DNA from: an uncultured Christensenella sp.
GTDB taxonomy: Bacteria > Bacillota > Clostridia > Christensenellales > Pumilibacteraceae
Assembly (NCBI GenBank): GCA_949948895.1
Contig: CATLHE010000001.1
Coordinates: 394,776 to 458,775 of the forward strand
Reading direction: 5' to 3'
Length of the DNA stretch: 64,000 bases
Under the pieces are notes generated by a model. That model saw nothing but the letters and a program-made list of their open reading frames with translations. It was not told where the DNA came from and searched no databases. The translations under genes were made by a program, and so were the position numbers. Every line of letters starts with the position of its first letter. Within the stretch, counting starts at the first letter, position 1. Shown here piece by piece: positions 1 to 64,000 of this stretch.

Positions 1-2
1 AT

Positions 3-899
3 TTTGATAAAAAAGACCAAACGGGCACTATGCTGTATATGTACAATACCGAACCCAACCGTTCGACATACACTTACGGCAATGAGATCTCGCTTGTCTC
101 CAACACCTATTACCGTCTCGACGTTACGGTAAAGGTACGCGTGAGCGAAGACATCCGCAAAGGCAAAGACAAAGTCGGCGCCAATATCAAACTCACGGGC
201 ACGGCGGAAGAATCGTTCACCAATATCAAAGATACCACTACCCTCGTCGATTCCAAAAATGAAGAAAGCCGTGATTATGAATCGTTTAAGACTTATACGT
301 TCTATATCGCGTCGGGCGACAACGGCGGCGACATTGGGCTTGAGATATCACTCGGCGACGACGACAACTATGTAAGCGGCGTGCTTGTCGTATCCGACGT
401 TACGCTCACTTCCATCAACAATTCGACGTACGACAGCGCGAAAAAGAATCTCGACTCCAAATACGAAATAGCGGTATCGCTTTCTGACGCAAATTCGGGC
501 AACGGCGACGACAATAGCGAACCGCAAAAACCCGAGATCGCTTGGTGGATTATCCCCACCGTCATATTCAGCGTATGCTTGCTTGCAGCCATTGTCCTTA
601 TTATAGTAATGCGCATACGCGACCGCGTCAAAAAGAAAAAGACTACCGTCTACTCCACCGAGTACGACAGAAACGCCGCGCTCGACGAGCTCGATAAGCT
701 CGCGGCAAACAACGACGAAAACGCCGACGGTAAGACCGACGTACCGTACGCCGACGTTGACGATGCGCACACGACTGCGGAAGAAAAAGAAGAAACGACG
801 AGCGAAGAAGCCGAAACTGATAACACGGCGGAAGCTGACGCATCCGAAGTCAAAACAACCGAACAAAAGCCCGCTTCGGACGACGAGCTCGACGACTGA
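3..899 (+). CDS. C-terminal part of a membrane-anchored surface protein
   Basis: The reading frame is open to the left edge of the window, so the gene is 5'-truncated; the ATG at 30 is probably internal. The visible part is a beta-rich extracellular-looking region of about 170 residues, then one hydrophobic helix (WWIIPTVIFSVCLLAAIVLI) followed by a basic stop-transfer stretch (RIRDRVKKKK), and a long acidic Glu/Asp/Thr-rich cytoplasmic tail. This fits a type I membrane protein with its ectodomain outside. I do not recognise the family. It ends just before a strong terminator hairpin. Confidence 0.7.
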   Translation, partial: FDKKDQTGTMLYMYNTEPNRSTYTYGNEISLVSNTYYRLDVTVKVRVSEDIRKGKDKVGANIKLTGTAEESFTNIKDTTTLVDSKNEESRDYESFKTYTFYIASGDNGGDIGLEISLGDDDNYVSGVLVVSDVTLTSINNSTYDSAKKNLDSKYEIAVSLSDANSGNGDDNSEPQKPEIAWWIIPTVIFSVCLLAAIVLIIVMRIRDRVKKKKTTVYSTEYDRNAALDELDKLAANNDENADGKTDVPYADVDDAHTTAEEKEETTSEEAETDNTAEADASEVKTTEQKPASDDELDD

Positions 900-954
900 T
901 AATTCCCATTCGTCATTAAGAGTCTGTTACAAAAGAGATAACACCCAAAAGCGA

Positions 955-992
955 AAAGAGCGAAGAATTTAAACAATCTTCGCTCTTTTTTT
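955..992 (+). terminator. Rho-independent terminator of the surface-protein gene
   Basis: A perfect hairpin with arms AAAGAGCGAAGA and TCTTCGCTCTTT and a ten-base loop runs into a T tract. The A-rich left side lets it also work for the minus-strand gene that ends at 1033. Confidence 0.85.
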
Positions 993-1032
993 GTTGCTTA
1001 TATTCGGGCTCCGAAACAAATGTGTAGTTTAT

Positions 1033-1389
1033 CTATTTGTTAAAGAACTCACCGCTTCTCAAATCATTTTCACCAAAAAAGGTATGTGATAAATACTTTT
1101 TACTATAAAGGCGTCTATGACTAAATTTAAAAATATCAGCATCTTCTTTAATTCCGATACCCATTCTATTTATGTAAAATACATAGCCTTTTTTAGTGCT
1201 TGTCAAATAAAAGAAGTATGACGCTTCTTCTACAGCGGAAATGTTACTCAAAGAATAATCAAAGCTATATAGTTTAATTTTTCCTTGGGACTCGCTTTCT
1301 TTCAAAATTACTAAAATTTCTCTAAAATCCAAAACCATTCCGCACTCGTGATTGGCAATTAAATTTTGTAAATATGTTTCTATATCCAT
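1033..1389 (-). CDS. hypothetical protein, 118 aa
   Basis: An unrecognised small protein with no signal peptide or membrane helix and no motif I can name. A GGTGA ribosome binding site sits seven bases before the ATG. The gene is clearly more A+T-rich than its neighbours and stands alone between the terminator at 955-992 and the end of the nth-SDR operon, which suggests acquisition by transfer. The function is unknown; small stand-alone genes like this are sometimes immunity or orphan toxin-system proteins, but nothing in the sequence shows that. Confidence 0.6.
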   Translation of the reverse strand: MDIETYLQNLIANHECGMVLDFREILVILKESESQGKIKLYSFDYSLSNISAVEEASYFFYLTSTKKGYVFYINRMGIGIKEDADIFKFSHRRLYSKKYLSHTFFGENDLRSGEFFNK

Positions 1390-1432
1390 AAATTGTCACC
1401 ATAAACATACTGTTTAAAATCAATATATACGA

Positions 1433-2158
1433 TCAGTAGCCGCCGTCTACGTGAAGCAACGCGCCGTTGATAAACGACGACTTTTCTTCCGCCAAGAACA
1501 ACGCGGCATGACTTACGTCCTCGGGCGTGCCTATCCTGCCAACGGGCGTATTATCGACAATACGTATAAGCGCGTCGGGATGCACGGGATCGTTCATTTC
1601 CGTCGCGATAAGCCCTGCCACGATAGCGTTTACCGTCACATACGCGCCGACCTCGCGCGACAGCGCCTTTGTAAGCCCGTTTACGCCCGCCTTTGCCGCG
1701 CTGTACGCCGTTTCGGTACTCGACCCGCGCTCTGCCCAGAACGAGCTGATATTGATTATGCGCCCGAACCCGCGCGATATCATAGTCGGCAAGAACGCCT
1801 TTGTAACGAGCCACACACCCTTCAGATCCACGCCTATCACGCGGTCAAAATCTGCTTCGCTGTCGCGTTGCATTAGCCCGATATGCGCTATGCCCGCATT
1901 ATTGATAAGCGTATCGACACTGCCGAACGCCACCGCGTCCGCCATTCTCTTGACCGCTTCGGCGTCGGAAACGTCGGCTTGTATAGCCTGACACGCTATC
2001 TCGCGCGCATTGAGCTCGTTCACAAGCTCCATTGCGGCTTTTTCCGACTTGTTATAATTGATAATAACGTTATAACCGGCGTTACCGAAATCGACCGCCA
2101 TTTGCCTGCCGATCCCGCGCGCGCCGCCCGTTATAAGAACAGTCCTCTTTCCTTCCAT
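1433..2158 (-). CDS. SDR-family oxidoreductase, FabG-like
   Basis: A short-chain dehydrogenase/reductase of about 241 residues. It has the dinucleotide-binding motif TGGARGIG near the N-terminus, NNAG in the middle and the catalytic Ser...YSAAK pair. This is the architecture of 3-oxoacyl-ACP reductase (FabG), but SDRs of this type reduce many ketones and the substrate cannot be read from sequence. The ORF track starts at 2224 inside murF. I prefer the ATG at 2158 because AGAGGA lies four bases upstream and the protein then begins right at the Rossmann fold (MEGKRTVLITGG). It is the last gene of the nth operon, 34 bases after murF. Confidence 0.85.
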   Translation of the reverse strand: MEGKRTVLITGGARGIGRQMAVDFGNAGYNVIINYNKSEKAAMELVNELNAREIACQAIQADVSDAEAVKRMADAVAFGSVDTLINNAGIAHIGLMQRDSEADFDRVIGVDLKGVWLVTKAFLPTMISRGFGRIINISSFWAERGSSTETAYSAAKAGVNGLTKALSREVGAYVTVNAIVAGLIATEMNDPVHPDALIRIVDNTPVGRIGTPEDVSHAALFLAEEKSSFINGALLHVDGGY

Positions 2159-2192
2159 CGTATCCTCTTTTGCGGCAACCGAGACTGCCTTA

Positions 2193-3764
2193 CTATTTGA
2201 TATTATCGGGGAGATCGTTTTCAAAAAGCACGACCTTATCGCCCGTTATCGTATCAAGCGCGGCAACGGCTTCGTCGCGCGACGGAAAGCACCGTACAGC
2301 CTCCTCGCTCATACCGCCGTCGATAGCGCCCTTTTTAATATCCGCCGCACGCGATCCCACCAAAAACGCATGATCGCACGCCTCTGCGATATTACTTCCC
2401 AACTCGATATTGCTCTGCTTTTCGACTGCGCCGAGCTCGACAAACCCCGGCGTTATGATTATTCTAGTCGCGTCAAACCGCTTGATAACGTCCAAAGCGT
2501 TAGCCGCGCCGACGGGATTGGAGTTGTAGGCGTCGTCTATTACCGTCACCGCTCCGCGCGAAAGAAGCTCCAGCCTGTGCGCCACGGGCTGTGCTGCGGC
2601 AAGGCTTTTGACTATAGTCTCGGGCTTAACGCCTAATCTCAACGCGACCGCCGCGCACACGCAGGCCAGCTCGGCTATATGCGCGCCGAGAAGCCGCGTT
2701 GTGACCGCATACTCGCCGCCGTCCATAACGAGCGTAAAGCCTGTACCGTCGCCGTCGATCTTAAGGTCTTTATACGACACGCGCGACGATTCGCCCGTTA
2801 TTACCTTTTCGCAACTGCACTGTCTCTCGCCGAGCGCACGGCAATCCTCGTCATAGCCGTTTAACGCCAAGAACCCGTCAGACGGCAAGCTCTCCGCGAG
2901 CTCGTACTTTGTATCGGCTACATTAGCGCGCGTTTTAAGCGTTGCAAGATGCATATCGCCTATAGCCGTGATAATGCCGATATCGGGTCCGACTATGCCG
3001 CAAAGCTCTTTGATATCGCCTTTATACCGCGCGCCCATTTCGGCAATGAATATCTTCTCGTCCGTCAGCTTGTCGTTTAGCGTCTTGCATACGCCCATGG
3101 GCGTGTTATAGCTCTCGGGCGTAGCGAGCACCGAATGATCCTCGCTAAGCATATCCAAAAGCAGGTTTTTGGCGGTGGTCTTGCCGTAACTGCCCGTTAT
3201 GCCTATCACCGTGGGCTTGACTTCGGAAAGCTTCGCTTTGGCGCGCTTGACGAATTTGCGGTTATTTAACCGCTCGACGGGATAGTTGACGGCGTTTGCG
3301 ACAAGCACGACAAACGGCGCGAACAACGCGAGCGCGGCGACCAAGCTTTGACAGTATACGTTGGCATAACTCGCCCAAGCGACGCCCGCCGCAAGTACGA
3401 GCATAATAATCGTATCGGTCAATATAAGCCGTATCACGCGCGGCGTGAACTTAACGCCCTTTCCGCCGTGCCTGACCGACGTTATTATAAACACCGTGCA
3501 TAGGATAATATAAAGCGCGACGGCGCAGTATCTCGCGTATTCGTAAGCCGAAAAGCACCCGAGGTATACCGCCAACGCTATGAGCGAAAACACGCACAGC
3601 GCGATATATCTTATAAGAGTATCGCGGTTTGTAGCTTTCCACCAAGCAACAACGCCTGCGGCTTTATAACCCGAAAGCTGCAGGATCTTGATTATCGGCA
3701 GTCCCGCCGCGCTCGATAAAAGCGCGGACACGGCTAATAAGCATACTGAAATATAAAAATCCAT
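2193..3764 (-). CDS. murF: MurF-like UDP-MurNAc-tripeptide:D-Ala-D-Ala ligase with membrane N-terminus
   Basis: A Mur-ligase protein that should add D-Ala-D-Ala to the cytoplasmic UDP-MurNAc peptide in peptidoglycan synthesis. The P-loop ITGSYGKTTAKN is at about residues 189-200 and is followed by the central ATPase domain and the C-terminal Rossmann-like domain (DAYNSNPVGA). It is 523 residues against the usual ~450. The first ~165 residues hold about five hydrophobic helices in place of the soluble UDP-binding domain of classical MurF. The enzyme is therefore probably membrane-bound. Spacing to the upstream hydrolase gene is one base. MurT-like or cyanophycin-synthetase-like relatives are the main alternatives for the ligase half. 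Confidence 0.8.
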   Translation of the reverse strand: MDFYISVCLLAVSALLSSAAGLPIIKILQLSGYKAAGVVAWWKATNRDTLIRYIALCVFSLIALAVYLGCFSAYEYARYCAVALYIILCTVFIITSVRHGGKGVKFTPRVIRLILTDTIIMLVLAAGVAWASYANVYCQSLVAALALFAPFVVLVANAVNYPVERLNNRKFVKRAKAKLSEVKPTVIGITGSYGKTTAKNLLLDMLSEDHSVLATPESYNTPMGVCKTLNDKLTDEKIFIAEMGARYKGDIKELCGIVGPDIGIITAIGDMHLATLKTRANVADTKYELAESLPSDGFLALNGYDEDCRALGERQCSCEKVITGESSRVSYKDLKIDGDGTGFTLVMDGGEYAVTTRLLGAHIAELACVCAAVALRLGVKPETIVKSLAAAQPVAHRLELLSRGAVTVIDDAYNSNPVGAANALDVIKRFDATRIIITPGFVELGAVEKQSNIELGSNIAEACDHAFLVGSRAADIKKGAIDGGMSEEAVRCFPSRDEAVAALDTITGDKVVLFENDLPDNIK

Positions 3765-3765
3765 T

Positions 3766-4473
3766 TTAACTATCCGTTACGAAATTTTTGACAAGTCTTA
3801 CAAACTTAAAGTTGCTGTCGATATAGCTGTAATGCCCGCCGTCCAAAAATACGAGTTCGCTTTCGGCTATGCCGCGATGCAAACGCTTTGCCATATACGG
3901 CGGCGTATCTTTATCGGCTTTGCCCCACACGATAAGCGTCTTGCACTTGATATGTGACAACAGCTTGTCAAGATGCGTATTTACTATGCGCACAAAAACT
4001 TTGCGCCCGTCGCCGTCCGTTTTATTATAATCCTCGGAACCCGCGCCGTCAAGCGGTTTGCCGCGTTTTACACTGCGTTTATACCTTGCTATCTTGATCT
4101 TTTTTGCTACTGACAGTCGGGGCTTTATACCCGCCGAATCGACAAGGATAAGCTTCTTGCACAATTTTTGCGACGCCAATATTATTGCGACCCGCCCGCC
4201 GAAACTATGCCCTATGAGTATCGGGTCTTGTATATCAAGTCCGTCGAGCACGCGCTTTATGTAGACGGCATAATCATATATGCCCCAATCGGGCGGTACG
4301 GTTTTGGGAAACGCTATATTGATAGCGCGAAACCCGAGCGACACTACGGACGCATACGCGCCGTGAAACGATCTCAGGTCCCCGCCCCAACCGTGTAAAA
4401 ACACGATAGTATCGCCGCCTCTTTCCAAGCTCGCCTCATATTCGCACCTAACGCCGTCAAGCGTGTATACCAT
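3766..4473 (-). CDS. alpha/beta-fold hydrolase
   Basis: A serine hydrolase of the alpha/beta family, about 235 residues. The oxyanion region reads FLHGWGGD, the nucleophile elbow is GHSFGG, an acid is likely in VWGKADKD and the catalytic His is in DGGHYSY near the C-terminus. The substrate is unknown. The ORF track uses a TTG at 4494 that overlaps the rimI stop. The ATG at 4473, preceded by a GGGG stretch, is a better start and still keeps the operon nearly gap-free. It lies between rimI and murF, so a cell-envelope or detoxification role is possible but only inferred. Confidence 0.82.
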   Translation of the reverse strand: MVYTLDGVRCEYEASLERGGDTIVFLHGWGGDLRSFHGAYASVVSLGFRAINIAFPKTVPPDWGIYDYAVYIKRVLDGLDIQDPILIGHSFGGRVAIILASQKLCKKLILVDSAGIKPRLSVAKKIKIARYKRSVKRGKPLDGAGSEDYNKTDGDGRKVFVRIVNTHLDKLLSHIKCKTLIVWGKADKDTPPYMAKRLHRGIAESELVFLDGGHYSYIDSNFKFVRLVKNFVTDS

Positions 4474-4490
4474 AGCCGCGCCCCGCAAAG

Positions 4491-4922
4491 TCAAAACTTT
4501 TTGGTCATGATCATACCGTTTTTGCCTTTGTAGTACCCGCGTCTTATATGCACCGTGACGTATCCCGTCGCTTCGTACAGCTTTATAGCGGGCGTGTTGT
4601 CCTCGCGGACCGTAAGCGTCGACTCAGTCGCGCCGAGGCGCTTTGCCCGAGACTCCATTTCCGTAAGCAACGCCGAAGCGACGCCTTGTCTACGGTATTT
4701 TTCCGATACCGCTATATTGTTTACGTCGCAACAGTCTACGACTATCTCGCACGACGCATACCCTATGAGCTCGCCGTGTTCTTCCGCTACGAGAAAGACC
4801 GTATTGTCTCGCGCTATCTCGTCGCGTATCTGCTCGAGCGTCCACGGGCAATCGATATACGCAGTCTCGGCGGCGAAAACATAGTCCGCGTCGGTATGTT
4901 CCGCTCTGCGGATATTTATCAT
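4491..4922 (-). CDS. rimI: ribosomal-protein-alanine N-acetyltransferase
   Basis: A 143-residue GNAT acetyltransferase of the RimI type, which acetylates the N-terminal alanine of ribosomal protein S18 and possibly other proteins using acetyl-CoA. The acetyl-CoA loop is visible as YRRQGVASALL and the C-terminal substrate region as NTPAIKLYEATGY, both typical of RimI. It overlaps tsaB by four bases (ATGA). The order tsaE-tsaB-rimI is a conserved gene string in bacteria and supports the assignment over other GNAT families. Confidence 0.88.
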   Translation of the reverse strand: MINIRRAEHTDADYVFAAETAYIDCPWTLEQIRDEIARDNTVFLVAEEHGELIGYASCEIVVDCCDVNNIAVSEKYRRQGVASALLTEMESRAKRLGATESTLTVREDNTPAIKLYEATGYVTVHIRRGYYKGKNGMIMTKKF

Positions 4923-5539
4923 AGATCGCCGACGCCGCGCTCGGGCTGAGGTTTTCTCACGTACAGCGGCAAAAGTTCCGCTTCACCGATAGCGTTTTCT
5001 ATGTGTTTTTCGACGGCTATTTTAAGCTCTCGCTCGCCCACACCGGAGAACGCATCGGAAAAGACCGACGCGAGCTTTTTATCCGTGGAAACGGCATGAT
5101 CCGAATGCTCGGCAACGATACGCTTAGCCTCGTCGAGCGTTACGCAGTGCGGCGGCTCTATCTCACTGTCGCCGTCGTACAGCGCGATATAGCAAACGCG
5201 ATTGCCCGCATCCGCTATGGATATGACCCTGCCGCTATTGTTGTTATATGAATTGAGCCGCAGATTGTTTACGGCAAAACACGGCTTGCCCATGGCGTAG
5301 CAGAAAGTCTTTACCGTTGTAAGCCCGATACGAAGCCCCGTAAACGAGCCCGGTCCGATACATGCGCCTATAATATCCAATTTATCGAGAGAAGTCTTTG
5401 CACGGCGCAGTAAGCCGTCTATCATGAGCAACAGCGTCTCAGATCCCGCATTTACTTCGTTCTCGTCGTAATAGGTTTTGCCACCGTAGCCCAATAACGC
5501 TCTCGTTCCTTCCGCCGTATCGATAAACAAATAATTCAT
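4919..5539 (-). CDS. tsaB: tRNA N6-threonylcarbamoyladenosine synthesis protein TsaB
   Basis: TsaB is the ASKHA-fold partner of TsaD and TsaE in forming t6A at position 37 of ANN-decoding tRNAs. The protein is 206 residues and carries the diagnostic GPGSFTGLRIGL motif at about residue 60 and the N-terminal phosphate-1-like strand LFIDTAEG. It overlaps the upstream tsaE fusion gene and the downstream rimI by four bases each, so translation is probably coupled. tsaD itself is not in the window. Confidence 0.93.
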   Translation of the reverse strand: MNYLFIDTAEGTRALLGYGGKTYYDENEVNAGSETLLLMIDGLLRRAKTSLDKLDIIGACIGPGSFTGLRIGLTTVKTFCYAMGKPCFAVNNLRLNSYNNNSGRVISIADAGNRVCYIALYDGDSEIEPPHCVTLDEAKRIVAEHSDHAVSTDKKLASVFSDAFSGVGERELKIAVEKHIENAIGEAELLPLYVRKPQPERGVGDL

Positions 5540-6681
5540 CTTTTTATCTTGACCTCGCGAACGCCGTCCTTACCGTCGATCTTGACAATAGTGACCGACA
5601 CGGTTTCAAGCCCGTCGAACATGCCTTCTATGTTTTCCCACCACTCGACCGCGCATACGCCGTCGCCGTTTATATATTCGGAAAGCCCCGCCGCTTCCGC
5701 TTCGTCAGCCGAAGCAAGACGGTACGCATCGATATGGTTAAACTTGAGATTTCCCGTATGCTCGTTTAAAAGCGTGAACGTGGGCGAAAGCACCTCGCCC
5801 GCGACGCCGAGCCCCTTGGCAAGCCCCTTACAAAACACGGTCTTACCCGCGCCGAGCTCGCCGCTCAACAGCAATACTTCGCCGCCTTTTAACGTGCCTG
5901 CGACCTTTTTACCGAGCTCTTGCATTTCTTCGGGCGACGCTACGGTATATACTTCCTCACTGCCGCCGAAACTTTCGCCGCTCATATCGCTCTGCGCCGA
6001 GACTTGTGCGCCGTCGGTATCTCCCGCGGCTTTAACGGGCGCGCCCTTGCGCTTTTCTCTGAAAATATAGCTAAACAACCGCTGGAACTGCTTATACAGT
6101 ATAAGCACCGCCGCGGAAATTAAAAGAGTCTTTACAAAATTAAACAGCACCGCCCATTGCCAAACGTCGAGATAAAACTCCATGCCCGCAGTCCAGCTGC
6201 TCGCGCCTGCATACGCCATGAGAAAGAACGGGAACGTAAGCAAGTAGTTTACGGGCACCGACCACACGGCTTGAGCGACACAGGCTATAGCGAGAGTCGC
6301 GAACACCGTTTTGATGTTGCGACGGCGCAAATACACTATAGACGGAATAAGGATATACGGCAGCATTATAATTATGTTTGCAAGCTCGCCTACGCCTACC
6401 GTCTGAGAAAACGTGACCGCGTGCAAAAGTTCTTTGAGTACGCCGACTATAACGCCCGCTATCGGTCCCAAAGCGAATCCCGCCATCATGACAAACGCAT
6501 TGGAAAAGTCTATCTTTAAAAACGGGACCGCCGGGATAAGCGAAAATTCGAATATCGGAAAATACAGCAAGTACGCGAGCGCGGTAAACACCGCCATGCG
6601 CGCTATGTTCTTTGCCGTAAACATTTCTTTTGCCCGCTCTTTTGCGGGGCGCTTGTTTTTCTTTGCCATCGAGTCTCCCAT
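5536..6681 (-). CDS. fusion of a RibU-like ECF transporter S-component with TsaE ATPase
   Basis: One uninterrupted 381-residue frame joins two unrelated proteins. Residues ~22-205 form about six membrane helices with PFLKIDFSNAF, GFALGPIAGVIVGV and VGVGELANI, which match the substrate-binding S subunit of energy-coupling-factor vitamin transporters, most like RibU for riboflavin. A ~35-residue Gly/Ser linker follows. Residues ~245-381 are TsaE, the t6A-pathway ATPase, with Walker A GELGAGKT at 274-281, TFTLLNEH and an EWWEN motif. AGGAGG lies five bases before the ATG. The downstream overlap with tsaB fits the tsaE half. Separate proteins generated by proteolysis or internal initiation cannot be excluded. 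Confidence 0.88.
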   Translation of the reverse strand: MGDSMAKKNKRPAKERAKEMFTAKNIARMAVFTALAYLLYFPIFEFSLIPAVPFLKIDFSNAFVMMAGFALGPIAGVIVGVLKELLHAVTFSQTVGVGELANIIIMLPYILIPSIVYLRRRNIKTVFATLAIACVAQAVWSVPVNYLLTFPFFLMAYAGASSWTAGMEFYLDVWQWAVLFNFVKTLLISAAVLILYKQFQRLFSYIFREKRKGAPVKAAGDTDGAQVSAQSDMSGESFGGSEEVYTVASPEEMQELGKKVAGTLKGGEVLLLSGELGAGKTVFCKGLAKGLGVAGEVLSPTFTLLNEHTGNLKFNHIDAYRLASADEAEAAGLSEYINGDGVCAVEWWENIEGMFDGLETVSVTIVKIDGKDGVREVKIKR

Positions 6682-6690
6682 GGTTTCCTC

Positions 6691-7569
6691 CTAAATTTTA
6701 GCCGCTTTGAATATCATCGGCGCAAAAAGCGCCGCCCAGATCGCCATTACGAAATACCGTAAAAAGCAATAAAGCATAGGTATGCTTTGCGGTAAAAACA
6801 GCTTGAACGTGTACTGTATACCTATCGTTACTATTCCGCCGAACAGCACACGAAGCACGTATCTCGATTTTTTACCGTTCTCGCGAACGTCGTACTTGAC
6901 GAACCTTTTCTCTATGAAATAGCCTATGTCAAACGCGACAAACGCGCCCAAGCCTTTTAATATATCGGCGCTTTCGTCGAGCTTGCCGAGCCCCGCAAGC
7001 GTTCCGATTATAACGGCGGCTATGACCAAGCCCGGAACGATAAACCATTCTTCTTTATCCTTAAAGAGCGAAAGCAACGCGTTAAACGCAATGGAAAGGA
7101 ATATTCCCGCCGTAAGCCCGCAAAATACGTCGGATAAATAATGCTGTCCCAAATACATGCGCGACACCATGACTAGCAAAGTAAGCATGGTAAATATGAT
7201 CGGTACGGCTTTATGCTTTTTTCCGTACTTGACTGTAAGCATGGTGGAAATACTCGCTATGCTCTCGGTATGTCCCGACGGGAACGAATAGGTCGTTTCT
7301 TTCTTGCTCAGACTTCGCACGTCGTCGTAAGCGTTAAACGGCCGCGCGCGTTTAAAACTTTGTTTCATAACGTTTGTGACAGCCACGCCCAATATGTACA
7401 CGTTAAAGAATCTGAATGCGTACTTTTTGTCGACACACCAATAAAGCACTACCGCTATCAGCAAAAACAGCGTTTCCGTACCGAAAAACGAAAACACTTC
7501 GTTTATAACGGTGAGCGCGGTATTGGCATGCGCTTGCAGCGCACGTATCAGATCAACTTCAAACTGCAT
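6691..7569 (-). CDS. PAP2-family membrane phosphatase
   Basis: A membrane phosphatase of the phosphatidic-acid-phosphatase type 2 family, 292 residues with about six to eight hydrophobic helices. The three active-site blocks are present in order: KQSFKRARP, SFPSGHTES and SRMYLGQHYLSDV. Likely substrates are lipid phosphates such as undecaprenyl pyrophosphate or phosphatidyl(glycero)phosphate on the outer face of the membrane; sequence alone does not decide which. Start and stop overlap by one base with the upstream nadD fusion (TGATG), so the gene is in the same operon. Confidence 0.88.
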   Translation of the reverse strand: MQFEVDLIRALQAHANTALTVINEVFSFFGTETLFLLIAVVLYWCVDKKYAFRFFNVYILGVAVTNVMKQSFKRARPFNAYDDVRSLSKKETTYSFPSGHTESIASISTMLTVKYGKKHKAVPIIFTMLTLLVMVSRMYLGQHYLSDVFCGLTAGIFLSIAFNALLSLFKDKEEWFIVPGLVIAAVIIGTLAGLGKLDESADILKGLGAFVAFDIGYFIEKRFVKYDVRENGKKSRYVLRVLFGGIVTIGIQYTFKLFLPQSIPMLYCFLRYFVMAIWAALFAPMIFKAAKI

Positions 7570-9227
7570 CAGTCTCCGAACCTCGTAACATTTTTACCGT
7601 CCGCCCAGAGTCTTTCTATATTATAAAACTCGCGCGTCTTATCGGTAAATATATGCACGATTACGCCGCCGTAGTCGAGCGCCACCCATTCGCCGTCAAC
7701 GTCGCGGCGCGTAGGGTCGAGCCCGTACTTTTTGGTCAATATGTCCTCGGTATAGCCCATGAGCGCTTTCACCGCCGTAGTGGACGACGCGGAAGCGACA
7801 ACGAAATAATCTGCGATTATAGTCTTGCCACCGAGGTCTATGATATCTATATCGTGCGCCTTATGCAAACTCAGCTCTGCGGCTACCGTAAACGCGATTT
7901 CACGGATCCTGTTCTTTTCTTTATCGGCTACGGGCGCGAGTTCCGCCGACGGTTTTACGGCGACCGATTTATCGGGTTTATTGAACACAGCCATGGCTTT
8001 AGATTTTATCTCGCTGAGTTCGCGCCCGCCGCGCACCACGGGAAGCGTACCCGACTGCGCTTTATCGTAGCTCTGCCGAGGCTGGTCCTCCGTCGCGGTC
8101 TTATCTTTTATTCTCGCGGCATAAAGCGCTATCGCGTCGTCGGTAAATTTGCAAGGAACGGCGTCCTCTCTATAACCCGCGATAAGCGGCAAGATATACG
8201 CCATAGCCTCGTCTTTATCGCGAGCGCACAGCTCGCGCAAGCGATATACTTGGTCATACCGTCTGCCCGCCTCGCTCTTGTCGGCAAGATAGACTATCTC
8301 GTCGAGAAGCGTCATATTGCCGTCCGCGGTAGTATGCACGCGTATCGCGCGCGCTATTTCGTCCGATACCCCGAATTCCTTTTGCGCTATGTACGCGCCT
8401 ATGGGAGCGTGAACGGTGGGCTCGGGATACCCTTCTACGTCGACTGCGCCTGTGTACTCTTTTGCGTCCGTCGATTTTGCAACGTCGTGCAAAATGCACG
8501 CGACTACCGCATCGCGCACAGACCCGCCGTACAGCTTGGCAAGCTCGGCACCGCGCACGGTCGTGCCGTAAATATGCTCTAAACGTTTTTGCGAAAGACC
8601 GTGAGCTTTGAGCGCGGCGACGTACTCTGAATACGGATCGAACAATCCCTTGGCTTCCGCGACCTTACGCACGATATCGGGTACCGATTGGTTAGACTTT
8701 TTGAACGCGGAATCTATCTTTATCTTCGTCGAGCTTATTGCAAGACCGTTGAACTTTGCCGTCTTGAGCTTGACCTTGCGCTTTTTTAGCAATGCGATAT
8801 CGGCGTCACTCGCTTCATACCCGGGTCTCGGCACAACCAAGAACGTAACGAGCGTTTTGAGTTTGTCCAGATCGTGCCAATCGTGCAAGCGTTTGACTTC
8901 TTCGCTTCCTATTACCCAAAACAACGCCGCGTCTTTGTATTTTTTGGCAAAATACGCCGCGGTGTCCACCGAGTAGCTCACGCCTTTTTTGTTTATCTCA
9001 CGGGAACAGACTTCCGTCTTGTCCGAAACAAACAATTTCTTGCACAGCGACAGCCTGACTTTTGCGTCCTCGCTGCCGTCAGTTTTAAACGGCGATATAT
9101 ACGACGGAACGACTATCACTCTGTCGAACGCGCGTTCAAGGTTTTTTACGATATCGTAATGCCCGTAATGCGGCGGATCGAAACTCCCGCCGAAAATAGC
9201 TATTTTTTGTTTTCTCTCAGCTTTCAT
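7569..9227 (-). CDS. NadD-YqeK-RsfS triple fusion
   Basis: One 552-residue frame carries three functions. Residues ~7-196 are nicotinate-nucleotide adenylyltransferase (NadD) with GGSFDPPHYGH and ISSTKIK, the NAD synthesis step that makes deamido-NAD. Residues ~205-375 are an HD-domain hydrolase of the YqeK type (ILHDVAK with HD at 247-248), known to cleave Ap4A. After a ~60-residue linker, residues ~437-547 are RsfS, which binds ribosomal protein L14 and blocks subunit joining in starvation (DIIDLGGKTIIADYFVVASA, DYGGVIVHIF). The three genes are usually adjacent, in this order, in Firmicutes. The start overlaps the obg end by 11 bases. Confidence 0.92.
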   Translation of the reverse strand: MKAERKQKIAIFGGSFDPPHYGHYDIVKNLERAFDRVIVVPSYISPFKTDGSEDAKVRLSLCKKLFVSDKTEVCSREINKKGVSYSVDTAAYFAKKYKDAALFWVIGSEEVKRLHDWHDLDKLKTLVTFLVVPRPGYEASDADIALLKKRKVKLKTAKFNGLAISSTKIKIDSAFKKSNQSVPDIVRKVAEAKGLFDPYSEYVAALKAHGLSQKRLEHIYGTTVRGAELAKLYGGSVRDAVVACILHDVAKSTDAKEYTGAVDVEGYPEPTVHAPIGAYIAQKEFGVSDEIARAIRVHTTADGNMTLLDEIVYLADKSEAGRRYDQVYRLRELCARDKDEAMAYILPLIAGYREDAVPCKFTDDAIALYAARIKDKTATEDQPRQSYDKAQSGTLPVVRGGRELSEIKSKAMAVFNKPDKSVAVKPSAELAPVADKEKNRIREIAFTVAAELSLHKAHDIDIIDLGGKTIIADYFVVASASSTTAVKALMGYTEDILTKKYGLDPTRRDVDGEWVALDYGGVIVHIFTDKTREFYNIERLWADGKNVTRFGD

Positions 9228-10473
9228 ACATAAACTCCGTATCGAGGATGCGAACGGTGTCGCCGTCCTTTATCCCCGCTTTTTTTAACGCTTTCGTAAC
9301 GCCGCCGTCGTCCAGCCTGCGTTGGAAATACGCAAAGCTGTCGCGGTCTTCCAAAACGACCGTTCGCGCAAGCCGCTCTATCATCTCGCCGCCGAGAACG
9401 AACGCGCCGTCGTCCGCGCGGGCAACTGTAAACGCGTCGGGATCGGCGTCGGGATATTTATACGGCTCGTATTCTATAGGCGCAAGCGGCGGAAGCACTG
9501 CGAGCTTGTTTACCGCGGCGCGTATAAGCTCCTTTATCCCGCCGTGCGTAACAGCGCTTATTTCATATATCTCGCCGTCCACCGCGTTTTTAAACGCTTG
9601 TATATTTTCCTTAGGTGCGCTATCGCACTTATTGAGCGCTATTATCTGCGGCACATCTTTCAACTCCGCATTATACTTGAAAAGCTCCGTATTGACGTTG
9701 TTATAATCGGACACGGGATCGCGCCCGTCCGCCGCCGATACGTCCACCACGTGTATAAACAGTCTTGTGCGCTCCACGTGACGCAAGAACGTATGACCGA
9801 GCCCCGCGCCGTCGCTCGCGCCCTCTATAAGACCGGGTATATCCGCTACGGTAAAGTTCCCGTCGTCGGTCGCGCAAACGCCGAGATTGGGCGTGAGCGT
9901 CGTGAACGGGTAATTCGCTATCTTGGGATTGGCACGTGTGAGTACGGAAAGCAACGTCGACTTGCCTGCATTGGGAAATCCGACAAGTCCTACGTCCGCT
10001 ATCGTTTTAAGCTCCAATATGACCGAGTGTTCTTTAGTCGGCTCGCCTTTCTGCGAAAAGCCGGGGGCTTGCCGTCTCGACGACTTGAACCTTGCATTGC
10101 CCTTGCCGCCTTTGCCGCCCGCAAGCACGGTAACACTGTCGCCGCCGTAAAAAAGGTCTGCGATTATGCCGCCCGTTTCTTCGTCGCGCACGACTGTGCC
10201 TCTCGGGACTTTGAGCACAAGGTCCGCGCCGTTCTTGCCGTGACGATTTTTTCCCGAGCCCGCCGTGCCGTTTTCCGCGCGATAATGCTTGCCGAACCTG
10301 AACTCCGAGAGCGACGCGATATTATCGGCGGCACATATAATCACGCTGCCGCCGTCGCCGCCGTCGCCGCCGTCCGGTCCGCCGTTGGGTACGTATTTTT
10401 CGGTGTAGAACGACGTGCATCCGTCGCCGCCGTTACCCGCTTTTATATAGATTTTAGCTCTGTCTATAAACAT
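9217..10473 (-). CDS. obgE: Obg-family GTPase
   Basis: Obg (CgtA) is an essential GTPase tied to 50S ribosome assembly and stress signalling. The 418-residue protein has the glycine-rich N-terminal Obg fold (GGDGCTSF, GGDGGDGGS), a GTPase domain with G1 GFPNAGKST, G3 DIPGLIEGA and G4 NKCD, and a C-terminal OCT domain (~345-418). It lies between nth and the nadD-yqeK-rsfS fusion; obg-nadD-yqeK-rsfS linkage is widespread, so ribosome quality and NAD genes travel together here. It starts six bases after nth with only a weak GGA as ribosome binding site. Confidence 0.95.
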   Translation of the reverse strand: MFIDRAKIYIKAGNGGDGCTSFYTEKYVPNGGPDGGDGGDGGSVIICAADNIASLSEFRFGKHYRAENGTAGSGKNRHGKNGADLVLKVPRGTVVRDEETGGIIADLFYGGDSVTVLAGGKGGKGNARFKSSRRQAPGFSQKGEPTKEHSVILELKTIADVGLVGFPNAGKSTLLSVLTRANPKIANYPFTTLTPNLGVCATDDGNFTVADIPGLIEGASDGAGLGHTFLRHVERTRLFIHVVDVSAADGRDPVSDYNNVNTELFKYNAELKDVPQIIALNKCDSAPKENIQAFKNAVDGEIYEISAVTHGGIKELIRAAVNKLAVLPPLAPIEYEPYKYPDADPDAFTVARADDGAFVLGGEMIERLARTVVLEDRDSFAYFQRRLDDGGVTKALKKAGIKDGDTVRILDTEFMYES

Positions 10474-10479
10474 ATCCGA

Positions 10480-11121
10480 TTATTTTTGACCGACTGCGGG
10501 CACGTTAACCGCTCCGCTCCCGTATTTACAAAACTTAGCCACCACGCACTCGTCGCACTCGGGGTTGCGGGCATGACAGCACGCCCGCCCGTGATGGATA
10601 AACAAAAAGTGCGCCGACTTATACTCGCTCTCTTCAAACGCCGCGCAAAGATCGCGCTCTACTGCGTCGGGAGTATTGCCGTCCGAAAGCCCCAGCCTGT
10701 GCGCTACGCGAAATACGTGCGTATCCACCGCTATCGCAGGCTTATCGAACGCGATACTGAGCACCACGTTCGCCGTTTTCCGCCCTACGCCCGCGAGCGA
10801 CGTAAGCTCTTCCATCGTGCTCGGGACTTGTCCGCCGAACTTATCCACGAGGTCGCGACAGCAAGACTTGATATTTTTCGCTTTGGCTTTATACAGTCCG
10901 CACGAGCGAATGAGCTCCTCGAGCTTGTCCGTTTCGAGCGCACAAAACTCTTCGGGCGTATCTGCGACCTTAAAAAGCTTTTCAGTCACAATATTGACGC
11001 GCTTATCCGTGCATTGAGCGCTTAGAATGACGGATATCAAAAGCTCGAAACTGTTTCCGTAGTTCAGCTCGCAAGTCGCGTCGGGATACGCTTTATCGAG
11101 TTCTTCCAAAAGCAAGTTCAT
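10480..11121 (-). CDS. nth: endonuclease III
   Basis: A base-excision repair DNA glycosylase/AP lyase acting on oxidised pyrimidines. The 213-residue protein shows the helix-hairpin-helix with the catalytic lysine (LAGVGRKTANVV), the catalytic Asp in VDTHVFR and the four-cysteine [4Fe-4S] loop with spacing C-x6-C-x2-C-x5-C near the C-terminus. It is the first gene of the ten-gene operon. Its ATG lies six bases after a -10 box and no Shine-Dalgarno sequence is present, so a leaderless transcript is predicted. Confidence 0.95.
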   Translation of the reverse strand: MNLLLEELDKAYPDATCELNYGNSFELLISVILSAQCTDKRVNIVTEKLFKVADTPEEFCALETDKLEELIRSCGLYKAKAKNIKSCCRDLVDKFGGQVPSTMEELTSLAGVGRKTANVVLSIAFDKPAIAVDTHVFRVAHRLGLSDGNTPDAVERDLCAAFEESEYKSAHFLFIHHGRACCHARNPECDECVVAKFCKYGSGAVNVPAVGQK

Positions 11122-11127
11122 AGGTAC

Positions 11128-11156
11128 ATTCTAACATAAACGCGCGTAAATGTAAA
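11128..11156 (-). promoter_or_regulatory. promoter of the nth operon (leaderless)
   Basis: On the minus strand, TTTACA (11151-11156), a 17-base spacer and an extended TG-T-TAGAAT -10 box (11128-11133) are followed by six bases and the nth ATG at 11121. Transcription would begin at or next to the start codon. Confidence 0.72.
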
Positions 11157-11199
11157 TAATTTGACATACTTCTTTTAAAAAAGAAACGGGCGCGGGAAT

Positions 11200-11463
11200 T
11201 TACCTGTCGTTTTGGTTTCCCGCATTGTACAAAGAGCGATAGCTCGACCCGTCAAACTCGTATACGGCGCGAAGCCCTTGATAATATCCGCGGCTCAAAA
11301 CGTCGCTGCAAGTCGCATAGTCGGTACACTTTACGGACAGCCCGCACCCGCTTCCGAACAGTGTCGGAGTATTGACAAGTCTTGCATACGCGCCGCGGCA
11401 AGTAACGTCGTCGCGGAAACGCATTGCGCCGTTTCTCGATGAAAACGAAAAAATGTATTCCAT
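11200..11463 (-). CDS. DUF3343 small protein, putative Se/S carrier
   Basis: An 87-residue protein resembling the DUF3343 family: N-terminal EYIFSFSSRNGAMRF followed by a conserved GSGCGLSVKC cysteine segment. DUF3343 proteins are annotated as putative selenium/sulfur carriers and often sit beside a cysteine desulfurase, as here, where one diverges 97 bases away. A thiol relay for sulfur or selenium is therefore plausible but inferred. AGAGGA lies about 12 bases before the ATG, which is further than usual. A TTGACG-like -35 is present but the -10 placement is uncertain. Confidence 0.72.
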   Translation of the reverse strand: MEYIFSFSSRNGAMRFRDDVTCRGAYARLVNTPTLFGSGCGLSVKCTDYATCSDVLSRGYYQGLRAVYEFDGSSYRSLYNAGNQNDR

Positions 11464-11560
11464 AGCGTCATTATTTCCTCTTTTATGTTCTAAACCGTCA
11501 AATTTCGCATTTACTAATAACGGTCTTAATTCGGTATATGACCTCGGAGCTTGATCGGTT

Positions 11561-12682
11561 ATGATTTATTTTGACAACGCCGCCACCACTTTGCATAAAC
11601 CCGACTGCGTACTGCGCGCAAACGCGTACGCACTCAAAAACCTCTGCGCCAATGCGGGGCGCGGCAGTCATTCCGCCTCGGCAAAAGCCGCGGGCATTTT
11701 GTACGAAGCGCGTAAATCCGTGCGCGCCTACATTGGTTGCGACGAGGTCATTTTTACGTTTAACTGTACCGACGCGCTCAACACTGTAATATTCGGCACG
11801 GCGCGGCGCGGGCACGTAGTGACAACCGCCTACGAGCATAACAGCGTTCTGCGTCCGCTCGAGGAACTGAGTAAGCGCGGCATGATATCGTACACGGTAG
11901 TCGAGCCCGACATGCACGGCGTTATCGATCCCAAAGCGATAGAGCGCGCCATTCGTCCCGACACGTACCTTATAGCCGTCAATCATGTGTCAAACGTAAC
12001 GGGTACGGTCGCGCCTGTTACTCAAATAGGCAACATCGCGCGGCGTTACGGCATACTGTACCTCTTGGACGGCGCTCAGTCCGTCGGGTATATGGACGTA
12101 AACATGCGCGAGATCGGCTGCGATTATATTTGCTTTTCTCCGCACAAAGGCTTGCATGCCACCCAAGGCATAGGCTGTCTGTGCGTAAAAAACGGCGCGC
12201 CGCTCAAACCGTTCAAGTTCGGCGGCACGGGCACGGCGTCGCACACGGTCGAACAGCCGTTTGATATCCCCGAAGGCTTCGAGTGCGGAACGCTGCCCGT
12301 AAACGCCGCTTACGCGCTTATAGCCGCCGTGTCATACAAAAAACGGCAACCGCTATCGGCGACGCGCGATCTTGCGGCGTGCGGCGAAGCCCTGCGCTCG
12401 GGACTCGAAAAAATAAACGGCGTGCGGCTTTACGGAAAGTACAATACCATTCCGTCCATAGCATGCTTTAATATAGAAGGCATGAACGCATCGCTCGTCG
12501 GCGACATACTAAACGAACAGTACGACGTTGCCGTGCGTTGCGGGCTTCACTGCGCGCCGCTCTGTCACCGCTATCTCGGCACGATGGGCACGGGCGCGGT
12601 GCGCGCATCCCTATCCTATTGCAACACCGAAAAGGAAGTCGAGTTTTTCCTTAAAGCAGTCGCCGAAATCGCGGGGCACTAA
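11561..12682 (+). CDS. cysteine desulfurase / selenocysteine lyase-like class V aminotransferase
   Basis: A PLP enzyme expected to remove sulfur (or selenium) from cysteine and hold it as a persulfide. The 373-residue protein begins with the family signature MIYFDNAATT, has HVSNVTGT, the PLP lysine in FSPHKGLHATQG and the sulfur-accepting cysteine loop VRCGLHCAPLCH followed by GAVRASLSYCN. It is of the SufS/CsdB group rather than IscS. Divergence from the DUF3343 gene supports a shared sulfur or selenium-handling job. It converges on the minus-strand gene at 12694 with an 11-base gap and no visible terminator. Confidence 0.88.
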   Translation: MIYFDNAATTLHKPDCVLRANAYALKNLCANAGRGSHSASAKAAGILYEARKSVRAYIGCDEVIFTFNCTDALNTVIFGTARRGHVVTTAYEHNSVLRPLEELSKRGMISYTVVEPDMHGVIDPKAIERAIRPDTYLIAVNHVSNVTGTVAPVTQIGNIARRYGILYLLDGAQSVGYMDVNMREIGCDYICFSPHKGLHATQGIGCLCVKNGAPLKPFKFGGTGTASHTVEQPFDIPEGFECGTLPVNAAYALIAAVSYKKRQPLSATRDLAACGEALRSGLEKINGVRLYGKYNTIPSIACFNIEGMNASLVGDILNEQYDVAVRCGLHCAPLCHRYLGTMGTGAVRASLSYCNTEKEVEFFLKAVAEIAGH

Positions 12683-12693
12683 CGCTTATACCG

Positions 12694-12948
12694 TCAGCCT
12701 TTTATCATACTGACGAGCTCTGCGAGTTTCGCTCTTGCGCTTTCGTCGAGATTGGGCGACACAAACGATACAAACTCGTCCAACTGCGCGGCGGAAAACG
12801 ACCCGTCGCTTTTGGCGGCAGACACGTTTTTCATGAGCTCCTGCATCAACTGAGCCTCGTTCATTCCGTCGTACTTGGACGACTGCGGCGCCGAAGAAGG
12901 AGCTTCTTCTTTTACGGCGTCACCTTTAAAACCTTTTAAACTACGCAT
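12694..12948 (-). CDS. small hypothetical protein, about 84 aa
   Basis: I prefer the ATG at 12948 (MRSLKGFKGD) over the tracked start at 12984, because GAGGTG lies five to six bases upstream. The protein is polar, with a Ser/Pro/Gln-rich N-terminal part and a helical C-terminal part (NEAQLMQELMKNV, AKLAELVSMI). It has no signal peptide. It is transcribed divergently from another small gene that starts 58 bases away, and both encode short helical proteins. The function is unknown. Confidence 0.6.
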   Translation of the reverse strand: MRSLKGFKGDAVKEEAPSSAPQSSKYDGMNEAQLMQELMKNVSAAKSDGSFSAAQLDEFVSFVSPNLDESARAKLAELVSMIKG

Positions 12949-13006
12949 AAAACACCTCGAAATATTGTATGAGGCACAGCGCAAAAAAGTGCCGAGGGAG
13001 GCAATC

Positions 13007-13234
13007 GTGAACTACAAACAACTTTTACCGCTACTGCTAAAGGGCAAGCTCGGCGAGCGCGAAAAAACGCTGTTAAAGCTGACCGAAAATCCCGATCCCA
13101 ATATGCTCGGTTCGCTCATAACTCAGATGTACGAACAAAAAACGCCGCGACAGGACGTGTACGCGACGTTTAAAAAGATCATCCCCGCCGAAATTTTAGG
13201 CAGACTGATCAAGTATTTCGGCAACGCCAAGTGA
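13007..13234 (+). CDS. small hypothetical protein, 75 aa
   Basis: The start is a GTG at 13007, preceded by a strong GGGAGG six bases upstream; the tracked ATG at 12875 lies inside the divergent gene. The product is a helical, cytoplasmic-looking protein (YKQLLPLLLKGKLGEREKTL). It stops one base before the end of the minus-strand PucR-type gene, so the two converge without room for a terminator. The function is unknown; the divergent arrangement with the gene at 12694 suggests a small co-regulated pair. Confidence 0.62.
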   Translation: MNYKQLLPLLLKGKLGEREKTLLKLTENPDPNMLGSLITQMYEQKTPRQDVYATFKKIIPAEILGRLIKYFGNAK

Positions 13235-13235
13235 T

Positions 13236-14192
13236 CTAGCGCATGCTCTTGTATATCAAGTACGCCACCCTGAACGACATGGCGTCGTTAAAGTTTCTGA
13301 TATTAAGCCCCGTCATTTTTTCTATTTTATCCAAACGGTAAATAAGCGTGTTCCTGTGCACGTACATACTGCGGCTCGCTTCGGAAATATTGAGCGAGTG
13401 CTGTATAAACGCGTCGGCGGCTGTCATGAGTTCCTCGTCGGCTAGCACCGTCTTGTAATTTTTTTCGAGCACCGTTTTTACGTATTTTTCCATCGCTATC
13501 GGCGAAAGCTCGGACAGCGCGCGTATCAACGCGTATTCTTTGTAAGAATACACGTCGCTCTTGGGATCGAATTCCGCGCCGCTTAACAGCGCCGATCTAG
13601 CATAGCCGTAATACACGGGCAATTCGGACAAACCGTGCGCAACTCCGCCCACGCCGATCTTGACGTTTTCGTCTATCTCTTCCGCAAAATTCTCCCTAAG
13701 TACTACCGCGAACTCACCCGCCGATTGATAATCGTCGCCGTCAGATTTTTTACAGAACGCGGTAATACCGCCCGACATATCGGCTACGAAATCGTCGCCG
13801 CACGCCATTGCCGAAAGATAGTCGAACACGCTTTTGCTTCGCGTCTTGCAATATATAGCAAACACGTAGTAATCGGACTTGCCCACTCGCACGGCGGGCT
13901 CCTGTCCGTTGCCGCACAAAAACTCACGCAACGCGTTCACGCCGTCATGCGCAGAAGCGGGCGCAGTCGCTATCTCTTTTAACAGCCTCGCTATCACAAG
14001 TTTATCTTCGCCGACGCCGTTTATTGCAAACGCTACGTTCTCGCCGTCACACGGCACGATAAATACTGTGCGGTCGTTTTTCTCGTCGCAAAAAGCGTCG
14101 CCTTTCGAAAGCTCCGCATATTCGGCATTTACGACAAAAACATCAACGCCGAAAATGCCGTTTATTTTTTGTTCTATCTCGCCTTTCGTCAT
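13236..14192 (-). CDS. PucR/CdaR-type transcriptional regulator
   Basis: A roughly 318-residue regulator. The C-terminal ~60 residues form the PucR helix-turn-helix domain, seen as SLNISEASRSMYVHRNTLIYR followed by DKIEKMTGLNIRNFNDAMSF. The N-terminal ~250 residues are an effector-sensing part I cannot name. I start it at the ATG at 14192, which overlaps the metY stop by four bases (ATGA); the tracked start at 14354 lies inside metY. As last gene of the amino-acid operon it may respond to an amino-acid or nitrogen signal, which is an inference from position only. Confidence 0.82.
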   Translation of the reverse strand: MTKGEIEQKINGIFGVDVFVVNAEYAELSKGDAFCDEKNDRTVFIVPCDGENVAFAINGVGEDKLVIARLLKEIATAPASAHDGVNALREFLCGNGQEPAVRVGKSDYYVFAIYCKTRSKSVFDYLSAMACGDDFVADMSGGITAFCKKSDGDDYQSAGEFAVVLRENFAEEIDENVKIGVGGVAHGLSELPVYYGYARSALLSGAEFDPKSDVYSYKEYALIRALSELSPIAMEKYVKTVLEKNYKTVLADEELMTAADAFIQHSLNISEASRSMYVHRNTLIYRLDKIEKMTGLNIRNFNDAMSFRVAYLIYKSMR

Positions 14193-15457
14193 GCTTTTTT
14201 CACGGCGCGGAGCGCGTTCTCCACGTCCTCTATTATATCGTCCGCGTTTTCGAGCCCGACGCTCAGTCTTATGAGCGACGGAGATATACCCGCCGCCGTC
14301 AATGCTTCGTCGGAAAGCTGACGGTGCGTGCTCGACGCGGGATGCAATGCGCAAGACCTAAGGTCTGCAACGTGAACGAGCAACGACACCAACTTTAACG
14401 AGTTCATGAACTTGATGCAATTTTCGCGACTGTCAAGTTCGAACGATATGACGCCGCTTCCCTTGCCGCCCAGATATTTAACGGCAAGCTCGCGCTCGGG
14501 ATCGCCCTTGAGCATGGGATAAGAAATGCTTTTCACTTCCTTTCTGCTCTTTAAATACTCGGCGACTTTCAATGCGTTTTCACAGTGTCTGTCCATACGC
14601 ACGCAAAGCGTTTCCATACCGAGATTGGTAAGCCACGCGTTAAACGGCGACGCTTGCGAGCCCATGTCGCGCATAAGCTGAACACGCGCCTTCGTGATAA
14701 ACGCCGAGCTGCCGCAGTCGCGCGAGTACACGAGCCCGTGATAGCTCGCGTCGGGTTCCGTAAAGCCTTTGAACCTGCCGTTTGAATAATCGAACTTGCC
14801 GCCGTCTACTATGAACCCGCCGACCGAAGTATCATGCCCGTCCAAATACTTTGTCGAGCTGTGAATGACGATATCCGCGCCGAACTCGAACGGACGGCAA
14901 AGATACGGCGTTGCAAACGTGGAATCGATGATAAGCGGCACGCCTTTTTTATGCGCTATCGCCGCTATCTTTTCTATATCGGTCACTATGAGCGCGGGGT
15001 TTGCGAGAGTTTCGCAAAACAGCGCTTTCGTATTATCGTCTATCGCCTTTTCGACCGCGTTAAGATCGCGGAAATCGACGAACTTGGTGTCCACGCCCAA
15101 CCTTCTCAGCGTGACGTCAAACAGATTGAACGTACCGCCGTAAATAGCCGTCGACGATACGATATTATCGCCCGAAGAACACAAATTTAATACGGAAAGC
15201 ATGGAAGCCGCCTGTCCGCTCGAAGTCATCATGGCGCCGACGCCACCCTCTAACGCGGCGAGCTTGGCTTCCGCAAACCCTATCGTGGGATTGCCGAGGC
15301 GGGTATAAAAATATCCGTCGTCTTTAAGATCGAACAAGTCGCCGACCTGCTCCGTCGTATCGTAGCGAAACGCCGTGCTCATAGTGATGGGCGCTACGCG
15401 CGGCTCGCCGTTTTTCGGATGATATCCCTCGTGTATGCATTGTGTTTCTTTACGCAT
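14189..15457 (-). CDS. metY: O-acetylhomoserine aminocarboxypropyltransferase (sulfhydrylase)
   Basis: A Cys/Met-metabolism PLP enzyme, 422 residues, matching the usual MetY length. It should make homocysteine from O-acetylhomoserine and sulfide. Visible signatures are TQCIHEGYHPKNGEPRVAPI at the N-terminus, YTRLGNPT, the sulfur-family MMTSSGQAA block and the PLP lysine in HSSTKYLDGHD. Cystathionine gamma-synthase or methionine gamma-lyase are related alternatives, but the N-terminus and length favour MetY. GAGGGAG precedes the ATG. It sits 20 bases behind ilvE in a tight operon. Confidence 0.88.
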   Translation of the reverse strand: MRKETQCIHEGYHPKNGEPRVAPITMSTAFRYDTTEQVGDLFDLKDDGYFYTRLGNPTIGFAEAKLAALEGGVGAMMTSSGQAASMLSVLNLCSSGDNIVSSTAIYGGTFNLFDVTLRRLGVDTKFVDFRDLNAVEKAIDDNTKALFCETLANPALIVTDIEKIAAIAHKKGVPLIIDSTFATPYLCRPFEFGADIVIHSSTKYLDGHDTSVGGFIVDGGKFDYSNGRFKGFTEPDASYHGLVYSRDCGSSAFITKARVQLMRDMGSQASPFNAWLTNLGMETLCVRMDRHCENALKVAEYLKSRKEVKSISYPMLKGDPERELAVKYLGGKGSGVISFELDSRENCIKFMNSLKLVSLLVHVADLRSCALHPASSTHRQLSDEALTAAGISPSLIRLSVGLENADDIIEDVENALRAVKKA

Positions 15458-15477
15458 GACTTCTCCCTCGCTACGTA

Positions 15478-16542
15478 TTACTTTACTATCGTGACCCAGC
15501 CGAACGGATCTTCGAGTCTTCCCGTCTGTATGCCCGTAAGCGTATCGAACAACAGTTTTGACACTTTGCCCGCTTCGCCCTTTTTGCCTATGATATAGTC
15601 GCCGTTAACGTCGCCCAATCTATCAACTGGCGAAATGACCGCCGCCGTACCCGTTCCGAATATCTCGGTGAGCGCGCCGCTCTTTGCGCCGTCCATTACT
15701 TCGTCAATGCTTATACGCCGTTCCTGTACGGGTATATCCATCGATTTTAAAAGCTTGATGCACGAGTCGCGCGTAATACCCGGCAGTATCGACCCGTTGA
15801 GTTCGGGCGTCACGACCGTGCCGTCTATAACGAAAAATATATTCATAGACCCGACTTCTTCCACGTATTTACGTTCCGTTCCGTCAAGCCACAGCACTTG
15901 ATCGTAGCCCGCCGACTTGGCTTCTTCGCCCGCGAGTATGCTCGCCGCATAGTTGCCGACCACCTTGTACGCGCCCGTGCCGCCCTTGCTTGCGCGCACG
16001 TACTCGCGCTCCACTTTTAAAGCGACTGGTGCAAAGCCGTGAGCGTAATACGCGCCCGACGGAGAAAGTATAACGGCAAACTTGTAATTTTTGGCGGCGT
16101 GCACGCCGAGCGACTCGTCGTTGGCAAATACGTACGGACGGATATAAAGGCTTGTGCCTGCGTCCGTTGGTATCCAATCGCGCTCTACGGATATCAGATC
16201 GACGAGCGCGGAAAACGCTTCTTCCTCGTCGATCGGCGGTATGCACAGTCTTTCGCACGACGACCGCATACGCTTGAAATTATCGCGAGCGCGAAACAGT
16301 CTTACCGTGCCGCTTTCTTTATCGCGGTAGGCTTTAAGCCCCTCGAATACCGCCTGTCCGTAATGCAGTACTGACGAGCACGGCAAAAGAACGAACCCGT
16401 CGTACGGACAGATCTTGCCTTTGCCCCATTTCCCACCGTCGTATTCGCGCACGTACATATAATCGGTAAACAGCTTGCCGAATGATTTGACCTCGGTAGG
16501 TTTGGCTTTGAGCGTTTTGCACTTTATCATCTCGGTATTCAT
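15478..16542 (-). CDS. ilvE: branched-chain amino acid aminotransferase
   Basis: A class IV PLP aminotransferase that interconverts Leu, Ile and Val with their 2-oxo acids. The 354-residue protein contains YGQAVFEGLKAY, the PLP lysine in GAYKVVGNYAAS and the C-terminal LTEIFGTGTAAVISPV block, all characteristic of the long bacterial/eukaryotic IlvE type. Its start overlaps yigZ by four bases. Together with metY and the aminotransferase upstream it gives the operon an amino-acid theme. Confidence 0.93.
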   Translation of the reverse strand: MNTEMIKCKTLKAKPTEVKSFGKLFTDYMYVREYDGGKWGKGKICPYDGFVLLPCSSVLHYGQAVFEGLKAYRDKESGTVRLFRARDNFKRMRSSCERLCIPPIDEEEAFSALVDLISVERDWIPTDAGTSLYIRPYVFANDESLGVHAAKNYKFAVILSPSGAYYAHGFAPVALKVEREYVRASKGGTGAYKVVGNYAASILAGEEAKSAGYDQVLWLDGTERKYVEEVGSMNIFFVIDGTVVTPELNGSILPGITRDSCIKLLKSMDIPVQERRISIDEVMDGAKSGALTEIFGTGTAAVISPVDRLGDVNGDYIIGKKGEAGKVSKLLFDTLTGIQTGRLEDPFGWVTIVK

Positions 16543-17153
16543 CTATCCGCCTCCGAATCGGTTATCCGTTCTCCCAAAAAGTTTACAGTTGCGCCGAGCG
16601 GCGACAACCGCGCCGCGACATCCGCATCTGTCGGCGCTATCGCAACAAACCCGACGCGCTCGTTAAAAACAATGCTCTCTTGCTTACAGCCCATTCCTCG
16701 CAATAACGGCTGTATTTTCTTGTACGCGTCGCCGTCGCATTCTATCCCGTACGCCGCTTTGATCTCGAAGCCACTAAGCCCCGCCGCGGCGATTACCGAC
16801 TCCGCGCTGTCGCGGTAAGCGTGAGTAAGACCGCCCGCACCAAGCTTTATTCCGCCGAAGTATCTTACTACGGCTATCATGGAGCGTCGAGCGCCGCTCG
16901 ACGCGAGCGCAGTGTAAATGGGCTTGCCTGCCGTGCCCTGCGGCTCTCCGTCGTCGTCGTACCCGAACTCCCGTCCGGCGTCGTCGGCTATAAACGCATA
17001 ACACACGTGCCGCGCGTCGCGATGACGCTTTTTGAGCTCAAGCGCAAATTCTTTCGCCTCGTCGCGCGAACTCGCTCCGCGCGATATGGCGATGAACCGC
17101 GAGCGCTTGACCAGCGTTTCAGTCTCGCCGTCGTTTAATCGGTATAACATCAA
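16539..17153 (-). CDS. yigZ: YigZ/IMPACT family protein
   Basis: A 204-residue member of the YigZ (UPF0029/IMPACT) family. The N-terminal domain carries FIADDAGREFGYDDDGEPQG followed by TAGKPI and RYFGGIKLGAGGL, the family hallmark; the C-terminal ~70 residues match the DUF1949-type ferredoxin-like domain. The biochemical role in bacteria is not settled; the eukaryotic homologue binds the translation regulator GCN1. It overlaps tyrS and ilvE by four bases on each side. Confidence 0.9.
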   Translation of the reverse strand: MMLYRLNDGETETLVKRSRFIAISRGASSRDEAKEFALELKKRHRDARHVCYAFIADDAGREFGYDDDGEPQGTAGKPIYTALASSGARRSMIAVVRYFGGIKLGAGGLTHAYRDSAESVIAAAGLSGFEIKAAYGIECDGDAYKKIQPLLRGMGCKQESIVFNERVGFVAIAPTDADVAARLSPLGATVNFLGERITDSEADR

Positions 17154-18361
17154 TACTTCACTTTGAGCTTGGTCTTTTTACCTTTGCCGAGAACAAACTC
17201 TCGCGCGCCCGTAAAGTCTAAAAGCTTTGCCGCAACGTTATCGACTTTCTTATCGTCTATACGCACGCCGCCGCCCTCGATGAGCCGTCTCGCCTCGCTT
17301 TTGGACGCGCAGACTTTGGTCGCGACCATGATATCTACTACCGTCGTATCGGGCGTCGCGGAGATCTCCGCGGTGGGCATTTCGGAACTTGCGCCCTCGA
17401 AAGCCGCGAGCGCCTGCGATTGTGCTTTTTCCGCTTCCGCTTCGCCGTGTATGAGCTTGACCACTTCGTACGCGAGCCGCTTTTTGGCGTTATTCATGCG
17501 CTCGTCGCGGTGCGCGCAAAGCTCTTTTATTTCGGAAAGCTCCATAAAAGTCAACAGCTTCAAGCAGTTTTCTACTTCTTCGTCGTCCACGTTGCGGAAG
17601 TACTGATACATTTCGTACGGCGTCGCTTTGTTCGCGTCAAGCCACAGCGCGCCCTTTTGGGTCTTGCCCATCTTCTTGCCGTCCTTGGTCTCCAAAAGCG
17701 AACAAGTAAGCGCGTACGCGTCCTTTCTCTCTACGCGGCGGATAAAGTCCGCGCCTGCGAGTATATTGCTCCATTGATCGTTGCCGCCTATCTCGAGCTC
17801 GCAACCGTAATCGGAAAACAACCGCAAAAAGTCGTACGCCTGCATGGGCATGTAGTTAAACTCCAAAAAGCTGAGTCCTTTTTCGAGCCGCGTTTTAAAG
17901 CACTCCGCCGTGAGCATTTTATTCACTGACAGATACGCGCCGTAATCGCGCAAAAAGTCGATATAATTGAGCTTGGTGAGCCAATCGGCGTTATTAACTA
18001 TCCGCGCGGCGTTCTCACCCTCGAAGCTCACAAAACGCGCCAACTGCGGCTTTATCTTTTCCACATTGCCCGCGATCGTTTCTTTGGTCATCATCTGCCG
18101 CATATCGTTGCGGTTGGACGGATCGCCCACCATGGCGGTGCCGCCGCCCACGAGAAGAATGGGCTTATGCCCTGCGCGCTGCAAGTGCGCCGCCGCCATA
18201 AGCGGTATCACGTGACCTATGTGCAAACTGTCGGCGGTCGGATCGAACCCGCAGTAAAAAGTCACCGACTTAGAGCCGAGCATTTTATACAGATCGTCTT
18301 TATAAACCGTTTGCTTTACAAACCCGCGTTCTTCCAAGATATCGAATACGTTTCGTTTCAT
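17150..18361 (-). CDS. tyrS: tyrosyl-tRNA synthetase
   Basis: Class I aminoacyl-tRNA synthetase charging tRNA-Tyr. The 403-residue protein has the HIGH motif in DSLHIGHVIPL, the tyrosine pocket FLEFNYMPMQAYDFL, the KMSKS-equivalent KKMGKTQKGALW and a C-terminal S4 RNA-binding domain (ASKSEARRLIEGGGVRI). This is the TyrZ-like short form. No T-box can be present directly upstream because the previous gene ends one base away; any such control would have to sit at the operon promoter, and none is seen there. Confidence 0.95.
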   Translation of the reverse strand: MKRNVFDILEERGFVKQTVYKDDLYKMLGSKSVTFYCGFDPTADSLHIGHVIPLMAAAHLQRAGHKPILLVGGGTAMVGDPSNRNDMRQMMTKETIAGNVEKIKPQLARFVSFEGENAARIVNNADWLTKLNYIDFLRDYGAYLSVNKMLTAECFKTRLEKGLSFLEFNYMPMQAYDFLRLFSDYGCELEIGGNDQWSNILAGADFIRRVERKDAYALTCSLLETKDGKKMGKTQKGALWLDANKATPYEMYQYFRNVDDEEVENCLKLLTFMELSEIKELCAHRDERMNNAKKRLAYEVVKLIHGEAEAEKAQSQALAAFEGASSEMPTAEISATPDTTVVDIMVATKVCASKSEARRLIEGGGVRIDDKKVDNVAAKLLDFTGAREFVLGKGKKTKLKVKY

Positions 18362-18362
18362 A

Positions 18363-19547
18363 CTATTCTCCGATTTTTGTTTTTATCAGTTCGGCTAATA
18401 TCTTTACGCCCTTCTCGATTCGTTGTACGCTCGAAGACGAAAAGTTGAGCCGCATTGTGTTTCTGCCTCTGCCGTCGGCGTAGAACTCGTTGCCTTGAAT
18501 ATACGCTACGTTTCGTTCCACAGCCTCGGGCAGCATCGCCGCCGCGTCTATATCCTGCGGCAGTTCCGCCCATATAAACAAGCCCCCGTCGGGACGAGTA
18601 TATCGCACCGAACTCGGCATGTATTTATCCAAAGCGTTTAAAAACGCGTCTTTACGCTCGCGATACACCGCTATGTTACGCTCGAGCGTTTTATCAAAAC
18701 ACCCGCGCTTTAAATACTCCGCTACTATCATTTGGCACAGAGCGGGGCTTTGAACGTCCGCGCCCTGCTTGCCTATGGATATTTTGCGTATCACATCTTT
18801 GTCGCCGAACGCCACGGCTACGCGCAACGACGGCGCTATCGTTTTTGAAAAGCTGGTTAAATACACGACGCTTCCGTGCTCGTCAAACGCCTTGAGCGGC
18901 GGAACCTCTTCGCCGTCGTAACGAAGTCTGCCGTACGGATCGTCTTCCAATATGACCGCACCGTACTTCTCGCATAACCGAAGTATGCTTTTTCTATTTT
19001 CGACGGTGTACGTTTTGCCTGTGGGATTGGAAAAAGTTGGCACTACGTACAGCAGCTTAGGGCGGTACGTTTTGAGCTTGGCTTCGAGATCGCTTATGAC
19101 CAAACCGTCTGCGTCCGCGTCTACGCCCACGACGTTTGCTTCGTAAGTTTTTGCTATCTGCAAAAACGCGAGGTACGTGGGGTTTTCGACAAGCACGGTA
19201 TCGCCTTTATTGACAAAAGCTTTGAGCATGAGGTCTATGCCTTGCTGACCTCCGCTTACCACTTGGATGTTTTCGGGCTTTGCTTTAAGTCCCAGCGTTT
19301 CGAGATAGGCAATAAGCCGCTCGTTAAGCTCCGCAACGCCCTCCGTCGGACCGTATTGGAGCAAGCTTACGGCATTTTCGCCCGACAAAAGATCGCGCGC
19401 TATCTCGCGCACCTCGTCTATCGGCAAACACTCCGCAGCGGGCATGCCGCCCGCAAACGAGATAACCTCGGGACGCTTCGTAAGTTTTAATATCTCACGC
19501 GTCGCCGTGCCGTTTAAATTTTTGATTCTGTCGCTGAAATCGTACAT
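18363..19547 (-). CDS. PLP-dependent aminotransferase, class I (LysN/2-aminoadipate type)
   Basis: A 394-residue fold-type I aminotransferase. LLQYGPTEGVAELNERL at the N-terminal side, the PTFSNPTGKTY motif and the PLP lysine in TSFSKTIAPSLRVA are typical of the family that includes 2-aminoadipate and aromatic/branched-chain aminotransferases. Substrate specificity cannot be read from the sequence. TAGGA lies four bases before the ATG, and the gene follows the Gx transporter gene by one base. Confidence 0.85.
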   Translation of the reverse strand: MYDFSDRIKNLNGTATREILKLTKRPEVISFAGGMPAAECLPIDEVREIARDLLSGENAVSLLQYGPTEGVAELNERLIAYLETLGLKAKPENIQVVSGGQQGIDLMLKAFVNKGDTVLVENPTYLAFLQIAKTYEANVVGVDADADGLVISDLEAKLKTYRPKLLYVVPTFSNPTGKTYTVENRKSILRLCEKYGAVILEDDPYGRLRYDGEEVPPLKAFDEHGSVVYLTSFSKTIAPSLRVAVAFGDKDVIRKISIGKQGADVQSPALCQMIVAEYLKRGCFDKTLERNIAVYRERKDAFLNALDKYMPSSVRYTRPDGGLFIWAELPQDIDAAAMLPEAVERNVAYIQGNEFYADGRGRNTMRLNFSSSSVQRIEKGVKILAELIKTKIGE

Positions 19548-19548
19548 T

Positions 19549-20130
19549 CTATCCTACCGCCGACCCGTAAACGGAGTACGGCAATTTTTTGACTATATAA
19601 TACGTTAAAAGTCCCGTGAACGCGCCCGCAAGCAGTCCCGCCGCCATGAGTATGGGAAGCAGTATAACAAGGTCTACGCCCGTGATTGCGCTTGCCATAA
19701 GCACTTGCATGGCATTAAACGCCACCGCGCCGACAAGACTTATCCCCGCTACGGACATCTTGTCGAAAACAAGTTTCATCAAAACGATCTCTACCGTGAG
19801 CGACACAAGCCCCGACGGAACGGAATACATAAGCCCCGTGAGCCCGCCGCCTAGCGTCGCGCCGAGCAGGCATTTGAGTATCATCACCGCATAAGCGTCG
19901 CCCACACCGAGCATGATAAGCGCAAATAACGGCGCGATATTGGACAGCCCGAGTTTTGCGCCGGGCGCCAACGGGAACGACGGCAACGCGCTCTCTATAA
20001 GCGATACGACCAGCGCGACCGCAACAAGAAAAGCTATCGCGGTAAGCCGCCTCGTATCATTGCGCTCGCCTCGCTTGGGCGCGCCCGCGGGTTTCATGCA
20101 AACGCTCTTACTTAACGGGAGTTTTTTCAT
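19549..20130 (-). CDS. Gx transporter family membrane protein
   Basis: A membrane protein of about 193 residues and five to six helices, resembling the Gx transporter family once labelled heptaprenyl diphosphate synthase component I, an ECF S-component-like fold. Signature stretches are SLIESALPSFPLAPGAKLGL, SNIAPLFALIMLG and KCLLGATLGGGL. I start it at the ATG at 20130, overlapping the NusG-II gene by four bases; the tracked start at 20277 lies inside that gene. The cargo is unknown. Linkage to a NusG-II protein and ApbE recurs in Firmicutes and points to flavin or redox-chain work at the membrane. Confidence 0.82.
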   Translation of the reverse strand: MKKLPLSKSVCMKPAGAPKRGERNDTRRLTAIAFLVAVALVVSLIESALPSFPLAPGAKLGLSNIAPLFALIMLGVGDAYAVMILKCLLGATLGGGLTGLMYSVPSGLVSLTVEIVLMKLVFDKMSVAGISLVGAVAFNAMQVLMASAITGVDLVILLPILMAAGLLAGAFTGLLTYYIVKKLPYSVYGSAVG

Positions 20131-20513
20131 TGTCTTCCAAGCTCCCAATCGAGATCGCCCTTGCCGTTTATCGTTATAACAAAGTTGTTCGGCAAGCAAA
20201 CTATGCTCTGTCCCGCGCGGCTTATTTTGCCCGTATGTTCGCACGTTCCGTCGCGGCAATCGGAATCGGTCACCCATACATAACCGTCTTTTATGTGCAC
20301 GGTCATATGTTCGAGTTTTATTTCCGCATTCTTGCCGAGCGAATACTCATGGCTTACGCCGTTTTCGGTAATGACGACCGTCTCGGCGGACGGAGCTCGA
20401 AACACCAACCACGATATGACGCCGATAAGCGCCGCCAAGACCGCGACTATGACTGCGTCGATAACGGTGAACGGCTTTGATTTTTTTACGCGTTTTACGG
20501 TTTCAAGGTTCAT
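20127..20513 (-). CDS. NusG domain II-containing membrane protein
   Basis: A 128-residue protein with one N-terminal membrane helix (VIDAVIVAVLAALIGVISWLV) and an external NusG-II domain: SLGKNAEIKLEHMTVHIKDGYVWV followed by DSDCRDGTCEHTG, SIVCLPNNFVITI. The conserved Cys pair in DCRDGTC is typical. Its function is unknown, but it is regularly found with Gx transporters and ApbE. It overlaps apbE by four bases. Confidence 0.85.
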   Translation of the reverse strand: MNLETVKRVKKSKPFTVIDAVIVAVLAALIGVISWLVFRAPSAETVVITENGVSHEYSLGKNAEIKLEHMTVHIKDGYVWVTDSDCRDGTCEHTGKISRAGQSIVCLPNNFVITINGKGDLDWELGRQ

Positions 20514-21697
20514 ACGCCGCTCTCTATATCATCGACTCGTTCGTAGGCTTTATAGCCGTCGTACTCGTCGGTTTTATACAGTTCAACGTTGCCTACGATT
20601 ATAAACCTTTTTTCGGTAAAAATCAACCCTTTGTAGCCGACCTTTTGCAAAAGCCTCGCGCCATCGGCAAGCCCGAGCGCGACTACGGCGGTAGCAAGCA
20701 CGTCGCACATGGCGCTGCTCTTGCCGATAACGGTAGCCGATATCACGTTATCGCCCGCATTTTTCCATTGCCCGTCCGAATATATAAGCCCTGCGGGAAC
20801 GCCGGACGGCGTTATTATGTGCGGCACAAAAACCTCGTTATCGCCCGCGCCATCATATATGTAATATCTCATATAGTCGCCGGAAGTCACCGCCGACGCG
20901 TCGCCTTTTTCCGTAAACGCGCAAACGTACCCGCGCGCAAGCGTCTCGGCGGCGCGCGGTCTTGGCGACACTACGCCCACCCTCCAATCGCTTTTATTTC
21001 CGCGTTCTATGTAGCTTCCGTAAAAATACGCGTTGCCCGAAATATCGAGGAGCGCGGAGCTAATATCGTACTCTTTTAATATCTCCACGCATTTATCGAC
21101 GGCGTAGCCCTTGGCGATACCGCCGAAATCGAGTTTGACGCGCGCATCGGACTTTACGAGATAGTACTTGCCGTCGCGCTCGAATGCGTCTATATGCTCA
21201 ACGCCGCAGTATTCGAGCGCGCTTTGCACTTCTTCTACGGTAGGCAGACTTAGCGGCGAAACATGCGTTCCGTCTATACTCGGACGATATTCCGCCAGTG
21301 ACTCCGCATCCACGTGCCAAAGCTCGGCAAGCGGCATTATCGTCGGGTCGTACGCGCCGTCGGTGAGCGCGGCGTATTCTTTTGCTTCAATAAAAATCTT
21401 ATAACAGTGTTCGCCCACTTCTATATCGGCGTTTGCTCCCGACGCATTGAACTTTGCGACATCGCTATCCGCCCGCGTAGTCGAGCACTGCTTGTTGATA
21501 TCGGAAATAACGCCGCACATCCTTTGATAAGCGTACTCGGCGCGTCCGCCCATTATGCGCGCGGAAAACATAATATCGCCCGAAAACGCTTCCACTTCGC
21601 CGAACACGGTGTAACCGCTCGCGGCACAGCCGAAAACGCCGAAAACGGCAAACATCACGGCGAGCGCGGCGCATATTGTCGAAAACAATTTTTTCAC
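20510..21697 (-). CDS. apbE: FAD:protein FMN transferase (ApbE), lipoprotein
   Basis: ApbE attaches FMN covalently to threonine residues of exported redox proteins. The 395-residue protein starts with a lipoprotein signal peptide ending in FGVFGC, so it acts outside the membrane. The core shows YAYQRMCGVI, AYDPTIMPL, the KLDFGGIAKGYAVD motif and ALLDISGN, and late ATAVVALG. The start codon is GTG at 21697, six bases after a TATAAT box and without a Shine-Dalgarno sequence. It heads a nine-gene operon; no FMN-binding target protein is encoded in the window. Confidence 0.92.
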   Translation of the reverse strand: MKKLFSTICAALAVMFAVFGVFGCAASGYTVFGEVEAFSGDIMFSARIMGGRAEYAYQRMCGVISDINKQCSTTRADSDVAKFNASGANADIEVGEHCYKIFIEAKEYAALTDGAYDPTIMPLAELWHVDAESLAEYRPSIDGTHVSPLSLPTVEEVQSALEYCGVEHIDAFERDGKYYLVKSDARVKLDFGGIAKGYAVDKCVEILKEYDISSALLDISGNAYFYGSYIERGNKSDWRVGVVSPRPRAAETLARGYVCAFTEKGDASAVTSGDYMRYYIYDGAGDNEVFVPHIITPSGVPAGLIYSDGQWKNAGDNVISATVIGKSSAMCDVLATAVVALGLADGARLLQKVGYKGLIFTEKRFIIVGNVELYKTDEYDGYKAYERVDDIESGV

Positions 21698-21703
21698 ACT
21701 ATA

Positions 21704-21731
21704 ATTATATCATCGATTCGCCAAAAGTCAA
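21704..21731 (-). promoter_or_regulatory. promoter of the apbE operon (leaderless GTG)
   Basis: TTGACT (21726-21731), a 16-base spacer and a perfect TATAAT (21704-21709) are followed by six bases and the GTG start. No ribosome binding site can fit between them. Confidence 0.75.
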
Positions 21732-21828
21732 TGACTTTAAAAGCTTCGCTGTTATATGGGCTTTACGCTTTTGCAATATTCTTGCCGATTTTTCTACAAC
21801 ATACGCCTTTATTTTGGCAAGCGTTCGC

Positions 21829-21857
21829 TTGATTTGAATGACAAAAAATGCTATACT
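21829..21857 (+). promoter_or_regulatory. promoter of birA (leaderless)
   Basis: TTGATT (21829-21834), a 17-base spacer and TATACT (21852-21857) are followed by six bases and the ATG at 21864. It diverges from the apbE promoter about 100 bases away. Confidence 0.75.
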
Positions 21858-21863
21858 TTTATC

Positions 21864-22592
21864 ATGACGATAAACTCCGAATACATACGGAAACTGACCG
21901 GCTTTAAAGTATACGCCGTTAAACGCTGTAACGCGACGTTCGACGATATAGGCGAAAACGACGCTATAATCGCGCTCAGCCAAAACCACGGCGCAGGGCG
22001 CGGCGATCATACGTTTTACTCTCCGCCCGGAGGACTGTACATAGTCATGCGCGAGCGCGGACTGTCCATAGATCCGCACACGCTCACCCCTGCCGTCGGG
22101 CTTGCCGTTCACGATACCGTAAAGTCGGTGCTTGGCGTAGAGACAAGGCTCAAATGGGTCAACGACGTAATGCTCGGCAATAAAAAAATATGCGGCATTC
22201 TGTGCCGTTCGCCGCGACGCGCCGAATATCTTATCGGCATGGGCATAAACTACGCGACCGATATCGCCGCGCTCATGAAAGCGGGACTTACAGAAGCGGG
22301 AACGCTCAACGCGCCCGAAAAACTCGCTACGGAATTTTGCGCGCAGCTCATCAGAAACGTACACCTCGCCGCACTCTCGCCATTCGACTACGTAAGGTAC
22401 AACGACCTTTGCGACACCGTCGGCAAGATGATAAGCTTTACCCAAAACGGCATCACAGTACAGGGCTTTGCCGAAGGAATTGAAACGGACGGCACGCTCA
22501 TAGTAAGGATCGGCAAAGCCACCGTCGCGGTCGACGCGGGCGAAGTATCGATAGTCCGCGAAATCCCGCCGCAGGCGCTGGCAAACATGTAA
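21864..22592 (+). CDS. birA: biotin--[acetyl-CoA-carboxylase] ligase
   Basis: Biotin protein ligase that activates biotin with ATP and transfers it to the biotin carboxyl carrier protein. About 242 residues, with no N-terminal DNA-binding domain, so it is not expected to be a repressor. The catalytic region shows ALSQNHGAGRGDHTFYSPPGG (the GRGxxx biotinyl-AMP loop), LKWVNDVMLGNKKICGIL and GMGINYA, then a small C-terminal SH3-like domain. The start at 21864 is chosen because it lies six bases after a -10 box and begins the conserved region; the tracked start at 21756 would lie upstream of the promoter. Confidence 0.92.
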   Translation: MTINSEYIRKLTGFKVYAVKRCNATFDDIGENDAIIALSQNHGAGRGDHTFYSPPGGLYIVMRERGLSIDPHTLTPAVGLAVHDTVKSVLGVETRLKWVNDVMLGNKKICGILCRSPRRAEYLIGMGINYATDIAALMKAGLTEAGTLNAPEKLATEFCAQLIRNVHLAALSPFDYVRYNDLCDTVGKMISFTQNGITVQGFAEGIETDGTLIVRIGKATVAVDAGEVSIVREIPPQALANM

Positions 22593-22610
22593 CGAGTAGA
22601 TCCATAATAC

Positions 22611-22642
22611 AAAAAAGCGTCGGTATATAGCCGACGTTTTTT
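22611..22642 (+). terminator. bidirectional terminator between birA and the GT2 gene
   Basis: AAAAAAG, stem CGTCGG / CCGACG with a seven-base loop, then TTTTTT. The A and T tracts on both sides let it serve both convergent genes. Confidence 0.85.
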
Positions 22643-22668
22643 AATAGATTCTCCGGACTCTCACCCAT

Positions 22669-23694
22669 TTAACCGAGTTTGATTTTTTTACACAGTGTTT
22701 TATACGCTTTACGCATAAACACGGCGCGAGGTCGCCACGGCAACAGATATACCCAAGGCAGGTACGAGCGATATCGCAGCTTTTTGTATAAATTTTTATC
22801 GAAAGCCTTGATATGATCCCACATGGCTTTAAGCGCCGCCTTGCGCTCTTTTGATACTTTCGCGCCGCAAAAGAACGACGAATTGACGACCATGACGAAC
22901 AGACTGTGGATCATGTAATCGTATAAGCCGTCGGGCAGTTTTTTCAAGGTATCGAGATCGTAATACTCGATCATATCGTGCGTCACTCGGAGCTGTTGTT
23001 CGTACCGTTCGACAAACACGTCTATGTTTACAGACTGATCGGCTCTGCCGATAAAATAATGATAAAGATCGGCGTCGACGTAAAATAAAGTTTTTACATA
23101 CGGTAACGGCTGATACGCGAAGATATTATCTACGTAAAAAGTATGCTCGGGCAAAACGAGTCCCGCCTCTTTCAAGACCGAAAGCTTGTACATTAGCGCG
23201 TGCATGAGCAGCATTTTGCTCATGCGGAATTTCTTTGCGCTCTCCCACCCGCATAAAACATTTACGGGCAAGTGTTCGTTAAATCTCGAAACGTAAAACG
23301 TTCCGTCCTCTACGTGATCGTATATGAAATTTGTTACGTAAAGATCGGGCTCTACTCCGTTTTCCGTATTCCGTTTTAAAACCGCCAAAAGCTCTTTCAA
23401 CGCGTCGGCGTCAAGCCAATCGTCCGAATCGACGACTTTAAAATACACGCCCGTAGCGGCTTTTATGCCCGCGTTGACGCCCGAACCGTGACCGCCGTTT
23501 TCTTTATCCACCACGCGCACGATATCGGGATACTTTTTAGCATACTCGTCGGCAATGGCAAGCGTGCCGTCGGTAGACCCGTCGTTCACAATAACAATCT
23601 CCACGTCGTCGCCGCCGACGAGCAGACTGTCTATACACTTATTCAGATACTGTGCAGAGTTATAGCACGGTACGGTAAAGGTTATCAGCTTCAT
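22669..23694 (-). CDS. glycosyltransferase family 2
   Basis: A 341-residue GT-A-fold glycosyltransferase. The N-terminal half has VPCYNSAQYLNKCIDSLL, DVEIVIVNDGSTDGT and the metal-binding DSDDWLD motif. The C-terminal third is basic and hydrophobic, consistent with membrane association, and ends in a Lys-rich tail. It likely builds a cell-surface glycan; donor and acceptor are unknown. It follows the GPH transporter gene by 56 bases and may be read from the same transcript. The ribosome binding site is weak. Confidence 0.88.
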   Translation of the reverse strand: MKLITFTVPCYNSAQYLNKCIDSLLVGGDDVEIVIVNDGSTDGTLAIADEYAKKYPDIVRVVDKENGGHGSGVNAGIKAATGVYFKVVDSDDWLDADALKELLAVLKRNTENGVEPDLYVTNFIYDHVEDGTFYVSRFNEHLPVNVLCGWESAKKFRMSKMLLMHALMYKLSVLKEAGLVLPEHTFYVDNIFAYQPLPYVKTLFYVDADLYHYFIGRADQSVNIDVFVERYEQQLRVTHDMIEYYDLDTLKKLPDGLYDYMIHSLFVMVVNSSFFCGAKVSKERKAALKAMWDHIKAFDKNLYKKLRYRSYLPWVYLLPWRPRAVFMRKAYKTLCKKIKLG

Positions 23695-23750
23695 ATTCTT
23701 GTTTGTAATCCTTTACGCTTTTGTGTGTTTCTATACCGTCCGCAGCTTTA

Positions 23751-25745
23751 TCATTCGATCGCAGGTTTCCCGTATTTTGTGCGAACGGCGTTGAATTCCG
23801 CAAGCGTCTTAGCCTCTTTGGCTTCGAGTTTTGCGGCCTTCGCTTCTTTTTTGGCTTCGAGCTTAGCCTTTTGCTCGTCGTCGAGCATATCGTACTTTCT
23901 TTGTTTTTCGGCAAGACGCTCTTCGCGTTTTTTATCCGCCGCGGCTTTTTTTGCTTCCGCGGCGACGCGCTTGATCTCCAAACGCTTTTGATATTCGGCT
24001 TCTTCCTTCTCGAAGTCCAAACCTTTCTTTTCGCAACGCGATCTCAGCTCAGCTATCCTGGCTTTTTCGGACTGCTCCGCCGCTTCGCGCTCCTCGCGTT
24101 CCAAAGTCTCCATCGGGTCTATGTACTCTACGCCGTCCGCTTCCGCTTTTGCCATGCGGTTCTGCTTGATGGCGCGCTTGTCGATCGAGCCGAACTTTTC
24201 GACGCCCATGAATATAAACAGTATGACGATAGCCACATAGCACAGCGTTTCCGCGCCGATAAACAGCCACGGCATTGCCGTTTGTATAAGCTCGGTGGGC
24301 GCGGCGTTGGGATCGTAACCGACAAGCCCGAGCACGCCGTTGAGTATACCCGTAGCTATACCCGTCATACCTGCCATTATAGCTCCGTAAATCGTCATTG
24401 TCAAGCCGTCGGTACGAACTTCGTGCACGGCTTCCTGATGATCGAGTACATCTGCAAGAAGCGCGAGCGACAAATACATCGCGGGAGTGGAGCCGAGCGC
24501 TTTTAAAACGAACGACGCGACTACTACGGTAAAGTTTGTGGGCGCTATAAAGCCTATCGCGCCGCCTATGACGGACAGTATAGACCCGAACAAGATCGAT
24601 CTGCCTTTTCCAACCTTATTGGCGAGCGGCCAAGCAATAAACATGCCGAGCGCGGTTGGTATCGCGCCCACTATCGACATCGTGCCGCTGTACGTTCCGC
24701 CTATCGCGTTGGAGTAATTGCCGTTGGCATCGTGGAACATTTCTTGACAGTAGTATATTTGCGATACGTTCTTGACCATACCGCCGAGCTGATACAGGAA
24801 GAAGAATACTATTATTATCCACCAATACTTGTCTTTAAAGCATACCCTTGCCTGCTCGGATATCCGCGCGGCGGGCTTTTTGTCGCTTTCCGACGAGGTA
24901 AACGATTCTTCGGTTATGCGCTCGCGCGTAAAGTAGTACTCGACGATAATGCCTATCACGTTGAGCACGAGTATCGCGATAATAAATATTTTCCAATGAT
25001 TATACGACGACAGCTGATCGTAAATTATAGCGCCGCCCTCGCCGTGCGTGTAGTAAAGTATCTTGCCCGCTTCGCTAAGCACGGGGAAACTGTCCGCCGC
25101 CGTCGGGCTCATATCGTATACAAAAAGATTGCCCAAAAAGAACGGCAGGATCATCGAGCACAAGCCCATTGCCGCAAGCGCCGTCGCATTGGATATGGTT
25201 GCCAATAGCGACCTGTCTTTGCTGTTTCTCGTGGAAAGATTGACGAGCGCCGAGTGCGAAGTATAATAGAACGGATAAGCTACGGCAAACCACAGGTTAT
25301 ACCCCATGGCGAGAAGTATCGCGGCGGTCATTTGCTTGGACGCCGAAGAATCGGCGTTTGCAAACGGCGTAAACACGAAAGTGACAAGTAGCGCGAGTAT
25401 GCCCAGCGGAATAGCGAGAAGCAACAGCGGTCTCGCTTTGCCCGCTTTCGTTTTGTTTCTGTCCATGAGCCGCCCGACGACTATATTGCCGAGCACTACC
25501 AAAATGACGGAAACCACAGGCAATAGCGTCATAAACATTTTACCCCACGCGCCCCAATTATTTATATCGAGCACGTCGGTCATGTACTTATTGAGATACC
25601 CTGCGAGCACCGAGTTCGCAAGCAAAGCAAGCGTCGGACCTATAAAGTACCCGAGTCCGCCCTCCGGAAATATCTTCACGTTTGCGGACTTGACTTTTGT
25701 CGAGAGCAGTGATTTTTCGAATATGCTCTTGCCGCTCTTAGCCAT
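23751..25745 (-). CDS. GPH-family sugar:cation symporter with coiled-coil tail
   Basis: A major-facilitator-type transporter of the glycoside-pentoside-hexuronide group. About 520 residues carry 12 membrane helices with family features such as GYFIGPTLALLANS, GRLMDRNKTKAGKARP and PALFY-like HSALVNLSTRNSKDRS. By position next to the rhamnosidase genes it probably imports rhamnose or rhamnose-containing glycosides. The protein is 664 residues, about 150 longer than usual: the C-terminus is an extreme Lys/Glu/Ala coiled coil (EAKAAKLEAKEAKTLAEF) facing the cytoplasm. It has its own promoter and an AGGAG ribosome binding site. Confidence 0.88.
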   Translation of the reverse strand: MAKSGKSIFEKSLLSTKVKSANVKIFPEGGLGYFIGPTLALLANSVLAGYLNKYMTDVLDINNWGAWGKMFMTLLPVVSVILVVLGNIVVGRLMDRNKTKAGKARPLLLLAIPLGILALLVTFVFTPFANADSSASKQMTAAILLAMGYNLWFAVAYPFYYTSHSALVNLSTRNSKDRSLLATISNATALAAMGLCSMILPFFLGNLFVYDMSPTAADSFPVLSEAGKILYYTHGEGGAIIYDQLSSYNHWKIFIIAILVLNVIGIIVEYYFTRERITEESFTSSESDKKPAARISEQARVCFKDKYWWIIIVFFFLYQLGGMVKNVSQIYYCQEMFHDANGNYSNAIGGTYSGTMSIVGAIPTALGMFIAWPLANKVGKGRSILFGSILSVIGGAIGFIAPTNFTVVVASFVLKALGSTPAMYLSLALLADVLDHQEAVHEVRTDGLTMTIYGAIMAGMTGIATGILNGVLGLVGYDPNAAPTELIQTAMPWLFIGAETLCYVAIVILFIFMGVEKFGSIDKRAIKQNRMAKAEADGVEYIDPMETLEREEREAAEQSEKARIAELRSRCEKKGLDFEKEEAEYQKRLEIKRVAAEAKKAAADKKREERLAEKQRKYDMLDDEQKAKLEAKKEAKAAKLEAKEAKTLAEFNAVRTKYGKPAIE

Positions 25746-25777
25746 TTTCTCCTATTCTCCTTTTTTCGGCTGTTTGT

Positions 25778-25806
25778 ATTATATCAAACGCGAACGCAAC
25801 AGTCAA
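25778..25806 (-). promoter_or_regulatory. promoter of the GPH transporter gene
   Basis: TTGACT (25801-25806), a 17-base spacer and TATAAT (25778-25783), giving a leader of about 27 bases with AGGAGAAA before the ATG. This is a conventional leadered promoter, in contrast to the leaderless ones elsewhere. Confidence 0.8.
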
Positions 25807-25810
25807 TAGT

Positions 25811-28354
25811 TTATTTACTATCCATTATCACGCATGAAAACTTATGATTGCCGCCGCCGAGCATGCGCGTCGCGCCGTCGGGCGTTACGAGCTTACATTC
25901 GGTGTTTTGCGGCACGGTCACGCTTATATCGAATCTCTCGCCGTCTGTCTTCCAATCGACGAATATTCTTCCGTACGGCGTCCTTGTTCCGCCCTTGGCA
26001 TACCGTATATCCCCGCCCAAGATCGGCTTTACAGTGAACTTTTTGTAACCGCTCGTTACGGACTCTATACCGAGCACACGCCTATACAAAAAATTACCGA
26101 CCGAGCCGAACACGTAATGGTTGTACGAGACCATGCCGCCCGCTATCCCGTCGTCCGCCATATCGCATTCGCCGTTTTCGTTGAGTCCGTCCCAACGCTC
26201 CCAAAGCGTGGTCGCGCCCGCCTTGACTTCGTACAGCCACGACGGACAGTCTGTGCATTTAAGCATTTTATACGCGGTGTCTACGTAACCGTTATCGGCA
26301 AGCGCAGACAGAACGAAGGGCGTTGCGGGGATTCCCGTCGCTATGCGATAGCCGTTTTGCTCGACCATGCGATTGAGATTAGCCGCCGCGTTTTCTCTCG
26401 CGTCTCCCGAAAACATACCGAAAGCAAGCGGCAAAACGTAACCCGTTTGAAACTCATTTTTGAGCTTGCCGTTGCCGTCGGTGAATACTTTTTCGTATGC
26501 GTTTTTGACTTTGCCCGCGAGCTTTTTATAGCGCGCCGAATCGTTCGCGTAACCCAAGATATCCGCGATCTCCGACAGTTTGGATGCGCAGTTGTATAGG
26601 CTTGCAGTCGCCGTCCACTTGGAGCGTTTTTGCCACTGCGACATTTTGGGAACGTCGGGCGACACCCAATCGCCGTAATGCAACGAGTGCGGCGTGTGCC
26701 AGATATATCGATATTTACCTACGCCGAACCCCGCCCAAAACTTACACGCTTTTACGTACTTTTTCATAGACGGGTACATTTTTTCGAGCGTCGTAATATC
26801 GCCTCTCACGAGGTACTCGGCATACGGCACGAGTATACACGCGTCACCCCAAAAATCGATAGCCATGGCGGGCATTGTCGTCGGGAATCCGTAGCCTTGC
26901 GCGGGAACTGTGCAATGGAACCCGCCCGTTTTGAGCTGCTCGTCGCGCATATCGTTGAGCCATTTGTTAAGAAACGCCGAAGTATCGAAATCAAAGCACG
27001 CCGTCGGCGCAAACATAGCTATATCGCCCGTCCACCCCATTCGCTCGTCGCGTTGCGGACAGTCGGTAGGTATTTCCACAAAGTTCGATTTTGCGCTCCA
27101 TATTATGTTTTCGTTGAGCTTGTTGAGCATGGGCTCGGAGCACTCGAATTCGCCTATCAAAGGAATATCCGAATATATCGCCTGCGCCGAAACCGACACG
27201 TTCTCGCGCGATATGCCGCGCACCGAAACGTATTGAAAACCCATATACGTAAAGCGCGGCGAATACTCCTGCTCGCCGTCCTTGCACGTATACTCTATCG
27301 TCGCTTTTGCCGTCCGCAAAATAGCCGTATTGAGCGAGCCGTCGCGGTTAAGAACCTCGGCGTGACGAACTGTGATCTTTTGCCCGTCTTTGCCGTTTAT
27401 CTTGAGCCGCACCACGCCCGCAAAATTGCGCGGAAATTTATAAATAAGCTCGTCGCCGCGCTCAGTTACAGAAACGGGTTCGAAGCTCTCGAACCTTTTA
27501 ACGAAAGGACCGACGTCGGCAATTATGCGCGGCGCTATCTTAACCTTTTCAACTGCGGCGGGTCTATATTCAAGCTCCGATAAACCCCTGCGCGCGTCGT
27601 AGATCTCGCCGTCGTAGAGGTCGGCGGCTATCACTCTGCCGTTTGTCGTGACGCCCCAGCTCTCGTCCGTCGCTATTACTTCGCTCGTTCCGTCCTCGTA
27701 CTCGATACGGAGCTCTGCAAGCAAAGCCTGTCTCGGCGCGGTCACTCTGTTCCGCCGCGAAAACACGTACGAGCCTACAGCCCAGCCTCCCGCGACCTCG
27801 AAAAATAACTCGTTGCCTTCCGCGGACAGCGCTTCAGTCACGTCGTAAGCTTGGTATCTGAGCGTATGCTTGTAGGAAGTGAATCCGGGCGCAAAATATC
27901 TGTCGCCCACTTTGCTTCCGTTGAGTTCTATCTCGTAAACGCCGAGCGCAGTTGCGTACAGCCGCGCGCGAGCGACCTTGCCGTGAACCGAAAAGCTTTT
28001 ATGAAAAGTCATCGGCTTGGGCGACACTCGTTTTTCCTTAAACTTGTACGCGCCGTCGGTTATCCACTTCGCGCGCCATGCCTCGTCGAGCCTGCCCGTT
28101 TCAAACATTATCTCGCGGCTATCCTCGCTCCCGTCCTTGCCCGAAACTTTAAGCTCCGCTTTATACGTCGTAAACGGTTTAAGCTCGCCCGTAAACTCAC
28201 AGTAGAGCTTTCCCGTAACGTCGAGGACAGACCCCGCCGCGGTTATTTGCGCATGCGATACTTCGCCGTCGCATAAATATTCGAAACGCGGCGGCTCGTC
28301 GGTTATTCCGTCGTCCGACAGTCCGAAGCATTTGAACTCGGTTATCTTTACCAT
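25811..28354 (-). CDS. alpha-L-rhamnosidase, GH78
   Basis: An inverting GH78 enzyme that removes terminal alpha-L-rhamnose from plant glycosides or polysaccharides. The 847-residue protein has the N-terminal beta-sandwich domains, then the (alpha/alpha)6 barrel with the general-acid block TDCPQRDERMGWTGDIAMFA, later LYEVKAGATTLWERWDG and a C-terminal beta domain (YGRIFVDWK). No signal peptide is seen, so it acts in the cytoplasm on imported rhamnosides. It is the fourth gene after the rhaB promoter, four bases behind rhaD. Confidence 0.94.
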   Translation of the reverse strand: MVKITEFKCFGLSDDGITDEPPRFEYLCDGEVSHAQITAAGSVLDVTGKLYCEFTGELKPFTTYKAELKVSGKDGSEDSREIMFETGRLDEAWRAKWITDGAYKFKEKRVSPKPMTFHKSFSVHGKVARARLYATALGVYEIELNGSKVGDRYFAPGFTSYKHTLRYQAYDVTEALSAEGNELFFEVAGGWAVGSYVFSRRNRVTAPRQALLAELRIEYEDGTSEVIATDESWGVTTNGRVIAADLYDGEIYDARRGLSELEYRPAAVEKVKIAPRIIADVGPFVKRFESFEPVSVTERGDELIYKFPRNFAGVVRLKINGKDGQKITVRHAEVLNRDGSLNTAILRTAKATIEYTCKDGEQEYSPRFTYMGFQYVSVRGISRENVSVSAQAIYSDIPLIGEFECSEPMLNKLNENIIWSAKSNFVEIPTDCPQRDERMGWTGDIAMFAPTACFDFDTSAFLNKWLNDMRDEQLKTGGFHCTVPAQGYGFPTTMPAMAIDFWGDACILVPYAEYLVRGDITTLEKMYPSMKKYVKACKFWAGFGVGKYRYIWHTPHSLHYGDWVSPDVPKMSQWQKRSKWTATASLYNCASKLSEIADILGYANDSARYKKLAGKVKNAYEKVFTDGNGKLKNEFQTGYVLPLAFGMFSGDARENAAANLNRMVEQNGYRIATGIPATPFVLSALADNGYVDTAYKMLKCTDCPSWLYEVKAGATTLWERWDGLNENGECDMADDGIAGGMVSYNHYVFGSVGNFLYRRVLGIESVTSGYKKFTVKPILGGDIRYAKGGTRTPYGRIFVDWKTDGERFDISVTVPQNTECKLVTPDGATRMLGGGNHKFSCVIMDSK

Positions 28355-28357
28355 CGT

Positions 28358-29179
28358 TTACTCCGCCAAATCGAGTATGCCGTCTCTTACCCGCACTCCG
28401 AATAAGTCCGCAAGCTCTTTCATTTCCGAGTCTTTTATCGTGTTTATTCGCGGACGGTTGCACGTGAGCATATATATCTGCGCCGCTTTCTCCACCGTTT
28501 CGATAAGCCCGAAAGTTTCGTCCATTGTCTTGCCCGCGCCGTAAATACCGTGCATAGCCCATATGACGAGCCTAAACTCTTTCATTTTTTTCGCGGTGGC
28601 TTCGCCTATCGAATTGGTGCCGCAAAGCATCCACGGCAAGATACCCACGCCGTCGGGAAATACAACTACGCACTCAGTGCACATCTCCCAAAGCGTATGG
28701 GTAAACTTTTTCTCGTCGAGCTCGTGAACGAAATTCATAGCGAGCGTATTGGTCGGATGACTGTGCATGACGACGCGGTTTTCGGGATCGACTTTGAGCC
28801 GCTGCGCGTGACACATGAGGTGGGACGGAAGTTCGCTCGTAAACTTGCCGCCGTCCTTATACCCCCACAAAAGCTCGGCAACGTCGCCGTCACCCGCGAT
28901 ACGTATTATACCGAGATTGGTCTCGGGATCTGCGGCGACATTTTTAAAATACTTGCCCGTGCCCGTGACGATGAATATTTTTCCGACGAGCGACGGCACT
29001 TTAAACCCAATCGGTATTTTGCGAATGACCTTAGAAATATCCAAATATTCGGCTACCGCTTTTTCGTCAAGCAAATAGCTTATGTTTCCGCCGTTGCGCT
29101 CGTCCCAGCCGAGGCGGTACATATTGGCTGTCGTGCTTTTCATTTCCTCCACGAACGGAGCAGTCATGATATCTTTCAT
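28358..29179 (-). CDS. rhaD: rhamnulose-1-phosphate aldolase
   Basis: A zinc-dependent class II aldolase that splits L-rhamnulose 1-phosphate into dihydroxyacetone phosphate and L-lactaldehyde. The 273-residue protein has RLGWDERNGGNISYLL, ITGTGKYF-like VTGTGKYFKNV, the zinc ligands in VMHSHPTNTLAMNF and a third His in IWAMHGIYGAG. It overlaps rhaA by four bases. No lactaldehyde reductase is encoded nearby. Confidence 0.95.
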   Translation of the reverse strand: MKDIMTAPFVEEMKSTTANMYRLGWDERNGGNISYLLDEKAVAEYLDISKVIRKIPIGFKVPSLVGKIFIVTGTGKYFKNVAADPETNLGIIRIAGDGDVAELLWGYKDGGKFTSELPSHLMCHAQRLKVDPENRVVMHSHPTNTLAMNFVHELDEKKFTHTLWEMCTECVVVFPDGVGILPWMLCGTNSIGEATAKKMKEFRLVIWAMHGIYGAGKTMDETFGLIETVEKAAQIYMLTCNRPRINTIKDSEMKELADLFGVRVRDGILDLAE

Positions 29180-30411
29180 CGTTTATTTAAAACCTCTCTT
29201 TCGTACTGTTTGATTTCCGTCAGATAATCGCTTTTTAAGCCTTGACGCTTTAAGTACTCGTTCCATACCGCGCCGAGCGGCAGGTCTTTTATCGCTTCCT
29301 GTTTTACCATGAGCTCGGTAAACGCCGAATCGTCTTGCAATTTTTTAAGCTCGGCGTGCGGCAAAAGAAGAGCGTACAGCAAAGCCTTTTGCACGGCGCG
29401 CTGACCGGTGACCCAAGCAGATAATCTATTTATGCTCGCGTCGAAATAATCGAGCGCTATCTTGACCTTTTCCGTCGCGTCGTTTCGCACTATCTCTTTT
29501 GCTATCTCTTTGAGTTCGTCTTCGAACAGCACGACGTGATCGCTGTCCCACCTGACGCCGCGCGTCACGTGAAGAGCTACCGTATCGTAAAACGCGAGCA
29601 ACGCGGGAATCTTGTCGCTTACGTATTCGAGCGGATGGTAATGCCCGTTGTCGAGCAGACAGCAAATACCGTTGAGCGCGGCATAGTTTTGATAAAACTC
29701 GTTACTGCCTACGGTGTAGCTCTCGACGCCTATGCCGAACACCTTGCTCTCCACCGCTATCTTGACTTTGTTCTTGTCGTACTTAACGGACAGTATCTCG
29801 TCGAGCGATTCTTTGAGCCTGAGTCGCGGCGTAAAGCGGTCTGCAGGCACGTCTTTGAATCCGTCGGGGATCCAGATATTCATGACTGTGGGCGTGCCGA
29901 ACTCTTCGGCGAAATACTCGGATATTTTTATGCACGCCTTGCAATGGTCTATCCAAAATTTGCGTATCTTTCTATCGGGCGACGACAGCGTGAGCCCGTC
30001 TTTTACATTTTTGTGACTGAACATCGTCGGGTTGAAATCGATACCGTCCATCTTCAAGCGCTTGGCAAATTCCACCCACGCTTTGAAATGCTTGAGCGAG
30101 TATGTATCTCTATCCGCTTTGTCGCCGTTTAATACCGCGTAGCTCGCGTGAAGGTTGAGCCGTTTTTTGCCCGGCATGAGCGAAAACGCTTTTTCTATAT
30201 CTGCGGTAAGCTCTTGAAAATTCCGCGCTCTCCCCGCATAGTTGCCGGTGGTCTGTATACCGCCGCTCAAAGAGCCGCCGCCGTCAAGGCCTATAACGTC
30301 GTCGCCCTGCCAGCAGTGCACGCTTACGGGTATTTCCATGAGCGCGGCTATTGCCCTTTCAGTGTCCACGCACATCTCGGCGTATGCTTTTTTTGCAAGT
30401 TCGTACATCAT
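29176..30411 (-). CDS. rhaA: L-rhamnose isomerase
   Basis: Metal-dependent isomerase converting L-rhamnose to L-rhamnulose. About 411 residues from the ATG at 30411, which overlaps the rhaB stop by four bases; the tracked start at 30486 lies within rhaB. Recognisable family blocks are VHCWQGDDVIGLDGGG, KRLNLHASYAVLNGDK, GIDFNPTMFSHKN, NIWIPDGFKD and DNGHYHPLE. It works between rhaB and rhaD in the same transcript. Confidence 0.95.
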   Translation of the reverse strand: MMYELAKKAYAEMCVDTERAIAALMEIPVSVHCWQGDDVIGLDGGGSLSGGIQTTGNYAGRARNFQELTADIEKAFSLMPGKKRLNLHASYAVLNGDKADRDTYSLKHFKAWVEFAKRLKMDGIDFNPTMFSHKNVKDGLTLSSPDRKIRKFWIDHCKACIKISEYFAEEFGTPTVMNIWIPDGFKDVPADRFTPRLRLKESLDEILSVKYDKNKVKIAVESKVFGIGVESYTVGSNEFYQNYAALNGICCLLDNGHYHPLEYVSDKIPALLAFYDTVALHVTRGVRWDSDHVVLFEDELKEIAKEIVRNDATEKVKIALDYFDASINRLSAWVTGQRAVQKALLYALLLPHAELKKLQDDSAFTELMVKQEAIKDLPLGAVWNEYLKRQGLKSDYLTEIKQYEREVLNKR

Positions 30412-31712
30412 TCCGTCCCCGATTGTATTTTGATATTTCCTATAGCGGTCGCCTCTATCGGCAACGCTATTACTTTTACTCCGCACGCTTGTTCCGTCAG
30501 CGCGTTGAGGTAATCGTTTTTTGCGCCTCCGCCCACTATGTACAGCGATCCGTACTTGACGCCCGTATTGTCGCTCAGTTCGTCGAGCGCGTCGCAGTAG
30601 CTTTTAGCGAGCGACAGATACGCGCTGTTAAAGTACCCGTATGCGTCTCGCGGTCTGCGCTCGAGCGCACTGTCAAACGCGTCTTTCATGGAAGCGGGCG
30701 CGCGGAAAATATCCGCGTTTACGTCCACCGTCTCTTTAAACCCGCTCGCTCTCGCGCCCTTTACTATCTCGCTCCACGGCGCGTCTTTACACAGCTCGTC
30801 GCGCAGGCGGTTTACCACCCACATGCCCATGATATTTTTTTGATAGCGCACGTATCCCACGCCGCCCTCGTTTGAGTAGTTGGCGCGCATGCTCTTTTCG
30901 TCGGTAAGCGCCGACGGGAGTTTAACGCCCAACAGCGACCATGTGCCGCTCGATATATACGGCGCGTTGCCGTCGAACGGTATGCCCTCGACCGCGCTCG
31001 CCGTATCGTGGCTTGCCGCAAGCACTACGCGGGTATTGCCGCCGACTCGCGCCGCTATCTCGGGTCTAAGCATGCCGACCGCCGTTTTCGCACGGTCTAT
31101 CTTACCGAACAGCTTTTTGGGAAGCCCGAGCGCGGAAATGAGCTCGCCGTCGTACTCGCCCGTCGTCGCGTCGACAAGCCCCGTAGTCGTCGCGTTGGTA
31201 TACTCGTGTCTTTTTATTCCCGTAAGTTTATATGTAAGATATTCGGGTATCATTAAAAAGTCGGTTGCTTTATCGAGCCTGCCTTTATTATTATCGTCAA
31301 ACAGCTGATACACCGTATTAAACGGCTGAAACTGTATACCCGTTCTTGCATACAGCGCCGAAAAAGGCAGTATTTCATGCACGCGCTTTACCGCTTGTTC
31401 CGTGCGTTCCGCGCGGTATGATATACAATCGCCCGACCGCTCGTCGCCGTTTAAAAGCACGTAATCCACGCCCCAAGTATCTATGGCGAGCGACGCTATA
31501 TGCGGATATTTTTCAAACGCCGCTTTTATCCCGATGACTACGCTTTCAAAAAGCTTATCGATATCCCAACACAAAAGCCCGCCGCGGCGCGTAACGCCGT
31601 TAGCAAAACGGTACACCTCGTCGGTCTCTATTTTCCCACCGTCGCCGCGGTACCCTATTATATGGCGACCGCTCGACGCGCCTATGTCTACGGCAAGATA
31701 ATATTGCTTCAT
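30408..31712 (-). CDS. rhaB: rhamnulokinase
   Basis: FGGY-family kinase phosphorylating L-rhamnulose at C1. About 434 residues from the ATG at 31712 (MKQYYLAVDIGASSGRHIIG, the phosphate-1 motif); the tracked GTG seven codons earlier is inside the promoter. Further signatures are SLAIDTWGVDYVLL, SHDTASAVEGIPF and ISSGTWSLLGV. It is first in rhaB-rhaA-rhaD-GH78. Its -10 box ends only 11 bases before the start codon, so the leader is about five bases and there is no good Shine-Dalgarno sequence. Confidence 0.95.
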   Translation of the reverse strand: MKQYYLAVDIGASSGRHIIGYRGDGGKIETDEVYRFANGVTRRGGLLCWDIDKLFESVVIGIKAAFEKYPHIASLAIDTWGVDYVLLNGDERSGDCISYRAERTEQAVKRVHEILPFSALYARTGIQFQPFNTVYQLFDDNNKGRLDKATDFLMIPEYLTYKLTGIKRHEYTNATTTGLVDATTGEYDGELISALGLPKKLFGKIDRAKTAVGMLRPEIAARVGGNTRVVLAASHDTASAVEGIPFDGNAPYISSGTWSLLGVKLPSALTDEKSMRANYSNEGGVGYVRYQKNIMGMWVVNRLRDELCKDAPWSEIVKGARASGFKETVDVNADIFRAPASMKDAFDSALERRPRDAYGYFNSAYLSLAKSYCDALDELSDNTGVKYGSLYIVGGGAKNDYLNALTEQACGVKVIALPIEATAIGNIKIQSGTE

Positions 31713-31723
31713 GATACCGTTTA

Positions 31724-31752
31724 ATATTATCACATAAGCTTTGCGTTTTCAA
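31724..31752 (-). promoter_or_regulatory. rhaB operon promoter
   Basis: TTGAAA (31747-31752), a 17-base spacer and TAATAT (31724-31729) on the minus strand. The -35 box overlaps one arm of an inverted repeat at 31751-31767. Confidence 0.7.
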
Positions 31753-31767
31753 TGCGTAACGCGCATT
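31751..31767. promoter_or_regulatory. candidate DeoR operator
   Basis: Inverted repeat AATGCG-taacg-CGCATT in the rhaB/deoR intergenic region. It overlaps the rhaB -35 box by two bases and sits about 60 bases before the deoR -35 box, a suitable place for repression of the rhamnose operon. A shorter TTGCGCAA palindrome at 31787-31794 is a second candidate. Confidence 0.5.
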
Positions 31768-31829
31768 TTGACTAATATTTGAACGATTGCGCAAAGCTTC
31801 GGTCGTGAAACGTCCACTGTCATCCGCGC

Positions 31830-31858
31830 TTGACAAAACGCGAATTTTGCTGTAAAAT
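31830..31858 (+). promoter_or_regulatory. promoter of the DeoR-family gene
   Basis: Perfect TTGACA (31830-31835), a 17-base spacer and an extended TG-TAAAAT (31853-31858). The first ATG lies 14 bases after the -10 box. Confidence 0.78.
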
Positions 31859-31872
31859 GAGGGTCAAATAAA

Positions 31873-32679
31873 ATGTTTCGGAAAAAGCCCATGTTTGTAA
31901 ACGAACGCGCAAACCAAATAATCGAATACTTAAAGATCCACAAGAAAGCCACGATCGGCGAACTTGCCGCCGCGCTTTTTGCGAGCGAGTCGACCATACG
32001 CCGCGATCTTACCGAAATGCAGGAATCGGGATTGGTAGCCCGCTATCACGGCGGAGCTATACTGCTCGACGGCGTGGGCGAAGTCTCTTTGTTTGTGCGC
32101 GCCGAAAAAGACGCGGAGGAAAAGGACGAGTGCGCCAATATCGCCATAAATCATTTTTCGTCCATGTTCATGAACGCGAAAACGGTGTTCATAGACAACT
32201 CGTCCACCTGCCTCGTGCTCGCCAAAAAACTAGATTTTACAAATAAAACGGTAATCACGAACGGACTTCAGATAGCTTTACAGCTCTCGCAAAAGCCGGA
32301 CATACAGTTGATAATGCCGGGCGGTCATGTACACTTAAGCACCAGCGCGATCACGGGCTCGCTCGCTACGAGAACGCTGAGCGACTTCGGTATCGATCTC
32401 ATGCTCTCGTCGTGCGCGGGGCTTAACGCTACGGGCGCGTATGAGCTGTCGCTCGAAACGGCGCAACTCAAGCAAGTTGCGGCAAACCAAAGCAAGCACC
32501 GCGTATTGCTTGCGACTACAAACAAGCTTCTCACCGACGCGTCGTACCGCGTGAACGCGCTCGACGCATACGACTTTATATTTACCACCGCCGATGACGC
32601 GCTTGTCAAAACTCTCGCGACGAGCGGCGCAAATATCATCAACAATAAGCTAAATAGCGTACCCCCCCCCCATGGCTAA
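31873..32679 (+). CDS. DeoR-family transcriptional regulator of the rhamnose locus
   Basis: A 268-residue regulator with an N-terminal DeoR helix-turn-helix (IIEYLKIHKKATIGELAAAL then ASESTIRRDLTEM) and a C-terminal sugar-phosphate sensor domain (FIDNSSTCLVLAKKL, ITNGLQIALQLS, MPGGHV). Being divergent from rhaB, it probably represses the rhamnose operon and responds to a phosphorylated rhamnose intermediate. The ATG at 31891 (MFVNERANQII) is an alternative start that fits family N-termini. The last codons run through ten consecutive C bases, so the exact C-terminus depends on that count. Confidence 0.88.
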   Translation: MFRKKPMFVNERANQIIEYLKIHKKATIGELAAALFASESTIRRDLTEMQESGLVARYHGGAILLDGVGEVSLFVRAEKDAEEKDECANIAINHFSSMFMNAKTVFIDNSSTCLVLAKKLDFTNKTVITNGLQIALQLSQKPDIQLIMPGGHVHLSTSAITGSLATRTLSDFGIDLMLSSCAGLNATGAYELSLETAQLKQVAANQSKHRVLLATTNKLLTDASYRVNALDAYDFIFTTADDALVKTLATSGANIINNKLNSVPPPHG

Positions 32680-32761
32680 ACTCGGCACACGCGAATAAAG
32701 CTCGCTTTAAGCCCATATCGCCACGGTGTCACATCCGATTTGGTTTTACAGTAAAAATGTC

Positions 32762-32785
32762 GGAGCAAGCAAGTATTTTTGCTCC
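32762..32785 (+). terminator. hairpin after the DeoR gene
   Basis: GGAGCAA / TTGCTCC stem with a ten-base loop, followed by TTGAATAAAA. It lacks a clean T tract, so it may be an RNA end-stabilising hairpin rather than the main terminator. Confidence 0.45.
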
Positions 32786-32803
32786 TTGAATAAAATTCCC
32801 ATC

Positions 32804-32845
32804 AAAAAATCCGCGCTCCGTAACGCATCGGAATGCGGATTTTTT
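32804..32845. terminator. bidirectional terminator between deoR and the cassette operon
   Basis: AAAAAATCCGC and GCGGATTTTTT pair across a 20-base centre that itself has short complementarity. It lies just after the last gene of the 20-kb minus-strand operon and after deoR. Confidence 0.8.
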
Positions 32846-32857
32846 GTTGTCTCAAAT

Positions 32858-35311
32858 TTACCAGCCCATGATTCTGTTGTGCCAATAGTCTGCGCCTGCT
32901 CTGAATGTTAGCCCGCCTATTACAACGAACATATCGCCGCCGCGGTCGTTATCCAGGTATTCGCGGTCGAGCCCCTGCGTCGAAAACTCGCACTGCGGAT
33001 CGCGATCGGGCACATAGGTAAAGCGGAACTCGTACATCGAGTACGTGCCGTCTGCGCGTTTCAAAAGGTACCAGCCTTGCGTTGTCGCCGCCGTTCCCCA
33101 ATCGCCGCCGCCGTCTATATTTGTAATAAACAGCTCGAGAGTATCGCTCGTGCCCGACTGATTGCCGAGGTCCATTTTGCTCGTATCCCAATTGACGTCG
33201 GGGATGGCGTATATCATGTATTCGGCTGTCTTTTGCTCATACTCGACCGTGACCGTCTTTACGCCCACAGTCGTCATATCGGGCTCGGACACGGTATACT
33301 CGCTCTCGTCGAGCGTCTTTTGTGCGCCGTTAGCATAGTGCGCCGTGACTACAAGTCCGCTGTATTCAAAAGTTCCGTTGACCAAATACTCGCGCTTTGC
33401 GGCGGAATGATCTACGGTTATCCTGTCGAGCCTTGCCGCGACTACTGTTATATCATACTCCGCCGTCTTGCCGCCGTACTTGACCGTGACCGTGTGAGTA
33501 CCGACCGTATCCATATCGTATCCGTCGAACGTGCAAGCCGAAGCGTCAACGACTTCGCTCGAGCCGTCCTCGAAGTTTACAGTGACTATTAATCCCGCGG
33601 CTGTAAACGCGTCGCCCGCTTCAAACTCTTTCTTTGCGGCGGAATCGTTGAGAGATATTCCCACGATTACGCCAATAGGTTCCGCTACCGTAATTGTGTA
33701 CGTTGCGCTCTTGCCGCCGTAAGACACGGTAACGGGATAGCCGCCTGCAACAGTCAGATCGTATCCCGAGAACGAGCAATCGGATAGCGATACGTTACTA
33801 CGCGTTCCGTTGTTCATTACCGCCGTCACAATAAGCCCCGCCGCGCTGAACTCGTCGCCTACGAGATAGGACGTCTTTACGTTGGAATAGTCAAGCTCGA
33901 TCGATGCGAGCGATACCGCCGTCACGTTTACGGTGTACGACGCGGTCTTACCTGCGTACGTCACGATTATCGTCTTTTCGCCCGCAACGTTTCCATTATA
34001 GCCCTCGAACGTCGCTTGAGTATGCGCATCGACAAGCTGTTCGGAAACGCCGCTCATGCGATGAAGCGTGACGACGATGCCCGTCGCGTCGAACCCGTCG
34101 CCTACGAAATACTCGGTCTTGGCTTCCGTAGCGTCGACCGTGATATAGTCGATCTCATCCCAACCGATAACAACGTAGTGCCACACATTATCGGCGACCG
34201 TAAACACCGCGCCGCCAATCGTTATTTGAAGCGCGCCGCCGGACACGATAGCCGCTTCTCCGACGCACTTAACAAAGGTGCTCGTATACCCGTCGGGCGA
34301 GTACGTATACATAAACTCGTCCATGACGGTAGACCCGTCGGCTTTTTTGTTGACCGTCCAACCGACCGTTTCGGCGGCTTCGGTATTGCTTCCGCCGCCC
34401 TTGATCTCCGTAACGTACAGTATAAGAGCCTCGCCGCTCTCATTTGCGTCGGTAAAAGTCATCACTTTGTTTTGTTCGTACTGCGACGGCGACTTGGGAA
34501 GCACGCACACATTGACTTCGTCGATAACGGTTTGACCGCCGTACTGCGCCGTGACCGTCACGCCCGTATTGCCAACCGTATCAAACGCCGCAGTATCCGC
34601 TTCGAACTCGGTCACGGGATGCGTTTCGCCGTTGTTCATTACCACCGTGACGGTCAGTCCCGTTTTATCGAAACTGCCGCCCACACCGTAAACAGTGCGA
34701 ACGCCTTTCAGCCCGAACTCCAAAGATTTAGGCGCGAGCGCGACTACGTTTACCTTATACGTCGCTACCGCTCCGCGGTATGCTACGGAAATGATCTTTT
34801 CGCCAAGCGTTTCGCTGTCGAAGCCCGTTATCTCGCACTCGGAGAGCTTTATCGGTTTTGACTCGCCGAAACTGAGTATCGGCGTTACGACAAGTCCCGT
34901 CGCGCTGAACTCGTCGCCTTGAACAAACTCCGTCTTGGCTTTTGACGCGTCGAGTATCAATTCCGTTACGTTGACTTCGACTACCGTTACGGTATAATGC
35001 GCGGAAGCGCCCATAAACTTTATCGTGACTTTTTTCTCGCCCGCTTTACTCATATCGGGCGCGGAAACTTCGTACTCGGCATGCGTTGCGATATATCGTT
35101 TGCCGTCTACTATTGCTATAACAGTCAAGCCGTCAGTAGTAAAGCTCTCGCCCACGCCGAACGTGGTTCTCACGTTTGCGGTATCCAATTCGAGCTTGAC
35201 GGACGACTCATCTTTTTTGCCGCACGCCGCCAAAGCAAACACCGCCGCTAACAGCGAAGCTATGACCGCCAAGATCAATACTATTCTTTTATTTAGCTTT
35301 TTCTCGTTCAT
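32858..35311 (-). CDS. lipoprotein with seven Ig-like (Big_3-type) repeats, cassette A gene 5
   Basis: A secreted 817-residue lipoprotein: signal peptide ending in the lipobox LAAC (Cys30). Seven repeats of ~75 residues follow at about 38-112, 115-190, 196-270, 387-463, 468-542, 550-623 and 628-702, each with the pattern K-x-x-[FY]-x-x-G-x-x-F-x-x-x-G-L-x-V and ending in V-x-Y-x-G-K-x-A-x-Y-x-[IV]-x-V, typical of bacterial Ig-like group 3 domains. Two copies of an unnamed ~95-residue module (about 294-384 and 723-817) interrupt and end the array. It is the last gene of the ten-gene operon. A role in binding glycan or spanning the wall is inferred. Confidence 0.85.
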   Translation of the reverse strand: MNEKKLNKRIVLILAVIASLLAAVFALAACGKKDESSVKLELDTANVRTTFGVGESFTTDGLTVIAIVDGKRYIATHAEYEVSAPDMSKAGEKKVTIKFMGASAHYTVTVVEVNVTELILDASKAKTEFVQGDEFSATGLVVTPILSFGESKPIKLSECEITGFDSETLGEKIISVAYRGAVATYKVNVVALAPKSLEFGLKGVRTVYGVGGSFDKTGLTVTVVMNNGETHPVTEFEADTAAFDTVGNTGVTVTAQYGGQTVIDEVNVCVLPKSPSQYEQNKVMTFTDANESGEALILYVTEIKGGGSNTEAAETVGWTVNKKADGSTVMDEFMYTYSPDGYTSTFVKCVGEAAIVSGGALQITIGGAVFTVADNVWHYVVIGWDEIDYITVDATEAKTEYFVGDGFDATGIVVTLHRMSGVSEQLVDAHTQATFEGYNGNVAGEKTIIVTYAGKTASYTVNVTAVSLASIELDYSNVKTSYLVGDEFSAAGLIVTAVMNNGTRSNVSLSDCSFSGYDLTVAGGYPVTVSYGGKSATYTITVAEPIGVIVGISLNDSAAKKEFEAGDAFTAAGLIVTVNFEDGSSEVVDASACTFDGYDMDTVGTHTVTVKYGGKTAEYDITVVAARLDRITVDHSAAKREYLVNGTFEYSGLVVTAHYANGAQKTLDESEYTVSEPDMTTVGVKTVTVEYEQKTAEYMIYAIPDVNWDTSKMDLGNQSGTSDTLELFITNIDGGGDWGTAATTQGWYLLKRADGTYSMYEFRFTYVPDRDPQCEFSTQGLDREYLDNDRGGDMFVVIGGLTFRAGADYWHNRIMGW

Positions 35312-35339
35312 TTCGACCCCGCATCAAATAGTCGTTTCT

Positions 35340-36050
35340 CTAATACGTACCGTACCGAGATAAATAATCGAGTAGACTCGGATAAAAAATATCGTCGTCC
35401 AACTGCTTCTGCGCGTTCTCGGACTTATCGACTACAACAGTTCTCGCGCACACATACTCGTCGTACAAGTAACCGTTGAGCCCCGACAAATACGAATAGT
35501 CGAGAACGAGATCGTCGCTGTCGTGCATGGCAAGCCCATACACGCCCGCGCCCGTGACCCTATACGATCTTACGGCTTGCGTTCCGTCGGTAGGATCGGA
35601 AAGCGTCACGGAATACAGATCGGTCGAGAGCTGGTCGTATGTATAACTGCCCTTGACGTCCACAGCTATCTGAGCAAACCTTCCGCCCCACTCGCCGGGG
35701 TTGCCCAATACAACTGTATATTCGTATTCGTAAGTAAAATCGCGTTTGAGTTTGAGACGCTGATCCATATTGTACGAAATACGGTGACCTTCCATATTCG
35801 AATTTATCGGGTACTCTGTGCTGAGCATGTGCATGCGATCGGTCTTGCTTACGTTGCCCGCGTCATGAGTTATCCTGAGCGCGTCCGCTTCGGAAGCGCC
35901 CAAGGTTTCCTGATATGTGAACGTACCTATGAGCTCGCTCTTTTCTGTCGGCTTGGATTTACCTCCGCCGTCGGAACTGCCGCACGCCGCAAGCCCGCAA
36001 AGCGACAGCGCGGCGATAGCGGCAAACATAATCTTCGTTGTTTTTTTCAC
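35340..36050 (-). CDS. lipoprotein with SELIGxF domain, cassette A gene 4
   Basis: A 236-residue lipoprotein with lipobox LAAC (Cys23) and a Gly/Ser linker. The rest is one domain that begins KSELIGTFTYQE and contains LKRDFTYEYEY and YSVTLSDPTDG. The same landmarks in the same order (RSELIGLFE, LKRDYTYEYS, FSVTLSDPVRG) form the N-terminal domain of the cassette B lipoprotein at 43507, so the two are homologous. I do not recognise the family. It begins 10 bases after the one-helix protein gene. Confidence 0.8.
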   Translation of the reverse strand: MKKTTKIMFAAIAALSLCGLAACGSSDGGGKSKPTEKSELIGTFTYQETLGASEADALRITHDAGNVSKTDRMHMLSTEYPINSNMEGHRISYNMDQRLKLKRDFTYEYEYTVVLGNPGEWGGRFAQIAVDVKGSYTYDQLSTDLYSVTLSDPTDGTQAVRSYRVTGAGVYGLAMHDSDDLVLDYSYLSGLNGYLYDEYVCARTVVVDKSENAQKQLDDDIFYPSLLDYLSRYGTY

Positions 36051-36060
36051 GGTTATCTCC

Positions 36061-37152
36061 TTACTGTAATGCGAGTATCGCGCCCGTCCATGCGGAGTGC
36101 GGTGCCGAAAAGCCGTGACCGTCTATTGTTACCTGCAAGTCGTCGCCTACCTGCTTTTCATCTATACCGTTTGCAAACGTCGCATTCGATACAAAATGGC
36201 TTACGTAACCGTCTATGTAATAAGCAAAGTCGTACACGCGCGTCACGCCCTCGGCGTCGGTATAAACGTATTTGCCGCGCGCGTTTGACGCTCCGCTCTC
36301 ACCGTCCGAGCCGTCCGTCTCGGGCTTTGTAACCAAAAGCGTGAGAGACTCTTTTCCGTCCTCGTCGATATTGGTAAACTCGATGGCGCGCGACGGAGAG
36401 TCGAGTACGATCAATTCATCTTCCACCGCGGTATACGCAAACGCCGTAGACACATTGCCACAACGCACCGTCACGTTGCTCACGCCTTTTACGGAAGACT
36501 CGGAAAGCCAAACCGAATAATTGCTCGGCGACGCGACTACCGTAGTCGTCCACTCGGGATGTTCGTCCTGCATGGTAAGCTGTTTGGGCGTGCCGCTGAG
36601 CTCAGCCCACATGACAAAGCCCTCGAGCTCCACGCGCCCGTCTTCGCCAACGTTTATCGCGGACGGAAGACTCCGCACGTCGATATGCTTTACCCCGAAC
36701 ACGGTAACGGGATAATATCCCTCGTAAGTGGTGTTGCCGTCTTCGTAATACACTCGCGCAGCTTTGACGCCAGCCGTACTCGTATCGACGTCGAGCTTGC
36801 AATCCTCGCGTATTTTGCCGTCTATCACGAGCGCGAAGCCGATTGGATCGGGCGTTTCGCCCACCACATACTCGACGCGCGCATCTTCCGTCACCAAAGC
36901 CGACGCTTTCTTGACCACTATTTCCGCAACGGCATTGCCGCGCGACGCCCAAGAAAGAAGCACCGAAAACGTAACGACCGTCGCTATCGTGGTACAGCCG
37001 TAAATAAGGTATTTCCACTTATTGCGCCCGAAATGTATCTTTTCGCCGAGCTTGATAAAAAACGATTTTAACTTCCCGCCGAGCTTGACGAAAAACGCGC
37101 ATAGCTTATCTTTAAACGCGGAAAGCTTTTGCTTCATGCTTGCCTTGCTCAT
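36061..37152 (-). CDS. one-helix membrane protein with Ig-like ectodomain, cassette A gene 3
   Basis: A 363-residue protein. The first ~45 residues are an amphipathic, Lys/Phe-rich cytoplasmic segment with a repeated LGxKLKSFFIKLGEKI pattern, followed by one membrane helix (YLIYGCTTIATVVTFSVLLSW). Outside comes an Ig-like region (YVVGETPDPIGFALVIDG...) and then a second beta domain; residues 268-363 are a copy of the unnamed ~95-residue module. It is a homologue of the cassette B protein at 46595. It overlaps the four-helix protein gene by four bases. The function is unknown. Confidence 0.8.
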   Translation of the reverse strand: MSKASMKQKLSAFKDKLCAFFVKLGGKLKSFFIKLGEKIHFGRNKWKYLIYGCTTIATVVTFSVLLSWASRGNAVAEIVVKKASALVTEDARVEYVVGETPDPIGFALVIDGKIREDCKLDVDTSTAGVKAARVYYEDGNTTYEGYYPVTVFGVKHIDVRSLPSAINVGEDGRVELEGFVMWAELSGTPKQLTMQDEHPEWTTTVVASPSNYSVWLSESSVKGVSNVTVRCGNVSTAFAYTAVEDELIVLDSPSRAIEFTNIDEDGKESLTLLVTKPETDGSDGESGASNARGKYVYTDAEGVTRVYDFAYYIDGYVSHFVSNATFANGIDEKQVGDDLQVTIDGHGFSAPHSAWTGAILALQ

Positions 37153-37595
37153 GCGTTATCCTCCCTCTTACTCGTCGAGAAAAACGCGCCGACTACAACG
37201 CAAACAATGGCGACGACGTACACAGCTATGCCCGCGATACTGCGTGGAACGCCTATCGCGTTTGCTTCCACGTCGCCCATATTGTGAACGGTAAAATAAA
37301 TACCTATCGGAGACAGACAGGGCGTAAAAAACTTGACCGCCGCTATCACGAGTGCAAATATAGCTATTATGTACAAAGCGTCGACAAACATCGGACGGTT
37401 GCCCATAAACAGCGAGTTGATCAAAATACAGCATATCGACCATATAGCTATTATCATAAGCGCCACAACCCATTTATCGGAAACAAAGTGAAACGCGTCG
37501 AAAGTAACAGCATACATGATGAATGCGACTATAGTCAGCAACAGCGCGGCGGCAAGTATGTAAAATCCCGCTCTCGGAGCTTTAATCTTTATCAT
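37149..37595 (-). CDS. four-helix membrane protein, cassette A gene 2
   Basis: A 148-residue integral membrane protein with four hydrophobic helices and short loops; loop 2-3 carries MGNRPM and loop 3-4 PCLSPIG. The cassette B homologue at 48199 has FKGDKP and PCVNAIG at the same places and the same final helix pattern, but adds a long tail. It overlaps the GH3 gene by 14 bases and the next gene by four, so synthesis is tightly coupled with the GH3 enzyme, suggesting a membrane complex. Family not recognised. Confidence 0.78.
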   Translation of the reverse strand: MIKIKAPRAGFYILAAALLLTIVAFIMYAVTFDAFHFVSDKWVVALMIIAIWSICCILINSLFMGNRPMFVDALYIIAIFALVIAAVKFFTPCLSPIGIYFTVHNMGDVEANAIGVPRSIAGIAVYVVAIVCVVVGAFFSTSKREDNA

Positions 37596-40500
37596 CGCCG
37601 TCGCCCTCCGTTTTTATTTCATTGTCCGCATACGCCGTCGAACCGTCTTCCGCGTCGCACGATATACTGATATCCGCGTTATCGGCAGTCTCCGCCTGTT
37701 CCGTACAGTGACCGCCTTGCGCCGACGCTTTGGCTTTTCTATCGCTCAGCACGCGCAAAACTACCGCGAGCACGGCAAGAACGCCGCACAAAACACCCGT
37801 ACCTATCGCTCCGCCGACAAGAGCTTTTTGCCACCAAAACACCTGTTCTTTTACAACAGTATTGGCGTCGTAGCCGTTGAGCGCGCTGCTGTTAGCCAAA
37901 GAATACATATAGTAGTGCATGTTTTCGGACAAGGCTTCGCACAGCTTGGGATCGCTTTTTACTTTGCTCTTATTGTTATAGTCGGGCCAGAAATTTGTGA
38001 GAAGGCTCTCGGCATTGGAAGTCGCCATAAACGTAACGTTGTTGATTACCGCGTCTTGCGGGTTAAAGAACCGTCCGCCTACGACCATATCCGTCGATAT
38101 AAGACCTTTGTATCCCCACTCGCCGCGGAGTATATTTTTCATCAGTCCCGTGTGCGCGTTTACGCCGCACGCGCCGACGCGCGAGAACGACGACATGAGC
38201 CCTATCGCGTTTACGGTGTGACCGTCGGCGTTTACGTATTTGACGTCCTCGCTCAAGCCCTGAAACGCTCTCAGCTCAAGCTCTCTCGCCGATTGCTCTT
38301 CCATAAACTGACACAGTCCTTCGCGGTACGATTCCTGCGTATTAAACGCGAAGTGTTTTGCTGAAAGTATCGCGCCTTTTGCGAGCCCGCCGCGAACGAA
38401 TGAAGTACCCAATATATTCGTGAGCATGGGGTCTTCGCTGTAATACTCGTGATTGCGCGAGTTGAACGGCGTGCGGTGAAGATTCATACCGGGCGCCCAG
38501 ATAATGGGGTTGCGGCTCCAAAGCATATCCTCGCCGTACATTCTGCCCTGTTCTTCCAATAACTCTTTATTGAACGTAGCCGCAGTCATCGGCTCGCAAC
38601 ACATATCGCAAGACATGTACCCGTAGTTAGGATCGCTTTCGGGCACAGCCATGACGCCGCTCGACGGTGCTTTACTGCCGATAGAGCGCGTCACGTTACC
38701 GTTGGGACCGTCTATCTGCCACACTTCGGGCGCGTTCACCGACTTAAAGAGCTTACAGCTCGCGCCGCCGTACGGCGCAAACGCCCACGCTTCGTCAAAC
38801 GTGATCTGACTGACTAAATACTCCCAACGCTCGTCGTCGTATGACGCGAACTTCATTTCCGCGATGGACAGATTTTCGAGCGGATTGCCCTCGTCGTCCT
38901 CTTCGGTGGAGTGATCGACCCCGAACTTTACGTCGGACGAACCGGTGGTAAACTGATAAACGCGGCTGTCCAAATACAGATTCATCGAGCTAGGCACGTC
39001 GAGTCTGACGTACGATTTGGGAAAAGTTCCAGCCCAATCGCTGCGAGAAAGGTATGTTACCGTATTCGGTTTATAGTAGTTGTAATCCGCATCGGCAAGC
39101 TGATTGCTTACCGTCTTTCCGCTTTCGGTCACCGAAAGAAGCTCGACGTTCACGCCGTTTGTATCAAACGCTATACCGCTGTCGTTTGCGGGATGCCACG
39201 CCGCGGCTTTATCGACGGACGGCGACTCACCGACTTCCGAGTACAGTTTGGACTCGTCGACGCCCTTTTTAAGCAACACGCTGTTGAGCGCGTCGTGCGC
39301 GCCGTTGCCTACCGCAAAGTAATACGTATCGTTTTCGAGTATATACCCGCCCGTAGCGCTTCCGTTTGCGACCGTCTTATCATAGCTCGCCAAGTATTTA
39401 AGCGCAAACTCGACGGTAACCGTGCGTTCCTCGTTCGCGTCGAGCTCTGTCTTCTCAAAACCGACGAGCTGTATCGCGCTCTTTTCGACGCCGTGTTCTT
39501 TGTCGTACTCCGTGTACGGCGATTGCGCATAAACTTGAACTACCGTTTTTGCGGCGCGCTCGCCCGTATTTTTGACCGCTATATCTATCTTTGCCGTCTT
39601 GCTCTCGGTATCCACTTCGAGCGAGCCGTCTACAATCTCTTGCGTAAACGTAGAATACGACAAGCCGTAACCGAACGTATACGACACTTCGTCCTCGTAC
39701 TTCCAAAGCGAAGTCGTCGCGCCGTGCCCCTGCCCTATGGGTGAAGCCGCTCTGCCTCTGCCTTCCACGACGTCGGCATAACGCGTTTCGTAGTAATAGT
39801 AGCCCGTATACAAGCCTTCCGCAAGCACGACGTAGTGGCTGTTGTCCGCATTGTTGTAACGCGACGTATCCGACCACTCGAATTTGCCGTTGCCGCTCGG
39901 CGACGTGATACCGAAGTTTTGCGCCGCGGGCGACGCGGAAGCGTCGACCGCGTAGGTGTCGGGAAGGCTTCCCGACGGCGAAGCTTTGCCGCTTATCACG
40001 CGCGCCACGCCGTTCATTCCGTAACTGCCGGGCAATCCTATCCAAAGCACCGAATCGACGTTAGGATCGTTTTTGAGATCGTCTATCTCCATAGCTACCG
40101 CGCTGTTCACGAGCACGATAACTTTATCCGATATCTGAGCCGCGACGCTTATAAGATCGCGCTCGTCTTGCGAAAGCCCGACAGCGCTTTTCGATCCGTC
40201 GCTTTTATCCGAAACGCCGTATTCACCGGGCAGGTATTCGCGACCCTCGCCGCTAGACCTTCCCACGACGACAAAACACGCGTCGTCGTACATTTGATAC
40301 TGCCCGCATTCGGAAAGCGTGATACGCGGCTCGTTTATCGCAAAAGGCGCGCCCGAGCTTCCGTTTGCCTCGCTGCCCGCGACAAGCGAAGGAAAATTCT
40401 TGCCGCTGTACGCGTTTACGAGCGCGGGGTTTATCGTGATGTTTTGGTTTTTGAACGCGGCTTCTATCGTGATCGGAAGGGATATCTTGCCGTCCGCGGT

Positions 40501-40947
40501 CTTGACAGTTTGCTTGCGGATTGGGCTTCCGACTATCCCGCCGTAAAACGCAAGCGAAGTATCGCGAAGATTGCCGCTCTTGTCGTACGTATACGCGCGC
40601 GAGCCCAAAACGGTGACTTTTATTTCCTCGTCGGAATCGGCGGAACGAAGCGGCAGTGCGCCGTTCTCGTTTTTAAGAAGCACGCACCCCTCTTCGCCTA
40701 TTCGCTCCGCAACGTTCTTTCTCGCCGTAAGCATTTCCACGGTGTTCTCGTAATCGGACTTAAACCCGTAAGCTTCCGCACTGCCCGCAAGAGCGGTGTT
40801 CACGCCGAGCACGTTGTTTATGAGCGCGGTATAGTCGCTTATTTTGCCTATGGAGCTTGCGCCTATCAAGAGCGCGCACAAAAACGCGCACAGCACGGCA
40901 AAACCGCGAACTAAATTATACTTGTTTACTTTACTTCTCTTTTTCAT
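37582..40947 (-). CDS. membrane-tethered, domain-permuted GH3 glycosidase, cassette A gene 1
   Basis: A 1121-residue GH3-family enzyme, probably a beta-glucosidase. One helix lies at each end (about 14-34 and 1042-1066), so the catalytic part is held outside between two anchors. The domain order is reversed from normal GH3: the alpha/beta sandwich comes first (GCVLLKNENGALPL at ~88, acid/base candidate Glu in GRSSGEGREYLPG at ~234), then a fibronectin-like domain (~420-515), then the TIM barrel (QIDGPNG ~745, KHF 864-866, nucleophile candidate Asp953 in LISTDM). This order is known from Ruminococcus albus and Butyrivibrio enzymes. An acidic tail follows the last helix. Confidence 0.9.
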   Translation of the reverse strand: MKKRSKVNKYNLVRGFAVLCAFLCALLIGASSIGKISDYTALINNVLGVNTALAGSAEAYGFKSDYENTVEMLTARKNVAERIGEEGCVLLKNENGALPLRSADSDEEIKVTVLGSRAYTYDKSGNLRDTSLAFYGGIVGSPIRKQTVKTADGKISLPITIEAAFKNQNITINPALVNAYSGKNFPSLVAGSEANGSSGAPFAINEPRITLSECGQYQMYDDACFVVVGRSSGEGREYLPGEYGVSDKSDGSKSAVGLSQDERDLISVAAQISDKVIVLVNSAVAMEIDDLKNDPNVDSVLWIGLPGSYGMNGVARVISGKASPSGSLPDTYAVDASASPAAQNFGITSPSGNGKFEWSDTSRYNNADNSHYVVLAEGLYTGYYYYETRYADVVEGRGRAASPIGQGHGATTSLWKYEDEVSYTFGYGLSYSTFTQEIVDGSLEVDTESKTAKIDIAVKNTGERAAKTVVQVYAQSPYTEYDKEHGVEKSAIQLVGFEKTELDANEERTVTVEFALKYLASYDKTVANGSATGGYILENDTYYFAVGNGAHDALNSVLLKKGVDESKLYSEVGESPSVDKAAAWHPANDSGIAFDTNGVNVELLSVTESGKTVSNQLADADYNYYKPNTVTYLSRSDWAGTFPKSYVRLDVPSSMNLYLDSRVYQFTTGSSDVKFGVDHSTEEDDEGNPLENLSIAEMKFASYDDERWEYLVSQITFDEAWAFAPYGGASCKLFKSVNAPEVWQIDGPNGNVTRSIGSKAPSSGVMAVPESDPNYGYMSCDMCCEPMTAATFNKELLEEQGRMYGEDMLWSRNPIIWAPGMNLHRTPFNSRNHEYYSEDPMLTNILGTSFVRGGLAKGAILSAKHFAFNTQESYREGLCQFMEEQSARELELRAFQGLSEDVKYVNADGHTVNAIGLMSSFSRVGACGVNAHTGLMKNILRGEWGYKGLISTDMVVGGRFFNPQDAVINNVTFMATSNAESLLTNFWPDYNNKSKVKSDPKLCEALSENMHYYMYSLANSSALNGYDANTVVKEQVFWWQKALVGGAIGTGVLCGVLAVLAVVLRVLSDRKAKASAQGGHCTEQAETADNADISISCDAEDGSTAYADNEIKTEGDGDDKD

Positions 40948-40959
40948 GTGTAGTAACCG

Positions 40960-43455
40960 TTACTCCGCTTGGTTTATATCGTAATGACTGCCGAGCGAAT
41001 CGGATGCGTTTTCGGGACTGCGCATATTTATGACGGTTATGACAACGTCTCCGTCTATGGTGTATTCGGGTGAGCCGCCGTACGCGCCGACCGAGAAGTT
41101 TGCAATACTCAAATCGAAACCGCTCTTTAATGCAATCGACGATACGCTATTGAATGCGGCAAACTCGCTCGCCGTCGTATTATCGGGATCGTAATAAGAA
41201 AGCTCGGCGCTGCCTTTTACCAAATTGAGCGAGCCGCCCTGTATGCCCCAACCCTTGCTCTTTACGATGAGTTTTCCCGCTATTCCGCCCTCTTCGCTTC
41301 CGACGGTGACGGTAACCGCTTGCAACGCGCCGCAATTATCGCCAGGTGCAGCAGTAATATCGAGCGTGCCGTACACGTTTACGGCTACCGATTGCAAAGC
41401 TCCGTTACTACTATTGGGTGCTACGGTTATATTCAGATTACCATATACGTCAACAGTAGAAGCTCCGCCCCAGCTGATTATCCCCGCCGCAAAATTGTTT
41501 ATCTCCAAGGTTCCGTGCTCTCCAACCTCAACTTTGTCGCCCCCTCTATGAAGCGAAATACCGCAGTTACCGGAACCGTTTTGAGTAATGGTTAGTTTTC
41601 CGCTGAGAATCTTATAATCGAGGTCGCGATTACCGTCACTGTTTATACCCTCTGAGGTAGTAGTTATATTAACGTTGGGCTGAACGGTGTTTTCCGCATT
41701 GCCTACTATTAGTTTGTTATTTTCTCCGTTGCTTCCGACGGCTATCCTCGGAAGATCCGCGTCGCTTTCTATTATCAATACCGTACCTATGGAAACAGAG
41801 TCGGTAACGGTGAGCTTGCCCTCGCCCGCGATCTTGAGATTATGGTCCACACCCCATTCGTCCGCAAATGTCAAAGTCGAAATCGTAGCGTCGCCGTCTA
41901 CGCTCAATATCACGTGCTCGTCGCGCGTTGTTATAGATAGCGCGCCGCTGTAATTGTCGGTCACGCGGATAATAAACTCTTGCTTTACGGGATCGTACGT
42001 AATGCCATTGTCGAGATTTTCCTCTTTATAGCAATCCGCGACCTCATACTTCGTTCCGTTTACTATCACATACCTATTGCCGAAATAACCTACTTCGCTA
42101 CCGCGCGTACCGCAGTCGTTGTCGCACACCCTGTAAAATTTATTATCGGTCGTATCGAACTCCGTTTTATCTTTGCCGTACGCGTGACCGAGCGCGGTGA
42201 TTATGCCGTCGGTATATTTGTCTCCGCATTCACATTCGTGATCGGTATGCCCGTCCGCCGTACACGTGGGTGCAACGACCGTTTCGGTATAGTCGTGATC
42301 GGCTTGGGTGCTTTCTATCTTGCCGTCGCAAACCGAGCAGTTGTGCCAATGCTTGCCGTCGTCCTTTTGCCACGCCGTTTCCGCGGTATGGGCGGATTCC
42401 GTGCTATCTATCTTGTTTCCGCACACCGAGCAGTTGTGCCAATGCTTACCGCCGTCCTTTTGCCATACCGTTTCCGCCGTATGCTCACCCGTAGCGGGTA
42501 TAACGACCGAACCGGATATGACCTGCGTGCAAGCCGCATCCGAATAATATACGCCGCTCTTTTCCCAATACTCGATATTGCCGTCCGCGCCGCAAGTCGC
42601 TTCTTTGCGCTCGTGATGAACGACTACGCCGAGTTGCGGTATCTCTGTATTTTCGTTGCGCGTCTCGCCGCACTCGCATTCTTCGTGCTTGACGCCGGGC
42701 GAAGTCGTTGTGGCTTCGGTATCAATCGTCCATTCAAATTCGTGATCGGCTTCCGTGCTTTCTATCTTATTGCCGCACACCGAGCAGTTGTGCCAATGCT
42801 TGCCGTCGCCCTTTTGCCACGCCGACGCCGCCGTATGCTCGCCCGTAGGCTGTAAAACAGTATCTTCGAGATTTATCTCGTGCTTACCCTCTGCGTCCGA
42901 ATAGTACTTTGTGCCGTCGGTATAATAGGCTATATTGCCCGCTGTATTGCAGGTAGGCGCTTGCGCGGGCACCAAAGTCAGCCCCGGCGCGGGCGTGCCG
43001 CTGCCCGTCGGCGGCACGGTTTCGGGAACGGTCGCGAAACCGCATTCGCATTCTTTATGCCGCGAGCCCGACTGCGTTTCGGTCGGCACTCTGTCGTATA
43101 TCCAATCGCCGTCTAGATCGTGCGCTTCTTTTTGCGTAGCGGGCAGCGTGCAGACCGTGCAAACTTTCCAGTGCCCACTCTCGTCGTCGTATTCGAAATC
43201 GCCCGCGGTATGTCCGTCGGGATCGATCCTCACGCTTCCGAGTGTTATCTCGTTTTTACCGTCCTTATCCGAGTAATATTTTACTCCGTCGGTATAATAA
43301 CCGCTATGCCCGGGCTGTGTGCAGGTTTGCGGCACGGGTTCTACGTAACGAATGGTTTTGCCGTCTTTATCGCCGCATGCGGCGAGCCCCGCGCAAGCGG
43401 AAAGCCCCATTACCGCAGCAAGCGCCGCGGTGACAATACGTTTGTTTCTCATCAT
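40960..43455 (-). CDS. lipoprotein with CxxC/HxH repeats and beta-helix region, cassette B gene 5
   Basis: An 831-residue lipoprotein (lipobox LAAC, Cys27). Residues ~35-430 contain repeated segments with GKHWHNCSVCGNK, each followed by a downstream Asp/His, and several CECG motifs: at least four CxVC and three CECG copies that could bind metal. The C-terminal ~400 residues are a repetitive beta-rich region (VDGDATISTLTF, GEGKLTVTDSVSIG, VDVYGNLNITV) typical of right-handed beta-helices of the Cthe_2159-like carbohydrate-binding type. GGGAGG precedes the start. It ends 13 bases before the cassette A GH3 gene. A glycan-binding role is inferred. Confidence 0.82.
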   Translation of the reverse strand: MMRNKRIVTAALAAVMGLSACAGLAACGDKDGKTIRYVEPVPQTCTQPGHSGYYTDGVKYYSDKDGKNEITLGSVRIDPDGHTAGDFEYDDESGHWKVCTVCTLPATQKEAHDLDGDWIYDRVPTETQSGSRHKECECGFATVPETVPPTGSGTPAPGLTLVPAQAPTCNTAGNIAYYTDGTKYYSDAEGKHEINLEDTVLQPTGEHTAASAWQKGDGKHWHNCSVCGNKIESTEADHEFEWTIDTEATTTSPGVKHEECECGETRNENTEIPQLGVVVHHERKEATCGADGNIEYWEKSGVYYSDAACTQVISGSVVIPATGEHTAETVWQKDGGKHWHNCSVCGNKIDSTESAHTAETAWQKDDGKHWHNCSVCDGKIESTQADHDYTETVVAPTCTADGHTDHECECGDKYTDGIITALGHAYGKDKTEFDTTDNKFYRVCDNDCGTRGSEVGYFGNRYVIVNGTKYEVADCYKEENLDNGITYDPVKQEFIIRVTDNYSGALSITTRDEHVILSVDGDATISTLTFADEWGVDHNLKIAGEGKLTVTDSVSIGTVLIIESDADLPRIAVGSNGENNKLIVGNAENTVQPNVNITTTSEGINSDGNRDLDYKILSGKLTITQNGSGNCGISLHRGGDKVEVGEHGTLEINNFAAGIISWGGASTVDVYGNLNITVAPNSSNGALQSVAVNVYGTLDITAAPGDNCGALQAVTVTVGSEEGGIAGKLIVKSKGWGIQGGSLNLVKGSAELSYYDPDNTTASEFAAFNSVSSIALKSGFDLSIANFSVGAYGGSPEYTIDGDVVITVINMRSPENASDSLGSHYDINQAE

Positions 43456-43506
43456 TTCCTCCCGAATATCATAAGTTACGGACTCGACCTTAAAAGATCG
43501 AGATAT

Positions 43507-46500
43507 CTACACTTTTCCGCTTTGTCTCAGCACCCCGTTATTTTCTATCGTGAGATGGAGTTCCCACGTAGCGGGTTCCCAAGGCTCCAAGCCGCACTTG
43601 TACCCGTCCACGACCAAAAGTCCGTTGTTCACGAGTTTTGCGTACTCGTCGCCGCCGCCCTTGGTCCAGCACTGAATGGGTACGTCGCAGTTTTTAAACA
43701 CCAATTTCGCAGAATCGGTCACCGTTATCACCTCGTCGCCACTCTCGGCGTTTATGCCGCGTCCCATGGTGTCTGAGTTCTTCCAATCCTGACCGTTCTC
43801 GATAACGATGTCGCAGTTTTGCGCAGTGACTATCGCGCCGCGCTCCAACGCCAATACGCCGCTTCTGCACATTGCGCGCATGTAAATACTTCCGCCGTTG
43901 AGAAGCATATTTTGCACTTTTGCGGCGTAGTTCACGTCCCACCACGAATTGAAGAACGTATTTACAAGCTCGATACTTCCCACGTCGTAGCGTCCGCTTA
44001 CGGTGCGTATCGTAACGGGATTGAGCGCTTCTATGCAATACCCGCTGTCGGCGGTTATTTTAAGCGCGCCCGCGTCGACCGTAACGTCGCCCCGTCTTAT
44101 GCCCGCGCTGTCCACCGAGCCGCTATCGACACGGATATCGGTAACGCCGCCGTTAAATACCATTTGACGGTTCACCGACTTATCGTCGGCGTCTTTCGCG
44201 TCGTCGCCCGTAATGCCGTACGCGCTCGCTTCTATAACAACCGCGCCGTCGTTTACGGTAAAGCTTTGATCTTTGTCGCCTTTGAGATAGACGCCGTTCA
44301 AAAAGCCTTTTGCGGTAAGCGTGCCGTCAACAACGATATCGCCCTGAGTAACGACCGCCGTCTTTTTGCTCGCGGTGTTCCCGACATATACGATATTGAG
44401 TTTGCCGCCGTTTACTATTTCGAGCGACGCGCATACAAGGCTGTCGTCGTCGGTCGCGTTATAAGTAAAGAGATTGACCGTCGCGCCGTCCACTGTGAGC
44501 TTGCCGCCTGCGTAAATATTGCCGTAAACGTTTACCGTGCCGTCACCCGTTATCAAAATATCCGAATTGGTGCGCACCGTGCCGCGGTTTCTCATAAAGT
44601 CGCGTATCACGTTGTTTATGCTCGACTCGCCCGTCGCCGTCACGGTAAGCTTGCCTATGCCGCCGTCGGTGACGAATATGCCGTCTATGGACGCGCCGTC
44701 CATCGTAACGTCGTACGAATTGTCGGCGTTTCGCACGACCGTATAGCCGTCGCCCTCCAATGACGGAACGCTCGCGCTGAACGTGTTGCCGTTTACATAC
44801 AGCTTATCGCCGAACGCGTTGGCATCGTTATCCTCGATCTTTTCAAGCGCGAGAGCGTATCTGAACTCGCCCGTCGAAAACTCGACCGCGCCGTCGTCTC
44901 TGTTTACAGGCGGATAAATGCCGTATACTACGCTGTCGCGATCGTGATACCATTCCGCCGACTTGACCAAAGAGAACAGAGCGGAAGCCGCGGGTCTTTG
45001 ACCTTCTTCGCCGTAAATATCGGTGCGGGCTATCGCGCGCGTCACCGAATACTCCGCCGTTCCCGCAAGCTGTATCGTACCGTCGAACACAGTAACGCAT
45101 ACGGGCGAATCGTAATCGAAAATATCGGTTACCGCGACCGATACGATATAGCGGTCGCCGTCTGCCGCCTTGACAGGCGCTACGTCGTACTTTTCCTTAT
45201 CCCCGACCGTGATGTAGGCTTTTAAAAGTCCGAAGTCTTCGGCTGCATCAAACTCGAACACGAGCGAGGGCACGCCGCTTTGAATAGCGAGCGAAGGCAC
45301 CGTCTGCCAAGTGAATCCATCTACAGGTTTATCGAAGTTGTGAAGCGTGATACCGTCGCGAAGCCACCAATCGGTGTGGTAAACGTTTTCGCCCGCGCCG
45401 CCTCGCGACGCAAAAATCAAGCTGTTTGCTGCGGCGCTCGGCGTGATCGACGCTCCCGCATTTTTCGCAGTGACGAGCATGCTTGCCGCCAAATGATTCA
45501 CAGCTCTCGCGCCGTAATCGGTTTTGTCGCCCGATTTTATTACAAGCTCTTCCAAGTAATTCGCCGCGTCAAACTCGATATTGCTATCGCTTATCGATAT
45601 GGCGAGTTTCCGTCCAAATGCCGAATAGCTTATAGGATAAACGAACAGGTTTCCGCCGTTTACCTTTTCTTTATCGGATACGGTTGCGCCGTCTACCGTG
45701 ATCGAATCGATATCCGAAGCCGTCTTGACGCAAACGGCGATACCGTCGCCCACTCTGAGATTTACGCCGTAGCCGCTTACCGTTTTTACAGGCATATCCG
45801 CGTGTTTCGGTTTTCCTTTTTCGGGATCGGGCGGCGTAGGTATATCGGGATCGCTCGGCGTTACCGACGACGAATAACTGTAATAGGGCGCGACGTCGTT
45901 CATGAAATCGGTGTATAACATATCCGAATGAAGAACGCGCTCGCCGTCCGTGCGCTCCACGGAGACCGTGCGGCCTTTGACGTACCTATCGAACTCCGCT
46001 TCGCTTTCGGCTACGCTCGCAAGATCGAGCTTGTAGCTTGCCGAGCTCGAAAGCTTCCAAGAATAAACATTTCCCTCGCCCGTGATAAACGCGCCGTATA
46101 TCGATTCTTCGCCGCGAACTGGATCGGAAAGCGTGACGGAAAATTTCTCTTCGTCCGTCTCTATGTACTCGAACGTTCCGTACGCCGTAGCCTCGAGCTT
46201 GGCAAGATCGACGTTAGCCGACTGCGACACTATCCTTACCGTGATCGATACGGAATACTCGTAAGTGTAGTCGCGCTTGAGCCTGAGCCGCTGATACGGC
46301 GTGTAACGCGCTCCAATGTCGGTAACGGTATTCAGAGGATAAACGCTTGAAGTGTAAATATACGTATTGCCGTCGTCATCAAGCTCGCCCACAAGCTCGA
46401 TATCGTTTGTGAGCGTCACGTTCTCCGACTCATTGGATTCAAACAGCCCGATCAGCTCGCTGCGTTTGCCGTTGTCTTTTTTGTCTCCGTCGTCTTTCTT

Positions 46501-46587
46501 ATCGCATGCGACAAAAGCAAACCCGAAAAGAGCAAGCGCAACGGCGACTATGACAGTGTACAGTATTTTTGACCCGTGTCTTTTCAT
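43507..46587 (-). CDS. large lipoprotein with SELIGxF domain and beta-helix, cassette B gene 4
   Basis: A 1026-residue lipoprotein with lipobox VAC (Cys28) and an Asp/Lys linker. Residues ~43-245 are the same unnamed domain as the cassette A lipoprotein at 35340 (SELIGLFE, LKRDYTYEYS, VTLSDP). A Pro/Asp linker (PSDPDIPTPPDPEKG) follows, then beta-rich domains, and from about 640 a repetitive right-handed beta-helix (ITGDGTVNVYGNIYAGGKLT, GDIVVDGTLTAKGFL) like Cthe_2159 carbohydrate-binding proteins. It starts eight bases after the one-helix gene. It is probably a polysaccharide-binding surface protein. Confidence 0.8.
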   Translation of the reverse strand: MKRHGSKILYTVIVAVALALFGFAFVACDKKDDGDKKDNGKRSELIGLFESNESENVTLTNDIELVGELDDDGNTYIYTSSVYPLNTVTDIGARYTPYQRLRLKRDYTYEYSVSITVRIVSQSANVDLAKLEATAYGTFEYIETDEEKFSVTLSDPVRGEESIYGAFITGEGNVYSWKLSSSASYKLDLASVAESEAEFDRYVKGRTVSVERTDGERVLHSDMLYTDFMNDVAPYYSYSSSVTPSDPDIPTPPDPEKGKPKHADMPVKTVSGYGVNLRVGDGIAVCVKTASDIDSITVDGATVSDKEKVNGGNLFVYPISYSAFGRKLAISISDSNIEFDAANYLEELVIKSGDKTDYGARAVNHLAASMLVTAKNAGASITPSAAANSLIFASRGGAGENVYHTDWWLRDGITLHNFDKPVDGFTWQTVPSLAIQSGVPSLVFEFDAAEDFGLLKAYITVGDKEKYDVAPVKAADGDRYIVSVAVTDIFDYDSPVCVTVFDGTIQLAGTAEYSVTRAIARTDIYGEEGQRPAASALFSLVKSAEWYHDRDSVVYGIYPPVNRDDGAVEFSTGEFRYALALEKIEDNDANAFGDKLYVNGNTFSASVPSLEGDGYTVVRNADNSYDVTMDGASIDGIFVTDGGIGKLTVTATGESSINNVIRDFMRNRGTVRTNSDILITGDGTVNVYGNIYAGGKLTVDGATVNLFTYNATDDDSLVCASLEIVNGGKLNIVYVGNTASKKTAVVTQGDIVVDGTLTAKGFLNGVYLKGDKDQSFTVNDGAVVIEASAYGITGDDAKDADDKSVNRQMVFNGGVTDIRVDSGSVDSAGIRRGDVTVDAGALKITADSGYCIEALNPVTIRTVSGRYDVGSIELVNTFFNSWWDVNYAAKVQNMLLNGGSIYMRAMCRSGVLALERGAIVTAQNCDIVIENGQDWKNSDTMGRGINAESGDEVITVTDSAKLVFKNCDVPIQCWTKGGGDEYAKLVNNGLLVVDGYKCGLEPWEPATWELHLTIENNGVLRQSGKV

Positions 46588-46594
46588 GTCTACC

Positions 46595-48202
46595 TCACAG
46601 TCCCATTATCGCCCCGAGCCATTCCTCCTCGGGCGCGGTAAAGGTATCGGTTATCACGCCTTCGCCGCGTTCGAAGAACGAAACGTGGGCAAACAGCGTG
46701 CCTCTCGTGTACGAGTTGTACTTGTTGGGATCGTCGTCGGGCAACGCCTCGTTGACAACGATGTCGCTCACCGACGCGTCGGCGGTTATGTCGCTGCTGT
46801 GCGTGGACGACAGCGGAACGTAAGTCCAAGTCCACGCCTGCATATAGAACGACATTTTATGAGATACGCCGCTGCGATCGGTGTAAATATAAACGCCGTA
46901 GCTGTATCCGTTGCCCGTGCCCAAAAGCGGGTTCATATCGTAGCTGCAAATGTAAAGCGTAAGAGACGGCAGCGCAGTCTCGGGTTCCGTAGGTTCGGTC
47001 GAATCGTCCGCCGTCGGCTCGGTAGGTTCATCGGTATCTGGCGTGTCGGTAGGATCGGTCGGCTCCGTCGGTTCTTCCAATTCGGGAGCCCTGTACGTGA
47101 AATGAAGTATCCTATCGTCCGAACCTATTACCACTTTAAACCCGTTATCGTCTACGATATTGCCGTTTACCACCGCGCTCTGCCATTCCGCACGGTTTGC
47201 TACAAACGTATTTCCGTCCACAGTAGCTGAGTATTTTTCGCCGTCAAAAGCTTCCGCAACGTACGACGAACCGAACGCTTCCTCTTTGTCTTTAAGTTCG
47301 TAAGAGAACGCGTACTCGGTCTCGGTCTCGCCGTCGTTGTAGACATAATATCCTGAGGACTTACCCACGCCGTGCGTCTGATAACTCGGCGTTTTTTGAG
47401 TGACGATAAGCGTAAGACCTTCGGCGCTTTCTTCGGTCGGCGTGTCTGTTACGTTCTCGCCGTCCTGCCCGTCGTCAAGCGCTTCGGGCGCGGACTTTTG
47501 GAACTTGACTATATCTTTCGTCGATTCGACGATATAGCTCTTGCCCGCCGCATTATAAAAGGAGAAGGACGCCGAAACGTTGCCGCAATAGTACGATATG
47601 CCGTAAAACCCGCGCGTCGAGAGATCCTCGGTAAGAGTGTACGTATAAGTATTTTCGTCGAGCTCTATTCGATACCCGCCGTCTACCGCTTTCACGTCGC
47701 CGAAAACGTCGGTCTCAGGTTTTTCCGCGAGAATGGCGTGCATTTTGAAATGCTCGTCGGCAACGGCACTGTCGCCGTCTACGGCTATGCTATTCGGATA
47801 GCTTTCTATATCGAGACTGCGCACAAAATATACGCGGCAATCAAACTCGGCAACATAGCTCAAATACTCGCTTGCTTGATAAATTATCCTTACCGTTTTA
47901 TCTCCCGCCGACGAAAAATCGGCGTTTATCTGACATTCCTCGATGGGTATGCGCTTCGATCCTATATCGAGTTCCGCGCCGTCGGGATTGAACGACTGAC
48001 GAACAAGATACTCCGTCGCGAGTTCGTTTTCGCATACGAGAGTAGCGTTTTTCATTTGCACCACTTGCTCGACCTTGCCCTTCATCATCCACGTCAGCAA
48101 GCATGCCGCAAGTATCACGGTGGCTATTCCCGACAAACCGTATACAAAATACTGTAAATGCTTTTTCACAAACGCGAGAGCTTTTCCGATCATTTCGTTC
48201 AT
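46595..48202 (-). CDS. one-helix membrane protein with Ig-like ectodomain, cassette B gene 3
   Basis: A 535-residue homologue of the cassette A protein at 36061. A short amphipathic N-terminus precedes one helix (YFVYGLSGIATVILAACLLTW), then an Ig-like region (EYLVRQSFNPDGAELDIG) and a second beta domain. Two copies of the unnamed module occur, at about 250-345 (GLTLIVTQK...W) and 418-535 (SLTLYICSY...W), separated by a Thr/Glu/Pro-rich linker (EEPTEPTDPTDTPDTDEPTE) that looks like a flexible wall-spanning spacer. It overlaps the four-helix gene by four bases. Confidence 0.8.
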   Translation of the reverse strand: MNEMIGKALAFVKKHLQYFVYGLSGIATVILAACLLTWMMKGKVEQVVQMKNATLVCENELATEYLVRQSFNPDGAELDIGSKRIPIEECQINADFSSAGDKTVRIIYQASEYLSYVAEFDCRVYFVRSLDIESYPNSIAVDGDSAVADEHFKMHAILAEKPETDVFGDVKAVDGGYRIELDENTYTYTLTEDLSTRGFYGISYYCGNVSASFSFYNAAGKSYIVESTKDIVKFQKSAPEALDDGQDGENVTDTPTEESAEGLTLIVTQKTPSYQTHGVGKSSGYYVYNDGETETEYAFSYELKDKEEAFGSSYVAEAFDGEKYSATVDGNTFVANRAEWQSAVVNGNIVDDNGFKVVIGSDDRILHFTYRAPELEEPTEPTDPTDTPDTDEPTEPTADDSTEPTEPETALPSLTLYICSYDMNPLLGTGNGYSYGVYIYTDRSGVSHKMSFYMQAWTWTYVPLSSTHSSDITADASVSDIVVNEALPDDDPNKYNSYTRGTLFAHVSFFERGEGVITDTFTAPEEEWLGAIMGL

Positions 48203-49173
48203 TTCGCGTTTCCCCCATCGGCGGTAGATTTTTCGTTCGCCTTCTTTGCCGCGGCGCCCTTGCTTGCGGTCTTACCAGCCGTGCTCTTGCTCGCGGTTTT
48301 GCTTGCTGTTTTGTCCGCCGCGCTTTTGCTCGTTGTCGTTTTGGCGGCTGTTGTCTTACCGGAAGAAGTCTTACGCGCGGCAGGCTTTTTGACCGTCGGC
48401 GTAGCGACTTCCGTCTCTATTTGCTCGGTTTGTTCGTACGTGTCGGAAGCGACGGGCTCCGCCCTTTCGACGGGCTCTGCGCGATCCGCTATATCGGTTG
48501 AAGCGGCTTCATCTTTTGCCGCTTGTTCTTCTTGTACTTGCGCGTTATTTTCTTCCGCGTTTTCGGCGGCAATCGCATCTTTGGTTTCGATATTTACCGC
48601 CTCGCCGCCGTCCGCTTTAACTTCGGACATAGCTTGCTCGGCGAATTCAGACGCGGGTTGCTCGGAAGCAGTTGTTTCCGCAGCTTCTGCCGCCGCCGTT
48701 TTCGACTTTTTCTTTTTGCCGAACGACCATTCCGCGGGCATGAATGCCGCGGCTATCACGAACACAGCCGACAGCACGTAAAACACGGCGGTCATGATGG
48801 AAGTGTTTGTTATCGCTCTGTTCTTTTCGACGTTGCCCATTATAAGATCGCCCGCGCCTAGCGTATAGCCTATGGCGTTTACGCAAGGCAGCATGAGTTT
48901 TAACAGCGCGTAAATGAGAAAGAACGCGATAGCGGGATAAATGATAAGCGTCCAAAACGGCTTATCGCCTTTGAACAGCATGTTGAGCGCAAGAAACACC
49001 ATGCACCACATAGCGAATATCGTGAAAGTTATCGTCATGCGGTCGTGCTCGAACGGCTCGATCTTGTACGTTTTAAAGTACAGACAGAACGCGACTATCG
49101 AAAGGATAAACGCAACGCATATCGCAATAAAGCCGAGCCCCGGCTTTTTCAGCTTTAGACCGAGCTTAGCCAT
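48199..49173 (-). CDS. four-helix membrane protein with Lys/Ala-rich tail, cassette B gene 2
   Basis: About 324 residues from the ATG at 49173, chosen because GGAGGG lies eight bases upstream; the tracked start at 49257 lies inside the GH3 gene. The first ~170 residues are four membrane helices homologous to the cassette A protein at 37149. The last ~150 residues are a low-complexity tail: first acidic and Ala-rich (AEAAETTASEQPASE), then strongly basic with Lys-Thr-Ala-Ala repeats (KTASKTASKSTAGKTASKGA) like a histone H1 tail. The gene start overlaps the GH3 stop by eight bases. The function is unknown. Confidence 0.78.
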   Translation of the reverse strand: MAKLGLKLKKPGLGFIAICVAFILSIVAFCLYFKTYKIEPFEHDRMTITFTIFAMWCMVFLALNMLFKGDKPFWTLIIYPAIAFFLIYALLKLMLPCVNAIGYTLGAGDLIMGNVEKNRAITNTSIMTAVFYVLSAVFVIAAAFMPAEWSFGKKKKSKTAAAEAAETTASEQPASEFAEQAMSEVKADGGEAVNIETKDAIAAENAEENNAQVQEEQAAKDEAASTDIADRAEPVERAEPVASDTYEQTEQIETEVATPTVKKPAARKTSSGKTTAAKTTTSKSAADKTASKTASKSTAGKTASKGAAAKKANEKSTADGGNAK

Positions 49174-52100
49174 TGTCATTGCCCTCCACTTTCGATTTTG
49201 CAGTATCTTCTGCAATCTGTAATTCGTCGTCCGTTCGAGATATTTTATTGTCTTCAATATCGTCCGTAGCCGCGTCGGAAGATACGGTCAGATTGGCGTC
49301 GCCGGCATTCTCCGCAACGGGTTTTTTGCGTTTTTTGATAACCAATTCAAACACAACGGCTAGCGCCGCCAATACTATCGCAAGCCCGCCCGTCGTCGCG
49401 ATAAGAGCGACCAAAGCGTGTTGCCACGGCGATACGGTCTCCGTTACGGTGTCGCCCGGCGCATAACCGTTGAGCGCGCTGCTATTGGCTATCGAGTACA
49501 TATAGTAATGCATATTCTCGTACAGCGCGGTCATGAGCTCGGGACAGCTCTTGACAAGCTGTTTATTCTTATAACTCGCCCAATCGGGATGTTCCAAGAA
49601 AGTCTCGCCGCTCGAAGTCGCCATAAACGTTACGTTGTTGACTACGCTGTCCTGCGGATTGAAAAAGCCCGTGCGCGACACCATGTCGGTGGAAATAAGT
49701 CCCTTAAAGCCCCACTCGCCGCGCAGTATGTTTTTCATAAGTCCCGTATGAGCGTTCACGCCGCATACGCCCACGCGCGAGAACGACGACATCAGTCCGA
49801 GCGCGCCGAGCGTATTGCCCGACGTGTTTATGTACTCTATGTCTTCGCTTAGTCCTTGGAACGCTCGAAGCTCCATCTCGCGCCCCGTCTGCTCGTCAAA
49901 GAACTGAACGAGCCCCTCGCGGTACGATTCCTGCGTATTAAAAGCAAAGTGCTTGGCGGAGAGTATCGCGCCCTTTTTGAGCCCGCCCGTGACGAACGCC
50001 GAACCCAAAAGATTGGTAAGCATGGGGTCTTCGCTGTAATACTCGTGATTACGCGAATTGAACTGCGTGCGGTGAAGATTCATACCGGGCGCCCACATTA
50101 TGGGGTTGCGGCTCCAAAGCGTGTCTTCTCCGAATATCTCGCCCTCTTCTTCCAAGAGCTGTTTGTTGAACGTAGCCGCGACAACGGGTGCGCACGGCAT
50201 ATCGGCGCTTCGGTATCCCGCGTTGGGATCGGACTCGCTAACAGCCATAACTCCTCTGTCGGGAGCGAGCGTGGAATACCCGCGGTTTACGTTGCCGTTG
50301 GGTCCGTCTATCTGCCACACTTCGGGCGCGTTGACCGAGCGGAACGCTTCGCACTTGGTGCCGCCGAGCGGCGCGAACTGCCACGCTTCGTCAAACGTTA
50401 TCTGCTGTAAAAGATAGTCCCAGCTCTCGTCGTCGTACGCTTTGCCTTTGTACGACGCTATATCCGTGTTTTCGAGCGGCACGCCCGTATTCTCGTCTTC
50501 TTCGTCGGTATGATCGACGCCGAATATCACGTAATCGGGCGTTTCTCCGACCTGACCGAAGTCATAAACGCTCGCATTGTACGCCAAGTATTTATCCATG
50601 GCGGGAGTACTTTCGAGCCTTGTATACGAGCGCGGATAAGTGCCCGCCCAATCGGAACGCGAAAGATATTTTATCGTATCTTTCTTGAAATAGTTGTAAT
50701 CGGCGTCCGCCATTTGGTTGCCTATCACCGTGCCGTTTGCGGACTTTGCGAGCGTCTCGCCGTTTACGCCGTACGAGTCGAACGGGAACGCTTTTAAGTT
50801 TGTCGTGCCTATTTTTTGATCTGCGATATCCCAAACGAATACGCCGCTCTCGTTGATAGAACTGCCCTCTTCGATATACAAAAGCGATTCGTCTACGCCT
50901 TGCCCCACCGCAAGAATATTGTTTAACGCTTCATGCGCTCCGTTGCCTATCGCAAAGTAATGCGTGCCGTCTTCCAAAATGTAGCCGCCCGTAACGCCGT
51001 CGTGCACATACGTTTTGTCATAGGTCGCAAAATATTTGAGGCTCGCGGTGAGCTCCACGGTCGTTTGCGCTTGGGGCTGTATGACTCCCGTCTTTTCAAA
51101 CGCGACAAGCTGTATGGCGCTCTTTTCAACGCCGTGCGCTCTGTCGTAATCGGTATAGGGCATTTGAACGTAAAGCGTCACGACCTCCTTGCCAGCTACG
51201 TCGCCTGTGTTTGTCACCTTTACGCGAAGAGATACCGTCTCGTCAACGTCGTTGTATACGAACGAGTTTTCCACTATCTCCTGTTCGAACGTGGTGTACG
51301 AAAGCCCGTACCCAAACGGATAAGTCACCTCGTCGCCGTAATCCCAACGCGACGCGCCGTCCACAGCGCCCACGCTCGAAGCGGCGTTACTGTTTTTTCT
51401 GCCCGCGATATTCGCCGCGTCCAATACCGCGTCGTTATAGCGCGTCTCGTAATAATAATAGCCGGTATATATGCCTTCCGCCATTACCACATAATGCCCG
51501 TTGCTCGGCGCGGTGTACTTACCGTCTTTCCATGCGAATTTATCGACGCCGTCGGGATCGCCGTCGCCGAAGTTTCTCGCGGCGGGCGCATTGGACGCAT
51601 TCACCGCGTAAGTATCGGTGAGCTTGCCGCTCGGCGCGGACTTACCCACGATAACGCGCGCTACTCCGCCCAAGCCGTAAGACCCGGGAAGCCCTATCCA
51701 CAAAACGGAATTGACGCGCTCGTCGTTTTTGAGCTCGTCTATTTCCATCGCGACCGCGCTGTTTATAAGCACGATAACGTTGCCGTGAGATATACTGTCG
51801 GCTACTTCTATAAGCTTGCGCTCCTCGTCGCTTAGCCCTATCGCGCTCTTTTGCGTGCTGCCCGCTTTGACGCCGCTCTTGCCTGGGAGATAGTCTCTGC
51901 CTTCTCCGCTCGTCCTGCCTATAACGACGATGCAAGCGTCGTCATAATCGGCATAATCGCCCGTGTCTAGCAAATTGACTTCGGGCTCGTTAATGGAATA
52001 CGCGCCGCCCGCGCTGTCAGCCGCTTCCGAGCCTTCGGGGAACGGCGAGTAATTCTTGGACGAATAAAACCGCTTCATCGCGGGGTTTATCGCTATGTTT

Positions 52101-52594
52101 TCCGCCGTCAGCGCGGTCTCCAAAGTCACGGGCGAATCGATACGCTTCGTGCCGCTGCCGTCTTTTATAGTTACGCTCTGCTCGTATATAACGCTTCCCG
52201 TGATACCGCCGTAAAACGTCAAACGCGTATCGCGGAGCGATCCGTCGCTTTTGTATGTATACGGACGGTTGCCGAGAACGGTAACGCGCTTGCCGTTATC
52301 CGCGTTTGCTTTTATGGGCAGCGCGCCGTCGTTTTTGAGCAGTACGCACCCTTCTTCCGCGAGCTGTTCCGCGATCCTCACGCGCTCGGTGAGCATGTCG
52401 GTTATGGAATCGTATTCGGACATATACGAATACGTTTCAGAAGAGCCGACCTTTGCGGACACTCCGCCCAAAAACTCGTCCACTTTCGGTTTATAGCTCG
52501 GAGACGTCGCTATGCCGTATGCGCCCCAGATAAGCGCGCATAAAAATGCGGCAAATGTGGCGAAGCCTCTGAAAATTTTCGTCGATATTTTCAT
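49166..52594 (-). CDS. membrane-tethered, domain-permuted GH3 glycosidase, cassette B gene 1
   Basis: A roughly 1142-residue paralogue of the cassette A GH3, with the same layout: N-terminal helix (GFATFAAFLCALIWGAYGI), alpha/beta sandwich (GCVLLKNDGALPI, GRTSGEGRDYLPG), fibronectin-like domain, TIM barrel (QIDGPNGNVNRG, KHFAFNTQESY, LISTDM) and a C-terminal helix before a charged tail. It is expected to be an extracellular beta-glucosidase-type enzyme held at the membrane. The start is either ATG at 52597 or 52594; GGAGAG immediately upstream gives better spacing to 52594. It is the first gene of the ten-gene operon. Confidence 0.9.
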   Translation of the reverse strand: MKISTKIFRGFATFAAFLCALIWGAYGIATSPSYKPKVDEFLGGVSAKVGSSETYSYMSEYDSITDMLTERVRIAEQLAEEGCVLLKNDGALPIKANADNGKRVTVLGNRPYTYKSDGSLRDTRLTFYGGITGSVIYEQSVTIKDGSGTKRIDSPVTLETALTAENIAINPAMKRFYSSKNYSPFPEGSEAADSAGGAYSINEPEVNLLDTGDYADYDDACIVVIGRTSGEGRDYLPGKSGVKAGSTQKSAIGLSDEERKLIEVADSISHGNVIVLINSAVAMEIDELKNDERVNSVLWIGLPGSYGLGGVARVIVGKSAPSGKLTDTYAVNASNAPAARNFGDGDPDGVDKFAWKDGKYTAPSNGHYVVMAEGIYTGYYYYETRYNDAVLDAANIAGRKNSNAASSVGAVDGASRWDYGDEVTYPFGYGLSYTTFEQEIVENSFVYNDVDETVSLRVKVTNTGDVAGKEVVTLYVQMPYTDYDRAHGVEKSAIQLVAFEKTGVIQPQAQTTVELTASLKYFATYDKTYVHDGVTGGYILEDGTHYFAIGNGAHEALNNILAVGQGVDESLLYIEEGSSINESGVFVWDIADQKIGTTNLKAFPFDSYGVNGETLAKSANGTVIGNQMADADYNYFKKDTIKYLSRSDWAGTYPRSYTRLESTPAMDKYLAYNASVYDFGQVGETPDYVIFGVDHTDEEDENTGVPLENTDIASYKGKAYDDESWDYLLQQITFDEAWQFAPLGGTKCEAFRSVNAPEVWQIDGPNGNVNRGYSTLAPDRGVMAVSESDPNAGYRSADMPCAPVVAATFNKQLLEEEGEIFGEDTLWSRNPIMWAPGMNLHRTQFNSRNHEYYSEDPMLTNLLGSAFVTGGLKKGAILSAKHFAFNTQESYREGLVQFFDEQTGREMELRAFQGLSEDIEYINTSGNTLGALGLMSSFSRVGVCGVNAHTGLMKNILRGEWGFKGLISTDMVSRTGFFNPQDSVVNNVTFMATSSGETFLEHPDWASYKNKQLVKSCPELMTALYENMHYYMYSIANSSALNGYAPGDTVTETVSPWQHALVALIATTGGLAIVLAALAVVFELVIKKRKKPVAENAGDANLTVSSDAATDDIEDNKISRTDDELQIAEDTAKSKVEGNDNG

Positions 52595-52663
52595 CATCTC
52601 TCCATTGTAGTCGTCTCAAATAAATTCACGCATGCGCCCACTTCGACACATGTACTTAGCCCG

Positions 52664-52691
52664 ATTATAACATGCGATTTTTAAAAGTAAA
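52664..52691 (-). promoter_or_regulatory. promoter of the 20-kb double-cassette operon
   Basis: An extended TG-T-TATAAT -10 box (52664-52669), a 16-base spacer and a weak TTTACT -35 box (52686-52691). The weak -35 with extended -10 suggests dependence on an activator. The leader is about 60 bases. Confidence 0.7.
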
Positions 52692-52899
52692 CGGTACGCT
52701 CGATTTTTGAAAATATCAAAGCAAAGCGTCCTTTTAAATCGTCACAAATGAGCAGAATTTGTCATATACGAGCAGAATTAAATGTTATTTTCATAAAAAT
52801 ACCGATTTTGCGAGCGTATTTTCACCGTTTTTGACCGTTTGACTATCGTTTATCCGCATTACAGTGCGCCGCCGCCGCGCCGAGCGAGCTTGCTCGGGC

Positions 52900-52928
52900 T
52901 TGCAAAAAACGAACGAATATGCTAAACT
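52900..52928 (+). promoter_or_regulatory. promoter of the GH128-like gene
   Basis: TTGCAA (52900-52905), a 17-base spacer and TAAACT (52923-52928) with a TG one base upstream. A GGAG ribosome binding site follows before the ATG at 52959. Confidence 0.65.
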
Positions 52929-52958
52929 CGAACAAAGTCTGAAATGCGGAGTCGGCAT

Positions 52959-54194
52959 ATGTACAAAGGTTGCAAAAAAGTTATATCGATCGCGCTAGCC
53001 GCGCTGTCTGCGCTCGGTCTTTTTGCTTGCTCGCCAAAAAACGACGGAGACAACGATAGCAATTCTTCCGCGCCGCACCGCGACGAAGTCGGCGCAGTAG
53101 TCAAGAAAGGCGTTTCGGTCTCGCGGTACAACGACGGCAAATCGGCGTCGGCAAACAAGATAAAAGACCTCGACGCGGGTTGGTATTATACTTGGGGTCC
53201 GTCTACCAATAATCTTTATATCGACGAATACGCCGAATTTGTGCCGATGGTCCACGGCAAAGCGCACGTCACGCCCGCCGTGCTTTCGGAAATAAAAGAA
53301 AAATACGAAGACGGCGCGTACACTCACCTTTTGACTTTTAACGAGCCCGATCTTCCCGATCAAGCCAATATGACCGTCGAAGAAGCTTTGTCGTATTGGA
53401 ACGACCTGGAAGAGATAGGCATACCGCTATCAAGCCCCGCCGTCAGCTATTACGACAAAACGGACGGCAACGCTTGGCTGGACGAGTTCATGGAAAAAGC
53501 CGACGAGCGCGGATACCGCGTCGATTTTATAGCCGTGCATATTTATCAATCGTTCTATTCGGCAAATGCGGTGACCGATCTTCGCGACACGCTTACCGCG
53601 CTTTACGATAAGTACGGCTTACCCGTATGGCTCACCGAGTTTGGCGCGATTGACATTATTTCGCGCGATTCACAGCACGTTCCGCCCGGACAAAAGGGCA
53701 CGGTAAGCCCGAGCTGTACGGAGCAGAACGCGCAAAAATATATCACGCAAGCGACGAACATGCTCGAAACTTGCGGATTCGTAGAGCGGTACAGCTGGTT
53801 CGTAGACAATTTCGCGGGGCTTTACGGCGACGCTCGGCCTTGGGAAGCGCCGTACACGACGCTCTATAACGACGACGACAGCATATCTGGCGTAGGTCAA
53901 ATGTATAAAGGCGTAGCGTCCAACTACCCGCTCCAACTCGAAACGACGACACTACCCAAAGCGCAGTTAAACAAAAACTACCGTCAACAGATCCTCGTTG
54001 CGGGCGGAACGGGCGACTACCGCTTTACGGCTACGGGACTTCCCGCAGGGCTCAAATGTTACGCCAACGGCGTCATAAGCGGCACGCCGACGACAAAAGG
54101 CTCTTACCCCGTCAAAGTGACCGTCACCGATTCGGGCGCGATCGGCAGGAAGCAGACGAGAACGCACCGCTTTGTATTACAAATAACAAACTGA
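52959..54194 (+). CDS. lipoprotein glycoside hydrolase, GH128-like, with Ig domain
   Basis: A 411-residue lipoprotein with lipobox LFAC (Cys24). Residues ~50-325 resemble the Asl1-like glycosyl hydrolase catalytic core (GH128, a clan of endo-beta-1,3-glucanases): acid/base candidate Glu129 in LLTFNEPDLPDQ and nucleophile candidate Glu227 in VWLTEFGAID, with HIYQSFYS between. A C-terminal putative-Ig domain follows (TATGLPAGLKCYANGVISGT). The start at 52959 is chosen over 52944 because GGAG is seven bases upstream and the signal peptide begins there. It diverges from the GH3 operon, suggesting joint beta-glucan degradation. Confidence 0.82.
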   Translation: MYKGCKKVISIALAALSALGLFACSPKNDGDNDSNSSAPHRDEVGAVVKKGVSVSRYNDGKSASANKIKDLDAGWYYTWGPSTNNLYIDEYAEFVPMVHGKAHVTPAVLSEIKEKYEDGAYTHLLTFNEPDLPDQANMTVEEALSYWNDLEEIGIPLSSPAVSYYDKTDGNAWLDEFMEKADERGYRVDFIAVHIYQSFYSANAVTDLRDTLTALYDKYGLPVWLTEFGAIDIISRDSQHVPPGQKGTVSPSCTEQNAQKYITQATNMLETCGFVERYSWFVDNFAGLYGDARPWEAPYTTLYNDDDSISGVGQMYKGVASNYPLQLETTTLPKAQLNKNYRQQILVAGGTGDYRFTATGLPAGLKCYANGVISGTPTTKGSYPVKVTVTDSGAIGRKQTRTHRFVLQITN

Positions 54195-54209
54195 AAAAAA
54201 GCAATATAA

Positions 54210-54234
54210 AACCGAGCATGACGCTCGGTTTTTT
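54210..54234. terminator. bidirectional terminator after the GH128-like gene
   Basis: AACCGAGC / GCTCGGTT perfect stem with a five-base loop, flanked by AA and TTTT, between two convergent genes. Confidence 0.88.
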
Positions 54235-54251
54235 CGTGCATATTTTGTTTT

Positions 54252-55163
54252 TCAACGCTTTTTTTCTTTCCTGCGCTTGTCGTTTATTACTTCGAGCGCA
54301 GCTTCGTCGATGACCGCTATCCCCTCTTCTTTGGCTATGTTCACCATTTGCGTCAGCGCAGCTTTTAAGAATATGCGCGGGATCATGACGAGCTTTGCGC
54401 ATGCCTCGTCGGTAAAAGTCACTTCGGGATCGATACGCTTTGCCGCGTACTTGACCGAATCGAGATCGCCGTCTTTGGCTTGTATTTTTTCGGGGAACGG
54501 CTTTTTAAACGGCGAACACCAAAAGTTTGTGCTGTCGCGATAACCGTAATCGACGGGCACGCTCGGGAAGTTTTTTGCCGTCACGCCGCCGACGATGGAA
54601 TCGTAATAACGCTCTTTCATAAGTATTTTATCTATCTTCAAAATGAAATGCGCGCCGAACTTGCTCGTTATGCCGTTAAAATCACGGTACGGCGGCTCAT
54701 ACCCTTCAAGCTGTCCAGCTTTATCCAAGTGCGCGTCCTCGAGCGAACTGTCCCATGTGCACTCGAATACTTGAAACGCCTCTTTGACTACCAAAGGTCT
54801 GTCGCCGTCTGTCTGACCTTTTTCAAGCGTAAAAATGCAGTCTTTCATTTTTTCGTCGGTCGTGTCGCCTGGGAATCCCAGTCTCACCGCCTCGCGGAAA
54901 TACCTGCGGTCATCGGGAATAAAGTTGAGCGACACGCGACTACCGCGCAAAATGTTCTGCGCTGTGTTCGAGCTGTTGCGGCACTCGAGTATCATGGCGT
55001 AATACTCTTTACCCGCGATATAGTAAGGAAAACACAGCGAGTACGAGCCGAGATTGGTCTTGCCGTTTTCCGAGACAGTACCGACGAGGATAGTCGGCAT
55101 GGGAAAAAACGCCGACGTCTGATAGAAATTATCCACTATTCGCAGATCTTTGAATGAACTCAT
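54252..55163 (-). CDS. flavin reductase-like FMN-binding protein
   Basis: A 303-residue protein whose N-terminal ~200 residues resemble the flavin-reductase-like split barrel: PMPTILVGTVSENGKTNLGSYS near the N-terminus, ILECRNSSNTAQNI and later a conserved HFILKIDKI strand. Family members bind FMN and act as reductases or as partners of oxygenases. The C-terminal ~100 residues contain VDYGYRDSTNFWCSPFKKPF and a basic end, and are not typical of short flavin reductases. GGAGG precedes the ATG. It follows the gene at 55200 by 36 bases and may share its transcript. Confidence 0.62.
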   Translation of the reverse strand: MSSFKDLRIVDNFYQTSAFFPMPTILVGTVSENGKTNLGSYSLCFPYYIAGKEYYAMILECRNSSNTAQNILRGSRVSLNFIPDDRRYFREAVRLGFPGDTTDEKMKDCIFTLEKGQTDGDRPLVVKEAFQVFECTWDSSLEDAHLDKAGQLEGYEPPYRDFNGITSKFGAHFILKIDKILMKERYYDSIVGGVTAKNFPSVPVDYGYRDSTNFWCSPFKKPFPEKIQAKDGDLDSVKYAAKRIDPEVTFTDEACAKLVMIPRIFLKAALTQMVNIAKEEGIAVIDEAALEVINDKRRKEKKR

Positions 55164-55199
55164 ATTTCCTCCGATAATTTTATTTATATGATTTCAGTT

Positions 55200-56120
55200 T
55201 TATTTATCTTTCCTACTTTCAAGCAGATTTTTGGCAAACTCGCGCGTATCGCCGTAACTGTCATATACGCACTCGCGAGCGCGCTCGTCCGTCAGTTGCC
55301 CACATGCCGCCATTAGCTTTACCGCGTCAAAACGGCAACACCCGCACCGAGAATAATAAACGGCGTCCAAAAGCTCGCAAGGCAGATCCGCACCGTGCTC
55401 AAACGCATTTATGATATCCATGCCCATACAGTGCCGTTCGTCCTCGTCTGCCGTCGCTTTGAATTTTTCGGATAATTCAAGTTCTTCTGCCGTAGGGCGC
55501 CTCGATAGAACGACGGCTTCTTCCGCGCGAGCTTTCCCGCCCCACCCGCTTGATTCGTCGTTTAAAAGAGCATAAAACGCATCGAAATCATCGACGGTAT
55601 ACGCGGTATTTAATCGGTACAGTTTATCCAAGTCGGTCTTTATCTTGTCGAAAGCGGCACGACCGTCGAGTTCTGCCAACGCTATGCAAAGCCGTTCATA
55701 CTGTTCGGCGTCGGTATCGACTCGCCAATAGCGTTTGCGCTTGACGGCAAGACGCTCAAGCAAATGATCGTATTTCTCGCAAAGCGCGGTCTTTGCCGCA
55801 ACACTGCCGCGCTTTGCAAACTCAAAAAGCAACCTGCAATAATGCACAAAGTCCCAAAAGTCCCAGCCGTCACGGCACGACTTGCGCATGAACGCCGAAA
55901 CGACGGGCGCGACAAAATACCCGTCGTCGCCATACTGTGCCGCCAATGAATAAATATATTCGGCGCGAGAGCCCTCGCTTTGCGCGTCATAAGAATAATT
56001 ATGTAAACAAGCGCGCAAAACCGCCGCGCGATATTTTTCTTTACGATCGCTCGTCGATAACTCGGTAAAGCATCGACCAAGTCCCATCCTAATATATTTA
56101 TCGAACTCTTTGACCGTCAT
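55200..56120 (-). CDS. hypothetical helical-repeat protein, 306 aa
   Basis: I do not recognise a family. The protein is cytoplasmic-looking, almost entirely helical by composition, with Cys-rich CGCCRFDAVKLMAACGQL and repeated short helix pairs near the C-terminus reminiscent of HEAT-type repeats (DAVKLMAACGQLTDERARE). It has a perfect-consensus promoter whose -10 box ends nine bases before the ATG, leaving a leader of only two or three bases and no Shine-Dalgarno sequence. Confidence 0.65.
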   Translation of the reverse strand: MTVKEFDKYIRMGLGRCFTELSTSDRKEKYRAAVLRACLHNYSYDAQSEGSRAEYIYSLAAQYGDDGYFVAPVVSAFMRKSCRDGWDFWDFVHYCRLLFEFAKRGSVAAKTALCEKYDHLLERLAVKRKRYWRVDTDAEQYERLCIALAELDGRAAFDKIKTDLDKLYRLNTAYTVDDFDAFYALLNDESSGWGGKARAEEAVVLSRRPTAEELELSEKFKATADEDERHCMGMDIINAFEHGADLPCELLDAVYYSRCGCCRFDAVKLMAACGQLTDERARECVYDSYGDTREFAKNLLESRKDK

Positions 56121-56129
56121 ATAATAAGA

Positions 56130-56158
56130 ATTATACGCCTTAAAAAAACACTTGTCAA
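56130..56158 (-). promoter_or_regulatory. consensus promoter with near-zero leader
   Basis: TTGACA (56153-56158), 17-base spacer, TATAAT (56130-56135), then nine bases to the ATG at 56120. Both hexamers are perfect matches to the sigma-A consensus. Confidence 0.85.
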
Positions 56159-56209
56159 TACAGTCCGCAAATCGAAACAGCGTTATCTAATTATGATAGT
56201 CACAAAAAA

Positions 56210-56386
56210 CTAATCGTTCGGGAGCAGCCGCCCGTTATCGTTCCATTCGCCGTACGTCTTGCCCAGCCTTGTGTTGTCGATAAACTTTTTCAATCGCGCA
56301 ACGAAAAGCTCGGGATCCTTTTTCTTTATTTGAATGGTTTCTATGCGAACGCGGCGGTACAGCGGCGGAAAGCGGTTTTTATATCA
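56210..56386 (-). pseudogene. fragment of a decayed gene
   Basis: A 57-codon open stretch on the minus strand ends at a TAG (56210-56212) but has no start codon or ribosome binding site; an in-frame TGA lies just upstream. The translation (FPPLYRRVRIETIQIKKK, LKKFIDNTRLGKTYGEWNDN) has a normal, non-random protein look, so this seems to be the C-terminal remnant of a lost gene. The family is unknown. Confidence 0.45.
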
Positions 56387-56418
56387 ATTAAGTTTTTGGG
56401 AACCATAGCCGAAACGCT

Positions 56419-56979
56419 TTACTTTATCTTTTCCCAATAATCGAAGTACTTGTCATAACTGCCTATCAAAGGCTCGTCGCTCTTTGTATAGCCGAGCCGT
56501 TTAAGCGCTTTTATCCGCTCGGGCGAACTCGGAAAACCTTTCGTCGCGAGCTTGCCGCAATGGAACAGATCGAAAAAGTCTTTTTCTATCGCTTCCAATA
56601 TCTGCGCTATGCAATTTTCTTTTTCGCAGTCGCTACGAAGATCGAGCCGTATAAGTCCCGTATTACCGAAATGATCGTCCGCGTCTCTATGGAACGCCTC
56701 GATAGTGCCGATGACCTCACTCGTCTTTTTATCGATTACGCTCCACCTTACGAACCAGCCTTTCGAGTACGCCTCTTCCCAAAAATCAACGGCTTGGCTA
56801 ATGCGCTCCGAAGTAGTATAGTAAAAATCGTCGCCGTGACAGTTGTCGGAATTGAACAGCGGCACGGCTTTTTTATCGCTGTAAATTTTGAGCAAGTCCG
56901 CCGCATCGCCACGTTCCAATCGGCGTATCGTATAGTCCTCGGTCTCGAAAGAAGGACAAAATTCATACACGTTTTTCAT
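56419..56979 (-). CDS. GNAT-family N-acetyltransferase
   Basis: A 186-residue acetyltransferase of the RimJ/RimL-like GNAT type: N-terminal YTIRRLERGDAADLLKIYSD, central WSVIDKKTSEVIGTIEAF and a late PSSPERIKALKRLGYTKSDE. The acetyl-CoA loop is poorly conserved, so the assignment rests on overall layout. GAGGTGA lies seven bases before the ATG. The substrate is unknown; it stands 53 bases behind the SAP-domain gene. Confidence 0.75.
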   Translation of the reverse strand: MKNVYEFCPSFETEDYTIRRLERGDAADLLKIYSDKKAVPLFNSDNCHGDDFYYTTSERISQAVDFWEEAYSKGWFVRWSVIDKKTSEVIGTIEAFHRDADDHFGNTGLIRLDLRSDCEKENCIAQILEAIEKDFFDLFHCGKLATKGFPSSPERIKALKRLGYTKSDEPLIGSYDKYFDYWEKIK

Positions 56980-57032
56980 AACTCACCTCGTAATGTTTGT
57001 TGATAATATTTACGCACCGCGATACATGCAAT

Positions 57033-58088
57033 TCAGTCCAATGCGATAAGATCCGAACTTTCGTATCTGTTGTGACCGGATGACGATTTTTTATATTTCC
57101 AACAAGTTATCGCGTCTTGCAAAGTTCTGCCTTGGTTATCGGCAAAAAAATCCCGAATGTAAGTATTATATTCGAACTGCTCGCCTATATCGGACTTATT
57201 GCTCTTCTTTTGCGCCATGATATCTTTGTACGCGGCTATCGCGTCGCGATACGTTTTGCCAGAATTCGCTTTGAGCCATTTCTGAAAAAGAACGTTAAAA
57301 GTAAACGTACTGCCGATTTGACTTTTGAAAAATTCCCTATGCCGTTCCGAACATACAAAATTCTGCTCTATCAAGGTATCCGGCGTTATCTCGAGCGGTA
57401 TTGCCGTTTTACTCCTAGAATTTTGTTTTTTCAAGCGCTCGCCCGTATTCAAAAAAACCGTTATCCGCTCAGTCAGCTCCGCTTTACTTCCCGTCGTCTG
57501 CAAGCCGTTAGCCTTGCAAAACCCGACGAGCTCCTCTTTCAGATAGTAGAACTGCCTGAATACCTCGCTATCCGTTTCTATCGATAATTCGGGTCTTACC
57601 ATATTACACGGCACTTGCCCCTTAACGTTTTCGCATTCTAAATACTTGGTAACCATATAATCGACCTCATCGTCGTCTACATTGTACTTATATAAATCTT
57701 CATGCAAAATCCAAGCAAAATAATATGAAATTGCCGTAAAAAACGATACCGTAATCCCTTCGAATCCGGTTTTGTCTTCTTTTACCGCAAGCCTTATTTC
57801 AGGGACACTTTCGTCGTCGTCGAAATTAGGGTAATCGTCAAACTCCCAAAAATGAAACAAATACCCGACTCTTTTATTCTGCCGACTTATCAAATAACTT
57901 TTGTATTCAAAGTCGACATAGAGCGTTATCGGAAAACTGTAATTCGATTCCAACCATTCTACTATATCCGTCAATCTTTCTTTTAATGCAACGGGTATTT
58001 TGCTGTCGAAGTAGATATTAAGATTTCCCTCGATATTATCGTCGACGTTTAATTTGACGCTTTTCGCTTTATCCCACACGGTCGTCAT
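57033..58088 (-). CDS. SAP-domain protein with unknown N-terminal domain
   Basis: About 351 residues from the ATG at 58088, which follows GGGGG by seven bases and sits one base after the XRE gene's stop. The N-terminal ~175 residues are acidic and unrecognised. A SAP motif follows (LVGFCKANGLQTTGSKAELT), a putative DNA-binding helix-extended loop, and the C-terminal ~120 residues contain two similar blocks, FKSQIGSTFTFNVLFQKWLK and IRDFFADNQGRTLQDAITCW, a layout seen in SAP proteins with a DUF6434-like region. It is co-transcribed with the membrane-bound regulator upstream. The role is unknown. Confidence 0.68.
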   Translation of the reverse strand: MTTVWDKAKSVKLNVDDNIEGNLNIYFDSKIPVALKERLTDIVEWLESNYSFPITLYVDFEYKSYLISRQNKRVGYLFHFWEFDDYPNFDDDESVPEIRLAVKEDKTGFEGITVSFFTAISYYFAWILHEDLYKYNVDDDEVDYMVTKYLECENVKGQVPCNMVRPELSIETDSEVFRQFYYLKEELVGFCKANGLQTTGSKAELTERITVFLNTGERLKKQNSRSKTAIPLEITPDTLIEQNFVCSERHREFFKSQIGSTFTFNVLFQKWLKANSGKTYRDAIAAYKDIMAQKKSNKSDIGEQFEYNTYIRDFFADNQGRTLQDAITCWKYKKSSSGHNRYESSDLIALD

Positions 58089-58089
58089 A

Positions 58090-59388
58090 TCAGCCCCCAT
58101 TTTGCTCGGCATAAGATTTTTTAAACGTACGCGCAAGAATGTATATCCCGATAGAAATAAACGTCGCGCCTATTACCGGCAAAACTATCCATATAGGCAC
58201 AAATCCTTTTTTAGCAAAAGCGGTAGATTGTTCAAGCGTCAAAACATCCGCGCCGTTTATCGCAATAGCGCAAGCGTTTAATTGGTTTGTATGACTTGAA
58301 AATTCTTCGTCGTCGCGGCGCACGCGATACACAATCTCGTCGCCGACGGCGACGGAATTTAACAGATCTTCTCTACCCTTTACCGCTTCGGCTTTTACGC
58401 ACAAATACTTTTTATCGTTTTCGAGGTATATCTCATAACGCCCGACCTTTGCATTAAACTCCACATAATCCACCGTAGCCGTATATTTCTGAGTATTATT
58501 TTCGTGATAATACGCAGTATCCATAATAAACGGCATGCTTACGGCAATCGCCCACATCACGGGAATGATAAACAATACGCAACTTACAACTATTGCGGCT
58601 ATTTTCTTCTTTTTCTCTTTACGCGCGGCGTCGGCGATTTTAATCCCAATATATCCGCCGAACATATTTCTTATAATGTCTATGTTGGGCAATATTACGA
58701 CATGCTTCGACATTAGTTTTATCATAAAAATATCTTTGTATATTACGGCGTTACTAATTTCCGCGTTTCTATACGTAGTAACATTACCGTTAGCGCCGTT
58801 TGTAAATATAAATTCGTCCGGTCTTTGCTCTATGGTAACTTGAATTTTTCCGTCTTTACTTACCATATTAAAATCGTCGACATGAAATTTTATGCTTTTT
58901 CCTATCGATATGCAATTAATTATAACAATTCCGGAAACGAACCCTAAAGCCAAATAACCAAAAATGACTATGCTGTCGTTATCGTTTAAAATCGTATATC
59001 CCGTTGCCCAACATACGACGCTCGCTACAATTAAAAGTATCGCGGGGAACAACCACCGCTTCGCATAATAAAAATGAAATTGCCGTATGCGTTTTTTGCT
59101 GTCATTTAACGATATTTCATACGAAATTCGTTTCAAACTATCCGACGTTTTTTGTTCCGAATTCGTTTGCGCTTTATCGAAAGCCGGATCACCGTTGACC
59201 AGTTCGTCAAGCGAAATATCAAATAATTGCGCCAATAAAATCAAATTATCTATATCAGGAATCGCCTCACCGCATTCCCACTTAGAGACTGCTTGTCGAG
59301 AAACAAATAGTTTATCCCCAAGCTGTTCTTGTGACAAACCGTGTCGCTTTCGCAAATTTATGAGTCTTTCGGCAAATTCCTTTTCCAT
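58090..59388 (-). CDS. membrane-bound XRE-family transcriptional regulator
   Basis: A 432-residue protein. Residues 1-65 are a classical XRE helix-turn-helix (LINLRKRHGLSQEQLGDKLF, VSRQAVSKWECGEAIPDI). Two helices (~108-160), a ~100-residue beta-rich segment, another helix, an extracellular-looking domain and a last helix near residue 395-420 follow. This is a one-component regulator that may sense a membrane or external signal. It has a near-perfect promoter, a -10 box ending six bases before the ATG and no ribosome binding site, so the mRNA should be leaderless. The SAP-domain gene follows directly. Confidence 0.82.
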   Translation of the reverse strand: MEKEFAERLINLRKRHGLSQEQLGDKLFVSRQAVSKWECGEAIPDIDNLILLAQLFDISLDELVNGDPAFDKAQTNSEQKTSDSLKRISYEISLNDSKKRIRQFHFYYAKRWLFPAILLIVASVVCWATGYTILNDNDSIVIFGYLALGFVSGIVIINCISIGKSIKFHVDDFNMVSKDGKIQVTIEQRPDEFIFTNGANGNVTTYRNAEISNAVIYKDIFMIKLMSKHVVILPNIDIIRNMFGGYIGIKIADAARKEKKKKIAAIVVSCVLFIIPVMWAIAVSMPFIMDTAYYHENNTQKYTATVDYVEFNAKVGRYEIYLENDKKYLCVKAEAVKGREDLLNSVAVGDEIVYRVRRDDEEFSSHTNQLNACAIAINGADVLTLEQSTAFAKKGFVPIWIVLPVIGATFISIGIYILARTFKKSYAEQNGG

Positions 59389-59394
59389 AACGCC

Positions 59395-59423
59395 ATTATA
59401 GCACTTATATGAAATAAATTCAA
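59395..59423 (-). promoter_or_regulatory. promoter of the XRE regulator (leaderless)
   Basis: TTGAAT (59418-59423), 17-base spacer, TATAAT (59395-59400), six bases, then the ATG at 59388. Confidence 0.8.
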
Positions 59424-59463
59424 GTATATCTTGGATTGCAACGCGTCAACCGTAAGTTGCGCA

Positions 59464-59754
59464 CTAAACATTTTCAATATCATCAAGCGCAACGCGGACT
59501 TCGTATGCTTTTCTTGCCGCAAGCATAAATCTGTGACTTGTGCCACGCCCCGCATGTCGCATATACCACAGCATGAGCATGTCGCGCTTTGTCAAAGTGC
59601 CGACTATTTCTTTGCATGCTTCAAACTCCGCTTTAAGCTCGTCGATAGTCTTTCCGTAGTTATCGATACCGTCATAATGTTCTATGTCATGCACCATGTC
59701 GGCAAACGCCTGCGCGGTAGTCTTACTCGCCTGCTCCGTTATGATCTCGCTCAT
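59464..59754 (-). CDS. hypothetical protein, 96 aa
   Basis: A small, mainly helical soluble protein (LKAEFEACKEIVGTLTKRDM, RHAGRGTSHRFMLAARKAYE) of unknown family. GGTGG lies six bases before the ATG. It diverges from the first of two XRE repressor genes across an intergenic region filled with 29-bp tandem repeats, so it may be controlled by that repressor. Its composition is more balanced than that of the mobile-element genes to the right. Confidence 0.62.
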   Translation of the reverse strand: MSEIITEQASKTTAQAFADMVHDIEHYDGIDNYGKTIDELKAEFEACKEIVGTLTKRDMLMLWYMRHAGRGTSHRFMLAARKAYEVRVALDDIENV

Positions 59755-59786
59755 AAATTACCACCATAATATCATAATATTGCGTC

Positions 59787-59888
59787 ATTAGGCACACACA
59801 AATAATACCATACCCGTTAGGTACATGTCAAGTATTTGGTACCAGCTAGGTACATATCGAGTATTTGGTACCGGTTAGGTAATATAAT
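59787..59888. repeat. 29-bp tandem repeats, candidate operator array
   Basis: Units begin at 59787 (degenerate), 59816, 59845 and 59874 (partial), exactly 29 bases apart. The two full units share TAGGTACAT and GAGTATTTGGTACC-like halves, including the palindrome GGTACC. The last partial unit runs into TATAAT (59883-59888), the likely -10 box of the XRE gene at 59906. Confidence 0.8.
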
Positions 59889-59905
59889 TTTATAGAGGTG
59901 ATTTT

Positions 59906-60130
59906 ATGATTACTATCGAGCAGATTCGCGCCAAGCTCCAAGAGGCAATACGCACGAGCGGGCTTAAACAAAGCGAAATAGCGCGGCGTTTAGGGATTAA
60001 ACACACTCAAATATCTTGCTATCTAAACGGATCTAAAATGCCCTCGCTCGAAACTTTTGCCAATATTTGCGTCGTGCTTGACGTCGAACCCAACGACATA
60101 CTTTGTTTTGAAGATTATAAATCCGAATAA
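59906..60130 (+). CDS. XRE-family repressor, copy 1
   Basis: A 74-residue protein made only of an XRE helix-turn-helix domain (QSEIARRLGIKHTQISCYLN). AGAGGTGA lies five bases before the ATG. It probably binds the repeats directly upstream and represses itself and the divergent gene. A second copy, identical at 47 of 74 positions, follows 118 bases later. Confidence 0.85.
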   Translation: MITIEQIRAKLQEAIRTSGLKQSEIARRLGIKHTQISCYLNGSKMPSLETFANICVVLDVEPNDILCFEDYKSE

Positions 60131-60165
60131 CTATACTATATAGACCTGCCGACATACGCAAATCA

Positions 60166-60205
60166 AAAATGACTATGCGAACAGAACCGTTCGATAGTCA
60201 TTTTA
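60166..60205 (+). terminator. terminator between the two XRE genes
   Basis: A long hairpin, AAATGACTAT / ATAGTCATTT with an inner CGAAC / GTTCG pair, ending in TTTTA. It separates the two XRE genes, so each probably has its own transcript. Confidence 0.75.
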
Positions 60206-60248
60206 CAAATTGGGTTAATATGATTTAAGACTTAATAGGGGTAAATAT

Positions 60249-60473
60249 ATGATTACGATCGATCAAATTCGAATGAAACTTATCGACGCCATTAAAACAA
60301 GCGGCAAAACTCAAACCGAGATCGCAAAGAGCATAGGCATTAGACCGACGCAGATCAGCTCTTATATCAACGGGCGTAAACTACCCGCTCTCGATACGCT
60401 CGCTAACCTATGCGTCGTGCTTGACGTCGAACCTAATGAAATACTCTGCTTTGACGATCACACGCACAATTAA
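60249..60473 (+). CDS. XRE-family repressor, copy 2
   Basis: A 74-residue paralogue of the gene at 59906 with the same domain (QTEIAKSIGIRPTQISSYIN) and an identical core CVVLDVEPN. The recognition helix differs (IRPTQISSYINGRK against IKHTQISCYLNGSK), so its DNA target may differ. AGGGG precedes the ATG by seven bases. The 29-bp repeats are absent in front of this copy. Confidence 0.85.
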   Translation: MITIDQIRMKLIDAIKTSGKTQTEIAKSIGIRPTQISSYINGRKLPALDTLANLCVVLDVEPNEILCFDDHTHN

Positions 60474-60478
60474 ATGTT

Positions 60479-60518
60479 AATGCCTAGCCGCACGTAAATT
60501 TTCAGTAAAGGCATTTTT
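60479..60518 (+). terminator. weak terminator after XRE copy 2
   Basis: AATGCCT / AGGCATT stem with a long loop, followed by TTTAT. The loop is long, so termination strength is uncertain. Confidence 0.45.
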
Positions 60519-60566
60519 ATCGTTACTCTATCTGCTCTATTATAAATAAAGCTATTTAGCATCAAC

Positions 60567-60586
60567 TCCGATACAACGTCCACCAC
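60567..60586 (+). repeat. CCACCA-ending direct repeat, copy 1
   Basis: TCCGATACaaCGTCCACCAC, followed by an A-rich tract. It matches copy 2 at 18 of 20 positions, 206 bases away. Confidence 0.65.
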
Positions 60587-60625
60587 AAATAAAAAACCTG
60601 CTTTGTTTATCTTAATCGAAACATT

Positions 60626-60704
60626 ACAAGGGGTGGATTGCCGCGGATTCGCGGCGAGCTTTGCGCTACGCGCAAGCGCTTAGCGAACTTGCGCCCCATT
60701 TTGT
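60626..60704 (+). other. structured segment, possible RNA or relic
   Basis: Two perfect hairpins, GCCGCG-GATT-CGCGGC (60640-60655) and GCTT(T)GCGC-TAC-GCGCAAGC (60658-60677), lie inside an outer pairing of ACAAGGGG with CCCC...TTGT. Local G+C is far above the flanks. No promoter is evident. Confidence 0.4.
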
Positions 60705-60772
60705 TACGGGATATCGTACTCTCTTCTACTTTCGGCTCTGCGTGAATTATTATTTTTCGTCGGCGCATCGAA

Positions 60773-60792
60773 TCCGATACCCCGTCCACCAC
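60773..60792 (+). repeat. CCACCA-ending direct repeat, copy 2
   Basis: TCCGATACccCGTCCACCAC, preceded by CGCATCGAA, which resembles a tRNA T-loop. The CCACCAC end is also the left arm of the palindrome at 60786-60832. Confidence 0.65.
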
Positions 60793-60832
60793 AAAAAAAC
60801 CGTTTGCAAAGCAAACGGCTTTTTTGTGGTGG
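60786..60832. terminator. 47-base palindrome acting as a bidirectional terminator
   Basis: CCACCAC, A tract, CCGTTTGC-AAA-GCAAACGG, T tract, GTGGTGG: one mismatch over the full length. The core with its T tract is a textbook terminator in either direction. Confidence 0.85.
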
Positions 60833-60898
60833 AGCGGTAGTAACCTAAAACGAATTTTATACGATAAAATAAAATTTATCGTAAAGTTTGTCCGTTTC

Positions 60899-61369
60899 CT
60901 AACTATGAATTTCTATATGCTTACTGTAAACTACATAATGCGGTGGTAGCTTTTCATCTTCCGTTTCATTATCAGCTGTTTCAAAAAATCTATATTGTTC
61001 GCTTTCTTTGTCATAATGCGCGTAGCTATTCTGAATAAATATTTGAATTATAACACCGTTATCCAAAGTGATAATTACATCGCATAACGGGTTCATTTCG
61101 ACAGCGAGTACTTTTCCGCTTTCGATTTCCGATTTGTATTTAGTAAGATTGTAATACTCGTCATTGTTTTTCTCATTTTTGCCGTCCCATGATTGATAAT
61201 CGAATGTTGTTAAAAGAATATCATCATCTTTTATAATTCTCGTTAGGCATTGAGCATGAAGAGAATACTGTCCGAAATCAAACATCAGCATTTCGCAAGT
61301 ACATCGAATTGCATTCAATTTCAACCCAACAATATTCTTTATCAATTTTTCCAATTTAATAAAAGACAT
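60899..61369 (-). CDS. hypothetical protein, 156 aa
   Basis: An unrecognised, A+T-rich gene for a soluble acidic protein with alternating beta strands (LCDVIITLDNGVIIQIFIQN). It has no signal peptide or membrane helix. The composition and isolated position between the palindrome and the mobile-element origin region suggest transfer. Small beta-rich proteins of this kind are sometimes immunity proteins, which is only a possibility here. Confidence 0.6.
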   Translation of the reverse strand: MSFIKLEKLIKNIVGLKLNAIRCTCEMLMFDFGQYSLHAQCLTRIIKDDDILLTTFDYQSWDGKNEKNNDEYYNLTKYKSEIESGKVLAVEMNPLCDVIITLDNGVIIQIFIQNSYAHYDKESEQYRFFETADNETEDEKLPPHYVVYSKHIEIHS

Positions 61370-61464
61370 AAAATCTCCAAATCACTGTTTATAGTAAATA
61401 GATTATAACATATTGAAAAACCAAAATCAATGCTTTTATCGAGTAATTATTAAAATGGCACTGT

Positions 61465-61520
61465 GGCGGGTGCTTGATAATAACAAGCGCGGCGCTGCGC
61501 GCCGCGATCAAGCACCCGCC
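61465..61520. other. GC-rich hairpin with CTTGATAATA, candidate rolling-circle double-strand origin
   Basis: Outer arms GGCGGGTGCTTGA and TCAAGCACCCGCC pair perfectly over 13 bases; inner arms CGCGGCGC and GCGCCGCG pair over eight with a three-base loop. The sequence CTTGATAATA (61473-61482) spans the top of the left outer arm and the bulge. This decamer is the conserved nick region of pC194-type rolling-circle plasmids, and a YxxxY HUH initiator gene lies 0.9 kb downstream. Confidence 0.6.
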
Positions 61521-61549
61521 GAAACGAAAGAACCGACCGAACAAACCGC

Positions 61550-61621
61550 AACGCCGAGCGGACAAAGGCGTCGCCGCTGAACCGCTTGGCGATCGCCTTT
61601 GTGTTCTCGCTCGGCGGCGTT
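61550..61621. other. large three-tier hairpin next to the candidate origin
   Basis: Three nested stems are stacked: AACGCCGAGCG with CGCTCGGCG(g)CGTT, ACAAAGGCG with CGCCTTTGT (nine perfect pairs) and TCGCC with GGCGA, around a 12-base loop. With the neighbouring hairpin it makes a structured block of about 160 bases in otherwise A+T-rich DNA. Confidence 0.65.
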
Positions 61622-62045
61622 ATGCGGTAGTTTGTCGTGTCGGTAAATTGTTGTGCGGCGGTATGCTTTATTTTGCGTTGCCCGTTACGACGGCTTACGG
61701 CGATTTCCACTATCTCGGTATATATGTGTGGGCTTATATAAAATATTTTCAAAAAATACCCTTACATAATGCTGTTTTCGTGGCTTTAATATAGAGAGTG
61801 TTTTATTCCAAACATTAGAATTTGATTAAATTTTTGCAAAAGGGGTTGTATTTTGCAAAAAAGTGTCCTTGGTATAGTGTAGGGATATTTGTGCATACGA
61901 CCGAACTTTTACTGCTTTTTGACCTATAAATTATGGACGGTAAAAATATTTACAAGAAATTTTTGCCGTTATAGGGTGAAATTTTATATTAGTTAGTGGA
62001 GGGCGTAAAACCTTTCATATAAAAATCTATAAGGAGGTTTATTCA

Positions 62046-62177
62046 ATGCTCAATACAAAGCTCGACGTCGTTGTTGTCGGAACGCCCGACATAACGAAGC
62101 TGCCTACAAGCGAACAAAGAGCATTCTTTGAAACGCTGTACGCAAGAGTTTTGGAATTGGCAAAGAAAAAGGAGTAA
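62046..62177 (+). CDS. small protein of the mobile element, 43 aa
   Basis: Too short for the ORF track, but well supported: a perfect AAGGAGG (62031-62037) sits eight bases before the ATG. The product has a hydrophobic strand (LDVVVVGTPD) and a helix ending in KKKE. Its position as first gene before the replication initiator suggests a copy-control or accessory role, which is inference only. Confidence 0.7.
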   Translation: MLNTKLDVVVVGTPDITKLPTSEQRAFFETLYARVLELAKKKE

Positions 62178-62415
62178 CACCCTTTAAGGGCAATAACAAC
62201 AACCGAATAGAGAGATAGCTTAATATATAGTTTATTTAATCGATTGCGTACTGCCACAGGTCGAGCATAGAGCGTCCGAATAAAAAAGGAGCGTGCCGCA
62301 AGGAAAAGAGAGCAAGTACAAAATAAAGCAAAAGCTACTGTTTTGTATTTGTCCTTTTTTCTTTGCCGTAAATTCCGAAACACCACCCACAAAAAACAAA
62401 AAAGGAGAACGCACT
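62178..62415 (+). other. leader region of the rep gene
   Basis: No gene with a ribosome binding site. A TACAAAA / TTTTGTA hairpin lies around 62320-62350, followed by a T-rich stretch (GTCCTTTTTTC), which could act as an attenuator before rep. Confidence 0.4.
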
Positions 62416-63288
62416 ATGCCGTATAGAAATTGCAAAATCTATTCCGACGGCGGTCATTACATAGCCATACCGAGCGAAAACTTTTCGCACGGCAAAAAGC
62501 GGTCGAAGTCACCGATAAAAGAACAGCCCCACAAAGCCGAGTTTGAAACGGCTTACAAAAACAGTCAAGCATTGCCGAAAAAGGAACGCAAGGACTTTAT
62601 AACCGAACAAATAAAGAACGAGTTTAATTCGTCCGAACAAGCAAAGCAATATGTCGAACAGCAAACCGAGCGCAAGAAAACAAACGCCATAAAACGCCGA
62701 GTAAGATTATTTCGTAAAGTGCATTTGCAAGAGTGGAATTACTTTGTAACATTTACATATTCTAATGAGCTTCACGACGAAAATACTTTTAAGAAAAAGC
62801 TAATGAATACGCTTAAACACCTTGTAAGCCGTAAAGGTTGGAAATACATAGGCGTATGGGAACGAAGCCCCGAAAAGCAAAGACTTCATTTTCACGGAAT
62901 ATTTTACATACCCGAAATGATTGGCGAATTAAAAGCCGTAACCGATTACGATACCGTATCTCACCGAAAACAAACAACATACCAAAACACGCATTTTCTG
63001 AAACACTTCGGGCGAAACGATTTTAAGGCGTTAATGCCCTACGATATTGACCGTTCCGTTAGGTATATACTCAAATACATAGAAAAGAGCGGCGAAAGAT
63101 TATGCTACGGTGGAAAATTGCCGACATACATAAAGAGCCATATACTCGATGACGATGTACTTTGTCCGTATGGAGTGGCAAACAAAAAGCTATTGTTATT
63201 CGACGATTTCACTTGTATTGACGACGACGGCGTAGTTATGGGCAAGGCTTCGCCGGAAGTAATAAAAAATATGCCCAAGTGCAATTAA
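62416..63288 (+). CDS. HUH-endonuclease replication initiator (rolling-circle Rep)
   Basis: About 290 residues from the ATG at 62416, which follows AAGGAG by ten bases; the tracked start at 62293 is a GTG in the leader. Three HUH motifs are visible in order: FVTFTY (~110-115), LHFHGIF with the metal-binding H158 and H160, and RYILKY with two candidate catalytic tyrosines Y217 and Y221 spaced YxxxY as in the phiX174 gpA group. It should nick a double-strand origin and start rolling-circle replication. A Lys/Arg-rich N-terminal ~100 residues may bind DNA. The candidate origin at 61465-61520 supports this. Confidence 0.82.
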   Translation: MPYRNCKIYSDGGHYIAIPSENFSHGKKRSKSPIKEQPHKAEFETAYKNSQALPKKERKDFITEQIKNEFNSSEQAKQYVEQQTERKKTNAIKRRVRLFRKVHLQEWNYFVTFTYSNELHDENTFKKKLMNTLKHLVSRKGWKYIGVWERSPEKQRLHFHGIFYIPEMIGELKAVTDYDTVSHRKQTTYQNTHFLKHFGRNDFKALMPYDIDRSVRYILKYIEKSGERLCYGGKLPTYIKSHILDDDVLCPYGVANKKLLLFDDFTCIDDDGVVMGKASPEVIKNMPKCN

Positions 63289-63291
63289 CTC

Positions 63292-63482
63292 TTTTGTCTT
63301 TCGCGGTGGGAGCGTAAACGATTTCGGCTGCGCCGTCAAGGGAAAAAATTTTGCAAAGAACAGTAAAATAAAAGACACTGACGCAAAATATTTTCGTGAT
63401 CCTTGACGGCGACGAGAGAATAGTAACGGTTTTAGCAATTCACAGCCGAAACCGTTTGTTTCGCTCCCGTCGAAAGACAAAA
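63292..63482. repeat. large nested inverted repeat between rep and the recombinase gene
   Basis: Four successive blocks of the left side pair with the right side in reverse order: TTTTGTCTTTCG with CGAAAGACAAAA, GGGAGCG with CGCTCCC, TTTCGGCTG with CAGCCGAAA, and CGCCGTCAAGG with CCTTGACGGCG, then GAAAAAATTTTGC with GCAAAATATTTTC. The right arm carries one ~30-base insertion. It could be a single-strand origin or a structured RNA. Confidence 0.8.
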
Positions 63483-63513
63483 TAAAAAAACAATCTAAAA
63501 GGAGATTTCTCAA

Positions 63514-63993
63514 ATGAAAACAGCAGTAATTTATGCTCGATATTCGAGTGACAGCCAAACCGAGCAAAGTATTGACGGACAACTCCGAGTATGTACGGAA
63601 TACGCCAAGAACAACGACATACTCATACTCGACACCTACATAGACCGCGCTATGACGGGTACGAATGATAATCGCCCCGATTTTCAGCGTATGATTAAAG
63701 ACAGTGCGAAAAAGACGTTTCAAATCGTACTTGTTTACAAATTCGACCGTTTTAGCCGTAACAAATACGAAACGGCTATGCACAAGAAAACGCTCAAAGA
63801 TAACGGCGTTAAAGTCGTATCGGCTACCGAGTATATTCCCGACAGCCCCGAAGCAATTATACTCGAAAGTATGCTCGAAGGGTTTGAGCATACAAATGGA
63901 CACAATAAATTAAAATCAGAATTAAAGCAGTCAATTCAATGTAAAATAACAATGCCGCCATTGAGCAAATCTCTAATGGCGGCATTGTTGTAG
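63514..63993 (+). pseudogene. truncated large serine recombinase
   Basis: The first ~128 residues are the catalytic resolvase domain of a large serine recombinase (integrase): catalytic Ser in YARYSSDSQTEQS, YIDRAMTGTNDNRPDF and VYKFDRFSRNKYE, and EAIILESMLEGF. Family members are about 500 residues; here the frame leaves the family at EGF and ends after ~30 unrelated residues that read through an inverted repeat. The gene is therefore broken, or the sequence is joined wrongly near 63890. AAAGGAGA precedes the ATG. It would have integrated or excised the element. Confidence 0.82.
63951..63986. terminator. 12-bp perfect inverted repeat at the window edge
   Basis: AATGCCGCCATT and AATGGCGGCATT pair perfectly across a 12-base loop. 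It may be a terminator or the end of an inserted element that truncated the recombinase gene. Confidence 0.6.
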
Positions 63994-64000
63994 CTAAAAA

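Follow-up and report, generated by a model that had tools for sequence, protein, structure and literature searches.

Double-strand origins of the pC194/phiX174 type are served by HUH-type Rep proteins that nick at CTTG^ATA; the phiX174 initiator gpA has two tyrosines. HUH proteins are also the sole transposases of IS91/ISCR elements and Helitrons, of which IS91 inserts at GTTC/CTTG and Helitrons between A and T. Integrative and mobilizable elements that combine rolling-circle relaxases with serine integrases form a further known class. Among filamentous phages (inoviruses), CTXphi is accompanied by the satellite RS1, and a report from 2024 is said to describe a plasmid satellite of an inovirus.

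The window analysed here is a stretch of 64,000 nucleotides. It contains a hairpin (hairpin B) that we describe as a covariation-supported DNA signal marking tRNA-associated elements, widespread in uncultured gut Clostridia and linked to inoviruses. We found no description of this element family in the open-access papers searched, and this tRNA-associated family of mobile elements is apparently undescribed. Two points become testable with it: how a single integrase might act on many tRNA genes, and whether filamentous virions carry small Rep-only elements. Loci, genomes and contigs are numbered L, G and C; all window features lie on the plus strand.

A bulged hairpin near an HUH Rep

Hairpin B occupies positions 61465–61520. 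Its outer arms, GGCGGGTGCTTGAT (61465–61478) and ATCAAGCACCCGCC (61507–61520), form an inverted repeat of 14 bp with 100% complementarity. Folding as DNA gives −29.9 kcal/mol (z −6.3), a value equalled by none of 200 shuffled sequences. The predicted layout consists of the 14-bp outer stem, a 9-nt bulge (AATAACAAG, 61479–61487), and an 8-bp inner stem closed by a 3-nt loop (CGCGGCGC-TGC-GCGCCGCG, 61488–61506). The preliminary description had located this hairpin correctly and given its stem as 13 bp, one pair too short. Elsewhere in the window, a single site has a comparable stem of 13 bp that also encloses an inner one; 30 simulated windows together contained one match. The decamer CTTGATAATA (61473–61482) is not rare when taken alone: a second copy lies at 11277 of the window, and the genome holds five in total.

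The gene for a 290-residue Rep (62416–63288) starts 896 bp away, leaving the hairpin outside rep as first described. Rep matches PF23343 (REP_ORF2-G2P, E 9.2e-12) and carries the anticipated HUH and YxxxY motifs as HFH and YILKY; H158-F-H160 and Y217xxxY221 are invariant in 22 aligned relatives. The best meaningful fold matches of its predicted model (mean pLDDT 88.8) are HUH Rep domains. Among HUH nuclease domains, this model weakly resembles those of geminivirus, circovirus and nanovirus Reps (best E 0.02); it also matches predicted microvirus initiators. By sequence, Rep has no significant match to any solved structure or solved Rep and none in IMG/VR; one match of 43% identity lies in a 57-kb record named 'Bacteriophage sp.'. 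We also considered a plasmid, and found no match to Rep in 72,556 plasmid records.

A covarying hairpin family

Hairpins of the same kind are present in nearly all loci with relatives of this Rep, taken from the genus, the family, the order and 36 public Clostridia loci. Across an alignment of 28 distinct related hairpins, pairing holds in 98.6% of the outer-stem cells, and both partners have changed in 13 of the 16 pairs. No shuffle out of 500 reached this level of covariation, and the signal is lost when the partner strand is slid. The inner stem-loop is freely variable in sequence. The bulge motif AC[AG]AG (ACAAG at 61483–61487 in the window) is unpaired and nevertheless invariant in 28 of 28 hairpins.

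The preliminary description had placed the nick within CTTGATAATA and had made conservation of this decamer in related elements the test beforehand. Of the 28 hairpins, 27 keep CTTG, 14 keep CTTGATA and two keep the decamer; by that test, the exact cut site proposed is refuted. Furthermore, CTTG is paired within the outer stem, and the unpaired part that is kept, AC[AG]AG, sits at the opposite end of the bulge. CTTG can pair with CAAG of the bulge in many of the hairpins, forming a small alternative hairpin. Compared with origins of the pC194/phiX174 type, the window has a cognate HUH Rep with two tyrosines on the same element (as in phiX gpA), and a hairpin in which CTTG borders an unpaired, A+T-rich stretch. 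It differs from them in that only 14 of 28 hairpins keep CTTGATA, the invariant motif is AC[AG]AG of the bulge, CTTG belongs to a covarying stem, and Rep lacks significant sequence similarity to solved Reps.

Of 297 genomes from the host's order, 82 contain the hairpin according to a covariance model; they span 32 of 126 genera and hold as many as nine copies each. Since the model contains the bulge motif, these matches are biased toward it. Several loci show variant or broken forms. L095 has a short hairpin B without inner stem (17074–17115, plus strand) behind an intact GGCAC end. Two remnants in the window's own genome, L025 (~1420–1545, G000 C3) and L002 (~720–1620, G000 C4), keep one half of hairpin B, up to CTTGAT; one of them adjoins a tRNA-Ile gene with the right element end, the other repeated 3' fragments resembling tRNA-Ser. 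Contigs frequently stop at or near the hairpin (many of loci L190–L229), and an assembly gap of Ns lies inside it at position 6246 of L099 (G060 C43), as expected of multicopy elements.

An integrative element at tRNA genes

The hairpin belongs to an element in which the end GGCAC is followed by hairpin B, hairpin A, an ORF of 43 residues, Rep and a large serine recombinase. Such elements measure about 3.3–3.9 kb, with ~3.9 kb for the one in the window. The left end on the attachment-site side is GGCACTGT (61457–61464), with host DNA to its left and hairpin B 8 bp inside it. GGCAC-TG/TT-TGGCGGG... is conserved in about 20 loci, and unrelated A+T-rich DNA precedes (T)GGCAC, which identifies GGCAC as the element end (61457 in the window). 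Hairpin A (61552–61616) has a long stem and a conserved loop (GCTGAACCGCTT, 61576–61587; GCTRAACCGCTT across the family) and accompanies B as a conserved feature of both the elements and the inovirus prophages; it is a candidate second-strand origin or other cis signal. The 43-residue ORF (62046–62177) is conserved in close relatives (L005, L007, L008, L009, L022). The recombinase begins about 190 bp after Rep and always follows rep in the tRNA-type elements. Its N-terminal part in the window (63514–63881) matches PF00239 (E 1.7e-25), and the recombinase of relative L006 has the Resolvase, Recombinase and zinc-ribbon domains (PF00239, PF07508, PF13408). By these domains and by its defined ends at a shared target, this is an integrative element of the large serine recombinase type.

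In relatives, a reversed tRNA gene lies at the right end, its 3' CCA directly adjoining the element. We collected 22 distinct junctions with 11 anticodons (Ala, Val, Ser, Tyr, Arg, Glu, Met, Lys, Leu), counts that carry less weight because of shared ancestry. Two elements that are 97.6% identical over 3.4 kb (L065 and L067) occupy different targets, tRNA-Lys and tRNA-Leu, and their similarity stops exactly at the two ends. The element has YGAAY 14 nt after CCA in 19 of 22 junctions (13 nt in two, absent in one); together with GTTCR of the tRNA, 16 nt before CC, it forms an inverted pair centred on C74. The opposite element end is GTGCC in every case. From these junctions we infer that the recombinase reads the T-loop GTTCR, mirrored by YGAAY of the element, which would explain the use of many tRNAs by one recombinase. 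Among relatives of G006 and G050 we found no intact empty site; the tRNA side is present and the left flank is not conserved.

The presence of an integrase and an HUH protein and the attachment at gene ends recall integrative and mobilizable elements. Unlike those, the elements described here are only about 3.3–3.9 kb in size, use many tRNA targets, carry an inovirus-type Rep, and have no accessory mobilisation genes that we could see. A transposon of the IS91/ISCR or Helitron kind, suggested by CTTG and a hairpin at the end, was set aside in view of the serine recombinase and the tRNA 3' ends as targets.

Filamentous-phage prophages and gene-less copies

The preliminary description recognised the hairpin and its link to Rep; it missed that the hairpin marks the end of an element inserting at tRNA 3' ends, the serine recombinase, and the sharing of the hairpin with filamentous-phage prophages. 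Some prophages encode Reps of 35–50% identity together with either a Zot-like ATPase (L100, L104, L133) or a membrane protein of about 700 residues (L084, L086, L102, L103). The Zot of L133 scores above the Pfam cut-off (PF05707), and its Rep matches PF23343. The 700-residue proteins are encoded directly before rep (L084 7775–9952; L086 7553–9709; L102, reverse complement, 8556–10682; L103, reverse complement, 4731–7028). They contain the Walker-like motif GSMGKKKTT, have no match in Pfam or NCBIfam, and are candidates for the morphogenesis ATPase of an undescribed inovirus lineage.

Hairpins A and B in these prophages lie downstream of rep, with their strand reversed relative to rep. One inovirus-type prophage is located in the same genome as the window (G000 C1, ~221.8–230.5 kb; L133 8827–17494). 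It contains a Zot-like ATPase, Rep, the hairpin, and an IS30-like transposase. Its hairpin is placed after Rep and has the bulge AAAACGAG in reverse complement. The hairpin also stands beside Rep in prophages without the tRNA-type recombinase (L084, L100, L102, L104) and in loci with another recombinase type (L073, L074, L075).

Zot or the 700-residue protein is matched in this distant prophage group and not in window-type elements. The window element resembles the inovirus intergenic region, with its origins and packaging hairpin, in the Rep family PF23343 and in the position of B and A beside rep in Zot-bearing prophages. It differs in having no Zot, coat or adsorption genes and in the reversed orientation of B–A to rep. 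Without a Zot/pI morphogenesis ATPase, it is not a complete inovirus.

We sorted a sample of 40 covariance-model matches by their neighbouring genes. Rep and recombinase on the strand of B accompany eight of them; six have Rep on the other strand with Zot or the 700-residue protein, three have only an opposite-strand Rep, and two have a recombinase with no Rep detected. The remaining 21 have neither Rep nor recombinase. Seven of these face a reversed tRNA gene 208–1191 bp away; no tRNA was found for nine, and the contig ended first in five. The short copies of 208–1191 bp have both ends and hairpin B, usually also an A-type hairpin, and no rep or recombinase gene. They must presumably be moved in trans. 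The hairpin goes with Rep and outlasts change or absence of the recombinase as well as the loss of all genes, as expected of a cis-acting origin.

Role of hairpin B

We propose that hairpin B is a cis-acting replication signal of a small integrative element, most likely its rolling-circle (plus-strand) origin, and assign this reading a probability of about 0.6. The origin of the preliminary description is retained as the best interpretation, with CTTGATAATA given up as its nick site; a conserved cis-acting feature on the same mobile element as a two-tyrosine HUH Rep is borne out by the hairpin family and its covariation. That the signal is tied to Rep follows from its position beside Reps in prophages lacking the recombinase, and from its persistence in copies lacking both proteins. 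With the hairpin family, the covariation, the Rep link, the element ends and the tRNA targets established from sequence, the nicking, replication, excision and trans mobilisation of the element may be pictured as follows. The serine recombinase would excise the element as a circle. Rep would recognise the stem and the bulge AC[AG]AG of hairpin B as a folded single strand, and would nick in the bulge or next to it. Rolling-circle copying would yield single strands, converted to double strands perhaps by way of hairpin A. Insertion of the circle at a tRNA 3' CCA end would fall to the recombinase, which would recognise the T-loop GTTCR, mirrored in the right end of the element. The same B and A signals would serve the related filamentous-phage prophages and be kept by the short copies moved in trans. 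Several observations count against this reading: the nick base is not fixed, with CTTGATA in only half of the hairpins; hairpin A is likewise conserved and could be the origin instead; the prophages have B–A in the opposite orientation to rep; the relatives of G006 and G050 yielded no intact empty site; and the window copy has an interrupted recombinase.

The strongest competitor, which we nevertheless regard as unlikely, holds that hairpin B is a packaging signal: the element would replicate with its own Rep and leave the cell in the virions of a helper inovirus, which would recognise B in much the way it packages its own single strand. Packaging and origin signals of Ff phages are hairpins in one intergenic region (PMC10334589). 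In inovirus-type prophages, including the one that shares the window's genome, B and A are found immediately downstream of rep. A packaging role would make the element an inovirus satellite. In agreement with this idea, it holds a replication gene without virion genes, neither coat nor Zot (B, A, the 43-residue ORF, Rep and recombinase are its whole content). As with RS1, Rep is the element's own, and helper-type phages occur in some of the same genomes. Unlike RS1-type satellites, the element has its own serine recombinase and tRNA targets and is not always accompanied by a detectable helper. The co-occurrence of hairpin and inovirus genes is suggestive (13 of 26 genomes against 6 of 35, p 0.007) and expected, because the prophages themselves carry the hairpin. 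For the autonomous element, association with an inovirus ATPase does not reach significance (4 of 7 genomes against 15 of 54, p 0.13). Neither ATPase is matched in genome G052, which contains the element and is scored 100% complete. A further point against packaging is that the co-resident prophage hairpin has an outer stem different from that of the window element.

We consider it still less probable that hairpin B contributes to the attachment site, where the serine recombinase would bind it as an arm site or in the form of a folded single strand. The attP of CTXphi is a comparable hairpin; B lies 8 bp from the conserved GGCAC end, and the short copies retain both. However, prophages without the GGCAC end and without the tRNA-type recombinase keep B, as do elements with the other recombinase type (L073–L075), and serine recombinases work on double-stranded sites. 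An RNA-level structure at the element edge (a terminator or regulatory RNA) is very improbable: B is a strong intergenic stem-loop and covariation by itself cannot separate RNA from single-stranded DNA, but no T-run follows the stem on either strand, Rfam has no match, the orientation relative to rep is opposite in the two groups, and copies without genes keep the hairpin.

Returning to hairpin B as a replication signal, we offer a broader and rather doubtful extension from these data. In Clostridia, a single hairpin of single-stranded DNA might support three tiers of parasitism. Filamentous phages would form one, satellites that carry Rep and a tRNA-targeting recombinase another, and gene-less elements of 0.2–1.2 kb, parasitic on both, the third. 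The bulged hairpin would serve in the replication of all of them and possibly in their packaging, and by reading the T-loop the recombinase could use almost any tRNA gene.

The copy in the window

The recombinase of the window element is interrupted by an insert (63882–64000, where the contig ends), and the copy may therefore be immobile. The match breaks off after ~63881, and the remainder lies close to the end of contig C10; 5 bp, GAAGG, are found on both sides of the insert. The part of the element on C10 ends at a tRNA (Tyr by sequence) that adjoins a second tRNA, and the window contig C1 and C10 are probably joined. The insert begins with GTTTGAGC.T.CAAATGGACACAA and is seen in the window (63882–64000), in L078 (from ~11427) and in L108 (reverse complement, 1–125). 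It hits the same conserved recombinase codon in two genomes, the window's and that of L078, and is a site-specific insertion.

Elsewhere in the window, positions 60785–60833 form an inverted repeat of 23 bp (96% complementary, 3-nt loop), and part of its arm sequence, gtccaccacaaa, is found again near 60578. Two similar tandem ORFs of 74 residues and helix-turn-helix type lie at 59906–60130 and 60249–60473.
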